A program made the translations under genes and the position numbers. From Maridesulfovibrio salexigens DSM 2638 (GTDB lineage Bacteria > Desulfobacterota > Desulfovibrionia > Desulfovibrionales > Desulfovibrionaceae): a DNA stretch of 62,500 bases. The DNA lies in NCBI RefSeq assembly GCF_000023445.1, contig NC_012881.1:1-62500 (forward strand), given 5' to 3'. Below the pieces are notes generated by a model. That model was given only the letters and a program-made list of their open reading frames with translations, was not told where the DNA came from and did no database searches. Shown piece after piece: positions 1 to 62,500 of the stretch; positions within the stretch are counted from its first letter, which is position 1, and each line of letters starts with the position of its first letter.

Positions 1-162
1 ATTTTTTTTAGTTCTCTGAAATAGTTAATTAATTTTAAATTTGCAGGTAATAATCAGCTGATATTCTAATTTTAACGAATCATTTTTATCGTCACTTTTC
101 TTGATTTAAAGTTTTTTTCAGACTAGCTTTGGCTCTGTTGTTTTTGTGTCAACTTAGTTGAG

Positions 163-180
163 ATGTTTCACGTGAAACAT
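163..180. promoter_or_regulatory. parS: parS centromere site
   Basis: An 18-bp perfect palindrome, ATGTTTCACGTGAAACAT. Its 16-bp core equals the widely conserved chromosomal parS consensus bound by ParB. It lies just upstream of the chosen parA start, so ParB loaded here would sit over the parA leader. Seen directly; the ParB-binding role is established for this sequence in many bacteria. Confidence 0.95.
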
Positions 181-214
181 GAAAATTGAAATCTCATTAA
201 TAAGGTGGTTTCAA

Positions 215-979
215 GTGGCAAAGAGAATTGTTGTAGCCAACCAGAAGGGTGGAGTAGGCAAAACCACTACCTCCATCAATCTTTCCGCTTCCCTTGCTGT
301 GATGGAAAAGAAGGTTCTGCTTGTTGATTGTGACCCACAGGGAAACGGCTCAAGTGGACTCGGCTTTTATCCCGGTGACTCAAGAGAAAATGTTTACTCT
401 GTCCTTTTTGAGCCCGAGCGCGCAAGAGACGCAATATATCAAACTGATATCCCCTATCTTTCACTTATGCCTGCAAGTCAGGATTTGGTCGGTGCAGAGA
501 TTGAGTTGATCGACAAGATGGGGCGTGAATATTACCTGAAGGATCTAGTTGAGACGGTAGATGATGAATATGACTATATCATATTTGATTGTCCGCCTTC
601 ATTGGGACTGCTGACCGTAAACGCCCTTTGCGCGGCGAAGGAACTTTTGGTCCCGCTCCAGACGGAGTACTATGCTCTTGAAGGTGTGGCTCAGCTCTTG
701 ATGACTTTTGAGCTGGTGAAGAAAAGATTGAATCCTGATCTTTCTGTGCTGGGCGTAGTTCTGACTATGTATGACAAGCGCAACAGGCTTGCACGTCAGG
801 TAAAAAATGAAGTGCGTAAAGCTTTTCCGGATAGTCTTTTTGAAACAATCGTTCCTCGAAATGTGCGTCTTTCTGAAGCACCGAGTTTCGGAAAGCCTGC
901 GATATCCTATGATGCAAAATCAAACGGAGCCTTGGCCTACATCAGTCTGGCACAGGAAGTAGTTAAGCGTCATAGCTAA
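215..979 (+). CDS. parA: ParA/Soj chromosome-partitioning ATPase
   Basis: ParA-type ATPase that works with ParB and parS to segregate replication origins; it binds DNA non-specifically in the ATP state. The deviant Walker A KGGVGKTT is at about residues 11-18, and DCPPSLG and the ParA-type C-terminus (RNVRLSEAPSFGKP) are present. Length 254 aa is normal. I choose GTG 215 because AAGGTGG (202-208) sits 6 nt upstream. The in-frame ATG at 179 would lie inside parS and add 12 residues absent from the family. A strong bidirectional hairpin follows, and parB lies downstream beyond an inverted small gene. Confidence 0.95.
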   Translation: MAKRIVVANQKGGVGKTTTSINLSASLAVMEKKVLLVDCDPQGNGSSGLGFYPGDSRENVYSVLFEPERARDAIYQTDIPYLSLMPASQDLVGAEIELIDKMGREYYLKDLVETVDDEYDYIIFDCPPSLGLLTVNALCAAKELLVPLQTEYYALEGVAQLLMTFELVKKRLNPDLSVLGVVLTMYDKRNRLARQVKNEVRKAFPDSLFETIVPRNVRLSEAPSFGKPAISYDAKSNGALAYISLAQEVVKRHS

Positions 980-993
980 GATTAGTTAATAAA

Positions 994-1019
994 AAAGGCC
1001 GACATTCCTGTCGGCCTTT
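994..1019. terminator. Bidirectional terminator between parA and the inverted gene
   Basis: Ten-bp arms AAAGGCCGAC / GTCGGCCTTT around a 6-nt loop, with A-runs on the left and T on the right. It can end transcription both of parA and of the convergent minus-strand gene. Confidence 0.85.
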
Positions 1020-1043
1020 GATTGTGCTAGCTTAGTGAAGCGA

Positions 1044-1469
1044 TTAATAGCGTGCTTCGAAATTCGTATTTTTCTTTTCGACGTAGGGTGTGCATTCGAC
1101 GGTAATTTCATCTTTGAAGTGCTTTTTGACAATGCGGGCATTGCACTGGGTGCATTTAAATGAAACAAGCCCGCCGAGGTTACAGGACATAAGCCTGAAC
1201 TTGCGGGGATCATCCTTTTCCCAGTCTTCAGATTTGTTACCGCAAAGTTCACAGTGCACATCGGTATCAACAGGGTAGGGGAAGTCCCAGTACTCTTTCA
1301 AAGTTTCCCACTCGCCGATGGGTTCCGGACGTTCCGGCGGAGTCTCCTGCGGGAGAAGGTCTTTAATCATTGGTTTGACCTTGGCCCAAAGATCTGCAGT
1401 GAGCAAGGCGCCGATCAGGTTGCCGTTTTTATCGAAAAGTTCTGTAAGATTGTCATCGTGTTTAGACAT
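1044..1469 (-). CDS. Conserved-looking zinc-ribbon protein, function unknown
   Basis: A 141-aa soluble protein. I choose the ATG at 1469 because GGAGG lies just upstream; a longer frame from 1511 has no such site. Cysteines at about 73/76 (CELC), 96, 106/109 (CTQC) and 126 suggest one zinc-ribbon-like site built from two CxxC knuckles. The N-terminal 40 residues look helical, and a Pro/Glu-rich linker (about 41-55) precedes the Cys region. It is transcribed against parA and parB and lies between them. I do not recognise a named family. A role in the partition locus is only suggested by position. Confidence 0.8.
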   Translation of the reverse strand: MSKHDDNLTELFDKNGNLIGALLTADLWAKVKPMIKDLLPQETPPERPEPIGEWETLKEYWDFPYPVDTDVHCELCGNKSEDWEKDDPRKFRLMSCNLGGLVSFKCTQCNARIVKKHFKDEITVECTPYVEKKNTNFEARY

Positions 1470-1588
1470 GTAGCCTCCGACGTCATTGTTATTGATGAGT
1501 TCGGGATACAATAATCACGGTTTCAATCAAGTCAAAGGAAATATTATCAGGCCCGTTCAGCGAGGCCGAAAACATAAGGAGAATATCC

Positions 1589-2515
1589 ATGGCAGGTGTC
1601 ACTGGTGGTTTAGGAAGGGGACTTGATGCCCTTCTAGGTGGCGGCAAGGGTGTTGCTGAAGAGTCTTCTTCCGATCTTTCAATAGATGCCCGGAAGATTG
1701 ATATTGATATGATCGTTGCCAACCCAAACCAGCCGCGTAAGGAGTTCTCTCCTGAAGCTCTGAAGGATCTTTCTGAATCCATTCGCGCAAAGGGTGTCTT
1801 GCAGCCTATTCTGGTCCGTCCTGTTGCAGGTCGTAAAGATCGTTTCGAGCTGGTTGCAGGTGAGCGTCGCCTGCGTGCATCCAAGCTTGCAGGGCTGGGT
1901 GAAATTCCGGCGTTGGTTAAGGAAATGACCGACCTTGAAAGTATGGCCATTGCCCTGATCGAAAACCTGCAGCGTGAGGATTTGAATCCCATTGAAGAAG
2001 CTAAGGGTTATCAGGAACTGATCACCAAGTTCGGCCTTAGTCAGGAACAATTGTCTGGACAGGTTGGTAAAAGCCGTTCCGCTCTTTCGAACTCCATGAG
2101 GCTGCTGACCCTTTCGGAACCTGTGCAGAACGCTATTGGTGACGGTAAAATTTCTGCCGGTCACGGACGTGCTCTGATGGCAATTGGTGATGATGATGCT
2201 CGTGATGAACTCTTTGAAAGACTTATGAGCAGCGGTATGTCAGTGCGTCAATGTGAAGGTGCTGCTACATATTTTAAGGAACACGGCGAACTTCCCGAAG
2301 GCGAGGTGGTTGCAAAGCCTAAGTCCAAAAAAAGCAAAAACACGGAACCCAAAAAAGTTGATGAAAACCTTGAGCGGATCAAAGGTCGACTTGAATCCGC
2401 CCTTGAAACCAAGGTCCGATTCAGCGGTTCCCCCAAGAAAGGTAAGATGACTATCAGCTACGCCAACGAAGAAGAGCTTGAGCGTCTGGTGGCTATCCTT
2501 GAACTTCGTTCTTAA
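1589..2515 (+). CDS. parB: ParB/Spo0J chromosome-partitioning protein
   Basis: ParB-family CTP-dependent DNA clamp that loads at parS and stimulates ParA. The N-terminal domain holds NPNQPRK (about 45-51) and the CTP-binding motif GERRLRA (91-97). A helix-turn-helix follows at about 150-172, then a charged Lys-rich linker (about 245-262) and a C-terminal dimerisation region. Length 308 aa is usual. AAGGAG precedes the ATG. It is separated from parA by a small inverted gene, so it probably has its own promoter. rfaE1 starts 14 nt downstream and may be co-transcribed. Confidence 0.95.
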   Translation: MAGVTGGLGRGLDALLGGGKGVAEESSSDLSIDARKIDIDMIVANPNQPRKEFSPEALKDLSESIRAKGVLQPILVRPVAGRKDRFELVAGERRLRASKLAGLGEIPALVKEMTDLESMAIALIENLQREDLNPIEEAKGYQELITKFGLSQEQLSGQVGKSRSALSNSMRLLTLSEPVQNAIGDGKISAGHGRALMAIGDDDARDELFERLMSSGMSVRQCEGAATYFKEHGELPEGEVVAKPKSKKSKNTEPKKVDENLERIKGRLESALETKVRFSGSPKKGKMTISYANEEELERLVAILELRS

Positions 2516-2529
2516 AGGAAAAAATAAGA

Positions 2530-3540
2530 ATGGATAATAAAATCTTAAGTGTCCTCCCGGAATTGAAAGACCGTAAGGTTCTCATCATCGGTGATGTGAT
2601 GCTTGATCATTATGTGATTGGTTCGGTTGAACGCATTTCCCCGGAAGCTCCGGTTCCTGTTGTACAGGTTACCGAAGAAAAATATTTGCTTGGTGGGGCT
2701 GGAAACGTGGCCCGCAATATTGCTGCCCTTGGCGGGGAGCCGCATCTGACCGGATTTGTCGGTCACGATGGAGAAGGGGAGGTTTTCGAAAGGCTTTGTT
2801 CAGAGTCGGGTATTCCGTATTCCCTGTATGAAGCTGATGATCGCCCGACCACCAAGAAGACTCGAGTCATGGCACATAATCAGCAAATGGTTCGTGTCGA
2901 CCGGGAAAAGACAGTCGATTTTGCTGATTCTCTTATGGATCAGCTCTTTGCATTTCTTGAACGGGAAATTTGTGATTACAAGGTGGTCATCCTTTCTGAC
3001 TATGGAAAGGGACTCTTGTCCGATTCTTTTTTTGAAAGGTTCTGGAAACTTCTGGAAGAGAAGAATCACAAGCCGCACATTCTGGTTGATCCCAAGACTG
3101 TTAACTACGATCGCTACAAATCTGTCAGTATGCTTACACCCAACTCCAAGGAAGCTGGAGAGGGGGCCAACATGCAGGTCAAAACCCGTGAAGATGTGCT
3201 TGAAGCCGGACGCAGGCTCTTTGACCGTATCGATCCCACTCACCTGCTGATCACCCTTGGTGGGGACGGCATGGCTCTCTTTGAATCAAGAGATGTAGTT
3301 AAGCATGTGCCCACATTTGCCCGCAAGGTGTTTGATGTTACAGGCGCAGGTGACACGGTTATTGCGACTTTGGGACTTGGACTTGCCGCAGGCCTCGATC
3401 CGCTGACTTCGGCTGTACTGGCTAACTATGCGGCCGGTATTGTTGTCGGGCAGGTAGGCGCTGCAACAGCTTCTGTGGATGAATTGGCTGAGGCGGTACG
3501 CAACTGGCCCAAGCCGGAAGTGAATATCTGGAACGGGTAA
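2530..3540 (+). CDS. rfaE1: D-glycero-beta-D-manno-heptose-7-phosphate kinase (HldE kinase domain only)
   Basis: PfkB/ribokinase-family kinase that phosphorylates C1 of heptose 7-phosphate on the way to ADP-heptose for the LPS inner core. The family N-terminal signature GGAGNVA is at about 55-61 and the C-terminal DVTGAGDT, with its catalytic Asp, at about 269-276. At 336 aa it holds only the kinase half of E. coli HldE; the adenylyltransferase half must be encoded elsewhere. It starts 14 nt after parB with a modest AAAGGA site. It implies a heptose-containing LPS. Confidence 0.92.
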   Translation: MDNKILSVLPELKDRKVLIIGDVMLDHYVIGSVERISPEAPVPVVQVTEEKYLLGGAGNVARNIAALGGEPHLTGFVGHDGEGEVFERLCSESGIPYSLYEADDRPTTKKTRVMAHNQQMVRVDREKTVDFADSLMDQLFAFLEREICDYKVVILSDYGKGLLSDSFFERFWKLLEEKNHKPHILVDPKTVNYDRYKSVSMLTPNSKEAGEGANMQVKTREDVLEAGRRLFDRIDPTHLLITLGGDGMALFESRDVVKHVPTFARKVFDVTGAGDTVIATLGLGLAAGLDPLTSAVLANYAAGIVVGQVGAATASVDELAEAVRNWPKPEVNIWNG

Positions 3541-3628
3541 TATTTGTATAATTTCATACTAGATTAAAATAGTGTATGCTATTCAGTCTGGATAAATATT
3601 TGTAGTAAAGCTGATTCGGGGGGAAGTC

Positions 3629-4888
3629 TTGAATACACAGGTTAACAGACTAAAGAAGTTGATTCAGGCCAACGAGGTCTTGGCCAATATTGAGTCGTTG
3701 GTTGATCTGCTGCCTCAATTGCTGAGGCTGGCTCAGGATGTGACAGGTGCGGAAGCTTCTTCAATCTTGCTTTACAATGAAAAAAAGAATGTCCTTGAAT
3801 TCGCTTGGGCCATGAACGATGTGCTCGGTGATAAGGCGATGAAGAATCTGAAAACCGGATTTGAATTACCTATGGGGCAGGGCATTGCCGGATGGGTTGC
3901 TGATCATCGCGAAGCTCTGAATGTTCTTGATGCCCAGAACGATGAGCGCTTCTCAAAGGCGGCGGATAAAAAATCCGGGTTTGTGACCAAGTGTATTCTC
4001 TGTACCCCCATTATTCATCAGGGAAAGCTCTTGGGAGTCGTTCAGGTTCTCAATTCCATTGATAAGGAATGTTTCGGTAAAGAAGACGAAGAACTCCTTG
4101 AGAGCTTCGGACATCTGGCCGGGGTTGCCCTTGTCCGTTCAGAACTTATGCTGCAACGCCTGAATCAGCAAAAGTTTGAAACTCAGCTGGAAGCCGCTGC
4201 ACGTATTCAGAAACAGTTTAATCCCCGTCAGCCTGAACTGGAAGGTGATAACCTCATCTGGGGCAGTTCCGTTCCGGCTCAATTTGTTGGTGGGGATTTA
4301 TACGATTTTATACCCAATTCCGACGGAAGCTGGTATATTTATGTAGCCGATGTTTCCGGCAAGGGGCTGCCTGCTGCTTTGATCATGTCAGCATTGTGGA
4401 CTCGAATCAGAGCAGAGGCGCTGGGCGAAAGGACTCCCGGTGAAATGCTCAAGGCAGTCAATGTGGGGGCTTATGAATTCATGAGTGGTGAAGTTTTCGC
4501 CACAATGGTTCTCTTGCGTTACTTTCCGGAAAGTGGAAAGTGCGAATTTGCTTTGGCAGGACATCCTTCTCCCTTACTGGTGGCTGATGGCAAAGTGGAA
4601 TCCCTCGAAAGACCTTTCGGATTACCTGTAGGAATTTTAGAGGATGGAGATTTTGGTACCAGCGAGTTTGTGCTTAACAAAGGGGAGTCGTTGATCATCG
4701 TTACTGATGGTGTTGATGAAGCCCGGGCCGGAAATGGTGATTTTTTCGGTGAAGAGCGTATGGAAGAAACTCTCAGGCAGGGTGGAACTCCGGGAGCCGG
4801 GGAAAAGCTTCTTAAGGCTGTAGCCGATTGGAGAGGGGAGACCCCTCCTAATGACGATACTACTGTGGTTGAAATATATAGGGCTTAA
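3629..4888 (+). CDS. GAF domain plus PP2C/SpoIIE-type serine phosphatase
   Basis: A 419-aa cytosolic sensor phosphatase. An N-terminal GAF domain (about 20-165), a helical linker containing AARIQKQF (about 188-195) and a PP2C-type domain (about 205-417) are visible. The metal-binding signatures are GGDLYD (about 221-226), VADVSGKG, DGVDEA and DDTT near the end. It starts at TTG 3629 behind a purine-rich GGGGGGAAG. Such RsbU/SpoIIE-like enzymes dephosphorylate STAS proteins in partner-switching systems, and a STAS gene follows 30 nt later, so that protein is the obvious candidate substrate. The GAF ligand is unknown. Confidence 0.88.
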   Translation: MNTQVNRLKKLIQANEVLANIESLVDLLPQLLRLAQDVTGAEASSILLYNEKKNVLEFAWAMNDVLGDKAMKNLKTGFELPMGQGIAGWVADHREALNVLDAQNDERFSKAADKKSGFVTKCILCTPIIHQGKLLGVVQVLNSIDKECFGKEDEELLESFGHLAGVALVRSELMLQRLNQQKFETQLEAAARIQKQFNPRQPELEGDNLIWGSSVPAQFVGGDLYDFIPNSDGSWYIYVADVSGKGLPAALIMSALWTRIRAEALGERTPGEMLKAVNVGAYEFMSGEVFATMVLLRYFPESGKCEFALAGHPSPLLVADGKVESLERPFGLPVGILEDGDFGTSEFVLNKGESLIIVTDGVDEARAGNGDFFGEERMEETLRQGGTPGAGEKLLKAVADWRGETPPNDDTTVVEIYRA

Positions 4889-4918
4889 TGCTGTCTGACT
4901 GGCAGTAAGGAGATATTT

Positions 4919-5227
4919 ATGGGTGCAGGCTGGAAAATGGAATCTTCGTTGGAAGAGGTCCTGATTAAAATCAGCGGTGAAGTCGATTTTACAGGGACTC
5001 CTGATCTCCGGGAGAAAATGCATGCTTTTGTTAAGCAGACTTCCGGTGAAGTGCGGGTGGATTTGTCTGAACTTGAGTATCTGGACAGTTCCGGTTTGGC
5101 TTCATTGATTGAATTGCGGAGGATACTGAATAAGGACAGCCGCAGTGTTAAGATCATTGCTGTTACGGATCAGGTGGACAGGCTCTTGAATCTTACGCAG
5201 GTAAAGTCGCTGTTCGGGATGGACTAA
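4919..5227 (+). CDS. STAS-domain protein (SpoIIAA-like or MlaB-like)
   Basis: A 102-aa single STAS domain. The segment YLDSSGL (about 54-60) matches the phosphorylation loop of anti-sigma-factor antagonists and also the equivalent loop of MlaB. It lies between a PP2C phosphatase and mlaE, so two roles are possible: the cytosolic MlaB subunit of the lipid ABC transporter, or a phosphatase-controlled antagonist. The two are not exclusive. AAGGAG precedes ATG 4919. No HPK-like anti-sigma kinase is encoded nearby. Confidence 0.85.
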   Translation: MGAGWKMESSLEEVLIKISGEVDFTGTPDLREKMHAFVKQTSGEVRVDLSELEYLDSSGLASLIELRRILNKDSRSVKIIAVTDQVDRLLNLTQVKSLFGMD

Positions 5228-5266
5228 GCGGCTATTCCGGCATGGCAGGAAAGGGAGTTATTCGGG

Positions 5267-6016
5267 ATGAATGGTTTACATGTTCTCGCTTGGATGGTTT
5301 CCAGACTCCTTGGCTGCCTGCGGCTTACACCCGGAAATAAAAAATCATTTTACCGTAAAAGACTTATTCGTGATCTCGCCTCGGTAGGGGCGGATTCTAT
5401 TCCTATCGTCAGTGTCATATCTGCCTGTACAGGCATTATCCTCGCTTTACAGTCCGCCCAGCAATTGGAAAAGGTCGGAGCCATCAGCTATGTGGCCAAC
5501 CTTGTGGGTGTGACCATTATCCGTGAGCTTGGCCCTTTGCTCACCGCCATTATCGTTACCGGACGTTCCGGTGCTGCTTTTACCGCGGAAATCGCGACCA
5601 TGCAGATTTCCGAAGAAATCGATGCCCTCGAAGTTATGGGCATTGAACCTGTCCGTTTTCTTGTAGTCCCCAAAATGATCGCCATGCTTATCATGGTCCC
5701 CTGTTTGACTGTCTGGGCGGATTTCGTGGGCATCTTTTCCGGCGGAGCCTTTTCCGCAATCGCCCTCGGGATCAATGAAGTTACCTATTTCAATAATTCA
5801 GTAGAGTTTCTCAAACTACATGACGTTCTAGCCGGGCTGGTCAAGGCCGGGGGCTTTGCTGTGGCAATTACACTTATCGGTTGTTGGCAGGGCTTTCTCG
5901 CTCGTGAGGGTGCTGCTGACGTTGGGCGCAAGACAACCAATTCTGTTGTTATCTCCATATTTATGATAATCTTGCTGGACCTGTTCTTTACGGCACTCAA
6001 CTTTATTTTTCGGTAG
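5267..6016 (+). CDS. mlaE: MlaE-family lipid ABC transporter permease
   Basis: A 249-aa inner-membrane permease of the Mla/MCE retrograde phospholipid transport system. About five hydrophobic segments and family landmarks are visible: the REL and GRSGAAFTAEIATM region (about 85-115) and EEIDALEVMGIEP (about 117-129). It lies 39 nt after the STAS gene and 6 nt before mlaF. With MlaF and the MCE protein it would form the core transporter that keeps lipid asymmetry in the outer membrane. Confidence 0.92.
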   Translation: MNGLHVLAWMVSRLLGCLRLTPGNKKSFYRKRLIRDLASVGADSIPIVSVISACTGIILALQSAQQLEKVGAISYVANLVGVTIIRELGPLLTAIIVTGRSGAAFTAEIATMQISEEIDALEVMGIEPVRFLVVPKMIAMLIMVPCLTVWADFVGIFSGGAFSAIALGINEVTYFNNSVEFLKLHDVLAGLVKAGGFAVAITLIGCWQGFLAREGAADVGRKTTNSVVISIFMIILLDLFFTALNFIFR

Positions 6017-6022
6017 TAGATC

Positions 6023-6826
6023 ATGAAATTATCGAGGACTGCACAAGACATAAAGCTGAAGAAGCTCAGTCTGGGGTATCCGGGCAAGGTGCTCATGGAG
6101 GACCTTAATGCTGTGCTGCCAGCCGGAAAGATCAGCGTGATTCTAGGTGGATCAGGGTGTGGTAAATCAACTTTGCTGCGCCATATTCTCGGTTTGAATA
6201 CCCCCGTATCCGGCGAGATTTTTCTGGGCGAGACAAACCTTACCGCCCTTAAAGATGAGCGTGAGTACAAAAAGATTCGTACCCGTATGGGGGTGCTGTT
6301 TCAGGATGGCGCTATGCTCGGTTCCCTGACACTTGGTGAGAATGTAGCCTTACCCATGCAGGAGCATACTGAGCTTCCTGACTCGATTATCGAGGAAGTG
6401 GTGCAGCTGAAATTGCGGATGGTCGGGCTGGGGGATTTCATGCATTACTTCCCCAGCCAGCTTTCTGGGGGAATGAGAAAGAGGGCAGGGCTTGCAAGGG
6501 CCATGGTTATGGACCCGACGACATTGCTTTGTGATGAGCCTTCTTCCGGGCTGGACCCGATCACTGCCGCTGATCTTGATCAGTTGATCCTCAAGCTCAA
6601 AGAGACTTTTCATGTGACCACTGTTGTGGTGACCCACGATCTGGACAGCCTTTTTAACATTGCGGACCACGTTGTGGTTTTGCATAGAGGGCGCTGTTTG
6701 TATCAGGGGGATGTTGAAGGACTGCAGCAGTCCGATGATAAATATATAATCGACTTTCTGGAGCGCAGGCCTACGGAACTAGATCCGAGTATGGAAAGGG
6801 CTGTTAAGTTCCGAAGCAGGTCCTGA
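6023..6826 (+). CDS. mlaF: MlaF-family lipid ABC transporter ATPase
   Basis: A 267-aa ABC ATPase. Walker A GGSGCGKST is at about 42-50, the signature LSGGMRKR starts near 147, Walker B LLCDEPSSGLDP follows, and an H-loop THD is present. The C-terminal extension of about 30 residues fits MlaF. It is tightly packed between mlaE and the MCE gene. It powers lipid movement through MlaE and binds the STAS subunit in characterised systems. Confidence 0.93.
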   Translation: MKLSRTAQDIKLKKLSLGYPGKVLMEDLNAVLPAGKISVILGGSGCGKSTLLRHILGLNTPVSGEIFLGETNLTALKDEREYKKIRTRMGVLFQDGAMLGSLTLGENVALPMQEHTELPDSIIEEVVQLKLRMVGLGDFMHYFPSQLSGGMRKRAGLARAMVMDPTTLLCDEPSSGLDPITAADLDQLILKLKETFHVTTVVVTHDLDSLFNIADHVVVLHRGRCLYQGDVEGLQQSDDKYIIDFLERRPTELDPSMERAVKFRSRS

Positions 6827-6837
6827 TTAGGAGATAT

Positions 6838-7803
6838 GTGATGGTTCTCAATCCGCGAAGCTCGGCTGCCGATATAATCAAAGCTGCTTTGGCAGCACTT
6901 GCCGGACTTACTGTCCTAGGTTTGTTTATTGTATTTTTAGGCGGACATGATATTTTCTCCGACTACTCGCAATACAAGATTCTTTTTCGCAATGTGAAGG
7001 ACCTGACCCCCGGACGTCCGGTCAAGTATGCCGGTCTTAGTGTGGGCAAGGTGGACTCAATTAATGTTGATGCTGAGAATCCGGGACGAATTTCAGTGAT
7101 CATCAATGTGGACCATGACTTTCCGCTCTACCGAGGAACAACTGCCATGGTGACTCAGAAAGGTCTGGTAGGTGATAACTACATCCTTTTGGAGCTGCGT
7201 GGAGATGCAGGGCCGAAATTGTCTGATGGGGATTCAATTCCATCCGCAGTCATCATGAGCATGAATGAAGTGGCCGCTCAAATGGGCCGTTCGGTTGCCG
7301 ATTTGACTCCACAGCTGGAAAGGGCCGTAAATGCCTTTGAGATGCTTTTTTCCTCTGAGAACATGTCCAACATCGGAAAAAGTCTAAAAATGGCTCCTGA
7401 GGTGCTTGCCGAAACCAATGCAACATTGGTCACTTTCCGTAATGAGTGGAAGCGATTGGCCGGTGCCGGTGCCGGGGCTATGGATAACGGTTCAAAAAAT
7501 ATAACAGTGCTGACCAATGAACTTATCGATACTTTGCAGAAAGTTGAAACAGCGATTGCGACTTTGCAGAAAGATATGAGTTTCACTCTCGGCGGGGTAG
7601 GAGCAGATGTGACTCGTGCGGTTGACGGTATCGAGGGTCTGACCGCCGACCTGCGGCGTAATGTTGAGTACGATCAGGAAGAACTCGAAATCATACTTAC
7701 GAATATTAACCGTCTTTCCAGAGAGATGAACAGGTTGGCCCGGTCATTGCGTGAACGTCCGTGGCAGGTTTTGAATCCTCCGCAGGGAGCTGAAAATGAG
7801 TAG
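6838..7803 (+). CDS. mlaD: MCE-domain lipid-binding protein (MlaD-like)
   Basis: A 321-aa membrane-anchored periplasmic protein. One N-terminal transmembrane helix (about 15-38) is followed by a single MCE domain (about 45-125, with VKYAGLSVGKVD) and a long helical C-terminal region (about 140-310). That tail is longer than in E. coli MlaD and resembles the extended MCE proteins that span part of the periplasm. AGGAG lies 7 nt before the ATG. It overlaps the next lipoprotein gene by 8 nt. Confidence 0.9.
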   Translation: MMVLNPRSSAADIIKAALAALAGLTVLGLFIVFLGGHDIFSDYSQYKILFRNVKDLTPGRPVKYAGLSVGKVDSINVDAENPGRISVIINVDHDFPLYRGTTAMVTQKGLVGDNYILLELRGDAGPKLSDGDSIPSAVIMSMNEVAAQMGRSVADLTPQLERAVNAFEMLFSSENMSNIGKSLKMAPEVLAETNATLVTFRNEWKRLAGAGAGAMDNGSKNITVLTNELIDTLQKVETAIATLQKDMSFTLGGVGADVTRAVDGIEGLTADLRRNVEYDQEELEIILTNINRLSREMNRLARSLRERPWQVLNPPQGAENE

Positions 7804-8422
7804 TAAATTTTTCTTCATAGCAATCTTAATTTTTGTACTATCATGCGCCGGTTGTATTGGCGGAAAATCAGTTGAGTCGTCCTTTCTAAGGGTGGACGGT
7901 TATAGTTCTGTAAGCGAATGCGACAGGGTGAACCCGGATATGCCTCGTCTGGCCCTGAAAAGATTCAGCAGTCTTCCAGCATTGGATCGCGAGACTGTAA
8001 TTGTAGCCAAAGGGCAGGTTATGAAGCCTGATTACCGCTGGAGCTGGGAAGGAACTCCTGCGGAGATTTTCGATCTTGTTGCCGGACCTGCGTTGAACTG
8101 TATGAACAGTTACGAGGTCATAAGTCCTTATCGACCGGGAATTGAGAAGGATCTTGTCCTTTCTGGAGTAATCACATCGTTCGAAATTCAGCGTAGCGGG
8201 GGGGATGCTTTTAAGGTCGCAGTGCGGTATTCACTCTGGGACGGAAGCGGCAAAGAACTGCTGGCCAGAAAGCTGGTTGAAGCTGAAGCTCCGGTCAAGT
8301 CCATGCGCGGTGAGTCAATTGCTCAGGCCGCGCAGAAAGCTGTTGACGGAATTATGAAGAACACCATTTTTTGGATTGATGAATTGGGAGGGGAAATGCT
8401 CTCCCGAAACGCGGGGCGTTAA
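7796..8422 (+). CDS. ABC-type transport auxiliary lipoprotein (PqiC-like)
   Basis: A 208-aa lipoprotein. A signal peptide ends in a lipobox with Cys at about residue 17-20 (SCAGC). The body fits the ABC_trans_aux fold, including a VRYSLWDGSGKELLARK-like strand pair near the C-terminus. Proteins of this kind are found with MCE transporters and probably link the MCE complex to the outer membrane. The start overlaps mlaD and the stop overlaps the next start, indicating translational coupling. Confidence 0.82.
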   Translation: MSSKFFFIAILIFVLSCAGCIGGKSVESSFLRVDGYSSVSECDRVNPDMPRLALKRFSSLPALDRETVIVAKGQVMKPDYRWSWEGTPAEIFDLVAGPALNCMNSYEVISPYRPGIEKDLVLSGVITSFEIQRSGGDAFKVAVRYSLWDGSGKELLARKLVEAEAPVKSMRGESIAQAAQKAVDGIMKNTIFWIDELGGEMLSRNAGR

Positions 8423-8820
8423 TGTATTTTATCGCGGCAATAGCCGAGTCTCGGATTAAGGAAGCTGAGCGTAAAGGGGAATTTGAGGATCTTCCGACCA
8501 AGGGAAAACCCCTTGAGCTGGAAGATGACTCCATGATTCCCCCCGAGTTGCGTATGGCATATAAAGCCTTGAAGAATGGTGGCTACCTTCCTCCTGAGAT
8601 GCAGCTTAGAAAAGATATTCATTCTGCTCTTGATTTGCTTGAATATATGGAAGATGAAAAGGAACGCTATACCCAGATGCAGAAAGTGAATCTGCTTTTT
8701 GAACGCATCAAGAATATGCGTGGGAAGGAAATAGCCATCGATGAAGAAGATGAATATTACAAAAGCATAGTTGAGCGCATTACTTTACAGAGCAGGACAA
8801 CCAAGGAAAACGAGGGATGA
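8422..8820 (+). CDS. DUF1992 / DnaJ-homologue-type small protein
   Basis: A 132-aa soluble protein. The N-terminal signature AESRIKEAERKGEFEDLP, followed by GKPLELEDD and a Pro/Leu-rich LPPEMQLRK segment, is typical of the DUF1992 (YhdN-like) family. That family is sometimes annotated as DnaJ-related although no J domain is visible here. The start overlaps the preceding stop by 1 nt and the end overlaps the next gene by 4 nt. Its role in the Mla operon is unknown. Confidence 0.82.
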   Translation: MYFIAAIAESRIKEAERKGEFEDLPTKGKPLELEDDSMIPPELRMAYKALKNGGYLPPEMQLRKDIHSALDLLEYMEDEKERYTQMQKVNLLFERIKNMRGKEIAIDEEDEYYKSIVERITLQSRTTKENEG

Positions 8821-10190
8821 TTTCTAAAAATTTCAAGGTCGGCCTTACAGGTCTGGCTTTATTGTTTGTTACAGCCGGAATGCCCATGCAGGCTAATGCG
8901 GCGTCTAAGGAACGCGTGGGGCAGTCTTACATAGACGTGCCTTCACAGTTGCGGAAGGGAACTACAAAATCCCTTAAAAGTTATGTTTCCCAATTGCTGA
9001 GTAAAAAATATGTAAGTGCTAAAAAGCTTTATGAACCTCCTTTTGAAGGTTTGGAAGACAAGCTTTATATTTCTGTAAAACGCGAAAATGCCATGCCGAT
9101 CATTGCCGGTGGTGTTGCTTCTTATGCTGGTAATGAAGAAGGATTAGCCGCAGCTCTTTATGATGGCACTGTACGGATATGGAGTAAGCATAAATGCAGT
9201 AAAGTCCGTCTCCCCGGAGGGGGCGGAGCTATGCATACGGGATACGGTCCCGGCAGCCCTACACTTGCTGCAACCGGGCGTGATGGCGGAAGCATCTATG
9301 TCTTTAATCTTGATGAGTGTTCAAGGATACCGGGAGAGATTCCGGTTGAACACGGTCCGGTCAGGATGATGGCTCTTTCCCGCACAGGTGAATGGCTCGG
9401 CATCATAGATAGTTTCAATGCCCTGCATTGCGGCCCTGTTTCCGGTCCGCTTCAGGAAATTTCAATTCTCGAAGGAACTCCCCTTTACCTTGGGTATACT
9501 CCGGGGCAGGGCGTTCTGGTGGCTGTGGAAGCTTCCGGTAGAATCGTCAAGCAGGGTATGAAGACTCAAACCCGGCTGGAGTCCGATGAAGTGCCCGGAG
9601 GACCTTTTGTTGATGCCAGAATGGCTGGATATGTGGTTTGTCTGACCCGTGATAACGGGAGTGAGGTTTATTGGGACCTCAGTAAAAGGGCAACAGTAAA
9701 AAAATCTGAAGCCCTGCAACAGGAACCGGCTTGGATTTATAAACGCGACGGAGGGCTGGTCTATTCGACCGGGGTGGACCGTTGGAAGATTACTGAGCAT
9801 CTGGGTATGCCCATGTTCATTGTTTCCTATTCCGCCACAGAAAAGATGCTAAGGGTTCGTGACCTCGACCGCGAAACCCGGTATTATAGTGTCTTGGACG
9901 GTAAAGAGATTTCCGGATCTGATGCTGAAGACTGGAAATTCATTTCGCCAAGTAAAGGTGTATACAAGGTAGGAAAAAAACAATTTCGCCTCTATGATAT
10001 AGTCTGCCAAAGGGGGACAATGCGTCTTTACGGCAGACATTTAGAGGATAAGGAGTTTTATCTCTGGTGGGAAAATGTCGGTGCTCCGGCGCAATTGAAT
10101 CCGCATCCCATGGAGCTGCCTATTCGTGAGTCCATACTGGATGATAGCCCTGCCATGTGGGTGCCCCTTGTTCAAGGTGAAGTAAGATAA
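8817..10190 (+). CDS. Secreted propeller-like protein, function unknown
   Basis: A 457-aa protein with a Sec signal peptide (residues 1-29, cut near ANA-A). The rest is rich in short beta strands with WD40-like spacing, for example AALYDGTVRIW (about 110-120) and GGSIYVFNLD (about 154-163), so a beta-propeller is likely. Cysteines are few. It overlaps the DUF1992 gene by 4 nt and ends the mla operon. The location suggests a periplasmic or envelope accessory to lipid transport, but that is context only. Confidence 0.7.
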   Translation: MISKNFKVGLTGLALLFVTAGMPMQANAASKERVGQSYIDVPSQLRKGTTKSLKSYVSQLLSKKYVSAKKLYEPPFEGLEDKLYISVKRENAMPIIAGGVASYAGNEEGLAAALYDGTVRIWSKHKCSKVRLPGGGGAMHTGYGPGSPTLAATGRDGGSIYVFNLDECSRIPGEIPVEHGPVRMMALSRTGEWLGIIDSFNALHCGPVSGPLQEISILEGTPLYLGYTPGQGVLVAVEASGRIVKQGMKTQTRLESDEVPGGPFVDARMAGYVVCLTRDNGSEVYWDLSKRATVKKSEALQQEPAWIYKRDGGLVYSTGVDRWKITEHLGMPMFIVSYSATEKMLRVRDLDRETRYYSVLDGKEISGSDAEDWKFISPSKGVYKVGKKQFRLYDIVCQRGTMRLYGRHLEDKEFYLWWENVGAPAQLNPHPMELPIRESILDDSPAMWVPLVQGEVR

Positions 10191-10234
10191 CTGCTATTCT
10201 CGACTGGCGGATTTAGTTCCGCAGGAGGTTTGAA

Positions 10235-11572
10235 ATGGTTAAAAAAGCTAACAAAGCAGAGCAGATAAATACCGAGATCCCGGTGTTGGGTAAGGCGAAA
10301 ATTCCTTCTCCGCTCAAACGTTGTGTCTTTATTGAAGATAAGGAACGAACCTTGGTCAACCTTGCTGAAGAGGAAATGGATTCATCTTCCGGCAATGATG
10401 TTTATCAGGAATTTGAAAAAGCCGGTCCTCGTGCATTTACCTATTTTGATCCTTCAAAAACCAAGTGTGCGGTGGTTACCTGTGGTGGACTTTGCCCCGG
10501 TCTGAACGATGTTATCCGTTCGATCGTACTTGAGGCCCACTACCTGTATAAGGTTCCTTCCGTACTGGGTATCAAGTTCGGCTTGCAGGGTTTTATCCCC
10601 AAGTACGGACATGATGTTGTAGAGCTTACAGCCGATACTGTAGCAAATATTCACCAGTTCGGCGGAACAGTTCTTGGTTCTTCTCGTGGTCCGCAGGACC
10701 CTGAAGAGGTTGTCGATGCATTGGAACGCATGAACATTTCAGTGCTGTTCATGATCGGCGGTGACGGAACCATGCGTGCGGCTCAGAAAATTGTGGAAGA
10801 GATTGAGAAAAGAAAAATCAGAATTTCCATTATCGGTGTCCCCAAAACCATTGATAATGACATCAGTTTTGTCACCAAGTCTTTCGGTTTTGATACCGCT
10901 GTAGACAAGGCAACAGAAGCCATCCAGTCCGCTCATGTTGAATCCGTGGGTGTTGTTAACGGCATCGGTCTGGTAAAGCTTATGGGCCGTGAATCAGGCT
11001 TTATCGCTGCGCAGGCTACTTTGGCTCTTAAAGACGTAAACTTTGTGCTCGTGCCCGAACATCCCTTTGAGTTTGACGGGGAATACGGCTTGCTTCGCTC
11101 TCTTGAAAAGCGTCTGGATGAACGCCAGCATGCGGTCATTGTCTGTGCAGAGGGAGCAGGGCAAGAACAATGCGAATACACCGGGGAAAAGGATGCATCC
11201 GGCAACCCCGTGCTTTGTGATGTCTGCACTCTGATCATTCGCCGCATCAAGGACTACTTCAAGGATGTGGGCAAGGACATCACCTTGAAGTTCATTGACC
11301 CCAGTTACATTATCCGTTCAGTCCCGGCTAATGCCAACGATTGCGTTTATTGCGGTTTCTTAGGTCAGCATGCAGTACACGCAGCAATGGCAGGAAAGAC
11401 CGGAATGGTGGTCAGCCGTTTGCAGGCTCGCTACGTGCACCTGCCGCTTAATTTGGTAACCATCAAGCGCAAGAAGTTGAACATCAAGTCCGACTACTGG
11501 CGTGCAGTTCTCGAATCCACCGGTCAGGGCCATCTGCGCAATGACATGGAGAAGGATATTTGTGAAATATAG
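10235..11572 (+). CDS. pfkA: 6-phosphofructokinase, ATP-type residue in a PPi-PFK-like framework
   Basis: A 445-aa phosphofructokinase that makes fructose 1,6-bisphosphate in glycolysis. The motifs TCGGLCPGLN, GGDGT (about 175-179), PKTIDND (about 203-209) and MGRESGF are visible. In this family Gly in GGDGT predicts ATP use, whereas Lys in PKTIDND is usual in PPi-dependent enzymes; the combination matches the long ATP-PFK clade known from trypanosomatids and spirochaetes. GCAGGAGG precedes the ATG. A strong terminator follows. Confidence 0.9.
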   Translation: MVKKANKAEQINTEIPVLGKAKIPSPLKRCVFIEDKERTLVNLAEEEMDSSSGNDVYQEFEKAGPRAFTYFDPSKTKCAVVTCGGLCPGLNDVIRSIVLEAHYLYKVPSVLGIKFGLQGFIPKYGHDVVELTADTVANIHQFGGTVLGSSRGPQDPEEVVDALERMNISVLFMIGGDGTMRAAQKIVEEIEKRKIRISIIGVPKTIDNDISFVTKSFGFDTAVDKATEAIQSAHVESVGVVNGIGLVKLMGRESGFIAAQATLALKDVNFVLVPEHPFEFDGEYGLLRSLEKRLDERQHAVIVCAEGAGQEQCEYTGEKDASGNPVLCDVCTLIIRRIKDYFKDVGKDITLKFIDPSYIIRSVPANANDCVYCGFLGQHAVHAAMAGKTGMVVSRLQARYVHLPLNLVTIKRKKLNIKSDYWRAVLESTGQGHLRNDMEKDICEI

Positions 11573-11627
11573 TTAGTAAGCCAGCTATGTCGTATTAGAA
11601 ATACTCACTAGGTTCTATATTCTGATA

Positions 11628-11655
11628 GGGTCGTTGCGGATATCCGCAATGACCC
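11628..11655 (+). terminator. Terminator after pfkA
   Basis: Thirteen-bp arms (11628-11640 / 11643-11655, one G-T pair) followed by a run of T from 11656. It is a strong factor-independent terminator that isolates pfkA from the orphan gene downstream. Confidence 0.85.
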
Positions 11656-11795
11656 TTTTTTTGTGTTTTAACTATGAGCAAGACGGTTGAGTGAGATTTC
11701 GTTGTTGACAATGTTTGCAAACAATAGAATGGTCTATCTAGTATCATAAATAAGTATAGGCGTGCTGATTAGAGTTTAAACTGAGTGGAGGGGAT

Positions 11796-12965
11796 ATGTG
11801 GAAAGAATATTTGAAAGCCGTAAAGAGTAAAGTTGGTGTTAGCAATACTACAGCACTCTTTATTTCCTTGTTGGCGTTGGCCAACTCATATTTTACTTAC
11901 AAAGGCTCGCTGCTATATGTGGATCAGTGGCCAGTAGCACTAATCTTTGCATTTTCCGTTCAAGCTGCAATTGCCTTAAGCCTGATTGTTTTGCCTAAGG
12001 TGGCAGGTTTGGCGCGATGGGCTATGTATCTGGTTTATTCTGTGGCCTTAGTGTTGTCAGTCCTTTCTGCTTTTACTTTTATATATACAGGTGCAACTGG
12101 AGAACAAGTTGCTAATAAATATAATGTTAAATTAACTAAAGCAGTATCAGAATATATGTCAGATTTGCATCAGGCTGAAAGAAAGTTTCTTCGAAAATCT
12201 CTATACGACTTAGAGGAAAGGAAAAGAATTGCTGATGAAGAATTAAATAGAGGACGCAGATCTGGATTGGGTCCTGGTGATGGTGATCACTACTACTTAA
12301 AATTGGAAAAATATGAATCAGCAAAAGTAAGATATGGAGAAATTAAAGAAAACTATAAGCATTTTGAACTATTGAGAAAAGATATTGGTAAAAAACTAAC
12401 AACAAAATATTCAACTAATGAAATAATTACATTATTGTACGAATTGAGGTCCTTAGCTTCTAGCCCAGAAGCATTAAAAGTTAAAGACAATGATGTAGAA
12501 CAAGCACTAAATAATAAAAGCTCATCGCAGATAGCTAAAAGGCAGCATTCCAGAAAACATGAGATTGCTAATCATGAATTAGATCCCAGTGAATGCAAGG
12601 ATTTAGCGTGTAAAATTGTAGCCATATGCCATGTCACATGGAATAGGGATAGTGATGAAGCGTTATTGGAGCCGTTGTACAAATTACTTGCGAATATCAA
12701 GTCCTTGGCATTGGAGGGTAATGGCAATGATATAGGAATAGCTTTTACTGCAATTAACCATGATGTGAGAGTTAATCCACTTGTTGCTTGGCTACAAACA
12801 GATGAAATTCTTATTCCTGATGAAAGGTTGATGACTTTTTTAGTCAACACAAATGAAGGTGGCAATAAGTTTCGGGTGTTATGGCAATTAAGCCTATTGC
12901 AACCAGAAGTTGTTGCTGATTATTTTGAAAAACTACAAGGAACAGGTCCGTTGGCTATAACATAA
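11796..12965 (+). CDS. Orphan A+T-rich membrane protein with coiled coil, function unknown
   Basis: A 389-aa protein I do not recognise. Three or four hydrophobic segments occupy about residues 18-96, followed by a charged coiled-coil region (about 105-215) and a soluble C-terminal domain (about 250-385). The layout is a membrane anchor with a large cytosolic part. Codon use is clearly more A+T-rich than in neighbouring genes, pointing to recent acquisition. GGAGGGG precedes the ATG. Terminators on both sides make it a single-gene unit. Confidence 0.75.
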   Translation: MWKEYLKAVKSKVGVSNTTALFISLLALANSYFTYKGSLLYVDQWPVALIFAFSVQAAIALSLIVLPKVAGLARWAMYLVYSVALVLSVLSAFTFIYTGATGEQVANKYNVKLTKAVSEYMSDLHQAERKFLRKSLYDLEERKRIADEELNRGRRSGLGPGDGDHYYLKLEKYESAKVRYGEIKENYKHFELLRKDIGKKLTTKYSTNEIITLLYELRSLASSPEALKVKDNDVEQALNNKSSSQIAKRQHSRKHEIANHELDPSECKDLACKIVAICHVTWNRDSDEALLEPLYKLLANIKSLALEGNGNDIGIAFTAINHDVRVNPLVAWLQTDEILIPDERLMTFLVNTNEGGNKFRVLWQLSLLQPEVVADYFEKLQGTGPLAIT

Positions 12966-12966
12966 A

Positions 12967-13001
12967 AAATCCCCGGTTCAGCTTTGCCGAACCGGGGATT
13001 T
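12967..13001. terminator. Bidirectional terminator
   Basis: Thirteen-bp perfect arms, AAATCCCCGGTTC at 12967-12979 and its complement at 12989-13001, with A and T runs on the two sides. It serves the orphan gene and the convergent HD-protein gene. Confidence 0.9.
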
Positions 13002-13020
13002 TTATTTTCATATTGCTTGC

Positions 13021-14346
13021 TTAAGACTTCTTAGCCTGATCAATAACGTACTCGATGGCTTCGTCCATGTTTGTGACGTCACCGGAGATCTGTGCTTTAA
13101 GCAGGGATTCGCGGATGATACCGACACCGGGACCGGGTTTGAGGCCGGTGTGCTGCATGATCTCGTTACCGTTAAGGAAGGGATCAAGAGCTTCTTCGGG
13201 GATATCAGCGCGTTCAAGCATTTTGATGTTGTGGTTGAATTCCTTATAGGTGGTGTCGCGGGCTTTGATGTCAGCGCGAACCATCTCGATGAGGCGGGGA
13301 TATTCATCCAGAGCCTTGAACTTACGGATACCCTTGTCAGTGAGCATAAAGTGGAAACGCATGTGGTTGCGTACCAGATCGCAGATCAGGTCCACATCTT
13401 CCTGAGGGAAGTTGAGGCGGGTCAGGATTTTTCTGGTTACTTTTGCTCCAACGCGGTGATGCTGCAGGAACTGCCAACGTCCGTCCACTTCTTCAGCGGT
13501 GTAGAGTTTACCCACATCGTGGAACATGCATGCTACTACGCCGAACCAGTCGTATGGCAGTTCTTCGGGGTAGAGGCGCATGACATCGAGAGTGTGGGTG
13601 AAAACGTCTTCAGTTTCACCGGTCTTGCTGTTCTTAACCTGAGTAAGGCGGGAAAGAGCGGCAAGTTCGGGAATCAGGCCGTGCAGGAGCATGGTTTCGA
13701 AGAGCAGGGAAACGAAAACGTACATGTTTTCAGCTTCAACCTTGCGCCATTCGTCCATGATTTCAGGCACGGGCACGTAATCGAGAATACGCTTGCAGGA
13801 GCGGATAATCGCGATTTTGGTATTAGTCTCAATGGGCAGGTTGTAGTTTGCAGCAAAGCGTAACGCCCTGATACCCATAAGGTAATCTTTTTTAAGAGTC
13901 TGGTCCGGGATACCCAGCAGGCGGACTTCACCGCTGCTCAGTTCAGCGAATCCTTCATAAGGGTCCTGCGCCTTGGGAATGTAAGGACAGGCTGCAGACA
14001 TGGGGATCTGGTGCTGTTGCTCCAAAGCCTTGAGCAGTCTGGGAGTCATGCGGGATACGCATTCTTCAGGGTGTGAAGAGTTGCTGGTCTCGGAAGTATA
14101 GAAATAAAAAATATTTCCGCCTTCTCTAAGAATCGCGGTAACGTCCTGTTGCTCAGTGGGCTGGATGTTGGGGAACAGTTTAGCCAGCCTTTTGAAATCA
14201 AGATCGGTGGAAATATCCAGCTCGACTTCTTCGCCTTTATCCTCAATGGTCAGCTTTTGCAGTCTTTCATTAATGATATAAGCATCATAGCCGTTACGCA
14301 TGATGGTTTTGCAAATTCCCACCGCGTCCTTGAAAGGTTCGCTCAT
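13021..14346 (-). CDS. CCA-tRNA-nucleotidyltransferase-like HD phosphohydrolase with degenerate transferase site
   Basis: A 441-aa protein laid out like bacterial CCA/poly(A) polymerases. The GGxVRD nucleotide-binding motif is replaced by INERLQK (about 25-31), and only ELDISTD (42-48) recalls the DxD metal site. The RxxRF-type neck motif is kept (IRALRFAA, 159-166). A full HD domain follows with H251, H276/D277 and H297-H298. It is probably an active phosphohydrolase with a dead transferase domain; tRNA end or nucleotide substrates are possible. ATG 14346 is preceded by AAGGAG. Confidence 0.8.
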   Translation of the reverse strand: MSEPFKDAVGICKTIMRNGYDAYIINERLQKLTIEDKGEEVELDISTDLDFKRLAKLFPNIQPTEQQDVTAILREGGNIFYFYTSETSNSSHPEECVSRMTPRLLKALEQQHQIPMSAACPYIPKAQDPYEGFAELSSGEVRLLGIPDQTLKKDYLMGIRALRFAANYNLPIETNTKIAIIRSCKRILDYVPVPEIMDEWRKVEAENMYVFVSLLFETMLLHGLIPELAALSRLTQVKNSKTGETEDVFTHTLDVMRLYPEELPYDWFGVVACMFHDVGKLYTAEEVDGRWQFLQHHRVGAKVTRKILTRLNFPQEDVDLICDLVRNHMRFHFMLTDKGIRKFKALDEYPRLIEMVRADIKARDTTYKEFNHNIKMLERADIPEEALDPFLNGNEIMQHTGLKPGPGVGIIRESLLKAQISGDVTNMDEAIEYVIDQAKKS

Positions 14347-14465
14347 TAAAATCTCCTTATCAAAAATAAACCGTCTGTTGCCTTGGCAGCAGATGCAGAT
14401 CAACTATATAAAATTATTAGTTTTTACCTTTGCACAACAGACTTATTCACTGTCTGTTAAAGAGG

Positions 14466-15737
14466 TCATACTATTTTTTTGCCACTAAGGAAATGGCTTA
14501 TAACCCGTCCTTTCAGGGTTTGTCCGCGGAATGGAGTGTTTTTGCCTTTGGAGTGCATTGTAGTTGCATCCAGCACCCATTCTTCGCTGGGATCAAAAAG
14601 GAAAAAGTCAGCCGGATCGCCTTTCTTGAAACTGTTCAGCGGCAGGTCGAAAGTTTCGCATGGAGCGGTGGTCCACATGCGGATGAAATCATCAAAGGTA
14701 ATTTTTCCTGAGGCTACCAGCGACCAAGTCAATGAGAGGGCAGAATCCAGGCCGGAGATACCGCATGGTGCGTGCATGAATTCCACTTCCTTTTCATGTG
14801 CTGCATGGGGGGCATGGTCGGTGGCGAACATGTCAATTGTGCCGTCTTTAATGCCTGCCAGCAGAGCATCAACATCGTCTGCGGTGCGCAGGGGAGGGTT
14901 GACCTTGGTATCGGAGCTGTAGCCGTTCAAGGCATCTTCGGTGAGCAGCAGGTAGTGAGGACAAGTTTCAGCGGTGACTTTAACTCCGCGCTTCTTGGCC
15001 CATGCGATCAGGTCCACTGATTTGCGGCAGGAGATGTGCGCAAGATGTATGTGCATGTCCAAATATTCAGCCATGAGCAGGTCGCGGGCGACCTGTGCTG
15101 CTTCTGCAACATCGGGTTGTCCGGCAAGGCCGAGCACAGAAGAGACTTCGCCTTCATTCACTCCGACAGCTGGTGCAAGGTAAGGATCTTCGCAATGGTC
15201 GATAATCGGCTTTCCGGTATCAGAACCGTATTCCATGGCCCTGCGGAAAAGCTCGCTGTTTTTGACCGGAAGACCGTCGTTGGAAAAAGCTGCGCATCCG
15301 GCTTCTGCCATTTCATGCATGGGTGCCAGTTCTTTGCCTTCCAGTCCCTTGGTCAATGCACCGATGGGAAAAAGACGCGGACCGCCTTCAGGGTAGGCTG
15401 CTTTAGCTTTACGCAGCATTTCATCGGTAACAACAGCATTGTCGTTGACCGGATCGGTATTGGCCATACACATGATATTGGAGAAGCCGCCGTGTACGGC
15501 AGCTTTCAGGCCGGAGGCAATGTCTTCCTTGTATTCAAAGCCCGGTTCGCGCAGGTGTGTGTGCACGTCGGTCATAGAAGGCATGAGCAGCAGACCTTTT
15601 GCAGCTACTACTTCAGCACCTTCATACATGGTATCTGAAGAGGGGATAACATCTAAAATTTTACCGTCAGCAACAAGGAGATCGACTTCTTCGCCTTTCC
15701 ATACTGCCTTGCGGATAACAAGTTCAGGATGAGTCAT
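14466..15737 (-). CDS. pyrC: Dihydroorotase
   Basis: A 423-aa class I dihydroorotase that closes carbamoyl-aspartate to dihydroorotate in pyrimidine synthesis. The zinc motif DVHTHLREPG is at about 57-66, with later HCED, HISC and ATDHAPH segments carrying the other active-site residues. AAGGAG precedes the ATG. It lies 12 nt after pyrB on the minus strand, so the two are co-transcribed and probably form the known DHOase-ATCase type complex. Confidence 0.93.
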   Translation of the reverse strand: MTHPELVIRKAVWKGEEVDLLVADGKILDVIPSSDTMYEGAEVVAAKGLLLMPSMTDVHTHLREPGFEYKEDIASGLKAAVHGGFSNIMCMANTDPVNDNAVVTDEMLRKAKAAYPEGGPRLFPIGALTKGLEGKELAPMHEMAEAGCAAFSNDGLPVKNSELFRRAMEYGSDTGKPIIDHCEDPYLAPAVGVNEGEVSSVLGLAGQPDVAEAAQVARDLLMAEYLDMHIHLAHISCRKSVDLIAWAKKRGVKVTAETCPHYLLLTEDALNGYSSDTKVNPPLRTADDVDALLAGIKDGTIDMFATDHAPHAAHEKEVEFMHAPCGISGLDSALSLTWSLVASGKITFDDFIRMWTTAPCETFDLPLNSFKKGDPADFFLFDPSEEWVLDATTMHSKGKNTPFRGQTLKGRVISHFLSGKKIV

Positions 15738-15749
15738 ATTGTATTCTCC

Positions 15750-16673
15750 TTATTTTTTGCGGGTGAGGTAGAGGTAGAGTAAGGCCATGCGGGTAGCTAC
15801 ACCGGATGCGACCTGATCAAGTACGAGGCTGGCTTCGCAGTCGGCAAGCTCGGAATTGATTTCGACTCCCCGGTTCATGGGTCCGGGATGCATGATCTTT
15901 ACATCAGGATTGGCAAGCTCAATTTGTTTGTGCCCCAGACCGAAGTAGTTGGAGTACTCACGCAGGTCAGGCAGAAGACCGTCTTGCTGGCGTTCCAGCT
16001 GAAGTCGGAGACACATGATTGCATCCACACCTTTGCAGGCTTCGTTGATGTCGGTGTAAACTTCTGCGTCCCATTTTCTGATCTGCGGAGGCAGCAGTGT
16101 GCGAGGGCCGCAGAAACGAACCTTGGCACCCATCTTATTCATCAGGATCAGGTTTGAACGCGCTACACGACTGTGTGCGATATCACCGAGGATGAGAACT
16201 GTCTTACCTTCCAGAGATCCCCATTCCTGATAGAGTGTGAAACCGTCAAGCAAGGCCTGTGTGGGGTGGGCATGGCGGCCGTCACCTGCGTTGATGATAC
16301 TGCAATCGAGGCGCTCTGCCAGAAATTGAGAAGCACCGCTGGCCCAGTGGCGCAGGACAATTCCGTCCGGGTTCATGGCCTGCAATGTCAGGGCGGTATC
16401 CTTGAGAGTCTCGCCCTTGGTCAGACTGCTGGAGCTTTTGGCAAGGGAGAATGTGTCACAGGAAAGACGTTTCCCGGCCATGTCAAAGGAGGTCTTGGTT
16501 CTTGTGCTTGCTTCGGCAAAAAAAAGGACCACGCTATGGCCTTTTAAAGTCGGTACCTTTTTTACCGGACGGGAGTTGATTTCCTGAAAGTAAGTAGCAG
16601 TTTCAAAAATGTGCTGCACTTCCTCTTTGTTGAGCTGGGTAACATCCAGCAAATCTTTATGTCGCCATTCCAT
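15750..16673 (-). CDS. pyrB: Aspartate carbamoyltransferase, catalytic subunit
   Basis: A 307-aa catalytic chain that joins carbamoyl phosphate to aspartate. Carbamoyl-phosphate-binding STRTKTSF (about 56-63), the 80s-loop segment [15 protein letters not shown] (about 136-143) and the C-terminal [10 protein letters not shown] are present. No pyrI regulatory-chain gene is adjacent. AGGA lies before the ATG. It follows the amidohydrolase gene by 33 nt and precedes pyrC. Confidence 0.94.
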
Positions 16674-16706
16674 AAGAGTTCCTCTCAGTTGTGGTGCGAA
16701 AAAATA

Positions 16707-17849
16707 TTAAAACAAAAGATCTTCAAGATGGGCGGGGATTGTAGCGTAAACAGCGCGTTTCCCCTTATCCAGAGATCCGTATAAGTCATCTATTTTCAAA
16801 GCCTTGGCGCTGTTTGTGGTTACAAGTGCCAGCGCTTCAGCCGTGGACAAGGAAATTTTGATGTTTTTAAGCAGGTATTCCAATTCATTCCACATGGATA
16901 AGTCATGATTGGAAGCAATGCTGTCCGTTCCAAGACAAGTATTAATACCAGATTTCAGGATCTTTTCCCACGGTGCACGGCCTTCGCCGATGTATGTATT
17001 GGAGCGGGGACAAAGGCAGACATTTACCTTGCGCTCGGCAAGGATATTTATGTCGCTTTCCGCAACCCGAACACAATGAACCGCAAGAGTCGAATCATCC
17101 AGTAAACCGAGGGAGTCTGCATATTCAACAGGGCGTAACCCTTTGCTGCCGCAATCGGCCAGCAGTCCTGCTCCCTTGAGCATCCCTGCGAATTCTCCGG
17201 TACCGTGAGCTACGATTTCGTCCTCTTCCTCGTTTTCAGCAAGATGGATAGGATAGGGCAATCCGGCTTTGTTGTTGGCTGCTTTTACAGCCTGCAAAAG
17301 TTCGGCTCCGGTGGAGTATAAGGAATGCCCGGACCCGGCGCTGCGGCCGTGGTTGAATTTTTTTTGCGGGAAGAATTTGGCTCCTTCCTTAGGCTGCTGC
17401 ACCCCGATTGCTTCACAGCAGGCATAGAATCCCATGCCAAATTCATCCATAATTGCGGCCACCTGTGCGCAGTTGCGGGTGGAGATATCTACGCAGAATG
17501 CAGTGCCGTCAGCACGCATTTGCTGTACCGCGTCTCGAACGGCCTCGGTATCGAGATCGTAAAGGGGATTGGAAAGCAGGGATTTGATCCAATTGGTGAA
17601 GCCTTGCTCCTGCACGGTCTTGCCTTTCAGGTGGGAAAGCTCAAGGTGAACGTGTGCGTTGATAAGGCCCGGAACGATTGCAACATCGCCGAGATCTTCA
17701 ACTTCACCTGAAAATTGATCTTTCAGCTCGGACCATGTTCCTGTTTCCAGAATCCGTTCCCCGTCATGGATGAGGGCGAAGTCTTCGATAACCGGATTTT
17801 TCCCGTGGGTCAGTGTTACGGCTCGTGCCGCTCTTATGCATTTGTTCAT
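16707..17849 (-). CDS. COG0402-type amidohydrolase (nucleoside deaminase family)
   Basis: A 380-aa metal-dependent deaminase. It has the motif NAHVHLELS (about 65-73), HLAENEEE, HCVRV and LGTDSIASN, giving the usual HxH, His, His and Asp ligands. Close types include aminofutalosine deaminase of menaquinone synthesis and related adenosine/guanine-type deaminases; I cannot choose between them. ATG 17849 follows a terminator T-run with no visible Shine-Dalgarno site. It is first in a unit with pyrB and pyrC, although only position links it to pyrimidine synthesis. Confidence 0.8.
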   Translation of the reverse strand: MNKCIRAARAVTLTHGKNPVIEDFALIHDGERILETGTWSELKDQFSGEVEDLGDVAIVPGLINAHVHLELSHLKGKTVQEQGFTNWIKSLLSNPLYDLDTEAVRDAVQQMRADGTAFCVDISTRNCAQVAAIMDEFGMGFYACCEAIGVQQPKEGAKFFPQKKFNHGRSAGSGHSLYSTGAELLQAVKAANNKAGLPYPIHLAENEEEDEIVAHGTGEFAGMLKGAGLLADCGSKGLRPVEYADSLGLLDDSTLAVHCVRVAESDINILAERKVNVCLCPRSNTYIGEGRAPWEKILKSGINTCLGTDSIASNHDLSMWNELEYLLKNIKISLSTAEALALVTTNSAKALKIDDLYGSLDKGKRAVYATIPAHLEDLLF

Positions 17850-17853
17850 GGGC

Positions 17854-17883
17854 AAAAAAATGCCGGACCAAATAGGTCCGGCA
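17854..17883 (-). terminator. Strong terminator abutting the amidohydrolase start codon
   Basis: On the minus strand TGCCGGACC / GGTCCGGCA (17861-17883, 5-nt loop) is followed by seven T (17854-17860), then GCCC and the ATG at 17849. It ends the sppA/lipoprotein transcript and directly precedes the next gene, so it may also act as an attenuator. Confidence 0.85.
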
Positions 17884-17890
17884 GGAATAG

Positions 17891-18250
17891 TTAATTTTTA
17901 GCTTTGGGGTCTTCAAAGAAAACGTAATTGGTAGCGTAGTCGCTGAATTCAAAGTAGACCTTGTTTTCACCGGGGTCTGCTTTGCCGTTCAGGTTGGCAT
18001 CAAGAATACCGTAACCGAATCGGTATGGTCGCTGAACGCGTTCCTTGGTGCCTGCGGCAGTGGAAAGCTTATCGATTTTTACAAATCGTTTAATCAACTT
18101 GCCGCCGGAATAGATTTCAAGAACACCGTTTACCCCGGTCCAGTTCTGGAGGGAACGACCGATGCGGTTCTGGGTTTCTTGAGTACATGCGCTGAAAACA
18201 GCGAGAGAAAAAAGCAGGATGAGTGTAAGTGTCAGGCTGTTCTTTTTCAT
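17891..18250 (-). CDS. Small lipoprotein, function unknown
   Basis: A lipoprotein of about 119 aa. The start chosen begins MKKNSL, behind an SD-like GGAGAA, and gives a short basic N-terminus, a hydrophobic stretch and a lipobox FSAC (Cys about residue 22); an upstream in-frame ATG at 18301 would spoil the signal peptide. The mature part contains a repeated-strand region (NGVLEIYSGGKLIKRF) and a calcium-binding-like stretch DANLNGKADPGENK. I recognise no named family. It lies about 90 nt after sppA and before a terminator. Confidence 0.7.
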   Translation of the reverse strand: MKKNSLTLTLILLFSLAVFSACTQETQNRIGRSLQNWTGVNGVLEIYSGGKLIKRFVKIDKLSTAAGTKERVQRPYRFGYGILDANLNGKADPGENKVYFEFSDYATNYVFFEDPKAKN

Positions 18251-18340
18251 TTGGTTCTCCGTTAAAGAGTTTGCTGTCATCAGGTCAAACGGGCAGTTCA
18301 TACATGTTTTTTTCTGGAATGCAAAGCAGTGCGACTATAA

Positions 18341-19309
18341 TCATTCCGCTGCCGGGAGCCAGAGGTAATGAAATCCGGCTTTGGGCGGCATGAGGTTACC
18401 GGCATCAATATTAATCAGCGCCGGGGAGAATGCTTGTGATGAAGCAGAGTTATAGAGAGTGTCGTTGGGGTAACTCTTGCGTTTGTAGGTGACCACTTGT
18501 GAATCTTCAGAAATACCCGCCAGCTTGCAGGCTGTTTTTACCGCGTCAGGAAGATATCCAAGGCTGTCCACCAGTCCTGCTTTCTTTGCTCCCTGCGCAC
18601 TGAAAACCTGTGCGGTGAAGATGGTATTCAGTTGATCATCAGAGATGGAACGGTGCTTTTTGACAAGTCCCTGAAAGCGGTCAGCGTAATCTTTGATAAT
18701 GTCGTCGATGATTTTTTTCTGTTCAGGAGTGTCCGGCTTGAAAGGGAAGCCCATGTCTTTGTTGCGCCCCGATTTGGAAACTTCCACGGATACGCCGATT
18801 TTGTCCATGAGTCCTTCAACTTTTGGACGGATGAAGATTACCCCGATTGAGCCGGTCAAAGTGGTGGGGTGGGCCATGATATGATCAGCGGGCAGGCTGA
18901 CATAGTACCCGCCGGAAGCAGCCACATCCATCATATTAACTATGACTTTAGCTCCGGTTTTTTCCTTGAAGCGCACTATCTCATTATAAAGGATGTCGCT
19001 GGCGGTAACTGAGCCACCGGGAGAATTTATCTTGAGTACAAGGGCTTTGATTTTGTCATCCTCGGCAGCAAGTTTGAGCCGTGAGGAAACCTCCTGCACA
19101 AGGCTTGGGGAACTACCCAGCAGTCCTCGCTTGCCTTCATCGGAAATTGTTCCATCTATCGAGACTACAAGAACCTTGTAGTCCCCTTCGCCTTGCAGCT
19201 TCTTTTCAAGCAGGGGATCAGTACCGTCCGGGAAAATATTCATCTTGGGCTGGCAGCCGCAAAGTGCAATTGAAGTGAGAATGAATATGGTCAGTAATAT
19301 TTTTTTCAT
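18341..19309 (-). CDS. sppA: Signal peptide peptidase SppA, S49 family, lipoprotein form
   Basis: A 322-aa serine protease that degrades cleaved signal peptides at the inner membrane. A lipoprotein signal (lipobox ALCGC, Cys about 19) replaces the usual transmembrane anchor. The S49 core contains INSPGGSV, the nucleophile segment AASGGYY and the catalytic-Lys segment SKSGRNKD. At 322 aa it is the short single-domain form. It starts at ATG 19309 and is followed by a lipoprotein gene. Confidence 0.9.
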   Translation of the reverse strand: MKKILLTIFILTSIALCGCQPKMNIFPDGTDPLLEKKLQGEGDYKVLVVSIDGTISDEGKRGLLGSSPSLVQEVSSRLKLAAEDDKIKALVLKINSPGGSVTASDILYNEIVRFKEKTGAKVIVNMMDVAASGGYYVSLPADHIMAHPTTLTGSIGVIFIRPKVEGLMDKIGVSVEVSKSGRNKDMGFPFKPDTPEQKKIIDDIIKDYADRFQGLVKKHRSISDDQLNTIFTAQVFSAQGAKKAGLVDSLGYLPDAVKTACKLAGISEDSQVVTYKRKSYPNDTLYNSASSQAFSPALINIDAGNLMPPKAGFHYLWLPAAE

Positions 19310-19358
19310 GGGTAACTCCTTTGGTTACCCGGAAACTAGCAGATGGGGGGTGTTAAAT

Positions 19359-19380
19359 AAAGGGTGCTAATGCACCCTTT
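19359..19380. terminator. Hairpin between LysE exporter and sppA
   Basis: Nine-bp arms AAAGGGTGC / GCACCCTTT with a TAAT loop. It lies just after the LysE stop on the minus strand; the trailing T-tract is weak, so efficiency is uncertain. Confidence 0.6.
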
Positions 19381-19383
19381 GCT

Positions 19384-20019
19384 TTATCTTTCATACATCG
19401 CCAGTTTAACTCCAAAGGCGACAAAGACTGATCCCAGTGCTCTGTCCAGCCATCTTTGCAGTTTCTGGCTTTCGCGCAATCTTCCGGTGATGCGGTCTCC
19501 GGCATAGATCAGCGGAGGCTCGACAAATGCTGCGGTGACGATGATCAATGTGCCGTGAAGCATCAGCTGGGCCCAGACAGGTCCGGCACCTTCAACTACA
19601 AATTGCGGCAGGAATGCTATGAAGAAAGTGGCAACTTTGGGGTTGAGCAGGTGGATGAACATACCCTGCTTGAAGATTGCAGTAGGATTAAGTTGGTTAG
19701 AGTTTTTGCTTATATCCAGCGGGCTGCCTTTAGATCTGAAAGCTCCGATAGCCAGCCAGAAAAGGTAGGCTACACCGACCCATTTTACGATGGAGAAAGC
19801 TGTGGCGGATGCGGCAATAACGGCGGCGAGTCCGAGCGCGGTCAGGATTACATAGAGAAAGGCTCCGGACCATATTCCAAACATAGCGGCGAATCCGGCT
19901 TTTCTTCCTCCGGTCACAGTATGGCTGAGTATGTAGGCCATATCCGGTCCGGGGGCGATATTGAGCAGCAGGGCGGCCAGTAGAAAGGTTGTCCAGTGGG
20001 CAAGATCGTATTCAAACAT
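19384..20019 (-). CDS. LysE/RhtB-family amino-acid exporter
   Basis: A 211-aa inner-membrane protein with about six hydrophobic segments. The N-terminal signature NIAPGPDMAYI (about 20-30) defines the LysE/RhtB family, which exports amino acids or analogues. ATG 20019 is chosen because of the upstream GAGG and because the longer open frame adds 60 non-conserved residues. A second, different LysE member lies at 29.1 kb. The substrate cannot be read from sequence. Confidence 0.88.
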   Translation of the reverse strand: MFEYDLAHWTTFLLAALLLNIAPGPDMAYILSHTVTGGRKAGFAAMFGIWSGAFLYVILTALGLAAVIAASATAFSIVKWVGVAYLFWLAIGAFRSKGSPLDISKNSNQLNPTAIFKQGMFIHLLNPKVATFFIAFLPQFVVEGAGPVWAQLMLHGTLIIVTAAFVEPPLIYAGDRITGRLRESQKLQRWLDRALGSVFVAFGVKLAMYER

Positions 20020-20206
20020 GATTGAACCTCGGTAAGTTGAAAATACAGATAACCACGGCACATAAGTGTGTCGCGTAGCATGACAAGGTTCTGTTTTTGG
20101 CGCGGGAAACAGGACTGCCATTTCAGACAAAATGGCGGAAAGGCAAGTTGATATTATTTCAACCTGCTTGAAAAGCAAACCCCGGAAAGGGATTCTCAAT
20201 TGAATA

Positions 20207-20247
20207 AAACCCGGTCCACTTGTAATTGATCACAAGGGACCGGGTTT
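20207..20247. terminator. Long bidirectional hairpin
   Basis: Eleven-bp outer arms (20207-20217 / 20237-20247) with an inner CTTGT/ACAAG stem. It lies between the LysE gene and the small membrane gene, most likely as the terminator of the latter on the minus strand. Confidence 0.65.
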
Positions 20248-20372
20248 AAATATGGCACCGCTTCACTTAAAAAGCGGTTAAAGACTTATTTTCCGAAAAC
20301 CATTGGAACAAAACTAATCAACATTAATCTTGTTCCCCAAATTCATAATATATGAACTTGAGCTGCGCAGTC

Positions 20373-20624
20373 CTAGCGGGACATACGTGCAAGCTGTCTG
20401 CGGTATTCGGGGGAGATTTCAAGACGCTCAATGTGGCGCAGGTCCACGAGGGAGCTTCTCATTTTTGCACGGTTGGTTTCGCGGATTGCTGCCACGGTCC
20501 AGACAGGAAGCCAGAGACCGAGGGTGGCAATGGTCAGCACAGCGTGAATGCTGTGGTTTACTTCGCCGCCGTTGCGTGCTGCGCGGGTAGCTGCCCAAGC
20601 CTTGATGGTTCCGATTGCGTACAT
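20373..20624 (-). CDS. Small membrane protein, function unknown
   Basis: An 83-aa protein with one strongly hydrophobic stretch (about residues 30-49, HAVLTIATLGLWLPVWTVAA) between Arg-rich flanks. GGAGG-like GGAGGAA precedes ATG 20624, and codon use is like the neighbouring real genes. The basic C-terminal tail (about 50-83) would be cytosolic. I recognise no family. It stands alone between two long gene-poor stretches. Confidence 0.65.
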   Translation of the reverse strand: MYAIGTIKAWAATRAARNGGEVNHSIHAVLTIATLGLWLPVWTVAAIRETNRAKMRSSLVDLRHIERLEISPEYRRQLARMSR

Positions 20625-21289
20625 ATTATATTCCTCCAAAAAAATTTGGTTCAATTGCGTTGTTCACAATTCCCACCTATGCCCGAGTCCACTGCAAGTC
20701 AACAGTAGGCAATGCAAAACTTAAAAATACATGGCAAATAATGTTCACTATATATTTATGTTGTCTTTTCGTTAAAAAACAATATCTTATGTTTGTTTAG
20801 ATAAGGTCTTGAGAGGTCTGTGTCGGGATTCAGACAGCGTTGATTTTAAAATCAATACGTTGGTGAAAAAATTCCCAAGCTTGTCTTGTGGGTACACGCT
20901 TTGACAATATTGGTATAAGCTTGAAGTTTTTATTCTATTGAAATAATGTAACTAATTTTTAAAATAAGCAAAAAAATCCCAAAATTGTAAAATTGCAGAC
21001 AAGCAAACAAATGGTCAGGAAAAAGTGAAAATGATTGTCCTGTACTGTTTGTTATTAAGTGGAGATGTATGTTTTAATGCAGTAGTGATGTGTTATTGAT
21101 GTTGTATTTGTGCTTACAACATTAGTATATAAAAAATTGCATTGGATATACATAAAAGATGCTTTTGCTGAAATATATATCAAAGTTTAGCGAACTAAAT
21201 TCACGTTTTTAAACAAACACCCGTCTTTTGGGCGGGATTTTGGGTTTGTTTCTGAATAAAATTCGCGTTTATTTTTGTGTGTAACCAGT
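20625..21289. other. Gene-free A+T-rich spacer
   Basis: About 660 bases with no convincing reading frame. The only structure I can support is a nested hairpin at 21211-21251. The rest is A+T-rich and probably holds the promoter of the small membrane gene. A small RNA cannot be ruled out. Confidence 0.5.
21211..21251 (-). terminator. Nested hairpin after the phospholipase-like gene
   Basis: Outer arms AAACAAAC / GTTTGTTT enclose a 6-bp inner stem CCCGTC / GGCGGG. On the minus strand the inner stem is followed by T-rich sequence, about 40 nt past the stop at 21290. Confidence 0.55.
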
Positions 21290-22216
21290 CTAACTCGAAA
21301 AAATATTAGCAGCAGAGGATTTTGTGCTCGATTTAAACATAGCCCCAACCCCGGCAACTCTGGGCAGCTCAGTAATTCTGCCGTCCACTTCAAAGCGTGG
21401 AGAGAAAGGCACACTGCGCTTAAGGGCCGTTTTCCAGCTGTTTTCTTTCTTGGCTAGGGCAATGTTTTCTGCACCGATAGGGTCAAAATTCAAGGCCACA
21501 GCATTCTGGGGAGAGTTGAGCATGTCCACCACAAGTCGGTATGAATAGTCGATGATGGACCGTAGGTAAGCTTGGCGCAAAGCCGGGACTACTTTTTTTG
21601 AAATTTTTAAGGATTTGCTTACAGCCTTGTATTCCAGCAGGCCGATGGTCTGGTGAAATACTTTTTTCTTGAACAGAAAGCTGTATTTCTTGGCATCCAT
21701 ATGTTTACGCAGATTAAAGTCCGCATCTTGATTAGCCCGGCGAAAAAGGCGGGCAGCATCTTGCGCTGACCAGTCGACCCGATCATCAGCAAGCATTTCT
21801 ATGTAGACATGGCTCAGCCTGCCGCCGGAACGTGTCTGCTGCATTAGGTTGGGCACATAGTAGTTGTGAGCAATTATGTCTGCTGCCAGATGGGAAAGAT
21901 AACCAAGAGAATATGCTTTCAGGTGTTTATCAGTAGATTCATTTAGCAGATTGAAACCCGTCTGCCAGTTGTGACTGTGCAATCGCTTGGCTTTGCTGCC
22001 TTTGCCGATGAAAATATCCGCACTCAAGCAACCGTAAAGAAAGAGCGTTGAGTTGGAGAGCAGCAATTTTGCCACGGTATCGGAAAGCTGCATAGTGTTG
22101 GAAAGAACAGCATTGCCGATAGCCATATGCACACCCGGACCCCAGGCAAAGCAGCTAGCTGCGAAACCCAGGACCAGCAAAATAGTAAAGAATAAAATCA
22201 GAGTCAGTTTTCCCAT
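21290..22216 (-). CDS. Zinc-dependent phospholipase C-family protein
   Basis: A 308-aa secreted protein. A signal peptide (about 1-24) ends at SCFA, leaving Trp as the first mature residue, as in Bacillus-type zinc phospholipase C where the N-terminal Trp binds metal. Further ligands fit GPGVH, LSADIF and HLAADIIAHN (about 105-115), plus later His and Asp residues. It would be periplasmic or exported. It sits next to cardiolipin synthase, a weak link to phospholipid turnover. Enzymatic activity is inferred. Confidence 0.78.
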   Translation of the reverse strand: MGKLTLILFFTILLVLGFAASCFAWGPGVHMAIGNAVLSNTMQLSDTVAKLLLSNSTLFLYGCLSADIFIGKGSKAKRLHSHNWQTGFNLLNESTDKHLKAYSLGYLSHLAADIIAHNYYVPNLMQQTRSGGRLSHVYIEMLADDRVDWSAQDAARLFRRANQDADFNLRKHMDAKKYSFLFKKKVFHQTIGLLEYKAVSKSLKISKKVVPALRQAYLRSIIDYSYRLVVDMLNSPQNAVALNFDPIGAENIALAKKENSWKTALKRSVPFSPRFEVDGRITELPRVAGVGAMFKSSTKSSAANIFSS

Positions 22217-22261
22217 CTCTATATGGTAAGTTTCGCTCCGGGTGAGGTCAATGAATTCCGG

Positions 22262-23647
22262 TTAAAGTAGCGGAGCGACCAATCTTGCCGCGCCTTCAAT
22301 GGTATCGCGGACCATTCCCACAGGAACAGTTCCCTCGGTGCTTACATCAATAAGCCCCTGAACCCAGTCGCTGACCGGCTTAACATCAGCTTCGGAATAG
22401 GTGAACATGACTATTTCATAGTTGAGAAACAGGCTGCGCATATCCATATTTGCCGATCCGACAACTGCGAGTCGGTCATCGACTACAATAACCTTGGCGT
22501 GGACCATGTGGGGATATTTTACCACCCGTCCGCCGCATTCTTCCAGATCTCGCAGGTGGGTACCCCGGGCAAGGTCAGCCAGCTTGTGGTTTGATTTTGC
22601 CGGAACGACCACCCTTAGGTCCACACCGCGTAGAGCGGCCAGTCGCAGGGCCTGTGCAAGCGCTTCATCTGGCACATAGTAGGGAGTAACGATCCAGAGT
22701 CGTTTTTCCGCAGTAAAAGCAGCGGTAAGCAGGGCATCGTGAACAGGATCGCGCGGAACGTCAGGCCCGGAAGGAACAACCTGCATGACTCCTTCCCCGC
22801 TGATCGCAGATCCTTTGGTGCAGGGTGGAATGATGTTCACTTTTTCACCGTGTGCAAAGAGCCAGTCTGATTGGAAAACTTCTATGTAATGTCGTACCGC
22901 AGGACCTTGCAGGACAAAAGAAAGGTCAGTCCAGCGTTCTTCGCATGGCTCAGGTCCTATGTATTCGTTGGCAATGTTTGTGCCCCCGGCCAGCACGATT
23001 TTCTGGTCGGCGATGGCGATTTTGCGATGGTTGCGCAGGTTGCTGTTGCCATGAAAGGGGGCTCGGAAAAGGGGCATGAAATAAGCAACCTTGCCGCCGT
23101 TATCGATAAGTTTTTTCAGGAAGCGGCGGGAGGTGAACATGGAGCCGATATCATCCAGCAACAGTCTTACTGTGACTCCTGATTCGGCTTTGCGGGCCAG
23201 CCTTTCCACAATGTCTTTACCCACTTCATCACGGGAGAGAATAAATGTGGTAATCAGAATCTGGTGTTCGGCGTTTTCAATGAGTTTAACCAGCTCATTA
23301 TAGATGTCGATACCAGTAGGGCACAGCCGGACTTTGTTGCCGCTGGTTGCTCCGGGAATTCCGTATTCACGAAGCATGACGTCAATGGGGTCTGATTCCT
23401 TAGCGGGAATTGTTTCCTGCACCTCAAGATGGATGTCTTCTTTGGTATGGGCATCACGTTTGAGCTTGCGTCCCCCGAATATGAGGTAAAAGGGAACTCC
23501 GACGTATGGTACAAAGAAAATAGCCAACAGCCATGCAAAAGCAGCTGATGATGTGCGCTGTTTGCGCAGGATGGACATAACCAGAATTGCAGCCAGCAAA
23601 AAACCGCCTACTACCGCGAGATGACCAAATAAGAGATTCCATTCCAT
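22262..23647 (-). CDS. cls: Cardiolipin synthase
   Basis: A 461-aa phospholipase-D-superfamily enzyme that condenses phosphatidylglycerol to cardiolipin. Two N-terminal transmembrane helices (about 5-55) are followed by two HKD motifs: HRKIAIADQKIVLAGGTN in the middle and HAKVIVVDDRLAVVGSAN near the C-terminus. ATG 23647 has AGGA at the right distance; the in-frame ATG at 23674 does not. It is transcribed toward the phospholipase-like gene, 45 nt apart. Confidence 0.92.
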   Translation of the reverse strand: MEWNLLFGHLAVVGGFLLAAILVMSILRKQRTSSAAFAWLLAIFFVPYVGVPFYLIFGGRKLKRDAHTKEDIHLEVQETIPAKESDPIDVMLREYGIPGATSGNKVRLCPTGIDIYNELVKLIENAEHQILITTFILSRDEVGKDIVERLARKAESGVTVRLLLDDIGSMFTSRRFLKKLIDNGGKVAYFMPLFRAPFHGNSNLRNHRKIAIADQKIVLAGGTNIANEYIGPEPCEERWTDLSFVLQGPAVRHYIEVFQSDWLFAHGEKVNIIPPCTKGSAISGEGVMQVVPSGPDVPRDPVHDALLTAAFTAEKRLWIVTPYYVPDEALAQALRLAALRGVDLRVVVPAKSNHKLADLARGTHLRDLEECGGRVVKYPHMVHAKVIVVDDRLAVVGSANMDMRSLFLNYEIVMFTYSEADVKPVSDWVQGLIDVSTEGTVPVGMVRDTIEGAARLVAPLL

Positions 23648-23997
23648 GTCAGTTCCTGAAGAGGGTTTAATCATTTATTACCGGACCTTGCTCAGGCCTG
23701 AGGTCAGCTTAGCAGTATTTTAATTACAAGGTAAACAATTAAACATAGGTTGAAAAAGAACTGTTTTTAAAAAAGCAAATGTTTGTATCAATAGAGCTTC
23801 ATTCTGGTATCCTTGAAGATAAATCATGGGCGTATTGTTCTTTATACTGATCTAATATATGATAATATGTGTTGTTGCTGTTTTTATAGCCACAGGGGAA
23901 GTTCAATTTCCGATGGTATCAGGCTTCAGGTTCTGAACTGTTATTTATGAGTTTTTATTTCTCGCCCGGAAAAGGGTAATATTGAGGGAGTTTCTTA
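23648..23997. other. Divergent promoter region
   Basis: About 350 bases between divergent cls and the motor operon. It is A+T-rich and must contain promoters for both units. I find no gene, clear operator or hairpin. Confidence 0.5.
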
Positions 23998-25164
23998 ATG
24001 GGGTCCAGCAGTCCTAACATCAAGTCCTTTTACAAGGGGCAGGAAATCTTCAAGGAAGGACAGGAGAGCTCTGTCGCCTACATGATCAAAAAAGGCGCAG
24101 TGAATATCTATAAAGTCCAGAATAATGAAAAGATCATTCTTGCCCGTCTCGGGGAAGGCGAAATCTTCGGTGAAATGGGGATTATTTCCAAGGGAACCCG
24201 TTCCGCCAATGCCGAAGCAGCCGAGTACTGCGACCTTGTGATCCTTACCGACCAGATTATTCTCAAACTTTTGGACCAGTGTCCGCGAACAGTCCAGTAC
24301 ATGACCCGTTTGTTGGTAAAGCGGCTGCACCGGACCGGGGAAATGATTTCCGCCAAGGGCCATCGCAGCAATTTTACCAGTATCTGCAATATCCTTGATC
24401 TTGCCTACCGGACTCACATCAGCATGGATCGTGAACAGGCCCGCAAGGAACGCAACCATGATCTTGGTCTTGATTACACCAAGCTCTGTAAGACAATCCG
24501 GAGCATCATTCTCGTCTCTCAAAATGAGATAGACGCAGTAATCAGCAAACTGAAAAGTTTGAAGATCATCGATGCCATTGACCTCCGTACCGGAAAGGCC
24601 TTTCCGGATCGCTTTATCCAGATTTCCGACCCTGACAATTTCCTTGAAGTTGCCAACAACCTGTTCAAGGAATTGCAGCAGACCGCCTATACTCCCACAT
24701 CTGAGTTACAGATTGTGGACATCTATGAAATTTCTGAAATGCTGGATAGTGATCCCAAGATCATCTACAAAAAAATCGCACAGGAAGACTTCCCGGAAAC
24801 CATGTTCATGTTTGACCGTAACAAGGTCAGTGACTGGGCATCTGAAAAAGAGCCTGACTACTTCAGCAAGGTTAAGAAAAAGAAGAAGTCCATTGAAGAG
24901 CTGGAGGACATCGAAGATATCGTCTACGTGGATAACGCTACCCTCAAGGAAGTGTTCAACCGTCTTGGCTACCACAAGCTCGGCGTGTTGATGAGTATTG
25001 CCGAGGATGATGCCCGGAAAAAGATTCTGGCCAACCTCGCCAAGAAAATCGCCAAGATCGTGCAGGATGAGGTCCGTGATAACGTGGATGAGACCGAGGC
25101 TGAAGATGTACTCACTGAGCTTTATGAAATGGTCCGGGAAATTAAAGGGGGGGATAAGAAGTGA
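23998..25164 (+). CDS. Cyclic-nucleotide-binding regulator fused to a FliG-like C-terminal domain
   Basis: A 388-aa multidomain protein. Residues 5-118 form a cNMP-binding domain with an intact phosphate-binding cassette (FGEM 57-60, RSA 69-71). Residues about 155-210 look like a Crp-type winged helix and 238-282 like a small HTH. Residues 302-388 resemble the FliG C-terminal domain that makes torque: by eye the E. coli positions K264, R281, D288, D289 and R297 become S333, K350, D357, E358 and T366. It overlaps motA by 4 nt, so a role in gating this MotAB motor is likely. The FliG match is my recognition. Confidence 0.75.
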   Translation: MGSSSPNIKSFYKGQEIFKEGQESSVAYMIKKGAVNIYKVQNNEKIILARLGEGEIFGEMGIISKGTRSANAEAAEYCDLVILTDQIILKLLDQCPRTVQYMTRLLVKRLHRTGEMISAKGHRSNFTSICNILDLAYRTHISMDREQARKERNHDLGLDYTKLCKTIRSIILVSQNEIDAVISKLKSLKIIDAIDLRTGKAFPDRFIQISDPDNFLEVANNLFKELQQTAYTPTSELQIVDIYEISEMLDSDPKIIYKKIAQEDFPETMFMFDRNKVSDWASEKEPDYFSKVKKKKKSIEELEDIEDIVYVDNATLKEVFNRLGYHKLGVLMSIAEDDARKKILANLAKKIAKIVQDEVRDNVDETEAEDVLTELYEMVREIKGGDKK

Positions 25165-25937
25165 ATATAGCCACCATAATCGGTATATTCTGCGGTATCG
25201 CCATCCTTATGGTTGCCACTTACACTTCCACTGATTCGGTGGGCGTGTTTATCAATATTCCCGGTATCGCCATTGTTGGCGGGGGAACCATCGCCTCTAC
25301 CTTTATCTGTTACCCCTTGCGCGAAGTAATGCGCGTGCTCGGTGTTTTCATGATGGCTATGGGGGCTGACGAACTTCCCCTCGAAAACTACATCAACGTT
25401 ATTGTAGGGCTTTCCAAGGATGTATCTTCCAAAGGAGAGGAACACCTTGAGGGAAGTCTTAAAAATATTGAAAACGATTTTCTGCGTGAAGGGTTGCAGA
25501 TGCTTGTGGATGGTTATTCCAAGGAAGAGATCAAAGAGATTCTCGATAACCGCATCCAGCAGTATCATGAGCAGGAATATAGTGCAGCCGGTATTTACCG
25601 GACCATGTCCACACTGTCTCCGGCCTTCGGCATTATCGGGACTCTGATCGGTCTCATCGCCATGATGCAGGGGATGGGCAGCGATATTGCCGCCATCGGT
25701 CCGGCCATGGCAACGGCACTGACCACAACTCTCTACGGCGCACTTTTCGCCAACATGCTTTTCATGCCCATCGCCATTAAGGTTGAGAAACGAATTGACG
25801 AGATAACCCTGCTCATGCGGGTTATTCGTGACGGTATCCTGTTCATCAAGGATAAAACCCCGTCAGCTATCGTCATGGATAAGCTTAAGGGTTACCTGCC
25901 CCCGCGTAAGTGGGCTACCGTTAAGGCTAAGAAGTAG
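25161..25937 (+). CDS. motA: MotA-family stator protein
   Basis: A 258-aa inner-membrane stator subunit with four hydrophobic segments (about 3-22, 32-50, 150-172 and 183-205). The cytosolic loop between helices 2 and 3 is rich in charged residues that contact FliG in known motors. The stretch SPAFGIIGTLIGLIAMMQ is diagnostic. GTG 25161 overlaps the preceding stop by 4 nt and motB follows after 12 nt. It forms the ion channel with MotB. Confidence 0.93.
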   Translation: MNIATIIGIFCGIAILMVATYTSTDSVGVFINIPGIAIVGGGTIASTFICYPLREVMRVLGVFMMAMGADELPLENYINVIVGLSKDVSSKGEEHLEGSLKNIENDFLREGLQMLVDGYSKEEIKEILDNRIQQYHEQEYSAAGIYRTMSTLSPAFGIIGTLIGLIAMMQGMGSDIAAIGPAMATALTTTLYGALFANMLFMPIAIKVEKRIDEITLLMRVIRDGILFIKDKTPSAIVMDKLKGYLPPRKWATVKAKK

Positions 25938-25949
25938 GCGGGAAAATTT

Positions 25950-26675
25950 ATGTCGGATGATTTCAGCCTGAAAAAGCCCGCACAGGGCGGAGAGGAGGGC
26001 GGCTGGGCCCTTACCTTGGCAGATATGATGACTCTGCTGCTCTGTTTTTTTGTGCTTTTGCTGGCTATCGCCGATGTGGATCAGAAAAAGTACAAAGATG
26101 TTTCCGATTCGCTTGCTTCCGCTATGGGCGTTGATGTCCCTCCTAAAGGGGCGAATGATACCTATGAGGGTGCTCCGGTAGCCCGCAGGGTGATTAGTGA
26201 TCAGCAGCGTAATATTTTTGAAATGCAGCTGGAAATGGCTCGTCTGGTAGGGCGGGAATCAGATGCTTTGAAAATTAAGATGCGTCCTGATTCTGTCGCT
26301 ATTGTGCTTAAGGGCGGTTTCTTTTTCCCCAGTGGACAGGCAGACCTGACCTCAGGTGCCAGAAGAGTGCTGGGCAAGATCGCCCCTACTCTTGCCAAAT
26401 CTCCTTATCAGGTTGTTGTCGAAGGTCATTCAGACAACATCCCCATTCGTTCAAAACAGTTTCCTTCAAACTGGGAGCTTTCATCTGCGCGGGCCAGTGC
26501 AGTTGCCCGTTACCTGCTTGATAATGGATTCAGTAAAGATCGCATCAAAGTTCTTGGCATGGCAGACACAGCGCCAGCCTATCCCAATGAGGATGATAAC
26601 GGCAACGCGATTCCAGCCAACCAGAAGCGCAACCGCCGGGTTGTCTTGCTGGTTTATCCACCTAAGAATAAATAA
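25950..26675 (+). CDS. motB: MotB-family stator protein with OmpA peptidoglycan-binding domain
   Basis: A 241-aa stator partner. One transmembrane helix (about 20-42) holds the ion-binding Asp in LTLADMMTLL (D25). A plug/linker follows, then an OmpA-like peptidoglycan-binding domain (about 112-238) with EGHSDNIPI and LSSARASAVARYL. Whether protons or sodium drive it cannot be settled from the helix alone. It is the last gene of the operon; a terminator follows at once. Confidence 0.93.
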   Translation: MSDDFSLKKPAQGGEEGGWALTLADMMTLLLCFFVLLLAIADVDQKKYKDVSDSLASAMGVDVPPKGANDTYEGAPVARRVISDQQRNIFEMQLEMARLVGRESDALKIKMRPDSVAIVLKGGFFFPSGQADLTSGARRVLGKIAPTLAKSPYQVVVEGHSDNIPIRSKQFPSNWELSSARASAVARYLLDNGFSKDRIKVLGMADTAPAYPNEDDNGNAIPANQKRNRRVVLLVYPPKNK

Positions 26676-26704
26676 AAAAGGGGATCGGTTACCGATCCCC
26701 TTTT
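26676..26704. terminator. Bidirectional terminator after motB
   Basis: A near-perfect 29-bp palindrome with arms AAAAGGGGATCGGT and its complement, ending in TTTT. It is shared with the convergent glycosyltransferase gene. Confidence 0.9.
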
Positions 26705-26706
26705 CT

Positions 26707-27678
26707 TTACTCTTTCTCAACAACTTCCCGTATCTGATACGTCTTGGTCCCCATGACAGCATCATAGGTGTTGGCCAGCGATTCAAGGATGAATCCTGTG
26801 GACATGAAGCCCAGTGAACTCAGGTAGAGCAGGATGCAGCCCATGAACGGGGGGCGGGTACCCATGTGGACTCCGAAGAAAACTTTTTCATAGAGCAGCC
26901 AGACCATTACAAGCGAGGCAAGCATGAACATGAGCAGGCTGATGCGTCCGAAAAGATAGATGGGACGCTGCTTGAATGAGGACTGGAACCAGAGCATAAC
27001 GATGTCGAAAAGAACATCGATGGAGCGGGACAGCCCGTAGTGGCTTTCCCCGGCAAAGCGCGGGGGAGCGGAAATGGGTACTTCGGAAGTGGAACCGCCC
27101 ATACCGTAAACCAGAGCAGGGATAAGCCTGTGCTGTCCTTCACGCAAGGTCATGGAACGGGCAAGCTTACCCTTGAGTACAGAAAGTCCTCCCATATCTT
27201 TTACCTGACAACCGCTGGTTGCGCGCATGAGGTAGTTGGCGATTTTACTGGGCAGCTTGCGCTTGATCATGGACTCGCCACGGTTGGTGCGACAGCCGGA
27301 AACAAGGTCGTAGCCCTTGCGGATTTCCTCAATTAAAGAAGGAACTTCTTCGGGCTTGTGCTGCAGGTCTCCGTCCATGATAACTACATAGCATCCTTTA
27401 CTTTCCTGAATGCCGGCGTAGATTGCGGTACATTGTCCACGGTTGCGGGCGAGCATGACTCCCTTAAGGTGGGGGTCGTCGGCAGCAAGTTCACGGATGA
27501 TGGATTCAGTGCTGTCGGTGGAACCGTCGTTAACCAGCAGGATTTCATAAGTGGTATTCATTCCCTGCAGCGCGGCAGTTATGCGTTTGTGAAATTCACG
27601 AACGCAGCCTTCTTCATTGTGCATGGGAGTGACAATGCTGACTTCGATATCTCTTTTACATTCTTCAGCTTTTATCAT
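26707..27678 (-). CDS. GT2 glycosyltransferase, polyprenyl-phosphate sugar synthase type
   Basis: A 323-aa GT2 enzyme. The N-terminal catalytic domain has VSIVTPMHNEE, NDGSTD, the metal-binding MDGDLQH and a GCRTNR segment; two C-terminal transmembrane helices (about 240-262, 278-302) match the DPM1/ArnC/GtrB type. It would load a sugar onto undecaprenyl phosphate at the inner face of the membrane. The start overlaps the stop of the upstream deacetylase gene by 1 nt, so the two are translated together. Confidence 0.88.
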   Translation of the reverse strand: MIKAEECKRDIEVSIVTPMHNEEGCVREFHKRITAALQGMNTTYEILLVNDGSTDSTESIIRELAADDPHLKGVMLARNRGQCTAIYAGIQESKGCYVVIMDGDLQHKPEEVPSLIEEIRKGYDLVSGCRTNRGESMIKRKLPSKIANYLMRATSGCQVKDMGGLSVLKGKLARSMTLREGQHRLIPALVYGMGGSTSEVPISAPPRFAGESHYGLSRSIDVLFDIVMLWFQSSFKQRPIYLFGRISLLMFMLASLVMVWLLYEKVFFGVHMGTRPPFMGCILLYLSSLGFMSTGFILESLANTYDAVMGTKTYQIREVVEKE

Positions 27679-28544
27679 TATTTAATCTCTCCGCTACGGG
27701 GATCGATCTGCCCGTAGTTGACGGGGGTCGCCCCCAGTTCTTTAAATATTTCCAGCCATTCCTTATGAAGCAGGGATTCGGATTCTTCTCTCCACTGGGC
27801 TTCCACCCGCATGGGGCCGAACTCAGACGGCAGCGGGCCGTCACCTTCTTGCGGGAGTCCGGGATGGCAGACAATTTCTACTATTTCAGGTCGAAAAGTT
27901 TCGACATATTTCTTAAAAAGATGCGGGTCCAGATTTTCTTTCTGGTCTCCGATTCCCCATACGCAATCAGCTGTGCGCGGCTTCTTACCGGGGAAACTTG
28001 CCCCGAGGCAGAGTTGCAGAAAACGGGTACGCAGCATGCCTTTATCAAAGCGGTTCAGGGGTGTGTGCTCAAATGGACGGCGCATCCACTTGATGCCGTA
28101 CTTGTTGGCAATTTTACCTGCCAGATTGTAGAGTCCGGGCCAGGCATGGATGTGCTTTTCGCTATCAAAATGGGTCAAACGGATTTTATGGTCAAGCAGA
28201 TATTCAACCTGTGCCGACCACTCCTTTTCTACTTCGGAAAGCTTTATACGACCGCTTAGGTAGCGCAGGAGCAGGGATTTGTAATTACCGAAAAGCAGCC
28301 CGTCATCATCCACAAGGCTGGAGATGTGGTCCGGGTTGGAAATGGGTTTGCCGCGCAGCAGGTTTAAGTGTGCACCAAGTCCCAATCCTTCATGCTTGTC
28401 CTGCAAAAGTACGGATTCGGATAGATCCGGACCATTGGCAAGAGTGGTGGACGAGGTAACAACCCCGGCCTCGGCAAGTTTGTCCACTGCACGGCGAACA
28501 GCCGGATGCAGTCCGAGATCATCCACATTTATTACAATTAGCAT
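27678..28544 (-). CDS. YdjC/ChbG-family carbohydrate deacetylase
   Basis: A 288-aa protein of the YdjC superfamily. The metal-site segments NVDDLGLHP (about 5-13), GAHLNLL, THFDSEKHIHAWP and CHPGLP supply the Asp and His ligands. ATG 28544 is preferred over ATG 28547 because GGAGG nearly touches the latter. It is coupled to a polyprenyl-phosphate glycosyltransferase, so a lipid-linked N-acetyl sugar is a plausible substrate. HpnK of hopanoid synthesis belongs to the same superfamily and is an alternative. Confidence 0.85.
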   Translation of the reverse strand: MLIVINVDDLGLHPAVRRAVDKLAEAGVVTSSTTLANGPDLSESVLLQDKHEGLGLGAHLNLLRGKPISNPDHISSLVDDDGLLFGNYKSLLLRYLSGRIKLSEVEKEWSAQVEYLLDHKIRLTHFDSEKHIHAWPGLYNLAGKIANKYGIKWMRRPFEHTPLNRFDKGMLRTRFLQLCLGASFPGKKPRTADCVWGIGDQKENLDPHLFKKYVETFRPEIVEIVCHPGLPQEGDGPLPSEFGPMRVEAQWREESESLLHKEWLEIFKELGATPVNYGQIDPRSGEIK

Positions 28545-28623
28545 CATACCTCCGGTTTCAGACCCGGCAGTTTAAATGCATGTGGCGTGAAGGTAAAGTA
28601 AAATGGTGTGGTAATGCGCTAGA

Positions 28624-28842
28624 TCAGCCAAAACCGCTGATTTTGGCTTCAGAACGGACCAGATTAATGGCGATTTCTCCAATGGCAGGGCGATAGGTCC
28701 CGGCCCGTATCTGGTCGCGGAGCTTGCTGAGTTTTTCGCGCCGTTCAGCAGAGTCCTCTTCATTAAAAGAAGCGGCTTGCTCTTCGGGCGTAAGTAGACA
28801 GGACAGCATATGGCTGTCAGCGTCAGTCTTGTCGAAAGTCAT
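28624..28842 (-). CDS. Short FlgM-like anti-sigma-28 factor
   Basis: A 72-aa protein. Its C-terminal half (about 35-68: REKLSKLRDQIRAGTYRPAIGEIA) matches the sigma-28-binding part of FlgM, including the REKL, I-x-AGTY and IA-x-x-L positions. The N-terminus is short and acidic. At 72 aa it is shorter than typical FlgM (about 95-100). GGGAGG immediately precedes the ATG. It stands alone rather than beside flgL or flgK. FlgM binds FliA until the hook is complete. Confidence 0.72.
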   Translation of the reverse strand: MTFDKTDADSHMLSCLLTPEEQAASFNEEDSAERREKLSKLRDQIRAGTYRPAIGEIAINLVRSEAKISGFG

Positions 28843-29128
28843 CCCCCCTCCCGGAGTTGTTTTCCAACTTTACTGGTTATGGTTTTTGTGTGTGGTTAAT
28901 AATCCTATCGTCCATCCGCGTAGGAAATTTAGTGCTGAAGTTTAAATATGTCCATTAAAGTGGAAATGTATAATAGATTGTAATGCTTTGCTTTTTCGGT
29001 AGGTATAAAGCTGTTTTATATGCGAAGTTGCTGTAACTTATGTTTTAATTTAGTTTAGGCTGACTTCAGAAAAATCTCTCCGCTAAGCGGCATTTTCAAT
29101 ACTAATCATCTAAACAAATTTTCATAAA

Positions 29129-29755
29129 ATGAATGCAGATATATTAGGATATTTTGCTGCCGGGGCTGCTTTGGGTCTTGGTGCAGGAATGACTCCCGGT
29201 CCATTGTTGACTTTGGTTTTAAGTCAGGCAATGGCTCATGGTCCCAAAGAAGGAATCAAGGTTGCTTTTGCTCCATTGCTTACGGATTTACCAATCCTTT
29301 GCATTTCCCTACTGGCAATGTCGTGGATAAAGTCTCATCCGGCATTTATGGGCATTGTTTTATTTGCCGGGGCAGTTGTAGTTACTCTTTTCGGGATCGA
29401 TTGTTTTAGGACGAAAGCGATTACCCTGCCGGGAGTTGAAATTAATCCCGGTTCCTTGAAGAAGGGTATGCTGACCAACTACATGAACCCCCATGTCTAT
29501 ATTTTCTGGGCCACTGTAGGGGCACCGACTATCCTTGGAGCAGGGGAGAATGGTTTGTCCGGGCCGATTTTATTTCTGACGGGGTTTTTCGGCTGTATTG
29601 TGGGCGTGAAGATAGGAATTGCATGTCTTGCTGGAAGATTTAAATCTTTGCTTTCCAGTAGAGCTTACCTGCTGATCATGCGGTTCTTGGGATTGGCTCT
29701 ATTTGTTTTCGCTGCATTTCTGATTCGGGATGGTTACTATTTTATAACTTCCTGA
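29129..29755 (+). CDS. LysE/RhtB-family exporter (second copy)
   Basis: A 208-aa inner-membrane protein with about six hydrophobic segments and the family motif GMTPGPLLTLVL (about 20-31). MNPHVYIFWATVG matches the second conserved region. The start ATG has no strong Shine-Dalgarno site. It is clearly diverged from the copy at 19.4 kb. It is a single-gene unit closed by a strong terminator. The substrate is unknown. Confidence 0.85.
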   Translation: MNADILGYFAAGAALGLGAGMTPGPLLTLVLSQAMAHGPKEGIKVAFAPLLTDLPILCISLLAMSWIKSHPAFMGIVLFAGAVVVTLFGIDCFRTKAITLPGVEINPGSLKKGMLTNYMNPHVYIFWATVGAPTILGAGENGLSGPILFLTGFFGCIVGVKIGIACLAGRFKSLLSSRAYLLIMRFLGLALFVFAAFLIRDGYYFITS

Positions 29756-29777
29756 TTCCATGAGTTCTTAAAAAATT

Positions 29778-29815
29778 AAAACGGCGGAGTCGTATCAATA
29801 CGATTCCGCCGTTTT
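29778..29815. terminator. Bidirectional terminator
   Basis: Eighteen-bp arms (29778-29795 / 29798-29815, one G-T pair) with A and T tails, between the LysE gene and the convergent M16C protease gene. Confidence 0.9.
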
Positions 29816-29836
29816 TTATTTCTATATTTCCAGATT

Positions 29837-32722
29837 TTACAATACGTCTACGAGATCCAGTTCAAGGCCGGATTCCTCCATAGCTTTCTTGCTGCCGAGT
29901 ACTACAATATCGCCGTGATCAGCCACTGATTTGGCTGCTGCTCCGAAGTTGCGGAAATCCTGTTCGCTGCAATTCAGCACCTGATCGCGAATGTCCTGCC
30001 TGAAGGCTGCATCTTCGCCACTCAGGTGGCGGACCATAGAGGTGTAGCCCTTGGCATCGGGCAGCATGTAATTATCAATCTCCCCGATTCCGCCAAGAAT
30101 GGCCTTTTCCAGCTCATCACTATTCACTGCAAGCGTGTTCAGGTAATCAGCAACACCGTCGTAGGTGTCGAGGGTTCGGGTCAGGTTGGGGTCGCGGTAG
30201 GACACGAAGCTTAAGCTGCCGGAAGCACGGTCAAACATGGAGAATGAACCGTAAGCACCGCCCTGTACGCGGACTTTATCCCAGAGGTAGCCGGTGCGCA
30301 GATAACGGCTGATTACGTGCGCTGCGCCGGAATATTCATATCCGTGCTCATAAACATTGGCACCCTTGGCAACATAGTTGACCTGTGCGGGAATGCACAG
30401 ACCTTCGGCTTTGGAGAAAGCCTGCCTGTTACGGGTGGCAATGGATTTACCGCCTGTGGGCAGGGTTGAAATCATATCAGTGATGTAGCTTTCAACATTG
30501 CCGAAAGTTGATCCGTCCAAAGTCACGTTGGTCAGCAGGTTTGCCTGATTAAGGATGGCAGTACGGATAGCTTCAAGATCAGCTACTACGGAATCAAAAT
30601 CATTATCTACACGGTCAGCCAGTTCGCGCAGGAACTCAAGGCCGGAAATACCGTTCATGAGTTCGTTGATGTATCCGGCTTCATTGAAGCGGGCTTTCAT
30701 GCGTGTTGCAGCCATGATGTGACCGGAGGGAACAAGAGCCTGTTCCTTGCGGGCCTTGGATTCAAGTACCAACTGACGGATGCGATCCTTGTTATCCAGA
30801 GATGCTTCACGGAGCAGCTCACCCATGATGGAGAGTAGGTCTGAGCTGCGTTCAGCAGTTGCTTTACCGCGCAGCACAAAGCGGGTGTAGCTCTCGTCCA
30901 CGCCATGTTTGGAGTTCACAATGGAGGTGGGGGAGATTCCGCCGGTCTTCGCTGCCATGCGTCTTGTCATGGTTACGAAGTCGGTGGACTTTGTTCCGGT
31001 CTGGACCAGTGCCCGCCCGAAAAGAGGCAGGTAGGGCAGCAGTCTATCTTCCAGACCTGCAAAATCAAAGGCAAGGTCAAGGTAGATGATACCGTTGGTA
31101 TCCAAGTCATGGAAAAGCATTTCCCCTTTTTCCTCGCAGACGATTTCCTTTCCTTCTTTGTCGAGGTCGGAAACTTTGAGTCGTGGGATAGTCGCCAATG
31201 CTTCAGGATCATCATGAGCTTCCTGTTCCTTCTGGAGCTCTTCGGCTTTGGCTACGATTGCTTTGTATTCGGTATCGTCCATATCCGCACGGGCAGAGGC
31301 GAGTTTGGCTTTTTCCCTTTCTTCCCGCTCTGGTCCGACTTTGCTGTCAGGAGTGAGAAGTACGGAAGTACGGTAATTGTTGTTCAGGAAAATCTCTTCG
31401 ATAAGAGGTTCGAAAATCTTTTCGCCCTTTTCAATGCGTGCTTTGAGATCTGCCAGAGGCTGTTCATAGCGCACGTATTCAAGCGGATGTTCATCATAGA
31501 GCCACGAAGTCAGGGCGGTGATCATTACTGAAAGACCACGCGGATAGGAACCGGTGTTGTTCTCACGCAGGGAGAATTCAATAGTGTTCAGCGCTGCGTC
31601 AATGTCTTCGCGGGCAATACCTGTGGCTGCAAGGTCCTTAAGTGTTGAAAAGATCAGTTCTTCCACCTTGGGTGCGTCCTCAGCATTGATTCCTTTGAGG
31701 CCGGTGGAAAAGTAGAGCTGGCGCAGTTCGTTTTCCAGTCCTACTCCGGCCATGTCTTCTCCCAGCCCGGAATCATTAAGAGCTTTGCGCAGGGGGGAGG
31801 AGGGCAGGCCGATGAGGATCTGCTCCAGTACGCTTAGCTCAAGGTCGGACATGGAGTCGCGGTCACGGCCGATGCCAAAGTTGACGGTGAACATGGCTTT
31901 CTGGTTTCCGTCGTCAGAAGCAGCGTATTGTTTCTCAACTGCCACGGGCTTTTCAAAAGGAGCCTGTATCCCGATCTCGGATTTGGGGTCGATTTTTTCA
32001 AACTGGGAAAAATACTCGTCGAGCATTGCCAGCCGGTGCTGCGGATCATCATCACCGTAGAAAAATGCGTAGGCATTGGACGGGTGATAGTATTTTCCAT
32101 GAAAGTCCATGAACTCATCAAAAGTCAGTTCAGGGATTACTTCCGGGTCACCGCCGGAATCCAGTCCGTAGGTGATGTCCGGAAAGAGTGAATTCTGTGT
32201 GGCTTCATAAAGAAGACTGTCCGGGGAGGAGTAGGCTCCTTTCATTTCATTGAATACAACCCCTTTGTAGCTCAGGGTGCCGTCTTCTTCGGGAACGTAA
32301 TGCCAGCCTTCCTGCATGAGGGTGTTGGGGGTCAGGTTAGGAAAGAATACCGCATCAAGGTATACGCCTACAAGATTACGAAAATCCTGCTCATTGGGGC
32401 TGGCTACCGGATATACGGTTTTATCCGGGTAGGTCATGGCATTGAGGAAAGTTTGCAGGGAGCACTTTAAAAGCTCTACAAAGGGCTCTTTGACCGGATA
32501 TTTTTTTGATCCGCAAAGTACGGAATGTTCGAGGATGTGCGGCAGTCCGGTGCTGTTTTCCGGGGGAGTACGGAAGCTTATGCCGAAAGTTTTGTTTTCA
32601 TCATTATTAATAACGGACAGAACCCGTCCGCCGGTTTTCTCGTGTTCATAGATGACGGCCTCGCCGTTCAGTTCGTTCAGATATTCTCGTGATATTTCTT
32701 TGAAGCCATGTTCGTTGGTCAT
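29837..32722 (-). CDS. M16C zinc metallopeptidase (presequence-protease type)
   Basis: A 961-aa insulinase-superfamily peptidase. The inverted zinc motif HILEH is near residue 62-66, within GLPHILEHSVLCGSKKYP; the remaining length fits the two-lobed PreP/Cym1 clamshell, including the M16C-associated domain in the middle. No signal peptide is visible, so it is likely cytosolic. Such enzymes degrade short peptides, including targeting peptides in organelles; its bacterial role is unclear. Confidence 0.9.
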   Translation of the reverse strand: MTNEHGFKEISREYLNELNGEAVIYEHEKTGGRVLSVINNDENKTFGISFRTPPENSTGLPHILEHSVLCGSKKYPVKEPFVELLKCSLQTFLNAMTYPDKTVYPVASPNEQDFRNLVGVYLDAVFFPNLTPNTLMQEGWHYVPEEDGTLSYKGVVFNEMKGAYSSPDSLLYEATQNSLFPDITYGLDSGGDPEVIPELTFDEFMDFHGKYYHPSNAYAFFYGDDDPQHRLAMLDEYFSQFEKIDPKSEIGIQAPFEKPVAVEKQYAASDDGNQKAMFTVNFGIGRDRDSMSDLELSVLEQILIGLPSSPLRKALNDSGLGEDMAGVGLENELRQLYFSTGLKGINAEDAPKVEELIFSTLKDLAATGIAREDIDAALNTIEFSLRENNTGSYPRGLSVMITALTSWLYDEHPLEYVRYEQPLADLKARIEKGEKIFEPLIEEIFLNNNYRTSVLLTPDSKVGPEREEREKAKLASARADMDDTEYKAIVAKAEELQKEQEAHDDPEALATIPRLKVSDLDKEGKEIVCEEKGEMLFHDLDTNGIIYLDLAFDFAGLEDRLLPYLPLFGRALVQTGTKSTDFVTMTRRMAAKTGGISPTSIVNSKHGVDESYTRFVLRGKATAERSSDLLSIMGELLREASLDNKDRIRQLVLESKARKEQALVPSGHIMAATRMKARFNEAGYINELMNGISGLEFLRELADRVDNDFDSVVADLEAIRTAILNQANLLTNVTLDGSTFGNVESYITDMISTLPTGGKSIATRNRQAFSKAEGLCIPAQVNYVAKGANVYEHGYEYSGAAHVISRYLRTGYLWDKVRVQGGAYGSFSMFDRASGSLSFVSYRDPNLTRTLDTYDGVADYLNTLAVNSDELEKAILGGIGEIDNYMLPDAKGYTSMVRHLSGEDAAFRQDIRDQVLNCSEQDFRNFGAAAKSVADHGDIVVLGSKKAMEESGLELDLVDVL

Positions 32723-32840
32723 TTATATCTCCATATTTTTGATGATGACCGGAAATTACCTAAAAAAATTTTTCTTGGCAATGAACTAAACATTAATGGC
32801 AGCTTGTCCAGCCCTTGTAAAATCAAGCTTTTAAAAACTT

Positions 32841-32890
32841 AATGATAAAGATTATGATTATTGTTGACACTCAAAAAAGATTTTCATACT
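32841..32890 (+). promoter_or_regulatory. Peroxiredoxin promoter with Fur/PerR-like box
   Basis: TTGACA (32864-32869) and CATACT (32885-32890) are 15 bp apart. Immediately upstream and touching the -35 element, 32841-32865 is an A+T-rich stretch with repeated GATAA/ATTAT units like a Fur/PerR operator. Both are assignments by eye. Confidence 0.4.
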
Positions 32891-32962
32891 CTGCTTTCAA
32901 CAGATGAGAAAAAAATGTTATCTAAATATTGATTTTGAATTTAAACACACAGGAGATAGAAT

Positions 32963-33595
32963 ATGAGCTGCACTGAAGTTTACGAAGAAGTCCTTTCATC
33001 CGCATCAATAGGCGAAACCGTTCCTGACTTTGTCATGGAAGCATATGATCCCGAAGATTGCGGGTTTACTGAAGTAAAATTTGAAGAAGTACGTAAAGCA
33101 GGTAAGTGGCTGGTACTGTTCTTTTACCCGGCTGACTTCACCTTTGTTTGTCCCACCGAGCTTGCTGACCTTGCGGACAAGCATGCTGAGCTGGAAAAAC
33201 TTGGATGTGAAGTAGTTTCGGTTTCCACTGATACCAAGTTCACACATCTGGCTTGGAAGAATGACGAAAGACTGCTCCAGAATGTGAAGTACAAAATGGC
33301 AGCAGACCCCACCGGCGAAGTTTCCGACTTCTTCGGTGTATATGACCACAATACCGGTCTCGCACTGCGCGGAACATTTGTAATCAACCCCGACGGAATG
33401 CTGGTTTCTTCTGAAGTCAACTTCTACAATGTCGGCCGCAACGCAGAAGAACTGGTGCGTAAAATTGAAGCAAACGTATACCTCAAGGATCACCCGGAAG
33501 AAGCATGCCCCGCAAAGTGGACTCCCGGTGAAAAGACCCTGACTCCCAGTGAAAAGCTGGTAGGTAAGGTTTACGAAGAACTTAACGGCGAATAG
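32963..33595 (+). CDS. Typical 2-Cys peroxiredoxin (AhpC/TSA family)
   Basis: A 210-aa thiol peroxidase that reduces hydrogen peroxide and organic peroxides. The peroxidatic Cys is in FTFVCPTE (C63) and the resolving Cys in EEACPAKW (about C182). Length and both cysteines fit the Prx1/AhpC group. CAGGAG precedes the ATG. It is a single-gene unit with a possible Fur/PerR-like site upstream and a hairpin about 110 nt downstream. It would protect an anaerobe from oxygen exposure. Confidence 0.93.
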   Translation: MSCTEVYEEVLSSASIGETVPDFVMEAYDPEDCGFTEVKFEEVRKAGKWLVLFFYPADFTFVCPTELADLADKHAELEKLGCEVVSVSTDTKFTHLAWKNDERLLQNVKYKMAADPTGEVSDFFGVYDHNTGLALRGTFVINPDGMLVSSEVNFYNVGRNAEELVRKIEANVYLKDHPEEACPAKWTPGEKTLTPSEKLVGKVYEELNGE

Positions 33596-33707
33596 ATAGG
33601 GACTTTCCTAGTTGTCTCTTCTATAGAATAAGAAAGTTGACCAAAATTACAGTCTACCCTCGGTTAACATGATATAGACACACACCTCTCTCCTCATGAC
33701 CACAGCT

Positions 33708-33740
33708 GTGCGCCCGGAATCCTCCATGTTCCGGGCGCAC
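33708..33740 (+). terminator. Terminator after peroxiredoxin gene
   Basis: Twelve-bp perfect arms GTGCGCCCGGAA / TTCCGGGCGCAC with a 9-nt loop, followed by a T-rich tract (33741-33752). Confidence 0.8.
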
Positions 33741-33835
33741 TTCTCTTTTGTTTGGGTGGAAAAGTTTGACCGCAACACTCAGGGAGTTTATCGTGAGATT
33801 CTGAGTAGAACTCTTTGAATAAACTTGAGGTAGAT

Positions 33836-34624
33836 ATGGTCTGGGACGGCTTTGATGCGGAAAAATTTGAGACATGGTTCAAAACCCCTGCCGGGCAGTT
33901 CGCCCTTGAGCAGGAGGTCGGACTTATGGATCACCTGATTTCCGGATGGCCACGCCGTAAAAGAAAGCTGCTGGAAGTGGGCTGCGGCACAGGGCTTTTT
34001 CTTGATCATTTGTATCGTTGCGGTTTTGATGTAAGCGGTGTGGATCATTCTCCGGTGATGCTTGAGGCTGCCCATAAGCGCTTGGGCAACCGGGCTTCTT
34101 TGTATCTGTGCAACGGTGAGCATCTGCCTTTTACAGATAATGAATTTGATTTCACTGTACTCTGGACCGTACTTGAGTTTTGCTCTGAACCAGAGGAGAT
34201 GCTGCGAGAGGCCGCAAGGGTTTCCGCAGGGGGGATTCTAATCGGATTTCTAAACCGTCATTCAATATATTTTTTCACCCACGGCAGGATGTGGCCTTGG
34301 GCTTCCCCCTCAACCCTGCGTCAGGCCCATTGGTATTCGCCTTCCGAAATGCGCAGGGCGGTTAAGAAGACCAGCGGCTACAGTCCGATTATGACCCGTT
34401 CTGTCCTGCCCGGTCCCATGTGGAGTTGGAAAAACAGAACTCCGCTTAAACAGTTGAATGGAATTATCTACCCGCCATACTTCGGTGCTTTCACTGGATG
34501 CAGGGTCGACTTCCATAGCCGTAAGCCCATGAATCCGTTACATGCTTGGAAGAATATGCCTTCTGCTGTTACTTCCACCAAAAGGAAAACCCTGAAACCG
34601 GAATGCTTCCGGGATTCAAAGTAA
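33836..34624 (+). CDS. Class I SAM-dependent methyltransferase
   Basis: A 262-aa methyltransferase. Motif I LEVGCGTGLFL is near 45-55, the acidic post-I residue in GVDHS, and NGEHLPFTDNEFD and VLEFC follow as in Methyltransf_11 proteins. ATG 33836 is chosen because TGAGG lies 6 nt upstream; a TTG at 33815 has none. The C-terminal 90 residues are rich in Trp, Pro and basic residues and may hold the substrate site. The substrate is unknown. A small lipoprotein gene follows 21 nt later. Confidence 0.82.
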   Translation: MVWDGFDAEKFETWFKTPAGQFALEQEVGLMDHLISGWPRRKRKLLEVGCGTGLFLDHLYRCGFDVSGVDHSPVMLEAAHKRLGNRASLYLCNGEHLPFTDNEFDFTVLWTVLEFCSEPEEMLREAARVSAGGILIGFLNRHSIYFFTHGRMWPWASPSTLRQAHWYSPSEMRRAVKKTSGYSPIMTRSVLPGPMWSWKNRTPLKQLNGIIYPPYFGAFTGCRVDFHSRKPMNPLHAWKNMPSAVTSTKRKTLKPECFRDSK

Positions 34625-34645
34625 ATTTGCTAAGGAGATTTTCAG

Positions 34646-35077
34646 ATGAAAAAAATGATTCCGCTGCTGATTGTTTGCATTCTATTTGTTGCTTCCGGTT
34701 GTGCCAATAAAGCTCAGTCCGGTGCCGGAATTGGGGCGCTGGCCGGGGCGACCATCGGTGCGCTTACCTTTAAAAATAAGGCTTCCGGTGCTGCCATCGG
34801 AGCGGGTATCGGTGCACTAATGGGTTATGTAGTAGGTAATGAGTGGGATAAAAAAGATGAGCAGCAGGTCTCAACTACTTTGGAAAACAACCATTCCGGT
34901 CAGACTTCCAGCTGGACCAACCCGGATACCGGAAAATCATATAGTGCCACACCTTCCCCGGCTTACGTGAATCAGGGTAAAATCTGTCGTGATGTTACAA
35001 TTACGGAAGACGGAGGCGAGCAGATTCTGGCTAAGGCCTGCCGTGGCGATGACGGGGTCTGGCGTTTGAAGCAGTAG
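34646..35077 (+). CDS. Glycine-zipper outer-membrane lipoprotein
   Basis: A 143-aa lipoprotein. The signal peptide ends at the lipobox ASGC (Cys about 19). Residues about 25-65 form a glycine zipper (GAGIGALAGATIGAL, then GAAIGAGIGALMGYVVG) of the SlyB/17-kDa-antigen type that inserts in membranes. A C-terminal domain (about 90-143) with CRDVTIT and KACRGDDG resembles the surface-antigen fold. AAGGAG precedes the ATG. It is followed by a terminator. Confidence 0.85.
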   Translation: MKKMIPLLIVCILFVASGCANKAQSGAGIGALAGATIGALTFKNKASGAAIGAGIGALMGYVVGNEWDKKDEQQVSTTLENNHSGQTSSWTNPDTGKSYSATPSPAYVNQGKICRDVTITEDGGEQILAKACRGDDGVWRLKQ

Positions 35078-35095
35078 CTGATCTTTTCTAGAAAT

Positions 35096-35136
35096 AACGG
35101 CCGCTATCCTGATCGGGACAGCGGCCGTTTTTTTGG
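35096..35136. terminator. Terminator after glycine-zipper lipoprotein
   Basis: Ten-bp arms AACGGCCGCT / AGCGGCCGTT (35096-35105 / 35120-35129) followed by seven or more T. The reverse strand has a weaker T-run for the convergent chemoreceptor gene. Confidence 0.85.
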
Positions 35137-35154
35137 GGGAGGGCTAATTATTAA

Positions 35155-37257
35155 TTATGAAACCATCGCTTGAATTAATTTATCAAGCTCTTTGGTCATG
35201 TCGGCAATTTCATCAACCGATTGTGCTGCTTGGCGCATAGAGCTACTGGTTTCTTGCGAAATGCGGTCAACTTCTTCACTCGCTCTGGTGATTTGTTCCG
35301 CTGCAGCGGATTGTTCCTCGGATGCAGAAGCGATGGATTGCACCCGCACGGAGGAATCATCAGAGTAGTTTACGATTTCTTTAAGTACTTCCCCTGCCTT
35401 ATCAGCTAGCTCCGTACTTGTGTTAACTGATTTTACCGCAGCTTCAGTGGATGAGATGTTATTGCGGCTTGAGGTCTGAATTGCGGTGACTGCATTGTTC
35501 ACTTCTGTGGTTGCAGTCATTGTTTTTTCTGCAAGCTTACGAACTTCGTCGGCTACAACAGCAAATCCGCGTCCGGCTTCACCAGCACGGGCGGCTTCAA
35601 TTGCGGCATTGAGTGCCAGCAGGTTGGTTTGGTCTGCAATATCACTGATGACTTCAATTATACTGCTGATTCCTTCTGCATGCTTACCCATTTCAATGGT
35701 GTCCGCGCGCAAACCTTCTGCCTGTTTTTGGATATCTCCAATGGCAACCACAACCTTACCTACTACTGCTGCGCCATCTTCGGCCTTTGTTCTGGCAAGG
35801 TTGGTGTTTTCAGCTGCTTCTGCCGCATTACGGGCAACTTCCACTACTGTAGCATTCATTTGTTCCATGGCGGTCGCAGTTTCAGCTGTTCGTTCACTTT
35901 GGATCGCTGCGCCCTGACTGGCTTCATCGACCTGCTGATTTAGTAATTCTGATGAAGACGCCAGTCTTTCGGAAATGGTGGAAGCCTGTTCGGCCAGAGC
36001 CTCAACTTTGCGCTGCATTCCGATTACTTCTGTCTGGTCGACAATGATTTCAAATACTCCGGTAAGTGATCCTTTGTTATCTGATATGGGAATACCGGTG
36101 TATGATACTGTGGTGTCGGAGGTTATTCTTGCTTTGTGGACAAGGTCGTCAGCGCTCAGGATTTTTTCGAAGTGGTTTCCATGAGTATTATTACTTAGCT
36201 GACCGATGCATTCCTTTCTATTATCTGCGGAGGGGATGAGTTCTGCAGATTGCGCAGCTTTGTTGCTGAACAAAACGGTTTGATCTTTGCCGATGCAGGT
36301 GATGGGATTAGCTATATCATCAAGATAATCAACAAGGGAGTCAGCAAGAGTATTGGCGTTGTTCATTATTCCGGCAAAGAAACCTGAGAGGGTGCTGTTG
36401 TCAGCCCTGAAGCGCAGATCTCCGAGTTTGATTTTTTCTACTGTTTCTTCGAGCTCCCTAGAAATTGAAGTCAGGCTGTCATTGATGCCCAGCATGGCAA
36501 GGCTGACTCCTTGGGCTTTTTCCCTGACAATTTCTTTGGCCGCATCAAGGTCTCCCGCAGCAATTCTGGTGGCAATGTGCTGAATTGCTTGGGGTTCTCC
36601 TCCAAGTTGAGACATAATGGAACGACCGATCAGTATGGTGACTACAATAGAAATAAAAATAGCGGCAACGATGATCGCAATCATTGTGTTTTGCCCTGAA
36701 GTGTAATCGGACTCAGCCTGACGGTATACTTTTTCGGCAACAACGAGCTGTACATCAATGAGTTTTGCAATAACCTCGGTCACTGGATCGATGACCGGGT
36801 AAAGTTCTTGCTGGATGTATCTGACAAGATCCTGTTCGTTATTTTTTTGTATTATTGAGCGCAGTTTGGCGATGGATTTATCTGCAAGTTCTAATTTAGG
36901 TTTAAGTTCTTTGATCAGTTTTTCTTCATCTGCAACCAACTCCGTACCCAAGAAGGCATCAAGTTCTTTTTTTATATTCTTTTGAGCTGTATCAATATTT
37001 TCCATTCCCTGATTCCAGCTCAAAGCATTGCTGCGGACTTTGTGCGATGTATCGACAATGTTGACAGCGTATTCGTCGGAAATGATTTTGAGCTGTTTAA
37101 GCGGAATAATGCGGTCAAGATAAACCGTTTTAAGTCCCAGATTGGACTCTGAGGTAAGTTTTAACCCCAAAGCTACAGATAATACCATCAGCAACACCAA
37201 CACAGTGGCAAGAATGCCTATTCGGATGCTAATGCGCATATTACTGAGAATATTCAT
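35155..37257 (-). CDS. Methyl-accepting chemotaxis protein with 4HB-type sensor and PAS-like domain
   Basis: A 700-aa chemoreceptor. TM1 (about 10-32) and TM2 (about 185-207) bracket a four-helix-bundle-like periplasmic sensor. HAMP-like segments, a PAS-like domain (about 305-410, with [18 protein letters not shown]) and a signalling domain with the conserved hairpin tip ([26 protein letters not shown] region) follow. ATG 37257 has GGAGGGG upstream; an in-frame start 30 nt earlier does not. It is monocistronic. The ligand is unknown. Confidence 0.92.
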
Positions 37258-37477
37258 AATACCCCTCCAATTTGTGTGATTTATCAATAATCAATATTGA
37301 TATTAGCACATATGATCATTGTAAGGGAGGAGTATTTAAAAATATTTAGTGAGGTGTGTAGTCACTGAAACGTCAGCAGCCAATGTGAGAAATAGGAGTG
37401 AGTACTGATTATAATAAATAGAATAGGTTGCACTCAGATTAAATGGAAGCTAAAGGAAGTGCTTGCTCCTATGTTGG

Positions 37478-37526
37478 AAAGAAGACCACTCCCTGGGGAA
37501 GTGGAAGAATGGAAGTGGCCTTCTTT
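37478..37526 (-). terminator. Hairpin downstream of glycerate kinase
   Basis: Thirteen-nt arms AAAGAAGACCACT / AGTGGCCTTCTTT with one mismatch and a 23-nt loop, about 20 nt past the minus-strand stop. The T-tail is poor, so it may stabilise RNA rather than terminate. Confidence 0.45.
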
Positions 37527-37544
37527 TCAGCGGAATCCCGCCAA

Positions 37545-38918
37545 CTATTTAACGATTAGCAATTGGACGTCGCAAACGTTAGTGTTGGTGGGGCCTGTTT
37601 TAAACAAGGCTCCTACCATTTGAAGGAAGTGGTAGGAGTCGTTGTTTTTTAAATATTCGGCAATGGAAAGTCCCTTTTCTCGTGATTTTTCCAGAACCGC
37701 AGAGTCGGCAAAGCCTCCGGCTGCGTCAGTTGGGCCGTCGTTGCCGTCAGTTGATGCGGCGAGGAAGTGTATGGACTCGCCGTTAAGCTCATCCTGTCCC
37801 AGTCGCATAAGAAATTGCAGGGCCATTTCCTGATTGCGGCCGCCCTTGCCGTTGCCTTTCAGGGTAACCACTGTTTCACCGCCTACGATTATGCAGGCCG
37901 GTTTCTTTTCTAGAAGTTCCCATTCACGCTCATCCTGAGCTATAGCCCAAAGCATGTCTGCTGCATCAGCTGCTTCTCCCTGTAGGCGGGAGGTCAGCAT
38001 ACGGACGTTGTATCCCAGTTCTTCAGCTTTATCGCGCGCACCTAGCAGGGCGATGCGGTTGGTACCGATTAGAATATTCTCTGCCCGGATTTCACTGAAC
38101 TCATCCTTTTTTAATGTCTCAAGCAGTTTGCCTGTGTTGCCCAGCTCTAATGCTCTGACAACGTTGGCCGGGATTTTATCGCGCAGTTCGTAATTATCAA
38201 CGATGGACATGGCATCGCAATAGGTGCTGCGGTCATAGCTGGTCAGGCCGGAGGCGATAGTGTCGAGATTGTCTCCGACAACATCAGAAAGAATGAAGTT
38301 CAAACTGCGTGCAGGGCGCAGGCAGCGCAAAAGCCGTCCGCCTTTGAGGGATGAAAGATGTTTGCGGATGCAGTTGATCTCGCTGATATCGGCACCGCAG
38401 GCCAGCAGAGCCTTGGTGGTATTCTGCTTGTCCTCAAGGGTTACTTCGATTTTCTCCCCGTCCACCTCAGCATGCATGGGGCTGGAGAGCAGGGCGGAAC
38501 CGCCACCGGAAACAAGATTGATGACCAGAGTTTTGTCGGTGGTGGAGCAGGCCAGTTCTTCAATTTCACGAGCAGCACGGACACTGTTGTCGTCCGGTAC
38601 CGGATGGGCCGCTTCAATGGTTTGGATGTATTTGAGCTCTTCGGTGTGTCCGTATTTTACGGAGATAAGGCCTGACTCAATGCGCGAGCCTAGAATTTTT
38701 TCAATGGCGAGGGCCATTTTGGCTGTAGCCTTACCTGCACCGATAACAACAATGCGCTCGAATTCCTGAAGATCAACAATCACATCACCTTCGTCCATAG
38801 CAACGGTCAGGATTTCGCCTTCAAGGGAAACCCTGTTGGTAATGATTTTATATGGATCAACGCGGTCCAGAGCTTCGGCAAATATCTGCCGGAGATGTTC
38901 CTGTTCGTTGGTCATCAT
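37545..38918 (-). CDS. Glycerate kinase, MOFRL family
   Basis: A 457-aa class II glycerate 2-kinase. The N-terminal domain has VVIGAGKATAKMA (about 52-64), HPVPD and LVSGGGSALL; the MOFRL domain near the C-terminus has GGETVVTLKGNGKGGRNQE. It forms 2-phosphoglycerate from glycerate. ATG 38918 follows GAGG by 8 nt; the alternative ATG 38915 is equally possible. A FadR-type regulator gene lies upstream on the same strand, separated by a structured 90-nt element, so it is the likely target of that regulator. Confidence 0.88.
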   Translation of the reverse strand: MMTNEQEHLRQIFAEALDRVDPYKIITNRVSLEGEILTVAMDEGDVIVDLQEFERIVVIGAGKATAKMALAIEKILGSRIESGLISVKYGHTEELKYIQTIEAAHPVPDDNSVRAAREIEELACSTTDKTLVINLVSGGGSALLSSPMHAEVDGEKIEVTLEDKQNTTKALLACGADISEINCIRKHLSSLKGGRLLRCLRPARSLNFILSDVVGDNLDTIASGLTSYDRSTYCDAMSIVDNYELRDKIPANVVRALELGNTGKLLETLKKDEFSEIRAENILIGTNRIALLGARDKAEELGYNVRMLTSRLQGEAADAADMLWAIAQDEREWELLEKKPACIIVGGETVVTLKGNGKGGRNQEMALQFLMRLGQDELNGESIHFLAASTDGNDGPTDAAGGFADSAVLEKSREKGLSIAEYLKNNDSYHFLQMVGALFKTGPTNTNVCDVQLLIVK

Positions 38919-38949
38919 AATTTGATCCTCAAGTTTGTTTTGCAAGGAA

Positions 38950-39038
38950 GGCAATGCGTGTCCCCGCCATATGCAACCTTGCCGCATGCATGGTTACAAC
39001 ACCTTCCGGCAGAGAATGCCCGCTAGCCGCGCATTGCC
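38950..39038 (-). ncRNA. Structured intercistronic element upstream of glycerate kinase
   Basis: Closing stem GGCAATGCG / CGCATTGCC at the two ends (38950-38958 / 39030-39038) encloses two further hairpins (39008-39020 and 38967-38993), giving a three-way-junction layout. It begins at the regulator stop codon and ends 20 nt before the kinase Shine-Dalgarno. No known riboswitch is recognised; it could also be a repeat-derived palindrome. Confidence 0.45.
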
Positions 39039-39751
39039 TATTTATTCAAACCGGCATCGCCCAGAGCTTTCAGGGCTTCACGTAAATGGGAAGCCATCAG
39101 CTGTGCGGCCAGTTCGCCATCTCGGTTCTTGATTGCGGCTAAAATTTCTTCGTGCTCTTTCAAGCTTTTGTTGGGTTGCCCCGGAATCTTTAGGGGAGCT
39201 TTCCAGCCTTCAATCATTGATTTGTAAAGTGCATCCATAATGGATGAGAGAACTTTGTTGCCCGTGGCCTTGCCGATTAAGCGGTGAAATTCCGCATCAA
39301 CCATGATCGCGCGGGGCAGATCCTCTTCTTCAACGGTTTTCTTGAATTCTTCGTGGGTTTTCAAAAGTTCCTCGAAGTCTTCATCAGAAATTCGTTCCGA
39401 AGCCATGCGGGCCGTGCTGGGTTCCAGCAGAGAACGCACTTCGAAAAAGTGGCGTAGAGCTTCGTAATTGTCAGTCAGCCAAGTGGAAAGGGGGCTGAAA
39501 ATATCCCCTTCGTAGCTTTTTACAAAAGCTCCGATTCCGGGCTGTGTTTCAATGAATCCCTTGATTTCCAGAATTCTGAGTGCTTCGCGGATAGACCCCC
39601 GGCCTACCTGTAGCTCCTTCATGAGCTGTCGCTCGGATGGAAGCGGTTCGCCTTCTGCAAAAGTCTTGTTCTGAATCAGTTCTTCCAGCTGTTTGGCTGC
39701 TGTTTCAGAAACTCTGACTTTCTTAATGGGTTTAAACATTTTTGCGCACAT
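39038..39751 (-). CDS. GntR-family regulator, FadR/FCD subfamily
   Basis: A 237-aa transcription factor. A winged helix (about 12-75) has LPSERQLMKELQVGRGSIREALRIL; an all-helical FCD effector domain (about 95-225) keeps Asp/His ligand positions (DAEFH, then HLREAL) typical for metal-dependent carboxylate binding. Its upstream region has a perfect FadR-type operator. It precedes the glycerate kinase gene, so it probably senses a hydroxy acid. The exact start is uncertain (ATG 39751 or ATG 39739), since no strong Shine-Dalgarno is visible. Confidence 0.9.
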   Translation of the reverse strand: MCAKMFKPIKKVRVSETAAKQLEELIQNKTFAEGEPLPSERQLMKELQVGRGSIREALRILEIKGFIETQPGIGAFVKSYEGDIFSPLSTWLTDNYEALRHFFEVRSLLEPSTARMASERISDEDFEELLKTHEEFKKTVEEEDLPRAIMVDAEFHRLIGKATGNKVLSSIMDALYKSMIEGWKAPLKIPGQPNKSLKEHEEILAAIKNRDGELAAQLMASHLREALKALGDAGLNK

Positions 39752-39822
39752 ATAATGATTCTGGTCTCTTATGTGATTGAGACGGGATTCCTTTTTTCTG
39801 TTGGTCTGACATCTTACTGTCT

Positions 39823-39861
39823 ACTGGTCCTACCAGTATAACTGAGAGCGAAAATAGTCAA
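39823..39861 (-). promoter_or_regulatory. GntR gene promoter with overlapping FadR-type operator
   Basis: On the minus strand TTGACT (39856-39861) and TATACT (39835-39840) form a promoter with a 15-bp spacer. ACTGGTCCTACCAGT (39823-39837), a perfect 6-3-6 palindrome of the TGGTnnnACCA type, overlaps the -10 element. A half-matching site TGGTCTGACAT lies at 39802-39812. This fits autorepression. Confidence 0.7.
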
Positions 39862-40010
39862 GTGAAGCCTTGTTTCAAGGGTCATAATGACGGAAAATAT
39901 ATTTTTGGGTATTCCTTAAGATAGTTCAATGTGTTAGGTTATGGAATTATGAGGGGGTAAGTATTCACAGTGGGGAGTGTGATTTTTGGTGCTTTAGAGG
40001 AGAGTGTACT

Positions 40011-41957
40011 ATGAATTGGAAGAATTTAAGATTAGCCTATAAATTTGTTATAGGCTTTGGGGCTGTATTGTTGTTGCTGGTTCTACTTGGGGGGTGGTCC
40101 ATATCCGGAATCGGTACAATTGTGGGGAATGCAGAAGAGGTTATTGCGGGGAATAAACTCAGGGGAGATTTTGTACAGAAAATTGTAGATCATCTGAACT
40201 GGGCCAATGAAGTGAATAGACTGCTGACAGATAAGGATGTTCACGAAATTGATGTTCAGGCAGATCCTCATAAATGCGGTTTCGGTAAATGGTATTACAG
40301 TGAAGACCGCAAGAAAGCGGAAAACTTGGTTCCTGAAATTAAGCCATTGTTGGCAAAGATCGAGTCTCATCACAATAAGTTGCATAAATCAGCTATTGCA
40401 ATTGAAGAGAAGTATGAAAATGTCGATCCGGCTATGGGCAGCTTTTTGAGAGAAAAAAAAGTTGATCATCTTAATTGGATGGTTGCTGTCTTGAAGCAGC
40501 TCATGAATCCAGAGTCCAAATCCATAACTGTTCAGGCAGATCCCCATAAATGTGGATTGGGTAAATGGCTTTACTCATCAAGGGTTAAGGAGATGGGAAG
40601 AGAGCATCCTGAATTCGGGGCTCTTTTGGAAAAAGTCTATGAACCGCATACCAAGCTGCATGATACTGTAAAAACGCTTAATTCATATCTTGCCCGTGGG
40701 GATAGGGAAGGAGCACAGAAGTATTTCTCTGCCAATGTTGAAAAGTATGCCGCTGAAACTTTGGATAGGATTGAAGCCCTTATCCAGTGGCATGAAGGTG
40801 AAACAAAACTTCTTGCTGAGGCTACTGATATCTATGCAACAGTCACGGTCCCGGCACTTAAACAGATTCAGTCCATATTGACGGAAGTACGCAAGACGGT
40901 AGCCGATAATATTATGAGCGATCAGCAAATGCTTGATGCCGCAGCCGCAACGAGACAAATCATCGTTGTTGTCAGCCTTGTAGCGGTAGTTATCGGTATC
41001 CTTATGGCATGGATTATTGCGAAGGGAATTTTAGGTCCTCTGAATAAGGGCTTGGATTTTGTCGCTGATGTAAGCGAAGGCGACCTTTCCGCAGATGTGA
41101 ACCTTGATCGCAAGGATGAACTCGGTAAGCTCGCAGATGGAATGCGTAATATGGTTCATAGGCTGCGGAGTGTTGTCGCTGAGGTAAATAGTGCTTCCGA
41201 CAGTGTTGCTAGCGGTAGTGAGGAGCTTTCTGCTTCTGCTGAAAGTCTTTCACAGGGAGCCACAGAACAGGCTGCCTCTATTGAAGAGGTTTCATCATCA
41301 ATGGAAGAGATGGCAGCCAATATTAAGCAGAACGCTGATAATGCTGTCCAGACCGAAGGGGTTGCAGATAAGTCTCAGGTTCAGGCATCCCAGAGTGCTG
41401 AAGCTGTAAGTGAAGCGGTGCAGGCGATGAAAAGCATCGCTGAGAAGATTATGATTATTGAAGAGATTGCCCGTCAAACCAATTTGCTGGCACTTAACGC
41501 TGCCATCGAAGCAGCCAGGGCAGGTGAGCACGGTAAAGGCTTTGCCGTAGTTGCCGCCGAAGTGCGCAAGCTTGCTGAACGCAGTGGTATCGCTGCTGCT
41601 GAAATCAGTGAACTCTCTTCATCCTCTGTCGTTGTGGCGGAAAAAGCAGGGGAGATGCTACAGGAATTGGTGCCCAGTATCAGCCGTACAGCGGAATTGG
41701 TGCAGGAAATTGCTGCAGCCAGCAATGAGCAGAATACCGGTGTAGGGCAAATCAATAAGGCTATCCAGCAGCTCGATACTGTAATTCAGCAGAATGCTTC
41801 CGCATCTGAAGAAATGGCTTCCACCTCAGAAGAGTTGTCTCGTCAGGGACAGCTTTTGCAACAGGCGATGTCTTTCTTCAAGTTAAGCGGCGGTCCTGCT
41901 CCCATGCTTCCTGCGGGTAGTTCTTCTCCCGAAGATGATGGTTTTGACAGGTTTTAA
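40011..41957 (+). CDS. Methyl-accepting chemotaxis protein with two tandem CZB-like sensor domains
   Basis: A 648-aa chemoreceptor. TM1 (about 11-32) and TM2 (about 305-332) bracket a periplasmic sensor holding two copies of a chemoreceptor zinc-binding (CZB)-like unit: H61, W64, C89 and H121/H125 in the first; H153, W156, C181 and H213/H217 in the second, each with ADPHKCGxGKW. A HAMP and a signalling domain follow. CZB domains bind zinc and respond to oxidants such as HOCl in characterised cytosolic cases. AGGAGAG precedes the ATG. Confidence 0.9.
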
Positions 41958-41982
41958 GTTTAATCAGTAGCTAAATGAAAAG

Positions 41983-42008
41983 GCGCATCCTTTCGGGTGC
42001 GCTTTTTT
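41983..42008 (+). terminator. Terminator after chemoreceptor gene
   Basis: Eight-bp arms GCGCATCC / GGGTGCGC with one G-T pair and a 4-nt loop, followed by seven T. Confidence 0.8.
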
Positions 42009-42796
42009 TATTTTTTGGTGGCCTTGATTACAATGTCCTTTCCGCAAAGAGCGGGAGTGGAGAGCAGGACATCCCGGACAAAGGTGTTTGCCTTGCGTTG
42101 TTCCGGGGTGACCTTTTCGTATCCTTCGCGATTCTTTTTGTGGAAGAGGATGAAAAATGTTGTGGCCAGCCAGATCAGCGGTTTGAAGATCAGCCATGCC
42201 TTGTCGCTTTTCCTGATTTCGGAAGAGGTTACTTCTTCGATGTTGTATCCGGTTTTGCGCAGGAAGTAGTCCATTTCCGGGTAACCGATTAGGTTGATGT
42301 GTTCCTCTCCCATGATCAGATCCAGATTAATGGGGGAGGGCATACCCCGGTAAAAGCCTGTAAAAAAGTGATAAGCCCTTGAGCGCAGGCAAAGACGGTT
42401 GGGGAAGGTCAGGATCAGGGTCCCACCCGGAGAAAGGTGTTTGTGAAACATCCTTAAAGTGTGTGGGACGCTTTCGATGTGCTCGATAACTTCCCTGCAA
42501 ATGATGGCATCAAAAGGGCCGTTGTCTATTTCGTAATCTGCGGCATTAAGATCTACTTTGACTTCATGAAGACCTTCGGCTCCTTCCTGCACAAAGTTGG
42601 TGATTGTGAGGTCGTGCCCTTCGGACTTGAGTTCCAAAGCAAGGATTCCTTCCCCAGCGCTTGTTTCGAGTATTTTTGCCGGTTTTTTGGAAGGGAGCAT
42701 CTTTTTGATGATGTTATCCTTGGCAATATCTCTGACGTGCTTGAGTATTTTTTTGCCTGCGATGTCTATTTCTATGCGGTTGTTTTTTTTGCCCAT
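42008..42796 (-). CDS. Class I SAM-dependent methyltransferase
   Basis: A 262-aa protein. Motif I is ILETSAGEGILALEL (about 42-56), an unusual variant with Ser-Ala-Gly in place of the usual Gly-x-Gly start. CREVIEHI (about 104-111) and GGTLILTFPN match the Methyltransf_11/UbiG-like motif set. A hydrophobic stretch near 205-222 could sit in the membrane. AGGAG precedes the ATG. The substrate is unknown; lipid or quinone-like substrates are possible given the hydrophobic stretch. Confidence 0.8.
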   Translation of the reverse strand: MGKKNNRIEIDIAGKKILKHVRDIAKDNIIKKMLPSKKPAKILETSAGEGILALELKSEGHDLTITNFVQEGAEGLHEVKVDLNAADYEIDNGPFDAIICREVIEHIESVPHTLRMFHKHLSPGGTLILTFPNRLCLRSRAYHFFTGFYRGMPSPINLDLIMGEEHINLIGYPEMDYFLRKTGYNIEEVTSSEIRKSDKAWLIFKPLIWLATTFFILFHKKNREGYEKVTPEQRKANTFVRDVLLSTPALCGKDIVIKATKK

Positions 42797-42924
42797 CGGA
42801 TGCTCCTTGGTCTGTTTGCAAAAAAGAGGGGATATTTATCTTTATTAAGATGTTCTTAATCTAAATAGAACCGCATCTTGATAGATATTAAGGAGAGTAG
42901 TGTCAATAAAGACTTATAAACAGA

Positions 42925-42959
42925 AAAAGGGCATTTCATCTAAGATGAAATGCCCTTTT
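42925..42959 (-). terminator. Terminator of the tRNA-Lys unit
   Basis: Seventeen-bp perfect arms (42925-42941 / 42943-42959) with T-runs; on the minus strand it lies 10 nt after the first tRNA copy. Its perfect symmetry lets it act in both directions. Confidence 0.85.
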
Positions 42960-42968
42960 CTTTCAAAA

Positions 42969-43044
42969 TGGTGGGTCGTGCTGGGCTCGAACCAGCGACT
43001 CTCTGCTTAAAAGGCAGATACTCTACCAACTGAGTTAACGACCC
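42969..43044 (-). tRNA. tRNA-Lys(UUU), copy 2
   Basis: A complete 76-nt cloverleaf read on the minus strand: acceptor GGGTCGT / ACGACCC, D-arm, anticodon loop CTTTTAA (anticodon TTT), T-arm GCTGG-TTCGAGC-CCAGC and an encoded CCA end. It is identical to the copy at 43172-43247. Confidence 0.97.
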
Positions 43045-43171
43045 GTATATTTTAAAGCGCGTCTATCAAGATTATCAAGTTGCTCGAAGCTTGTCAAGAA
43101 CTTTTTTTAAACGGGTTTTGATAGACCGCCGTTTTGAAAGATCATTTCCGCTCTTGCGGAATTTGTTCGGA

Positions 43172-43247
43172 TGGTGGGTCGTGCTGGGCTCGAACCAGCG
43201 ACTCTCTGCTTAAAAGGCAGATACTCTACCAACTGAGTTAACGACCC
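43172..43247 (-). tRNA. tRNA-Lys(UUU), copy 1
   Basis: The promoter-proximal copy, 76 nt with encoded CCA and anticodon TTT. The 127-nt spacer between the copies contains a short stem TTCCGC-TCTT-GCGGAA (43146-43161), which may guide processing of a joint precursor. Confidence 0.97.
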
Positions 43248-43267
43248 TCTCCGTGCGAACGAAGAAG

Positions 43268-43296
43268 CTTTTATCCAGACAGCATCTTCCTGTCAA
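43268..43296 (-). promoter_or_regulatory. Promoter of the tRNA-Lys unit
   Basis: On the minus strand TTGACA (43291-43296), 17-bp spacer, TAAAAG (43268-43273). The predicted start is about 14 nt before the first mature tRNA base. Confidence 0.7.
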
Positions 43297-43430
43297 CTAA
43301 AAAAATGAAAAAAGTTTATTTTTTCTTGTTTTGGTGTTAGAATCTCTCCTCTTCAATATACCTTGCAGTTTTTTGGGGCTGTGTTTTGTGTCTTTATGTA
43401 TCTGAAATATAAGGACAAGTTGTAAAAAAG

Positions 43431-43459
43431 TTGACAAATATGTTTTGTTTTCCTATATT
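43431..43459 (+). promoter_or_regulatory. Sigma-70 promoter of the ligase-ChaN-mutM unit
   Basis: TTGACA (43431-43436), 17-bp spacer, TATATT (43454-43459). This is a near-consensus promoter about 60 nt upstream of the ligase gene, divergent from the tRNA promoter. Confidence 0.8.
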
Positions 43460-43519
43460 GGCTAGGCTAAATGGAGTGCCGACACCTATTTGGCAATAAA
43501 TTATGGAGGAAACCTATAA

Positions 43520-44785
43520 ATGACTCGTAAAGACCGTACCGAAGGCATCTATAGCCGTCGTGAAGTTCTTGATGAAGGCGAAAGACGCCAATACTGCGCC
43601 CTGCAGCTCAAAGAACTTTTGACCTATGCCTACCGTTATTCTGAAGACGTCAAAAAACGTTTCGACAGAGCTCAGTTTCAAGTCGATAAGTTCAAAGAAC
43701 TTTCCGATCTTAAACATATACCTATATTAAAGAAGAAAGAACTGATCTTCCTGCAGTCCATGGGACCGCGTCTTGGCGGATTGCTGACCAAAGACCTTGG
43801 CGAACTGCGCCGCATCTTCCTTTCTCCCGGTCCTATCTTCGATCCTGAAGATCGTTCCGATGATTACTGGGGATGGACTGAAGGTTTCTACGCTGCCGGA
43901 TTCCGTTCCGGTGACGTAGCACAGGTTACTTTCAACTATCATCTGGCTCCTGCCGGACTTATGTTTGAAGAACCCCTGCGTAACCTTAATTGCGCAGTTG
44001 TTCCTGCTGGTCCCGGTTCTACCAATAGCCAGCTTGAAATCATGCAGAAGCTTCGTGTTACCGGCTATGTCGGTACTCCCAGTTATCTGATGCATCTGGC
44101 TCAGAAGGCTGAAGAAGCCGGCCTGAACCTGCGTAAGGACCTGTATCTTGAAGTCGCATTTGTTACCGGGGAAAAATTCTCCGAAAAAATGCGTTCCGAT
44201 CTGGAGAAGAAATTCGATCTGATCATGCGTCAGGGTTACGGAACCGCAGATGTCGGTTGTATCGGTTACGAGTGCTACCACAAGAATGGTCTGCACATCA
44301 CCAACCGTGCTTTTGTTGAAATCTGCCATCCCGATACCGGTATTCCGCTTAAGGACGGTGAAGTTGGTGAAATCGTAATCACCGCTTTCAACAAGACCTA
44401 CCCCCTGATCAGACTCGCTACCGGCGATCTGAGCTACATTGACCGCACTCCTTGTCCCTGCGGACGTTCCACACCGCGCCTCGGTAACATCGTTGGCCGC
44501 GTGGATACCACTGCACGTATCAAGGGTATGTTCGTCTATCCCCATCAGGTTGAACAGGTCATGGCACACTTCGAAGAAGTCAAACGCTGGCAGATCGAAG
44601 TTACCAACCCCGGCGGCATTGATGAAATGATCCTCAACATTGAGGTTTCCAACTTCAAGCGTGAAGATGAGCTGCTGCACATGTTCCGTGAAAAGATCAA
44701 GCTGCGCCCCATGCTCAAGGTTCTGACTCCCGGCTCACTGCCTCCGCAGATCAGGCCCATTGAAGATAAGCGTAACTGGGATTAA
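43520..44785 (+). CDS. Phenylacetate-CoA ligase-like AMP-forming enzyme (PaaK family)
   Basis: A 421-aa member of the PaaK branch of adenylate-forming enzymes. QGYGTADVGCIG (about 238-249) matches the adenylate-binding region, RLATGDLSY the hinge-preceding motif, and CPCGRST (about 313-319) the family zinc-like knuckle. The usual Thr/Ser/Gly-rich P-loop (TSGTTG-type) is not obvious near residue 95, where FLSPGPIFD stands, so the acid and mechanism may differ. TGGAGGAAA precedes the ATG. The ChaN gene follows 7 nt later. Confidence 0.85.
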   Translation: MTRKDRTEGIYSRREVLDEGERRQYCALQLKELLTYAYRYSEDVKKRFDRAQFQVDKFKELSDLKHIPILKKKELIFLQSMGPRLGGLLTKDLGELRRIFLSPGPIFDPEDRSDDYWGWTEGFYAAGFRSGDVAQVTFNYHLAPAGLMFEEPLRNLNCAVVPAGPGSTNSQLEIMQKLRVTGYVGTPSYLMHLAQKAEEAGLNLRKDLYLEVAFVTGEKFSEKMRSDLEKKFDLIMRQGYGTADVGCIGYECYHKNGLHITNRAFVEICHPDTGIPLKDGEVGEIVITAFNKTYPLIRLATGDLSYIDRTPCPCGRSTPRLGNIVGRVDTTARIKGMFVYPHQVEQVMAHFEEVKRWQIEVTNPGGIDEMILNIEVSNFKREDELLHMFREKIKLRPMLKVLTPGSLPPQIRPIEDKRNWD

Positions 44786-44792
44786 CCCGGGT

Positions 44793-45971
44793 ATGACTTT
44801 TAATACCATCAACAAGTGCGCAAGGGCCGTTCTGGTCCTTTGCGCACTTTTTTTTGTGCTTGGCGGTTGTGTGAAGAAAAACATTCCACCAGAAATGGCG
44901 GTTTCTTTCCTGCCTTGTTCCGGGGATTATATTGATCAGGTGGGCGATCCGCTTCCTTTCGATAAGCTAATGGTCGAGGCTGCAAAGGCCGACTACGTGC
45001 TCATCGGAGAAGGGCATACCTCCATTTGTGACCACAAGGCTCAGTTTGAGATTCTTGAAGGTTTGACCCGTGGGCATACTAAGGTCGCAATCGGTCTTGA
45101 GATGGTTACCGCTCAGAAGCAGGATATTCTTAACCGTTTCAATCTGGGTCAGATTCCGGTCTTGGAGCTGCCCAAGGAACTTGATTGGGAGAATGGCTGG
45201 CGTTTTGATTTCAATATGTTCAAGCCGATTTTTGAACTGGCGGAAAAGCGCAGGTTGACTGTTGCCGGATTGAATTTTCCTTTTCGAGTGGTCAGAGAGG
45301 TTCGCGAGAAAGGCCTTGAAGGGCTTACCCCGGAAGACAGGGCTATGTTGCCGGAAAAAGTTATCTCTCCCGCGCCTGAACAAGAAGAAGGTTTAAAAGA
45401 AGTACTGGCCATGCATCAGGGCCGTGATGCAACGGACCCCAAGCAGATTGAGCGTTTTTTTCTTGTCCAATCTCTTTGGGATACGGGGATGGCGGAAAAG
45501 GCCGTGCAATTGCGCCGAAGTTCCGGGCATCCGGTGGTGATTCTTGCCGGGGGCGGACATGTAGAGCACGGTTGGGGCATACCCCGCAGGCTGAAAGTAC
45601 TTGACCCGCAGGCTAAAGTTATGACCATCATGCCTTGGCGTGGTGATGAATTTTATCCCACAGCAGCGGATTCATTCTTTTATTGTCCGCCGTCTTATGA
45701 AAGTCGCATGGGCATGACAATTGAAATACGTCAGGGAAGGGCGGTGATCAGCGCTGTTAAGCGTGACCGTAAGGGCTACAAGAAAGGATTGCGCCCCGGC
45801 GATATTATTTCCAAGGCTCAGGGAATTCCCGTAACCAGCCTGACTGCCATGCACATGGCCGGGTCCAAGGCCCACAAGGAAGACAAGCCGCTGGTTTTCA
45901 CCATTGATCGTCGCGGTGAGATTTTCGACCTTGATATGGGCAGACTGACCCGCATGAAGAAAGATAAATAA
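44793..45971 (+). CDS. ChaN-family haem-binding-type lipoprotein with PDZ domain
   Basis: A 392-aa lipoprotein. A signal peptide ends at lipobox VLGGC (about residue 26). The ChaN/DUF399 domain (about 45-285) includes [12 protein letters not shown] and the late [15 protein letters not shown], with the His residues placed as in haem-binding or Tiki-like metallo-proteins. A PDZ domain (about 310-385: [18 protein letters not shown]) is fused at the C-terminus. ATG 44793 gives a proper signal peptide; an upstream TTG would overlap the ligase gene. mutM follows after 20 nt. Confidence 0.82.
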
Positions 45972-45991
45972 GATATTTCAGGAAGTGTAAA

Positions 45992-46816
45992 ATGCCAGAA
46001 TTGCCGGAAGTAGAAGTAATCTCCCGTGGTCTTGCCGAATCTCTTGAAGGCAAGACAATTGAATCTGTTAAAATTCTCAACCACAGTTCTGTAAAAATGC
46101 CGTGGTATCTGTTTTCCTCTCGCGTGGCAGGGGAGAAGATTACCCGCATTCATCGTCGCGCTAAGTTGCTGATCATGGATCTTGGCGATGATTTGCATAT
46201 AACCTTTCATCTTAAGATGACCGGAAGGGTCCTTGCTCATGAAGGCCCAACCACCCCAGAGCCGCACACCCGTATTGTTTTCGGTCTTACCGACGGCGGT
46301 TCTATTGAATTTCACGATACCCGCAAATTCGGAGAAGTACGCGCATTGAACAATGAAGAGCTTCAGGAATGGGATTTTTATAAGAATCTCGGTCCCGAGC
46401 CTCTGGAAGTAACAGCCGAAGAACTCGCGGAACGTATCACCGGACGCAAGGCCCAGATCAAGGGCTTACTGCTCAATCAGTCCGTAGTGGCCGGGTGCGG
46501 AAACATTTATGCTGACGAATCCCTGTTTCGTTCCGGCATTCATCCCAAGGCAAAGGCATCCGATCTTTCTAATGAATCTCTGGTGAAACTGTTCACTGAA
46601 TTGCAGGCTGTGCTTAAGCAGGCAATTCAGGAAAACGGTAGTTCCATCCGCGATTACGTGGATGCGGGCGGTGATGCCGGAGGCTTTCAGAACAGTTTTA
46701 AAGTTTATGGCAAGAAAGGCGAGCCCTGTCCCGATTGCGGGAAGATATTTGAAGGCGCTACCGTCGCGGGACGTACTTCCACTTTTTGCAGTAATTGTCA
46801 GAAAATGAAGGATTAG
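45992..46816 (+). CDS. mutM: Formamidopyrimidine-DNA glycosylase
   Basis: A 274-aa base-excision repair enzyme that removes 8-oxoguanine and formamidopyrimidines. The protein begins MPELPEVE; Pro2 is the Schiff-base nucleophile and E3 the catalytic acid. The H2TH region contains [12 protein letters not shown], and a C-terminal zinc finger CPDC...CSNC (about 246-270) is complete. AGGAAG lies before the ATG. It is the last gene of the ligase-ChaN unit. Confidence 0.96.
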
Positions 46817-46819
46817 TAT

Positions 46820-46905
46820 GCCTTCGGCGACCCTCCGGGGGCCGGAGAAACTTTTTGTAAAAAGTTTCTCTGGACTCTTCAAAAACTTTTAGTAAGGCTT
46901 CGCCG
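46820..46905. repeat. Palindromic repeat type 2, copy in + orientation
   Basis: Starts GCCTTCGGCGACC, has a central hairpin GAGAAACTTTTT / AAAAAGTTTCTC, and ends AAGGCTTCGCCG. The copy at 49501-49586 is its diverged reverse complement over the whole length. Confidence 0.85.
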
Positions 46906-46941
46906 CTGTAAATGACAAATTTTCTATGATGAGAATTATTT

Positions 46942-47007
46942 AAAACTATTAAAAGTTTTTGGGATTCTTAAACCCTTTTTTCAAAAAGGGTTTAAGCCGC
47001 CGGAGGC
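46942..47007. repeat. Palindromic repeat type 1, copy in - orientation
   Basis: Contains the hairpin CTTAAACCC...GGGTTTAAG and ends GCCGCCGGAGGC. Its reverse complement matches 49372-49438 almost base for base over about 65 nt. The terminal GGAGG (47002-47006) sits 10 nt before the murJ ATG. Confidence 0.9.
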
Positions 47008-47016
47008 TTTCTTCAA

Positions 47017-48537
47017 ATGACCGCTGAATCCAGTAAAATAGTCCGCAACGCCTCGGTAGTAGCCGGGGCGACTTTGCTTTCAAGGGTCCTTGGCTTTGTC
47101 AGGGACCTTATTGTTGCGTTCGCGTTAGGCGCTGGTCTGCCTGCGGATGCATTTTTTGTGGCCTTTCGTATTCCAAACCTGTTGCGCAGGCTGTTCGGGG
47201 AAGGCTCTTTGACCATGGCTTTTGTCCCGGTTTTCAGCCGCGTGCGTAAGGAACAGGGTGATGCTGCGGCCTTTGAAATGGCAAGGTCTTCCATGCTTTG
47301 GCTGCTGCTCATTCTTGGAGCACTTACCGTGCTGGCAATTGTCGGTGCCAAATACATTGTAATGCTGATTGCGCCCGGGTTTATCGGAAATCCCGCGTTG
47401 ATGTCTCTTACGGTCGATTTGGTAAGAGTTTGTTTCCCTTATGTTATTTTTATTTGCGGTGTTGCGCTTTGCATGGGCATCCTGAATAGTATGGGCCATT
47501 TTCTGGCTCCGGCACTGGCTCCGTGCATGCTCAATGTTGCTTTGATAGGATCGGCTCTGATCGGCTATTTTACCGGGAACAGTGTTGCTTTGTTCATGGC
47601 TTGGGGTGTGCTTATCGGTGGAGTGCTGCAATGGATGCTGCAACAGCCTTATCTTAAGCGTATCGGGCTTCATTGGCGCGGTAAGGCGGAGCTTGATAAC
47701 CCCGGTGTGAAACGCATGGGTAAACTCATGCTGCCCACTGTTCTGGGAGCGGCTGTCTATCAGATCAACGTGGTTCTGGGTACTTTGCTGGCTTCGTTTC
47801 TTCCTGTCGGTTCTGTTTCCTATCTTTATTATGCCGACCGCCTAGTACAATTCCCGCTGGGTGTTTTCGGTATCGCTGTAGGTACGGCGGCCCTGCCCAG
47901 TCTGGCAAAGCTTTACGTTGAAGGGCAGCATGATGATTTCGCCAAGACCCTTAAGCAGAGTGTCGGCTTGATCCTGTTTATTTCCCTGCCTGCAATGGCT
48001 GGTTTGGTCTCCCTTGCCGAGCCGCTTATCGGTTTACTTTTTCAGCGCGGGGCCTTTGATGCACAGGCGGTGACAGCTACTTCGCAGGCGCTTATGGCTT
48101 ATGGAATCGGCCTTCCGTTTATTGCCATGTCCCGTCCGTTGGTTTCAGCCTTTTATGCACAGGAAGATACCCGGACTCCGGTTAAGGTAGCCATCTTATG
48201 TTTATTGGTTAATGTTGGCGCAGGGTATCTGCTCATGCAGCATATTGCCCATGTGGGTCTGGCCTTGGCGGTATCGATTTCGTCCATGCTCAATTGTCTG
48301 CTTCTTTCTATTATTATGGGCCGCAGGACCGGACTCTTCCCGATGCCGTTTGGAAGTGTGGCAAAGAGCGTTCTGCTCAGTGCATTGATAGGTGCAGGGG
48401 CGTGGTACAGTGCCGGGTATGATATTTTATGGTTCGCACTTATCCCGGTTTGGATGGCGGTTTATGGATTCGGTTCGCTGCTGCTCAAGTCAGATGATGC
48501 TCGTATGTTAGTTGGGGCATTGCGAAGAAAGATTTAA
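47017..48537 (+). CDS. murJ: Lipid II flippase MurJ
   Basis: A 506-aa inner-membrane protein with about 14 hydrophobic segments, of the MviN/MurJ family that flips lipid II during peptidoglycan synthesis. The N-terminal part has RVLGFVRDLIVAFALG and FFVAFRIPNLLRRLFGEG, both conserved in the family (about 22-66). The ATG lies directly after an interspersed repeat whose end supplies the only Shine-Dalgarno-like GGAGG. A further repeat follows the stop. Confidence 0.94.
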   Translation: MTAESSKIVRNASVVAGATLLSRVLGFVRDLIVAFALGAGLPADAFFVAFRIPNLLRRLFGEGSLTMAFVPVFSRVRKEQGDAAAFEMARSSMLWLLLILGALTVLAIVGAKYIVMLIAPGFIGNPALMSLTVDLVRVCFPYVIFICGVALCMGILNSMGHFLAPALAPCMLNVALIGSALIGYFTGNSVALFMAWGVLIGGVLQWMLQQPYLKRIGLHWRGKAELDNPGVKRMGKLMLPTVLGAAVYQINVVLGTLLASFLPVGSVSYLYYADRLVQFPLGVFGIAVGTAALPSLAKLYVEGQHDDFAKTLKQSVGLILFISLPAMAGLVSLAEPLIGLLFQRGAFDAQAVTATSQALMAYGIGLPFIAMSRPLVSAFYAQEDTRTPVKVAILCLLVNVGAGYLLMQHIAHVGLALAVSISSMLNCLLLSIIMGRRTGLFPMPFGSVAKSVLLSALIGAGAWYSAGYDILWFALIPVWMAVYGFGSLLLKSDDARMLVGALRRKI

Positions 48538-48567
48538 TGCGCTTTGCGATTGTTATGAGTTGATTAT

Positions 48568-48632
48568 GCCTCCGGAGGCTTAGCACTTTTTGCAAAAAGG
48601 GCTAAGAACCCCAAAAACTTTTTTTAGTTTTG
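48568..48632. repeat. Palindromic repeat type 1, diverged copy in + orientation
   Basis: GCCTCCGGAGGC, then a hairpin CTTAGCACTTTTT / AAAAAGGGCTAAG, then CCCCAAAAACTTTTT. It shares order and spacing with 49372-49438 but has more changes in the stem. It may also terminate murJ transcription. Confidence 0.75.
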
Positions 48633-48642
48633 GTTTGGTCTC

Positions 48643-49368
48643 ATGTTTGAAGAAATCCGTAATTATTTTCCACGTGGACTTGTACAGCCTCAGTCTGGTT
48701 TCAGGTTTTCCACAGACTCTCTGCTGATCAGTAGTTTTGTGTCTGTTCCCAGTCAGGCTCGTGTGCTTGATCTTGGAACAGGCAGTGGAGTTATTCCGCT
48801 GGGCATTATGCTGCGTCATCCGGATAAAGGTCTGAACATCACCGGACTGGAAATTAATTCTGATATGGTTGCGGCTGCGGAAGAGAATGTGCAGAAACTT
48901 GGTTTTGCTGAGGAAATCGGCATTGTGCAGGGCAATGTCTGCACACCGGATTTCGCCCCCGCCGGGAGTTACGATCTGGTGGTCTCCAACCCGCCGTACC
49001 GTAGCGAGGGCAGAGGTAAGGCCTGTCCGGATGAAGATCGCAACAAGGCCCGGTTCGAGATTGATTGTGATCTTGATGCATTTGTTGCCACGGCATCACG
49101 CATGGTCCGTAACAGGGGGCGGGTCTGCTTTGTTTTTCTGGCAGAGCGGCTGACCGAGCTAATTGATTCCTTCACCCGTCACAAGCTGGAACCTAAGCGC
49201 ATGAAATTTATCCACGGGCGCATAGATTCGCCATCAAAAGTAGTAATGCTTGAAGCTGTGAAGGGCGGCAAGCCGGGGCTGATTCTGGAACCGCCTGTGA
49301 TTTTATTTGAAAGAGATAATTCCTTAACTCCATCTTCAATTGAGTATTGTCCATTCATTGCCAAGTAG
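48643..49368 (+). CDS. TrmN6-like N6-adenine tRNA methyltransferase
   Basis: A 241-aa methyltransferase. The N-terminal segment GFRFSTDSLLIS (about 19-30) and the SAM motif LDLGTGSGVIPL (about 42-53) are followed by VVSNPPYR (about 107-114), the NPPY motif of amino-methyltransferases acting on adenine. This combination matches the YfiC/TrmN6 family that modifies A37 of tRNA1(Val). The ATG has a weak upstream site just after a repeat. The exact tRNA target is inferred from family. Confidence 0.85.
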   Translation: MFEEIRNYFPRGLVQPQSGFRFSTDSLLISSFVSVPSQARVLDLGTGSGVIPLGIMLRHPDKGLNITGLEINSDMVAAAEENVQKLGFAEEIGIVQGNVCTPDFAPAGSYDLVVSNPPYRSEGRGKACPDEDRNKARFEIDCDLDAFVATASRMVRNRGRVCFVFLAERLTELIDSFTRHKLEPKRMKFIHGRIDSPSKVVMLEAVKGGKPGLILEPPVILFERDNSLTPSSIEYCPFIAK

Positions 49369-49371
49369 TTA

Positions 49372-49438
49372 GCCTCCGGCAGCTTAAACCTTTTTTGTAA
49401 AAAGGGTTTAAGAATCCCAAAAACTTTTAATAGTTTTA
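49372..49438. repeat. Palindromic repeat type 1, + orientation
   Basis: GCCTCCGGCAGC, hairpin CTTAAACC...GGGTTTAAG, then AATCCCAAAAACTTTTAATAG. It begins 3 nt after the methyltransferase stop and is the near-exact inverse of 46942-47007. Confidence 0.9.
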
Positions 49439-49500
49439 ATTTTGGGTTAACTCGGCAATGTGTTTATTTTGAATTGATTCTGATTTGTTAGAACAACAGA

Positions 49501-49586
49501 GCGAAGCTTATTAAAAGGTTTTGAAGGGATGGGGTCTGGGGAAGGGAAACTTTGGCAAAAGTTTTCCCCCTCTGGTCGCCGAAGGC
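49501..49586. repeat. Palindromic repeat type 2, - orientation
   Basis: GCGAAGC at the left, central hairpin GGGGAAGGGAAACTTT / AAAGTTTTCCCC, ending GGTCGCCGAAGGC. It ends 4 nt before the ATG of the SbcC-like gene, and its terminal GAAGG is the only Shine-Dalgarno-like sequence there. Confidence 0.85.
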
Positions 49587-49590
49587 ATTC

Positions 49591-50931
49591 ATGATCAAAA
49601 AAATATTACTAAAAAATTTCTTGGCCCATGCGGAAACCGAGATTGAGCCCGGTCCGGGCATGACCGTGCTGACTGGTCCCAACAACAGCGGTAAATCTTC
49701 CATTGTTGAGGCTTTGCGCTGCATTGCAACCAATCCGCTGCCGAAACATTTTATTCGTCACGGAGCTAAACAGGCTCGTGTTGAATTGGAAATGGATGAT
49801 GGCGTTCGTGTGGCGTGGATTCGTAAAAAGGCTACTGCGTGGTATGAAGTTCTTCGCCCCGATGAAGAGGAATGGGAAGTTTATGCCAAATTCGGGCGTA
49901 ATACCCCGGAAGATATTTTGAACATTTTGCGCCTTAATCAGGTTCCGTTGGAAGGCGGCAAATCGCTTGATGTCCACATCGGCAACCAGCGTAATCCTAT
50001 CTTTCTGCTCGATCAGCCTTCATCTGTTGCCGCTCAGTTTTTTGCTTCGTCTTCGGAAGCTTCTCATTTGTTGGCCATGCAGACAGAACTTAAAAACCGT
50101 GTTCGTGCTGCCAAGCGGGAGAAAAGTTTCCAGCAGCAGAAACTCGATGAAATCCGTACTGAGCTTGATGAACTGCAAACCCTGCCCGATGTAAATCTGG
50201 AACTTGAAACTGCCCGAGATCTGAAAGGGCGGATGGATGTTCTGGATAATGAAATCCCGGCGGTAGAAAAATATCTGCAACGTAAAGGCGAGCTTGAAAA
50301 TTACAAAACAAGCCTCGGCGCGCGGGAAAAAGAATTGTCGGAATTGAAGGAAGCGCCCGAACTTTTTCCTTCCGTACCTTTGGAGCGTGTGGTTTCAGGC
50401 ATGGAGCGTTTGCGTATTCATGGGCAGAATCTGAAAGCAAGGTCTGAGTCACTTGACGGATTACAAGTACCTCCCGAACTTTTCCCGGTACAGCGTCTGG
50501 AAGCGGAGCTTGTGCGGCAAAATCAACTTACTTTTGCAGAAGAAAAACAGAATGCACGACGCAAGGTGCTGGAACCGCTCTCATCTCCTCCTCAGCTGGA
50601 AGATGTTACTGCACTTTCCGCAACTATCCACAATCTGTCCGGCAACTATGGGGCAAGGGATGAGATTTTACGCCGCGCTGCTGTGTTGGTTCCGTTAAAT
50701 GAGCCTCCAGAACTTCATGATTTTTCGGCTCTTATGAAGGTTATGAACAATCTTTCTTCTTTGCACAAAGCACAGACAGACGCGCAGGCCCGTTTGACTG
50801 AACTTGAAAAGTCCGAATCTGACCTTAAACAGAAGATTGAGGTCCGACTGGCAGAAATTGGGAATTGTCCGCTCTGCGGCGGTGATCTTGATGCGCAAAA
50901 GTTGATCGGGGAGGAAAGTAATGAGTCTTGA
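49591..50931 (+). CDS. SbcC/Rad50-like ATPase, N-terminal half (Walker A, coiled coil, zinc hook)
   Basis: A 446-aa protein that looks like the first half of an SMC-type DNA repair ATPase. Walker A GPNNSGKSS is at 29-37 behind MIKKILLKNFLAH, the usual Rad50/RecF start. A coiled-coil arm runs from about 165 to 424, with an exact 39-residue repeat at 255-410. It ends just after a zinc-hook-like CPLCGG (C426, C429). There is no ABC signature or Walker B; these are in the gene at 52178. It overlaps the phosphoesterase gene by 11 nt. The natural reading is a split Rad50. Confidence 0.82.
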   Translation: MIKKILLKNFLAHAETEIEPGPGMTVLTGPNNSGKSSIVEALRCIATNPLPKHFIRHGAKQARVELEMDDGVRVAWIRKKATAWYEVLRPDEEEWEVYAKFGRNTPEDILNILRLNQVPLEGGKSLDVHIGNQRNPIFLLDQPSSVAAQFFASSSEASHLLAMQTELKNRVRAAKREKSFQQQKLDEIRTELDELQTLPDVNLELETARDLKGRMDVLDNEIPAVEKYLQRKGELENYKTSLGAREKELSELKEAPELFPSVPLERVVSGMERLRIHGQNLKARSESLDGLQVPPELFPVQRLEAELVRQNQLTFAEEKQNARRKVLEPLSSPPQLEDVTALSATIHNLSGNYGARDEILRRAAVLVPLNEPPELHDFSALMKVMNNLSSLHKAQTDAQARLTELEKSESDLKQKIEVRLAEIGNCPLCGGDLDAQKLIGEESNES

Positions 50932-51874
50932 GAAAGTAAAAGCTAACGGGCTTTTCCTTATCGGAGACCCTCATATAGCCTCTACTCCTCCGGGCCAGCG
51001 GCTGGGAGATTTTGCTGCGGACGTACTGGAAAAATTGGAAGCCTGTTTTGAGCGAGCTGCTGAATTGGAAATGATCCCGCTGATTCTGGGTGATCTTTTC
51101 CACTGGCCGCGTGATAACGGCAATTCCTTGCTGGTGGATATGATCGGGCTGTTCGGTAAGTATAAGCCTTTTGTGTTGGTGGGTAACCATGACAAATATC
51201 AGGCTCGTTTCACTCCGGACGTTTCCATGGCCGTGCTTGATGCCGCCGGGGTTATCAATTTGATTAGTGAACAGGGTCCGGCTTTTGAACTTGAGACTCC
51301 GCAGGGGCTGGTATTGATTGGTGCGTCGCCGGATTCCACGCCCATTCCCAAGGAGTTTGATCGCGAGGACGGGAAGTATATTAAGGTAGTCTGGGTGACT
51401 CATCATAATATTTCTTTTCCCGAGTGCGAGAAAAAGCAGCACGCTATCAAGGAAAAAACGGGCATAGACTGGATTATTAACGGTCATATTCATCGTCCGC
51501 GCGAATCTATCACCAAGGGGATGACGACTTGGGCTAACCCCGGAAATATTACCCGTCTTGTTTTTTCCCGGTTGGCTCTTGAGCGTAAACCGCAGGCAGG
51601 AATCTGGACTCCGGCTTGTGATGATCTTGATAAATGGGAAATTCCTCATCGTGACTTTTACGAAGTATTTCCTAATCAGGAATTTTTACCCGAAGCTGAA
51701 GATGCGGCAGCAGCCGAATCAAAATTTTTACAGGGCCTTGAGCGTCTGGCATGGAAAAGAACCCATGAAGGCGAGGGGCTTAAGCAGTTTTTAACAGATA
51801 ATATCGACCCGGAAGAGCCGGAAAGCACTCTAATCTGGGAATTGTATACGGAGGTTACCGATGGCAATGGGTAA
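50921..51874 (+). CDS. Mre11/SbcD-like metallophosphoesterase
   Basis: A 317-aa calcineurin-like phosphoesterase. The metal motifs appear in order: GDPHIA (about 18-23), GDLFHW (about 62-67), VGNHDKY (about 87-93), THHN and NGHIHRPRE (about 187-195). It resembles SbcD/Mre11 nucleases but has a short C-terminal part (about 245-317), which may bind the ATPase arm. It lies between the two halves of an SbcC-like ATPase and overlaps both neighbours, so it is very probably the nuclease subunit of the same complex. Confidence 0.83.
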   Translation: MSLEKVKANGLFLIGDPHIASTPPGQRLGDFAADVLEKLEACFERAAELEMIPLILGDLFHWPRDNGNSLLVDMIGLFGKYKPFVLVGNHDKYQARFTPDVSMAVLDAAGVINLISEQGPAFELETPQGLVLIGASPDSTPIPKEFDREDGKYIKVVWVTHHNISFPECEKKQHAIKEKTGIDWIINGHIHRPRESITKGMTTWANPGNITRLVFSRLALERKPQAGIWTPACDDLDKWEIPHRDFYEVFPNQEFLPEAEDAAAAESKFLQGLERLAWKRTHEGEGLKQFLTDNIDPEEPESTLIWELYTEVTDGNG

Positions 51875-52178
51875 TGGAATGAATAATGGTACAAGTCAGC
51901 CCGTAAATGGACTTGAGCAGGAACTTAATCTGCTCAAAGATCAGCATAAATGGTTGCATGACAAGAAAATCCGCACTGAGCAGGAACTTGCAAGCACCAC
52001 CAGCCAGCTTGCTGCTTTGGAAGAAGAAGCTAAGGCTCAATACGGTACCAGCGATCCGCAGGAACTGGCTAAGCTTCTGGAAGAGAAAAAAGCTGAAAAC
52101 GCACGTTTAGTTACCGAGTACCGTTCCCATATCATGTCGATTAAAGAAGGTTTGGATAACTTGGAAGGCAATAATTAA
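51861..52178 (+). CDS. Small coiled-coil protein of the split SbcCD-like operon
   Basis: A 105-aa protein that is almost wholly coiled coil (about 17-100, with ELNLLKDQHKWLHDKK and LAKLLEEKKAENARLVTEY) after a Gly/Asn-rich N-terminal tail. It overlaps the phosphoesterase gene by 14 nt and touches the next start by 1 nt. It may stand in for the missing descending arm of the Rad50-like ATPase, whose C-terminal half has only a short coil. I know of no named family; the role is inferred from position and shape. Confidence 0.7.
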   Translation: MAMGNGMNNGTSQPVNGLEQELNLLKDQHKWLHDKKIRTEQELASTTSQLAALEEEAKAQYGTSDPQELAKLLEEKKAENARLVTEYRSHIMSIKEGLDNLEGNN

Positions 52179-52834
52179 TGCCTCCGGCGGCCTATATGGA
52201 ACAATCTGAAATTACACTTGAATCCTTAGAACGCAGAGCAGATCGGTTAAGTGCTAAGGCTTCGTCACGCATGGATGACTGGCTGTCTTTGCGTGAAGAG
52301 GGCCGCAAGGTCGATGAATTTTTGGAAATAGCTCCGGGCGCGGCTGATCGGTTGGAAGAGCTTTCCACCGCTTTGTTCGGGGAACTTTTGAGCGAACTTG
52401 AGACCAACCTTACTCATGCCATCCGTGAAATTCTCGGGCAGGATCGCGAAGTTAAGGCTGTTGCCTCTATTCGTGATAAAAAGTTGCAGGTTGATTTCCA
52501 GATTTTAAATCAGGGCGGCGAAGAAGATATCATGGTCGGGCAGGGCGGCTCGGTTTGTAATATTTTATCTGTGGGATTGCGGCTTATTGCTCTGTCGCGG
52601 CTGAATCCTGAAGCGCATAGGCCCTTTCTGGTACTGGATGAACAGGATTGCTGGCTGCGTCCTGACCTTGTGCCCGGATTTATGGAATTGATCAGGACCA
52701 TTGCAGAGCGGCTGGGTTTTCAGGTGCTCGTTATCAGTCATCATCCTTTAGATTTATTTTCTGAAAGTGCGGATGCAATTCTGGCTTTGCAACCACAGAA
52801 AGAAGGTGGTCCGTCTGTGGAAAGGGTTAAGTAA
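52178..52834 (+). CDS. SbcC/Rad50-like ATPase, C-terminal half (signature, Walker B)
   Basis: A 218-aa protein with the second half of an ABC/SMC ATPase head. A short coiled coil (about 7-90) leads to a strand-rich part, a signature-like GQGGSVCNILSVGLRL (121-136), Walker B FLVLDEQD (D154, E155), a D-loop-like WLRPD and the H-loop ISHH (H188). No Walker A is present; that is in the gene at 49591. ATG 52178 lies in a TAATG overlap and partly in a GCCTCCGGCGGCC repeat remnant; ATG 52196 is an alternative start. Confidence 0.8.
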   Translation: MPPAAYMEQSEITLESLERRADRLSAKASSRMDDWLSLREEGRKVDEFLEIAPGAADRLEELSTALFGELLSELETNLTHAIREILGQDREVKAVASIRDKKLQVDFQILNQGGEEDIMVGQGGSVCNILSVGLRLIALSRLNPEAHRPFLVLDEQDCWLRPDLVPGFMELIRTIAERLGFQVLVISHHPLDLFSESADAILALQPQKEGGPSVERVK

Positions 52835-52933
52835 GGGTCTGAAATTAAAGAACTGGTCTTTTGCTGGTTGTTTGCGGATTTTTGCTGTATCCTGCCTTCA
52901 GTTAATCAAGTTTTTTAGCGGAGTTTATATAAA

Positions 52934-53203
52934 ATGGCTGAACAAAGTCTGAAACGCATTCTGGATATCCCCCTTGAAGTTAAAGTTGAAATGGGGCGGA
53001 CCAAGCTTTTGGTCAACGAGATCATCCAGTTCGGTCAGGGTACGGTTATTGAGTTGCATAAACTGGCCGGGGAACCGCTGGATATGTATGTTGAAGGCCG
53101 TTTGGTTGCGCGTGGTGAGCTTGTTGTAATCAATGAGAATTTTGGATTCAGGGTTACCGAGATCATCAAGCCCGAGGACAGGATCAAGAAGCTGGGACTG
53201 TAA
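52934..53203 (+). CDS. fliN: FliN-like flagellar motor switch protein
   Basis: An 89-aa SpoA-domain protein of the switch (C) ring. The segments DIPLEVKVEMGRTKL, GTVIELHKLAGEPLDMYV and RGELVVINENFGFRVTEI match the FliN core throughout. It is short and lacks the acidic N-terminal extension of enteric FliN. It stands alone, not beside fliM or fliL, about 100 nt after the split ATPase operon. A hairpin follows. Confidence 0.9.
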   Translation: MAEQSLKRILDIPLEVKVEMGRTKLLVNEIIQFGQGTVIELHKLAGEPLDMYVEGRLVARGELVVINENFGFRVTEIIKPEDRIKKLGL

Positions 53204-53246
53204 CCGGGGCCAGACTCAATCCGGGAAAAGTTTTTTTGAATGCTCC

Positions 53247-53272
53247 GCCCCCTGCTAACGGGGGCTTTGTTT
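53247..53272 (+). terminator. Terminator after fliN
   Basis: Six-bp arms GCCCCC / GGGGGC with a 7-nt loop, then TTTGTTTTTGG. A moderate terminator. Confidence 0.65.
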
Positions 53273-53355
53273 TTGGTTTTATCTGCCGTAAAACGGGCTG
53301 TTGTTTTCTTATGCAGCCTCGGATAAGAAGTTTCCTCGCAAGGAGGTCACATTAA

Positions 53356-54948
53356 GTGTCATCGTTAAATGATTCGTTTAAAAGCAAGCCCGTAATCTGG
53401 GCTGTTGCAATAATTTTTATCAGTACTTTTGCCCGTCTCTGGTTTCTGGGAACAGGGCAGCTCAACCTTGTGCAGGATGAATCCCAATATTGGGATTGGA
53501 CCCGCCACATGCAGCTTACCTATTATTCCAAAGGGCCGCTCATTGCTTGGATTATCAAGCTTTGGACGACTGTTTTCGGTAATACTGAATTCGGGGTCCG
53601 TTTTGGATCGGTGGTTGGGTCGTTTTTAACTCAGATTGTTCTTTTCTGGGGCGTTGCCCGTATGTGGAAAAGACCTATCGCTGCGGTCTGGACCCTGATT
53701 ATCTACAATTCCATGCCTGTATATCTGGCTCTTGGAATTTTGATGACCACGGACAATCCATTTATCCTTTGTTGGAGTTGCGCACTTTTTGCTTTGTACA
53801 AAGCTTCCATCCCGCATCCACCGGGGCTGGATCGTGACTCCAATGAGTCGCAGACCAAACCTTTTTTTCTGATCAGTATTTTCTTTGGGATTGGAATTCT
53901 GGCTAAGTACACCATGCTTGGTTTTGCCGGTCTTTCGGTCATGTATGGGCTGTTGCTCATGCGCAGGGAACGGTTGCCGCGCGGATTCTGGCGCAAGTTG
54001 TTCCTGTCGCTGACAGGCGGTATTTTCCTTGGCTTCCTGCCGACACTGATCTGGAACATGCAGAATAATTTTGTGGGTTACAAACATGTTTTGCATTTGA
54101 TTGGCGCTTCCGGGGATAAGGCATCGCAACTGTTGCGTTTTGATCGTTTTCTTCCCTTTCTGGGAGAGCAGATCGGTATGGCCACCCCGTGGTGGTTGTT
54201 TTTTATGTTTATCGGGGGATTTGCGGCCTTAGCTTTTGTTCTCAAAGGCAAAGGACGTAATCTGATGAACCTGAATCACAGGCAAAGTGCACTGCTTGCA
54301 GTTTTTTTTCTTCCGGTCTGGATTTTCTTTTTCCTCTGGAGTTTCCACGCCAAGGTTCTCGGAAACTGGGCCGTTATCTCTTATGTTAGCGGAGTGATGA
54401 TTGCCGGTTTTGCTTTTGAAAGTTTCTGGGGACGAAGAGGCCGTTTTCGCTCTTTATGGATGTCTTTAAGTGTTGTGATTTTCGTAGTTCTCCATTTCCA
54501 GAACCTTGTTCCTTTACCGGATCATCTCAACCCCACCCACCGCCTTAAGGGATGGACAGACCTTGGACAACAGGTTGTTGAGTTGGAAAAAAGCCAGTTT
54601 AAAGATCCGTCCAAAGTTTTTGTAATGAGTGATGAGTACGATATGACTGCAGCTTTGGCGTTCTATGTGCCCGGGCAACCTCGTACCTATTGCGCATGGA
54701 CAGATCGTCGTATGAATCAATATGACCTCTGGCCCGGTCCGGAAGATAAAATCGGTTGGGATTGTGTTTATGTAATCAAGAAATTCCATAATAATACCAA
54801 CGAGGAGCTCAAGAAGATGTTTAAGCGGGTCAGTTCTCCTATCCATCTTCAGACCACTTTCCGCGGGAAACCGTCCAGAAAGTTCACCGTATATCTATGC
54901 TATGACTATAACGGATATTGGCCGCGTGATCCTCGTTTGAGATTCTAG
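53356..54948 (+). CDS. GT39/ArnT-like membrane glycosyltransferase
   Basis: A 530-aa GT-C fold enzyme with about ten or eleven hydrophobic segments. The acidic motif QDESQYWDW (about 39-47) in the first periplasmic loop and YYSKGPLIAWI soon after match the PMT/ArnT family, which moves a sugar from a polyprenyl-phosphate donor to lipid A, protein or another glycan on the periplasmic side. GGAGG precedes GTG 53356. The donor could be made by the GT2 enzyme at 26.7 kb, but that is a guess. Confidence 0.88.
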   Translation: MSSLNDSFKSKPVIWAVAIIFISTFARLWFLGTGQLNLVQDESQYWDWTRHMQLTYYSKGPLIAWIIKLWTTVFGNTEFGVRFGSVVGSFLTQIVLFWGVARMWKRPIAAVWTLIIYNSMPVYLALGILMTTDNPFILCWSCALFALYKASIPHPPGLDRDSNESQTKPFFLISIFFGIGILAKYTMLGFAGLSVMYGLLLMRRERLPRGFWRKLFLSLTGGIFLGFLPTLIWNMQNNFVGYKHVLHLIGASGDKASQLLRFDRFLPFLGEQIGMATPWWLFFMFIGGFAALAFVLKGKGRNLMNLNHRQSALLAVFFLPVWIFFFLWSFHAKVLGNWAVISYVSGVMIAGFAFESFWGRRGRFRSLWMSLSVVIFVVLHFQNLVPLPDHLNPTHRLKGWTDLGQQVVELEKSQFKDPSKVFVMSDEYDMTAALAFYVPGQPRTYCAWTDRRMNQYDLWPGPEDKIGWDCVYVIKKFHNNTNEELKKMFKRVSSPIHLQTTFRGKPSRKFTVYLCYDYNGYWPRDPRLRF

Positions 54949-54971
54949 GTAATCTCTATCAAAATGAAATT

Positions 54972-55006
54972 AAGCCCTTTCGGTTCTGCCGAAAGGGCTT
55001 TTTTAC
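54972..55006. terminator. Terminator after GT39 gene
   Basis: Twelve-bp arms AAGCCCTTTCGG / CCGAAAGGGCTT with a 5-nt loop and six T. Confidence 0.88.
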
Positions 55007-55162
55007 GTTTTTTTTTAAGAAAAATATGAATTTTATTTTGGATGTTTGATTGCAGATGGTTTTCAGTTGAGAGCTCTTTTCGGTTATTTCTTTTGTAATT
55101 TCGGTTAATTTAATGATTGTTGGAGTGTTGTCGCAGAAACAAAGAGACATAAATGCATTTCT

Positions 55163-55201
55163 TTGACATTTTTTGACAAATAATGTCATAACGTCTACAT
55201 C
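55163..55201 (+). promoter_or_regulatory. Overlapping promoters and inverted repeat before the HTH gene
   Basis: Two TTGACA elements (55163-55168, 55173-55178) each have a possible -10 17 bp on (TCATAA 55186-55191; TACATC 55196-55201). TGACATT / AATGTCA arms (55164-55170 / 55182-55188) form an inverted repeat over them, as for an autoregulated operator. Confidence 0.45.
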
Positions 55202-55212
55202 GTAGTGTAATT

Positions 55213-55470
55213 TTGAAAAATCAGGACAAGGCTTTGACTCCATCGCCTACGCTATACACGGTACGTGAGATTGCCGACACGCTGAGAATCCATCCTAGAA
55301 CGGCTTACAGGCTGGTTCAGGAGGGAAAAATTCGCGGTATCAAGGTTGGCAGCCAGTGGCGTGTACCGGAAAGTTCCCTGCTGGAATATATTGAGTCCGG
55401 TTTGCAGGCGGTTCCCAAGAAAGGGAAGGATGATAAGAAAGGTTCTGAGCAACTGAAACTGCCCATTTGA
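55213..55470 (+). CDS. Small HTH (excisionase/MerR-type) DNA-binding protein
   Basis: An 85-aa protein with an HTH_17-type winged helix (about 14-62: LYTVREIADTLRIHPRTAYRLV, then GIKVGSQWRVPESSLLEYI). A Lys-rich tail follows. The only fitting start is TTG 55213, with no Shine-Dalgarno and a predicted transcript start close by, so the mRNA may be nearly leaderless. No integrase or prophage gene is near, so it is more likely a chromosomal regulator than an excisionase. A hypothetical gene follows 22 nt on. Confidence 0.78.
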   Translation: MKNQDKALTPSPTLYTVREIADTLRIHPRTAYRLVQEGKIRGIKVGSQWRVPESSLLEYIESGLQAVPKKGKDDKKGSEQLKLPI

Positions 55471-55492
55471 GAAACATCGGTGGACAAGGATC

Positions 55493-55876
55493 ATGAAAAA
55501 GTCAGCTGCCCTTAAAAGGGTGACTCTGGAAAATGATTTTGGTGGCCAGATTTCCTTCGTCGGAAAACTTGAAAATGAATCCCTCAACTACAATGAGGAC
55601 AGCGGGGAGCTGGTATCTGAAAAGATTTACAGTACCGAGAAGGGGCGCACAGGCTATTCCATTGCAACCAGAAATGGTGAGGAGCGAGACAAAAGGGCTT
55701 ATCTGATGGAAGATCAGGGTAAAACCTGTATCGTATCCAACGGTTCCATTCTGCTGGGACTTGATACAGATGTAATGCTTACCTTCTGCGCGCAGGCACT
55801 GGCTGAGCAGGCTGCGACCAAATCTGAAGATGAACTGGAATTTGTAAAAAAACAGCTGCAGGTAGTTAACGGTTAA
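55493..55876 (+). CDS. Conserved-type small protein, function unknown
   Basis: A 127-aa soluble protein with strand-rich N-terminal two-thirds (about 8-95) and a helical C-terminus (about 98-125). No signal peptide, metal motif or membrane segment is visible. An AAGGA site lies before the ATG. It probably shares a transcript with the HTH gene, which ends at a perfect palindromic terminator. I do not recognise the family. Confidence 0.7.
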   Translation: MKKSAALKRVTLENDFGGQISFVGKLENESLNYNEDSGELVSEKIYSTEKGRTGYSIATRNGEERDKRAYLMEDQGKTCIVSNGSILLGLDTDVMLTFCAQALAEQAATKSEDELEFVKKQLQVVNG

Positions 55877-55913
55877 ATCGTTTTCGCAGCACTGGATTAA
55901 CAAGCGCGAAAAG

Positions 55914-55945
55914 AAATCCCCGGAGTAATATTACTCCGGGGATTT
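55914..55945. terminator. Bidirectional terminator, perfect 32-bp palindrome
   Basis: Sixteen-bp arms AAATCCCCGGAGTAAT and complement with no spacer, A and T on the ends. It serves the hypothetical gene and the convergent DUF2959 gene. Confidence 0.88.
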
Positions 55946-55977
55946 TTATTTTTAAGTTCAATGACAGTTTGTCATTC

Positions 55978-56634
55978 TTAATTCTTTTTCAATTCCTTGA
56001 TAAAAGCGTCAGCTTCATCAATGGAGCGCTGCATTTCTTTGATCAGTCTGCCGATGTCCGCTTCAAGGGTGTTAAGTTCAGATTTGAGTGAGGCAATGGC
56101 CTGAGCATTAAGATTATGCTTCAGGTAGAGCACCTGATCCCGGAAAACATTGAGTACGGGATCTATTTTCTTTTCAGCCTTGCGCATGGCGGAAAGCAAA
56201 CGCTTGAATTTGCTTTTGGTCTTGGAAAGTTTCACCCGGCTTTCGTTGCGCAGCTTTCTGCTGGTGTACTGGTCAAGTTCTGCATTCCATTCATCGAAAA
56301 GATCGTATCCAACCTCTTCAACTGCATCAATTCTTTTGCGTACTTCCAGTGCAGCCGCTTCGCTGTTCTCATATTCATCGTTGAGGCGTTCGTATGTTTC
56401 CTGAAGATCGCCGCCGTGAAAGCCGGTCAGGGCACTGAATTTATCGAGCGCACTTTTGAACTGTTCGCTGGCTTCTTCTTGTGATTCCCGTGCTTTTTCT
56501 ACGTTGGAAACAAGGATGTCCCGTTTATGGTATCCGAAACTTTCCATGGTTTTGTAGTAAGCGGACTGGCATCCGGCCAGCCCAAGTGTCAGGGCGATTA
56601 TGAGTGAAAAGGCGATTTTATTCTTCAGGTTCAT
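55978..56634 (-). CDS. DUF2959-family lipoprotein
   Basis: A 218-aa lipoprotein, lipobox LAGC with Cys at about 22. The mature part is nearly all helix and coiled coil; it opens with SAYYKTMESFGYHKRDILV, a signature of DUF2959. Such proteins are periplasmic or outer-membrane anchored and of unknown role. A GGAGGAA site precedes the ATG at 56634. It is a single-gene unit. Confidence 0.85.
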   Translation of the reverse strand: MNLKNKIAFSLIIALTLGLAGCQSAYYKTMESFGYHKRDILVSNVEKARESQEEASEQFKSALDKFSALTGFHGGDLQETYERLNDEYENSEAAALEVRKRIDAVEEVGYDLFDEWNAELDQYTSRKLRNESRVKLSKTKSKFKRLLSAMRKAEKKIDPVLNVFRDQVLYLKHNLNAQAIASLKSELNTLEADIGRLIKEMQRSIDEADAFIKELKKN

Positions 56635-56785
56635 GAAAGTTCCTCCGGGAATAATTTTATAAGCTTATAGTATTCACTTACATAAGAGCTCGGGGTGTGC
56701 TTGTCAAAAAGAAGGCTTGTCCAGCTCAAAAGTGATCGGGTTAATGTTTCGGTTTTTCTGTGAGTCACTTGGACTTAGCTAAATA

Positions 56786-57913
56786 TTAATCTTTAACTTG
56801 TGCGTATAGGACAGTCTCCCATTCATTCATATAGTGATGATTGATTGAGAATTCATAACCCAAGTATAGTGAATCCAAGAAAAAGGGTATCGTGTAAAAA
56901 TCTTCAGGGTTGTGGTACAGGCATATGGCAAGTTTAGGCTTAAATTTTTTAAGAGTCTGCACTGCACCTCTTAAGGCGTTCAGCTCCGCACCTTCTATAT
57001 CCATTTTTATGAAATCTACACTTGGTAAGTTGAGTTTGGAGACTGTTTCATCAATGGTGGTTGTTGAAATTTTGAATGACGCCTGATTGCTCTCGTCTAT
57101 CCGTGAGCCTCCTGCTGCTTCAGTAAAAGACAAAGTCTCCCCGGAAACATGCCAGACTCCTTTTTCTACAAGGGTGGTTCTGGAGGCCAGTTCGGGATTC
57201 AATTTCATGTTTTGTTCGTACACCTTAAGAAGCTGGTCGTATGGTTCAAAACAGTATACGTGTCCGGATTCGCCGACTCTTTCCGCAAACTGAAGAGAGA
57301 CATCTCCAAAAGCCGCACCGCAATCCAGAACTATATCTCCTTCGCTTACCCCTACATTCATGCTTTCGCCGGATACCATGTATGATGGAGCACATTTGTG
57401 CCTGAACAGCTCTTCAGAAATTGTATAAAGTTTGAAATTGAAATCGTTATGTGAGTATTCGAAGAGTGAAAACAGGTCGCTACGCCATGTCTTCCGGACG
57501 GATTTTAAAATCTCCGGGTCAGCGATTGATGTGTTTTCGTGTTTTGCGACAAGCTCATTCCGCTGTTGGATATTGTTTTTTTCGTAGTACGGAAGCTTGG
57601 CTCGTAGCTTGCCTAAAAGGGCATAAGCAGAAATATCGAGCAGTAATTTCTTTTTGTCTGCTTCCTTCAATAAAGAGTAGAGCAGTGTTTTAGTATTTAG
57701 TTCCTGTGCAAATTGTTCCTGCTTTTCTTCAAGTACCTGTTCAATTGACAGCTCAGGTTGTTCATTAAGTTGCTCTATATCCCTAAGTTGTGCCTCTCTG
57801 CTGCCAAACTGGTAGAATAACAGGCTGTTATCATCGTAATGGCTTTGTGCGGCTGTGAGTAATCTTTGGATTAAAGCTGTGGCAAAATAAGAAACATTGG
57901 AATAATCGCGCAT
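56786..57913 (-). CDS. FkbM-family methyltransferase with helical N-terminal extension
   Basis: A 375-aa protein. The C-terminal half is an FkbM methyltransferase: SAM motif LDCGAAFGD (about 196-204), CFEPYDQLL, and FIKMDIEGAELNALRG. The N-terminal half (about 1-170) is helical with a possible coiled coil (about 45-75) and matches nothing I know. ATG 57913 follows AGGAG; a longer open frame enters the terminator hairpin. FkbM enzymes O-methylate sugars or small molecules, so a glycan substrate is plausible. Confidence 0.82.
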   Translation of the reverse strand: MRDYSNVSYFATALIQRLLTAAQSHYDDNSLLFYQFGSREAQLRDIEQLNEQPELSIEQVLEEKQEQFAQELNTKTLLYSLLKEADKKKLLLDISAYALLGKLRAKLPYYEKNNIQQRNELVAKHENTSIADPEILKSVRKTWRSDLFSLFEYSHNDFNFKLYTISEELFRHKCAPSYMVSGESMNVGVSEGDIVLDCGAAFGDVSLQFAERVGESGHVYCFEPYDQLLKVYEQNMKLNPELASRTTLVEKGVWHVSGETLSFTEAAGGSRIDESNQASFKISTTTIDETVSKLNLPSVDFIKMDIEGAELNALRGAVQTLKKFKPKLAICLYHNPEDFYTIPFFLDSLYLGYEFSINHHYMNEWETVLYAQVKD

Positions 57914-57933
57914 CTGGAACTCCTGAATGCTAA

Positions 57934-57962
57934 AATACCCTGCCACATGGTGACAGGGTATT
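57934..57962 (-). terminator. Terminator between cyclophilin and FkbM genes
   Basis: Nine-bp arms AATACCCTG / CAGGGTATT with an inner CCACATGG stem-loop; on the minus strand followed by TTTTAG. It lies about 25 nt past the cyclophilin stop. Confidence 0.7.
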
Positions 57963-57987
57963 ATTAATAATTAAACTTAACATCTTC

Positions 57988-58572
57988 TTATTGCTTAAGT
58001 TCTTCAGCCTTGATGATGGTGATTGGTTTCACCGGTACATCGCTGAAGTGTCCCTTGCGGAAGGTTACGGTCTTGGCGATTTTATCGACAACCTTCTTGC
58101 CGCCGATGACTTTGCCGAAGACAGCGTAGCCCCAGCCGGAGCCGGATTCTGACTTGAAGTTGAGGAAGCTGTTATCCTTAACATTAATAAAGAACTGGTC
58201 TGTGGCTGAGTGGGGATCATTGGTGCGGGCCATGGCAATGGTGTATTTGTCATTGTAAAGGCCGTTGCGGGCTTCGTTTTCAATGGGAGCGTGGGTGGCT
58301 TTCTGTTTCATGTTTTTATCAAAGTTACCGCCCTGAATCATGAAGCCGTCAATTACGCGGTGAAAGATCGTTCCGCTGTAATGCCCTTCATTTACGTAGC
58401 GCAAGAAGTTTTCCACAGTAATGGGAGCCTTGGCTGCGTCAAGTTCGAGCACGATGTTGCCCATGCTGGTCTGCAGTTTCACGAAAACTTTAGAACCTGC
58501 TGCGTTAGCGGTTCCTGCAAAAAGGGCCGCACAGAAAAGGGCACTGACCAACAATATCTTGAAAAATTTCAT
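57988..58572 (-). CDS. ppiA: Periplasmic cyclophilin-type peptidyl-prolyl isomerase
   Basis: A 194-aa cyclophilin with a Sec signal peptide (about 1-24, cut after ANA). The core has [30 protein letters not shown] (catalytic Arg in FHRV) and [17 protein letters not shown]. It speeds folding of proteins in the periplasm. AAGGAGG precedes the ATG. Confidence 0.93.
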
Positions 58573-58738
58573 TTTTAATTTCCTCCTTAAATAGGGTTTA
58601 TAGCGGTTTACCAGAAACGGTCTTTGCGGGCAAACTTGATAAGGCAGTAATATATGTTTATTGGCCTCGTATATGGTTTTGTTATGAGATTGTCGGAAAT
58701 CAATGTTTTTTGAAAATAATATGTGAATAGGAGTTAGG

Positions 58739-59146
58739 ATGCCGATTTTAGAATGGAATGATGATTATTCGGTCGGGGTAAGCATCATAGATACAGAGCA
58801 CAAACAGCTCGTGGGTATGATTAACAAGGCTTACGACTCGGTAAAAAATATGGAAGAGGAGAAGGTTCTCAAAATTTTAGTGAAAGATATGTGCGATTAT
58901 GCGGTAAGCCATTTTTCTACTGAAGAAAGGTTTATGGAGAAGTATGGTTATCCCGCTCATGAAGAGCATGAAAAAATGCATCATGACTTTACTGTAAAGG
59001 CTGAAGCTCTTGATCTGCTTATAAAATCCGGAAATCCTGTCGAGCCTGTTAAAGTCTTTAAATATCTTGCTGACTGGTTGCGGAACCATATTCTGAAAAC
59101 AGATAAGGACTTAGGCAGATTTTTGAACGAGAAAGGCGTGGAGTAG
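58739..59146 (+). CDS. Bacteriohemerythrin
   Basis: A 135-aa four-helix-bundle di-iron oxygen-binding protein. The ligand set is complete: H21 in DTEHKQL, His and Glu in [22 protein letters not shown], and His/Asp in [11 protein letters not shown]. It is cytosolic and single-domain, used by many anaerobes to bind or deliver oxygen. AGGAG-like sequence precedes the ATG, and a terminator follows. Confidence 0.95.
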
Positions 59147-59157
59147 GTTTAAATGGA

Positions 59158-59186
59158 AAAGGCTCCCCGTGGTAGAGGGAGCCTTT
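59158..59186. terminator. Terminator after bacteriohemerythrin
   Basis: Ten-bp arms AAAGGCTCCC / GGGAGCCTTT with a 9-nt loop. Confidence 0.75.
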
Positions 59187-59216
59187 ATCGAGGGGGTGAA
59201 GGAGTGAGGTCTTTTT

Positions 59217-59567
59217 TTATTCGTTGGTAATTTGTATCTTGCGGGGCTGAACTTCCGGCATCTTGGGCAGGAAGAGTTCCAGCACTCCGTTTTTCAGATT
59301 GGCTTTGATGTTCTCACGGTCAACAACATCCGCGATGGTAAATCTTCGGGTATATTCGCCTTCGCAGAATTCCTGATCAATGAACTTTTCATCTTCGCCC
59401 AGTGCAGTCGCGGCCTTGCCGGAAACAATTAGGGTGTTTTCATCAAGATCGATTTCAAGAGCTTCTTTGCTTACACCGGGCAGATCAACATACATGTAAA
59501 AGCCCTGTTCACTTTCAACAATGTCAGTTGCGGGGCTGAATTTTTCCATATTTTTTTCAGTAGTCAT
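59217..59567 (-). CDS. Hsp20-family small heat-shock protein (second of pair)
   Basis: A 116-aa alpha-crystallin-domain chaperone. The domain has FYMYVDLPGVSKEALEIDLDENTL (near 22-45) and ANLKNGVLELFLPK near the end, followed by a short C-terminal tail. It holds unfolding proteins for refolding. It lies 12 nt after another hsp20 gene, in one transcript. Confidence 0.92.
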   Translation of the reverse strand: MTTEKNMEKFSPATDIVESEQGFYMYVDLPGVSKEALEIDLDENTLIVSGKAATALGEDEKFIDQEFCEGEYTRRFTIADVVDRENIKANLKNGVLELFLPKMPEVQPRKIQITNE

Positions 59568-59579
59568 ATTAATTCTCCC

Positions 59580-59993
59580 TTATTCAACAGTAATACCGAC
59601 CTTTCTGGGGACGGATGCTTCAGTTTTCGGAAGAGTAATATTAAGTATTCCATTTTTTGTTGATGCAGTAATTCTGTCTACATCTATAGTAGTGTTGATT
59701 GAGACTATTCTTTGGAATACTCCTGACGGTCTTTCCTGGCGAAAATATCTTCCTTCAGGAAGTTTACGCTCTCCCTTGAGGACTAGGTTTTTGTCTGTGA
59801 CAGTAATCTCCATGTCGTCAATGGAAATTCCAGGTACTTCCGCACGAATATATATGTTGTTTTTATCTTCAACAATGTTTAACGGAGGATATGATACTTT
59901 TCTCCGTCTATGATGATGAGGATTAAAGACGTCGTTGAATATTTTATCAAATTCATACGGAAAGTTATAGAATGAACCAAAGTCGATAACCAT
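59580..59993 (-). CDS. Hsp20-family small heat-shock protein (first of pair)
   Basis: A 137-aa alpha-crystallin-domain protein (IYIRAEVPGISIDDMEITV at about 43-61; STKNGILNITLPK near 115). ATG 59993 follows GGAGG; a longer open frame of 49 extra codons runs into the promoter region and has no start signal. Paired sHsps often form mixed complexes. No CIRCE element or sigma-32 site is apparent upstream. Confidence 0.92.
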   Translation of the reverse strand: MVIDFGSFYNFPYEFDKIFNDVFNPHHHRRRKVSYPPLNIVEDKNNIYIRAEVPGISIDDMEITVTDKNLVLKGERKLPEGRYFRQERPSGVFQRIVSINTTIDVDRITASTKNGILNITLPKTEASVPRKVGITVE

Positions 59994-60118
59994 AAATAAC
60001 CTCCTGTTTTCTTCGTCTGCATTACAAATATGCATTCGATTTAGGTTGTCAACATTTGAATAATAATATTTTACGGGAAGAATTACGGATGTGTTTGTAA
60101 GTGTTTGATATAAAATAA

Positions 60119-60150
60119 AAATCCCCGCATGAATATTCATGCGGGGATTT
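60119..60150. terminator. Perfect 32-bp palindromic terminator
   Basis: Sixteen-bp arms AAATCCCCGCATGAAT and complement. It ends the FKBP gene on the minus strand. Its layout equals that of the palindrome at 55914-55945. Confidence 0.85.
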
Positions 60151-60185
60151 AATTTTTCTCAATTGGGCTTTAAGCCCATGAAAAA

Positions 60186-60617
60186 TTAAGCCATGATTTC
60201 AAGCAGTTCAATCTCGAAAATCATGGTCTGTCCGGCGAGGGGATGGTTGCCGTCGAGGACAACTTTTTCATCGGATACGGATTTAATTGTTACGTTGGTA
60301 ACACCCTGATCGGTGTTAACCTGGAGCATCATGCCCACTTCGGGGTTGATTTCAGGCGGAATCTGGTTGCGGTCTACTTCGAAGGTGTGTTCCTCGTGGT
60401 AGGGGCCGTAGCCTTCTTCGGGGCTGATGGTAGCTTTTACCTTCTCACCAACGGAAAGGCCTTTGACAGCGTCTTCAAAACCCTTGATCAGCATGCCCTG
60501 ACCGAGAACGATCTCAAGAGGTTCACCTCTTTTGTAAGAGGAATCAAATTCGGTGCCGTCTTCGAGGGAACCGGCATAGTGGACGCGGATTTTGTCGCCG
60601 TCTTTGGCTTGGGACAT
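60186..60617 (-). CDS. FKBP-type peptidyl-prolyl isomerase (SlyD-like)
   Basis: A 143-aa FKBP with the inserted IF chaperone domain of the SlyD/FkpB class. VHYAGSLEDGTEFDSSY (about 12-28), GMLIKGFEDAVKGLSVGEK and the later GNHPLAGQ match the family. It lacks the His-rich metal tail of E. coli SlyD. It is cytosolic. AAGGAG precedes the ATG. The Trm112 gene lies upstream on the same strand with a 64-nt gap. Confidence 0.93.
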   Translation of the reverse strand: MSQAKDGDKIRVHYAGSLEDGTEFDSSYKRGEPLEIVLGQGMLIKGFEDAVKGLSVGEKVKATISPEEGYGPYHEEHTFEVDRNQIPPEINPEVGMMLQVNTDQGVTNVTIKSVSDEKVVLDGNHPLAGQTMIFEIELLEIMA

Positions 60618-60681
60618 GGATACTCCTTGTGGTGTCGCGGTTAGCCAAAAAGGCTATTCTCCGCATTGTTTAGATTTATAC

Positions 60682-60867
60682 TTATTTGTTTTCCCACTGG
60701 TCAGCGGGAACAGCTTCATCAACGAGCATGATCGGGATTTCGTCTTTGACCGGATAGATAACATTACAGGCATCACATTTGAGCCCTGTTTCGCCGGGAA
60801 GAAGTTCCAGCTCGCTTTTGCACTTAGGGCAGACGAGTATATCGATCAGTTCTTTATTCAGAGTCAT
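60682..60867 (-). CDS. Trm112-family zinc-ribbon protein
   Basis: A 61-aa protein with four cysteines, C13/C16 and C31/C34 (LVCPKCKS, CDACN), and a YPVKDEIPIMLV segment typical of Trm112/YcaR. Eukaryotic Trm112 activates methyltransferases; bacterial members are thought to have a similar helper role. ATG 60867 follows AAGGAG; the longer frame has no support. Confidence 0.9.
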   Translation of the reverse strand: MTLNKELIDILVCPKCKSELELLPGETGLKCDACNVIYPVKDEIPIMLVDEAVPADQWENK

Positions 60868-60963
60868 AAAGGTACTCCTTGCACATTGTTTGATCACTAC
60901 CCTATAACTATAGAAAAAGAATTCCTCAACCCCGCATTTTCTGCGCTACTATCGGAGATTATT

Positions 60964-61821
60964 ATGTCTGCCATTGATCTACATACTCACTCCACCGCCT
61001 CAGACGGAACATTTACCCCTAAGGAACTTGTTAAGGCCGCAAAAGAAGCCGGACTCACAGCCATTGCCCTTACCGATCATGATACTATGGAAGGATTGCC
61101 CGAAGCCCTTGAAGCCGGAGTTAAATCTGGGGTGGAAGTAGTCCCCGGGTGTGAATTAAGTGTTGAGAGTAAAGTAGGGGTTTTGCATATTGTGGGACTT
61201 TGGGTGGATCCCTACTCTGAGCGCTTGAAGCGTGTTTTTGATGAAGTCCGTGCGAGGCGAATCGAGCGAAACGAAGCTGTCGTAGCTAAATTGCAGAAAC
61301 TCGGCTTTGACATCTCAATGGAAGAGGTGCAGGGTCAGGCCGCCGGAACCCTCGGCAGGCCGCATATGGCCCGGGTCATGCTCCAGAAGGGGTATGTGCA
61401 TAATTTCGATGAAGCTTTTGATAATTATCTGGGTAAAAAAGGTAAGGCCTATTATCCCAAGAACAATATTTCAGCTGAAGAAGCCTTTAATCTGCTGCGC
61501 ACAACTGACGCTACACCAATTCTTGCCCATCCATTCCTGCTTAGTTCCAATGAGGAAAAACTGGATAGTGAAGTAGGGCGTTTAAAAGAAATGGGGTTGC
61601 AGGGGATTGAAGTTTATTACAGTTCGCATTCAATTGAAATGACAGGGATAGTTAAAGGTCTGGCCCGCAAGTATGATTTGCTCCCCAGTGGAGGCTCTGA
61701 TTTCCACGGTTATGTAAAGCCGGATATTAAGCTTGGTAAAGGTACTGGAAATCTTTTTGTACACCACAGCGTGCTTGACGGGATGAAGGCCTTCAGGCAG
61801 TCCAGAGGACTCAAAATTTAA
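60964..61821 (+). CDS. PHP-domain phosphoesterase (RNase AM / YciV type)
   Basis: A 285-aa PHP protein. The metal motifs DLHTHSTASDGT (about 5-16), TDHDTMEG (about 39-46), GCELS, AHPF and SDFHG are all present. Members hydrolyse 3',5'-nucleoside bisphosphates and trim rRNA 5' ends in E. coli. ATG 60964 is chosen; an upstream in-frame stretch overlaps the minus-strand Trm112 gene and is not coding. The U32 peptidase gene follows 20 nt on. Confidence 0.9.
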   Translation: MSAIDLHTHSTASDGTFTPKELVKAAKEAGLTAIALTDHDTMEGLPEALEAGVKSGVEVVPGCELSVESKVGVLHIVGLWVDPYSERLKRVFDEVRARRIERNEAVVAKLQKLGFDISMEEVQGQAAGTLGRPHMARVMLQKGYVHNFDEAFDNYLGKKGKAYYPKNNISAEEAFNLLRTTDATPILAHPFLLSSNEEKLDSEVGRLKEMGLQGIEVYYSSHSIEMTGIVKGLARKYDLLPSGGSDFHGYVKPDIKLGKGTGNLFVHHSVLDGMKAFRQSRGLKI

Positions 61822-61841
61822 CACTATTTATTAATCTTACT

Positions 61842-62500
61842 ATGAATACATCTACAGAAAATAAATCAGACAATCCTGATATCGCCCGTCCTATCCTTGG
61901 TGAAATGCCGGAACTTCTTTGTCCTGCCGGTAATATGGAAAAACTCGAAACTGCTGTAACCTATGGTGCTGATGCGGTTTATCTCGGAGCAGGGGATTTG
62001 AACCTGCGTTCCGCCGGGGCAGGGTTTAAGTGGGAAGAACTCCCCACAGCCTTTGAGCTGTGCCGTAATAATAATGTTCAGGTCTATTTCTGCGTTAATG
62101 CCTATCCTAAGGAAAAGGATCTCGCCAAGGTTCGAGCTGATCTTGAGAAGCTGGCAGAATGTCCACCGGACGGACTCATTATAGCAGACCCCGGAGTGCT
62201 TATGCTGGCAGCAGACGTTCTGCCGGATATTCCGGTACACATCAGCACGCAGGCTAATACCGGAAACAGCGAAGCCGCAAAATTCTGGCAGAAGTTCGGG
62301 GCTTCAAGGGTCAACCTTGCGCGTGAGCTTTCCGCCGCTGATGTAACTGATATCGCCGGTAAATGTCCTGAAATGGAGTTGGAGATGTTTGTGCACGGAG
62401 CAATGTGCATGGCGATCTCCGGTCGTTGCTTCCTGAGTGCATGGCTTAACGACCGTTCTGCAAATATGGGCCGCTGCACCCATCCCTGTCGTTTTGAATA
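61842..62500 (+). CDS. Peptidase U32 family protein, 5' part (runs off the window)
   Basis: The first 219 codons of a COG0826/U32 protein. Family landmarks are PELLCPAGNMEKLETAV (about 21-37), GADAVYLGAG (about 40-49), HISTQANTGN (about 137-146), and FVHGAMCMAISGRC with CTHPCR at the end of the window, including Cys residues of the likely iron-sulfur site. Relatives (RlhA, TrhP, UbiU) take part in RNA or quinone hydroxylation. The frame is open at base 62500, so the C-terminus is missing. Confidence 0.88.
   Translation, partial: MNTSTENKSDNPDIARPILGEMPELLCPAGNMEKLETAVTYGADAVYLGAGDLNLRSAGAGFKWEELPTAFELCRNNNVQVYFCVNAYPKEKDLAKVRADLEKLAECPPDGLIIADPGVLMLAADVLPDIPVHISTQANTGNSEAAKFWQKFGASRVNLARELSAADVTDIAGKCPEMELEMFVHGAMCMAISGRCFLSAWLNDRSANMGRCTHPCRFE

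Follow-up and report, generated by a model that had tools for sequence, protein, structure and literature searches.

The window analysed here, 62,500 nucleotides from Maridesulfovibrio salexigens DSM 2638 (GCF_000023445.1, NC_012881.1, positions 1 to 62,500, forward strand), carries four genes whose products probably form a single Mre11-Rad50-type complex, one that belongs to a divergent class and would replace SbcCD in Desulfobacterota. We put the probability of this reading at roughly 0.8. The genes, here called A to D, occupy 49591-52834 on the forward strand with intact frames. The features of the locus are as follows.

49591..50931, + strand: gene A, 446 aa; Rad50/SMC-type N-lobe, tandem-repeat arm and C-terminal CPLC
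49675..49698, + strand: Walker A, GPNNSGKS (A residues 29-36)
49987..49989, + strand: Gln133 of A, candidate Q-loop glutamine
50335..50802, + strand: four 39-residue tandem repeats (A residues 249-404), each starting L..L..(A/P)P.L
50866..50877, + strand: hook-like motif CPLC (A residues 426-429), 17 residues from the end of A
50921..51874, + strand: gene B, 317 aa; phosphoesterase resembling Mre11/SbcD, its C-terminal segment conserved
51861..52178, + strand: gene C, 105 aa; by eye coiled-coil-like, broken at a conserved YGTSD
52178..52834, + strand: gene D, 218 aa; Rad50/SMC-type C-lobe
52538..52561, + strand: signature-like GQGGSVCN (D residues 121-128)
52625..52648, + strand: Walker B, FLVLDEQD (D residues 150-157)
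52736..52744, + strand: H-loop, SHH (D residues 187-189)

This layout bears out much of the initial annotation, which had described a four-gene operon with overlaps of 11, 14 and 1 nt, Walker A and CPLC in the first gene, Walker B and the H-loop in the fourth, and a Mre11-like phosphoesterase with a small coiled-coil-like protein (B and C) in between. An ABC signature had also been placed in the fourth gene; it is there, although as GQGGS rather than SGGE/Q, the usual form of this motif. The order A-B-C-D recurs in 67 of the 80 named loci. This conservation, together with key motif residues that do not vary among the aligned proteins (17 of A, 21 of D and 19 of B, counting those of the window), indicates that the motifs are beyond chance. 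Gene C lies between B and D in 67/80 loci and adjoins D in nearly every locus with all four genes. A promoter scan gave nothing usable (2 sites, against 5.6 in shuffles).

Profile searches with A identified Pfam AAA_23 (1.4e-14) and, in the PDB, Rad50 (4.8e-10), the matching chains being the N-halves 1ii8_A, 3qkr_A and 1f2t_A; SMC heads match A almost as well (SMC6, 2.7e-9). Residues G29, N31, N32, G34, K35 and S36 are invariant in 17/17 aligned proteins, as is Gln133, which may be the Q-loop glutamine. Walker A is found in all 17 aligned A rows, SGG[EQ] in none, and the loose string [LVIF]{3}DE in two. Protein D carries the remaining motifs: G123, G124 and N128 of the signature-like segment, L153, D154, E155 and D157 of Walker B, and H188 of the H-loop are invariant in 48/48 aligned rows, and Walker A is present in 0/48. 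By eye, only about 45-60 residues precede the C-lobe. With a widened profile, D matches the Rad50 C-half chains 3qkr_B (5.6e-6), 1ii8_B (3.1e-5) and 1f2t_B; an SMC fusion matches the D profile nearly as well (4.9e-5). The bacterial SbcC C-lobe was not recovered (hhalign probability 0.5% and 3%, narrow and widened alignments both having been tried). A and D thus match opposite chains of the same Rad50 entries (1ii8, 3qkr, 1f2t), indicating that two polypeptides suffice for a stable Rad50 head. These structures, the best matches to the two halves, we take to be archaeal Mre11-Rad50. As judged from these motifs, the cluster has the ABC head expected of Mre11-Rad50, with a Walker A lobe and a signature/Walker B/H-loop lobe, in two proteins.

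Gene fusions on large plasmids provide further support for a common head. Each of the six plasmid loci read encodes D and A as a single protein, in the permuted order D-A, with C-like and B-like neighbours that are weak in one of the six. Given these fusions, A and D very probably combine into one head; the permuted order shows that the head, as predicted from sequence, tolerates the opposite connectivity. Fusion and homology also support a single ATP site shared by the A and D lobes, as we infer. The proposal of a split ABC/SMC-type head flanking a Mre11-like nuclease is supported by the Rad50 half matches, the D-A fusions, the lack of an SbcD match in the complete genome and the co-occurrence of A, B and D: of 297 genomes of the phylum, an identical set of 14 contains each of them (Fisher 2.9e-24, a test that ignores phylogeny). 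In two of these (G145 and G112), A lies on a separate contig from the rest. The initial annotation also likened the arrangement to a normal SbcC cut in two; this part was not supported, since D lacks significant similarity to the SbcC C-lobe and the natural fusion is permuted. Distances between A proteins and between D proteins are correlated across 73 chromosomal loci (Mantel r 0.64; largest of 999 permutations 0.14), but as species history is uncorrected in this value, we do not count it as evidence of interaction. A quick tree of D (94 of 116 loci, with near-copies and short rows dropped) has long plasmid branches and an unreliable deep order.

The arm of A likewise departs from SbcC. Its autocorrelation peaks at 39, above all 500 shuffles, and the resulting repeat array is unlike the arms of the 17 SbcC proteins compared, contrary to the earlier suggestion that A is a normal SbcC coiled coil cut at its apex. 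A long intramolecular antiparallel coiled coil running from N-lobe to hook to C-lobe was not found: the halves lie in two chains and the arm of A consists of repeats. At the arm tip, however, a CxxC falls within the last 46 residues of all 117 A proteins for which the C-terminal part was available (CPxC in 109/117), and A matches PDB 6zff (0.001), presumably a Rad50 hook construct. From its sequence, the arm tip bears the CxxC hook characteristic of Mre11-Rad50.

Split heads had been described as rare, yet the cluster occurs in several phyla, in Bacillus-type phages and on large plasmids. A, D and B share a strand in 27/27 related contigs of Bacillus-type phages, where the arm repeat unit is mostly 47 instead of 39. 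A search of viral contigs with the D alignment returned 25 pattern matches, none confirmed, and a search with the A alignment returned 54 loci, in none of which profiles found a separate D gene. Most of these 54 loci match A via the P-loop end only and hence look like single-chain SbcC-type proteins.

Protein B matches Metallophos (5.3e-9) and the SbcD/Mre11 chains 4o24_A and 2q8u_A (3.3e-6). Wherever the sequence covers them, residues D16, H18, D58, N89, H90, H161, H189 and H191 are the same in all 71 chromosomal loci, and the metal ligands are invariant in 19/19 alignment rows; B of chromosomal loci is a Mre11-type phosphoesterase with a full metal-ligand set. By crude patterns that are affected by contig ends, 4/6 plasmid loci fail most metal-ligand motif tests and 0/27 phage B proteins pass all five. 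Matches of the phage frames to the B profile range from 6e-13 to 9e-22 (small database). The plasmid failures suggest that the predicted nuclease activity of B is not universal.

The curated SbcC and SbcD models (TIGR00618 and TIGR00619) have no match at the cluster, which places it outside SbcCD in the narrow sense; TIGR00619 misses B in the M. salexigens genome, and a search of that complete genome for a separate SbcD gave 0 matches. Across the phylum, SbcD-model matches occur in 1/14 genomes with D versus 164/283 without it (p 1.6e-4), and within the window's family in 0/20 versus 11/14 (p 1.3e-6), both by Fisher tests that ignore phylogeny. Genomes of Desulfobacterota thus mostly carry either the cluster or SbcD-like genes, not both. 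Outside the phylum, exclusion is not apparent: sub-cut-off SbcD-model matches occur in 23/29 cluster genomes, as against 2/12 cluster genomes with Desulfobacterota- or delta-type titles. The curated SbcD cut-off is exceeded in 0 of these 41 genomes.

These distributions bear on the alternatives. The head could be split as described and the complex serve anti-phage or anti-plasmid defence or silencing (Lamassu-, Wadjet- or retron-like) instead of general repair. A matches LmuB (6.5e-17) and further defence ATPases, and D matches 12 PADLOC families, best mad3 (8.7e-7). However, the defence matches of A are mostly at the shared P-loop end, and B and C have no PADLOC family match at 0.1. The cluster is also kept in 15/16 same-genus relatives, occurs in phages and plasmids themselves, and is largely exclusive with SbcD in the phylum, all of which make a defence role unlikely. 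We think it quite improbable, too, that the complex serves to tether or load DNA, with a largely structural B and nuclease activity secondary. In favour of this, the D-A protein is kept where plasmid B fails the ligand tests; against it stand the identical ligands of the chromosomal loci and their invariance in the B alignment.

Divergence of D from SbcC could instead mean that A and D are separate ATPase-related proteins without a common head. Neither half holds a complete motif set, the D-A fusions exist and the two proteins share the same 14 genomes, so that this explanation appears very improbable. Nothing was found in favour of a normal sbcC disrupted through mutation or misassembly, a possibility we regard as negligible; frameshift, pseudogene or breakage is ruled out by conservation across phyla, the same gene order and intact overlapping frames.

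Taking the cluster as one Mre11-Rad50-type complex, A would supply the N-lobe of the ABC head, the 39-residue-repeat arm and the CxxC tip, which may act as a hook, and D the C-lobe, so that A plus D would make one Rad50-like head. Two A-D heads would then sandwich ATP, with Walker A of one opposite GQGGS of the other. B would be a metal-dependent nuclease seated on the heads, and C probably braces the short coil of D and the arm base in place of the missing return strand. We propose that ATP gates DNA access to B, and that the complex would act like SbcCD on blocked or hairpin DNA ends, cleaning or cutting them. A more specific proposal, which we hold tentatively and with slightly more doubt than belief, is a separate Mre11-Rad50 class with A-D heterodimer heads and a single-chain repeat-rod arm lacking a return strand. 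Because its C-lobe would have no covalent link to the hook, DNA tethering would be uncoupled from ATP-driven head movement, or coupled to it only via C, and reach would change by gain or loss of ~39-residue units. It has long been asked how the coiled-coil arms relay the ATP state of the head of Rad50 to the hook; if our reading is true, separate head halves, reversed on plasmids, and a stepwise arm would make head-arm coupling testable with mixed parts. Desulfobacterota that seem to lack a DNA-end nuclease would then have one, and 'hypothetical' and 'AAA family ATPase' proteins in bacteria, phages and large plasmids would gain a function.

Open-licence literature, preprints excluded, yielded no description of such a cluster, and the portions consulted of PMC7326373, PMC1193525, PMC9389158 and PMC12153180 describe no split or permuted Rad50. 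A matches PHROG 16465 (exonuclease; 1.5e-29) and D matches PHROG 15167 (ATPase; 1.6e-4), which are listed as separate families; we saw no statement that both form one head. A also matches the profile of archaea-specific SMC-related proteins (ASRP; 2.8e-16). ASRP have a zinc hook, which the cluster's CxxC tip resembles, but are single chains with both head halves, and in the portions consulted of their description a nuclease partner goes unmentioned (PMC9389158). With SbcCD, the cluster shares an operon of ATPase and phosphoesterase, and hhalign places A on the N-lobe of SbcC with 97% probability (E 2.6e-11, full-length profile). In contrast to the split head, each of the 17 SbcC proteins used for comparison is one chain, 935-1224 aa long; this set came from 20 regions, three of which (L197, L210, L214) were dropped by eye, as were two long frames without SbcC motifs (L208, L209). 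Like Mre11-Rad50, the cluster combines A, resembling Rad50 N-halves, D, resembling Rad50 C-halves, and B, resembling Mre11/SbcD, with a CxxC tip. It differs in its two-gene head, its tandem-repeat arm, the lack of a long return coil on D, the additional subunit C, and GQGGS in place of SGGE/Q.

The cluster at 49591-52834 lies downstream of genes for MurJ and a small methyltransferase and upstream of those for FliN and a PMT-type glycosyltransferase, in a genome of 4,289,847 bases (single contig, 99.99% complete). The run of overlapping genes described in the initial annotation was confirmed:

49591-50931, plus strand, gene A: Rad50-type N-lobe, repeat arm and CxxC tip; 11 nt overlap with B
50921-51874, plus strand, gene B: Mre11/SbcD-like phosphoesterase; 14 nt overlap with C
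51861-52178, plus strand, gene C: small coiled-coil-like protein; 1 nt overlap with D
52178-52834, plus strand, gene D: C-lobe with GQGGS signature; last of the four overlapping genes

Motif counts agree with the proposal that Walker A lies in the first gene and Walker B and the H-loop in the fourth. Walker A is present in 17/17 aligned A proteins and in 0/48 D rows, the SGG[EQ] signature occurs in 0/17 A rows, and Walker B and the H-loop are carried by D alone. In Pfam, A matched AAA_23 at 1.4e-14; D, as a single sequence, fell below every cut-off. Searched against the PDB, the A profile found Rad50 first (4.8e-10) and SMC6 chains second (2.7e-9), followed by the Rad50 N-half chains 1ii8_A, 3qkr_A and 1f2t_A, and the C-terminal end of A matched Rad50 entry 6zff at 0.001. 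When the D profile was broadened to 48 rows (Desulfobacterota, Planctomycetota, Bacillota and plasmids), its top matches were two Rad50 C-half chains, 3qkr_B (5.6e-6) and 1ii8_B (3.1e-5), with the SMC fusion 6qpw third (4.9e-5) and 1us8_B and 1f2t_B lower. Since the head halves are separate chains in these matched entries, a two-chain Rad50 head is stable.

The initial annotation named full-length SbcC homologues that align with only one of the two genes as a refutation of the split head. Against 17 bacterial SbcC proteins this is literally what we found: A aligned through the N-lobe (probability 97%, E 2.6e-11 with the full-length profile; 95%, 2.4e-8 with the N-lobe alone), whereas D did not align significantly with the SbcC C-lobe, either as a narrow alignment (probability 0.5%) or as the widened profile (3%, E 0.014); Walker B and the H-loop nevertheless fall at matching positions in the two. 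For Rad50 the outcome was the opposite, as both A and D match it.

The Mre11-like nuclease placed between the head halves also stands. B has the full Mre11-type ligand set (D16, H18, D58, N89, H90, H161, H189 and H191, identical wherever covered in 71 loci), residues that act as ligands in Mre11, and the nearest solved structures are SbcD/Mre11 chains of T. maritima (3.3e-6). A conserved C-terminal segment of B (S.FI.GLENLA..RT.EG.GL..FL..NL) could be the Rad50-binding part. Family searches with C gave no convincing match.

Among 40 relatives, D matches with E below 1e-60 were present in 16/17 genomes of the genus, the window's own included, and in 2/7 from the rest of the family. Across the phylum, 28/297 genomes had a D match at 0.001; 14 lay below 1e-40 and were counted as D-bearing, the other 14 falling between 1e-3 and 1e-4. 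With up to 5 (A) and 7 (B) candidates scored per genome, the A and B profiles each fell below 1e-100 in the same 14 genomes; in two, G145 and G112, A sits on a different contig. A 15th genome, G250, matched A through an 82-aa frame interrupted by a stop. In G250 B was absent at 1e-20 and D at 0.001, and the short A-like remnant (G250:C13:2284-2442) reflects apparent decay of the cluster.

A survey of gene order was suggested by the initial annotation, and the arrangement proved widely kept. From the 128 relatives that a scan of named genomes confirmed, 80 were retained: A-B-C-D stand in this order on one strand in 67, a contig end truncates 8, and D occurs by itself in 5 (L117, L132, L133, L134, L145). 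In an earlier set of 20 regions all four genes were present in 16, L068 among them. Extra sequence separates D from the preceding genes in three Desulfovibrionaceae-type loci (L068, L099, L118); in L068, about 2.6 kb between C and D include a long frame that by eye resembles an RNase R-type gene.

The viral contigs related to one D-like protein, that of Bacillus phage vB_BboS-125, all (27/27) encode A with its CxxC end along with D and a B-like frame, the three sharing a strand; C scores above threshold in 13/27. These contigs are closely related and do not represent 27 independent events. In vB_BboS-125 itself, the B-like phosphoesterase frame (L216:4881-5999, by position about 22285-23403 of NC_048735.1) lies mostly inside a stretch without a listed gene between gp36 and gp37. 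Separately, Microbacterium phage Magritte gp2 ('exonuclease', L087:284-934) is D-like, scoring 2.9e-26 with the A5 profile in a 26-protein set; an ASCE ATPase lies close to it, and 0/3 neighbors tested were A-like.

D matches occurred in 21 plasmid records, and gene order was taken from six, large-plasmid loci of Alteromonas, Pseudomonas (two), Vibrio, Bosea and Variovorax. Each encodes a protein of 573-663 residues (named 'AAA family ATPase' in 4/6) with the D match close to its beginning; the remainder of the protein matches A (1.5e-33 to 1.4e-57) and has CxxC at its end. C is matched by the preceding gene, at 5.4e-8 to 1.8e-18 in five loci and at 0.003 in Alteromonas, and B by the following one, at 7.2e-11 to 1e-62 in five loci and at 7.7e-5 in Alteromonas; all E values refer to a set of only 26 proteins. 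The gene order is thus C-[D-A]-B, and an alignment shows the permuted fusion of D with A. Of the plasmid B proteins, four (L083-L086; Alteromonas, both Pseudomonas, Vibrio) failed four or more of the five ligand motif tests, and two, from Bosea (L089) and Variovorax (L090), passed every one.

Residues 249-404 of A form four 39-residue repeats. Autocorrelation of the arm peaks at 39 (0.29, above 500/500 shuffles, the largest reaching -0.08), with a second peak at 78, and the strongest period was 39 or 78 in 55/57 chromosomal A proteins tested. In phage A proteins (L216-L242) it was 47, not 39, in 26/27 contigs; the phage gp32 arm and 4/5 viral arms exceeded all 300 shuffles, the fifth (L236) being equaled by 1. 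Periods of 34 and 36 rose above all shuffles in 2/6 plasmid arms, and none was detected in the other 4/6. Among canonical SbcC arms, 0/17 exceeded all 200 shuffles, the nearest (L209) being reached by 4. Arm length from residue 166 to the hook was 214, 260-261, 296 or 335-343 residues in 17 aligned A proteins, and thus changes in steps of roughly one unit (36-47). That lengths shift by about single units makes a strict up-and-down bundle with the tip at its far end seem unlikely; the more likely fold predicted for the arm is a kinked rod or one hairpin per unit.

CxxC falls within the last 46 residues in 117/117 A proteins whose C-terminal part was seen, a set that includes near-copies and the alignment's own rows, and reads CPxC in 109. 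At least two His follow it in 83 of these proteins and none in 13; zinc could be bound within one chain in many relatives. The window's own A has no His after its CxxC and could therefore form an intermolecular hook like that of Rad50.

A full-genome search for a separate sbcCD, which the initial annotation had called for, found none: the SbcD model TIGR00619 matched nothing in the complete genome, and the SbcC model TIGR00618 found two P-loop fragments only, far below cut-off. The genome's best AAA_23 match is a 639-aa frame in region L001 (C1:342076-345783) with two CxxC motifs (CPIC, CSLC), for which TIGR00618 gave no match.

Across the 297 genomes, SbcD-model matches (E up to 0.001) occurred in 1/14 D-bearing versus 164/283 D-less genomes (p 1.6e-4); among the 40 relatives, in 0/18 with D versus 18/22 without (p 6.5e-8); and in the window's family, both samples pooled, in 0/20 versus 11/14 (p 1.3e-6), all in tests that ignore kinship. 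Only 54/297 genomes exceeded the curated cut-off, so most matches are to SbcD-like proteins, perhaps YhaO. The sole D-bearing genome with a match, G173, groups in the D tree with three other sulfate-reducer rows within a clade made up mainly of Planctomycetota (support 94, not starred), a position that fits later acquisition. Weak matches also occurred in 25 of 41 genomes from named loci, 0 exceeding the curated cut-off: 2/12 with Desulfobacterota- or delta-type titles versus 23/29 others. Both of the former (L150, L170) share the D-tree clade of G173. Exclusion between cluster and SbcD is thus shown for Desulfobacterota only.

Homology to Mre11-Rad50 predicts an A-D head dimer that binds ATP between Walker A of A and the GQGGS signature of D and gates DNA access to B. 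C may brace the short coil of D, for which it is the best candidate. That the cluster encodes an SbcCD-like DNA-end machine is probable (0.8). Searches of open-licence papers found nothing comparable to the split-head cluster.
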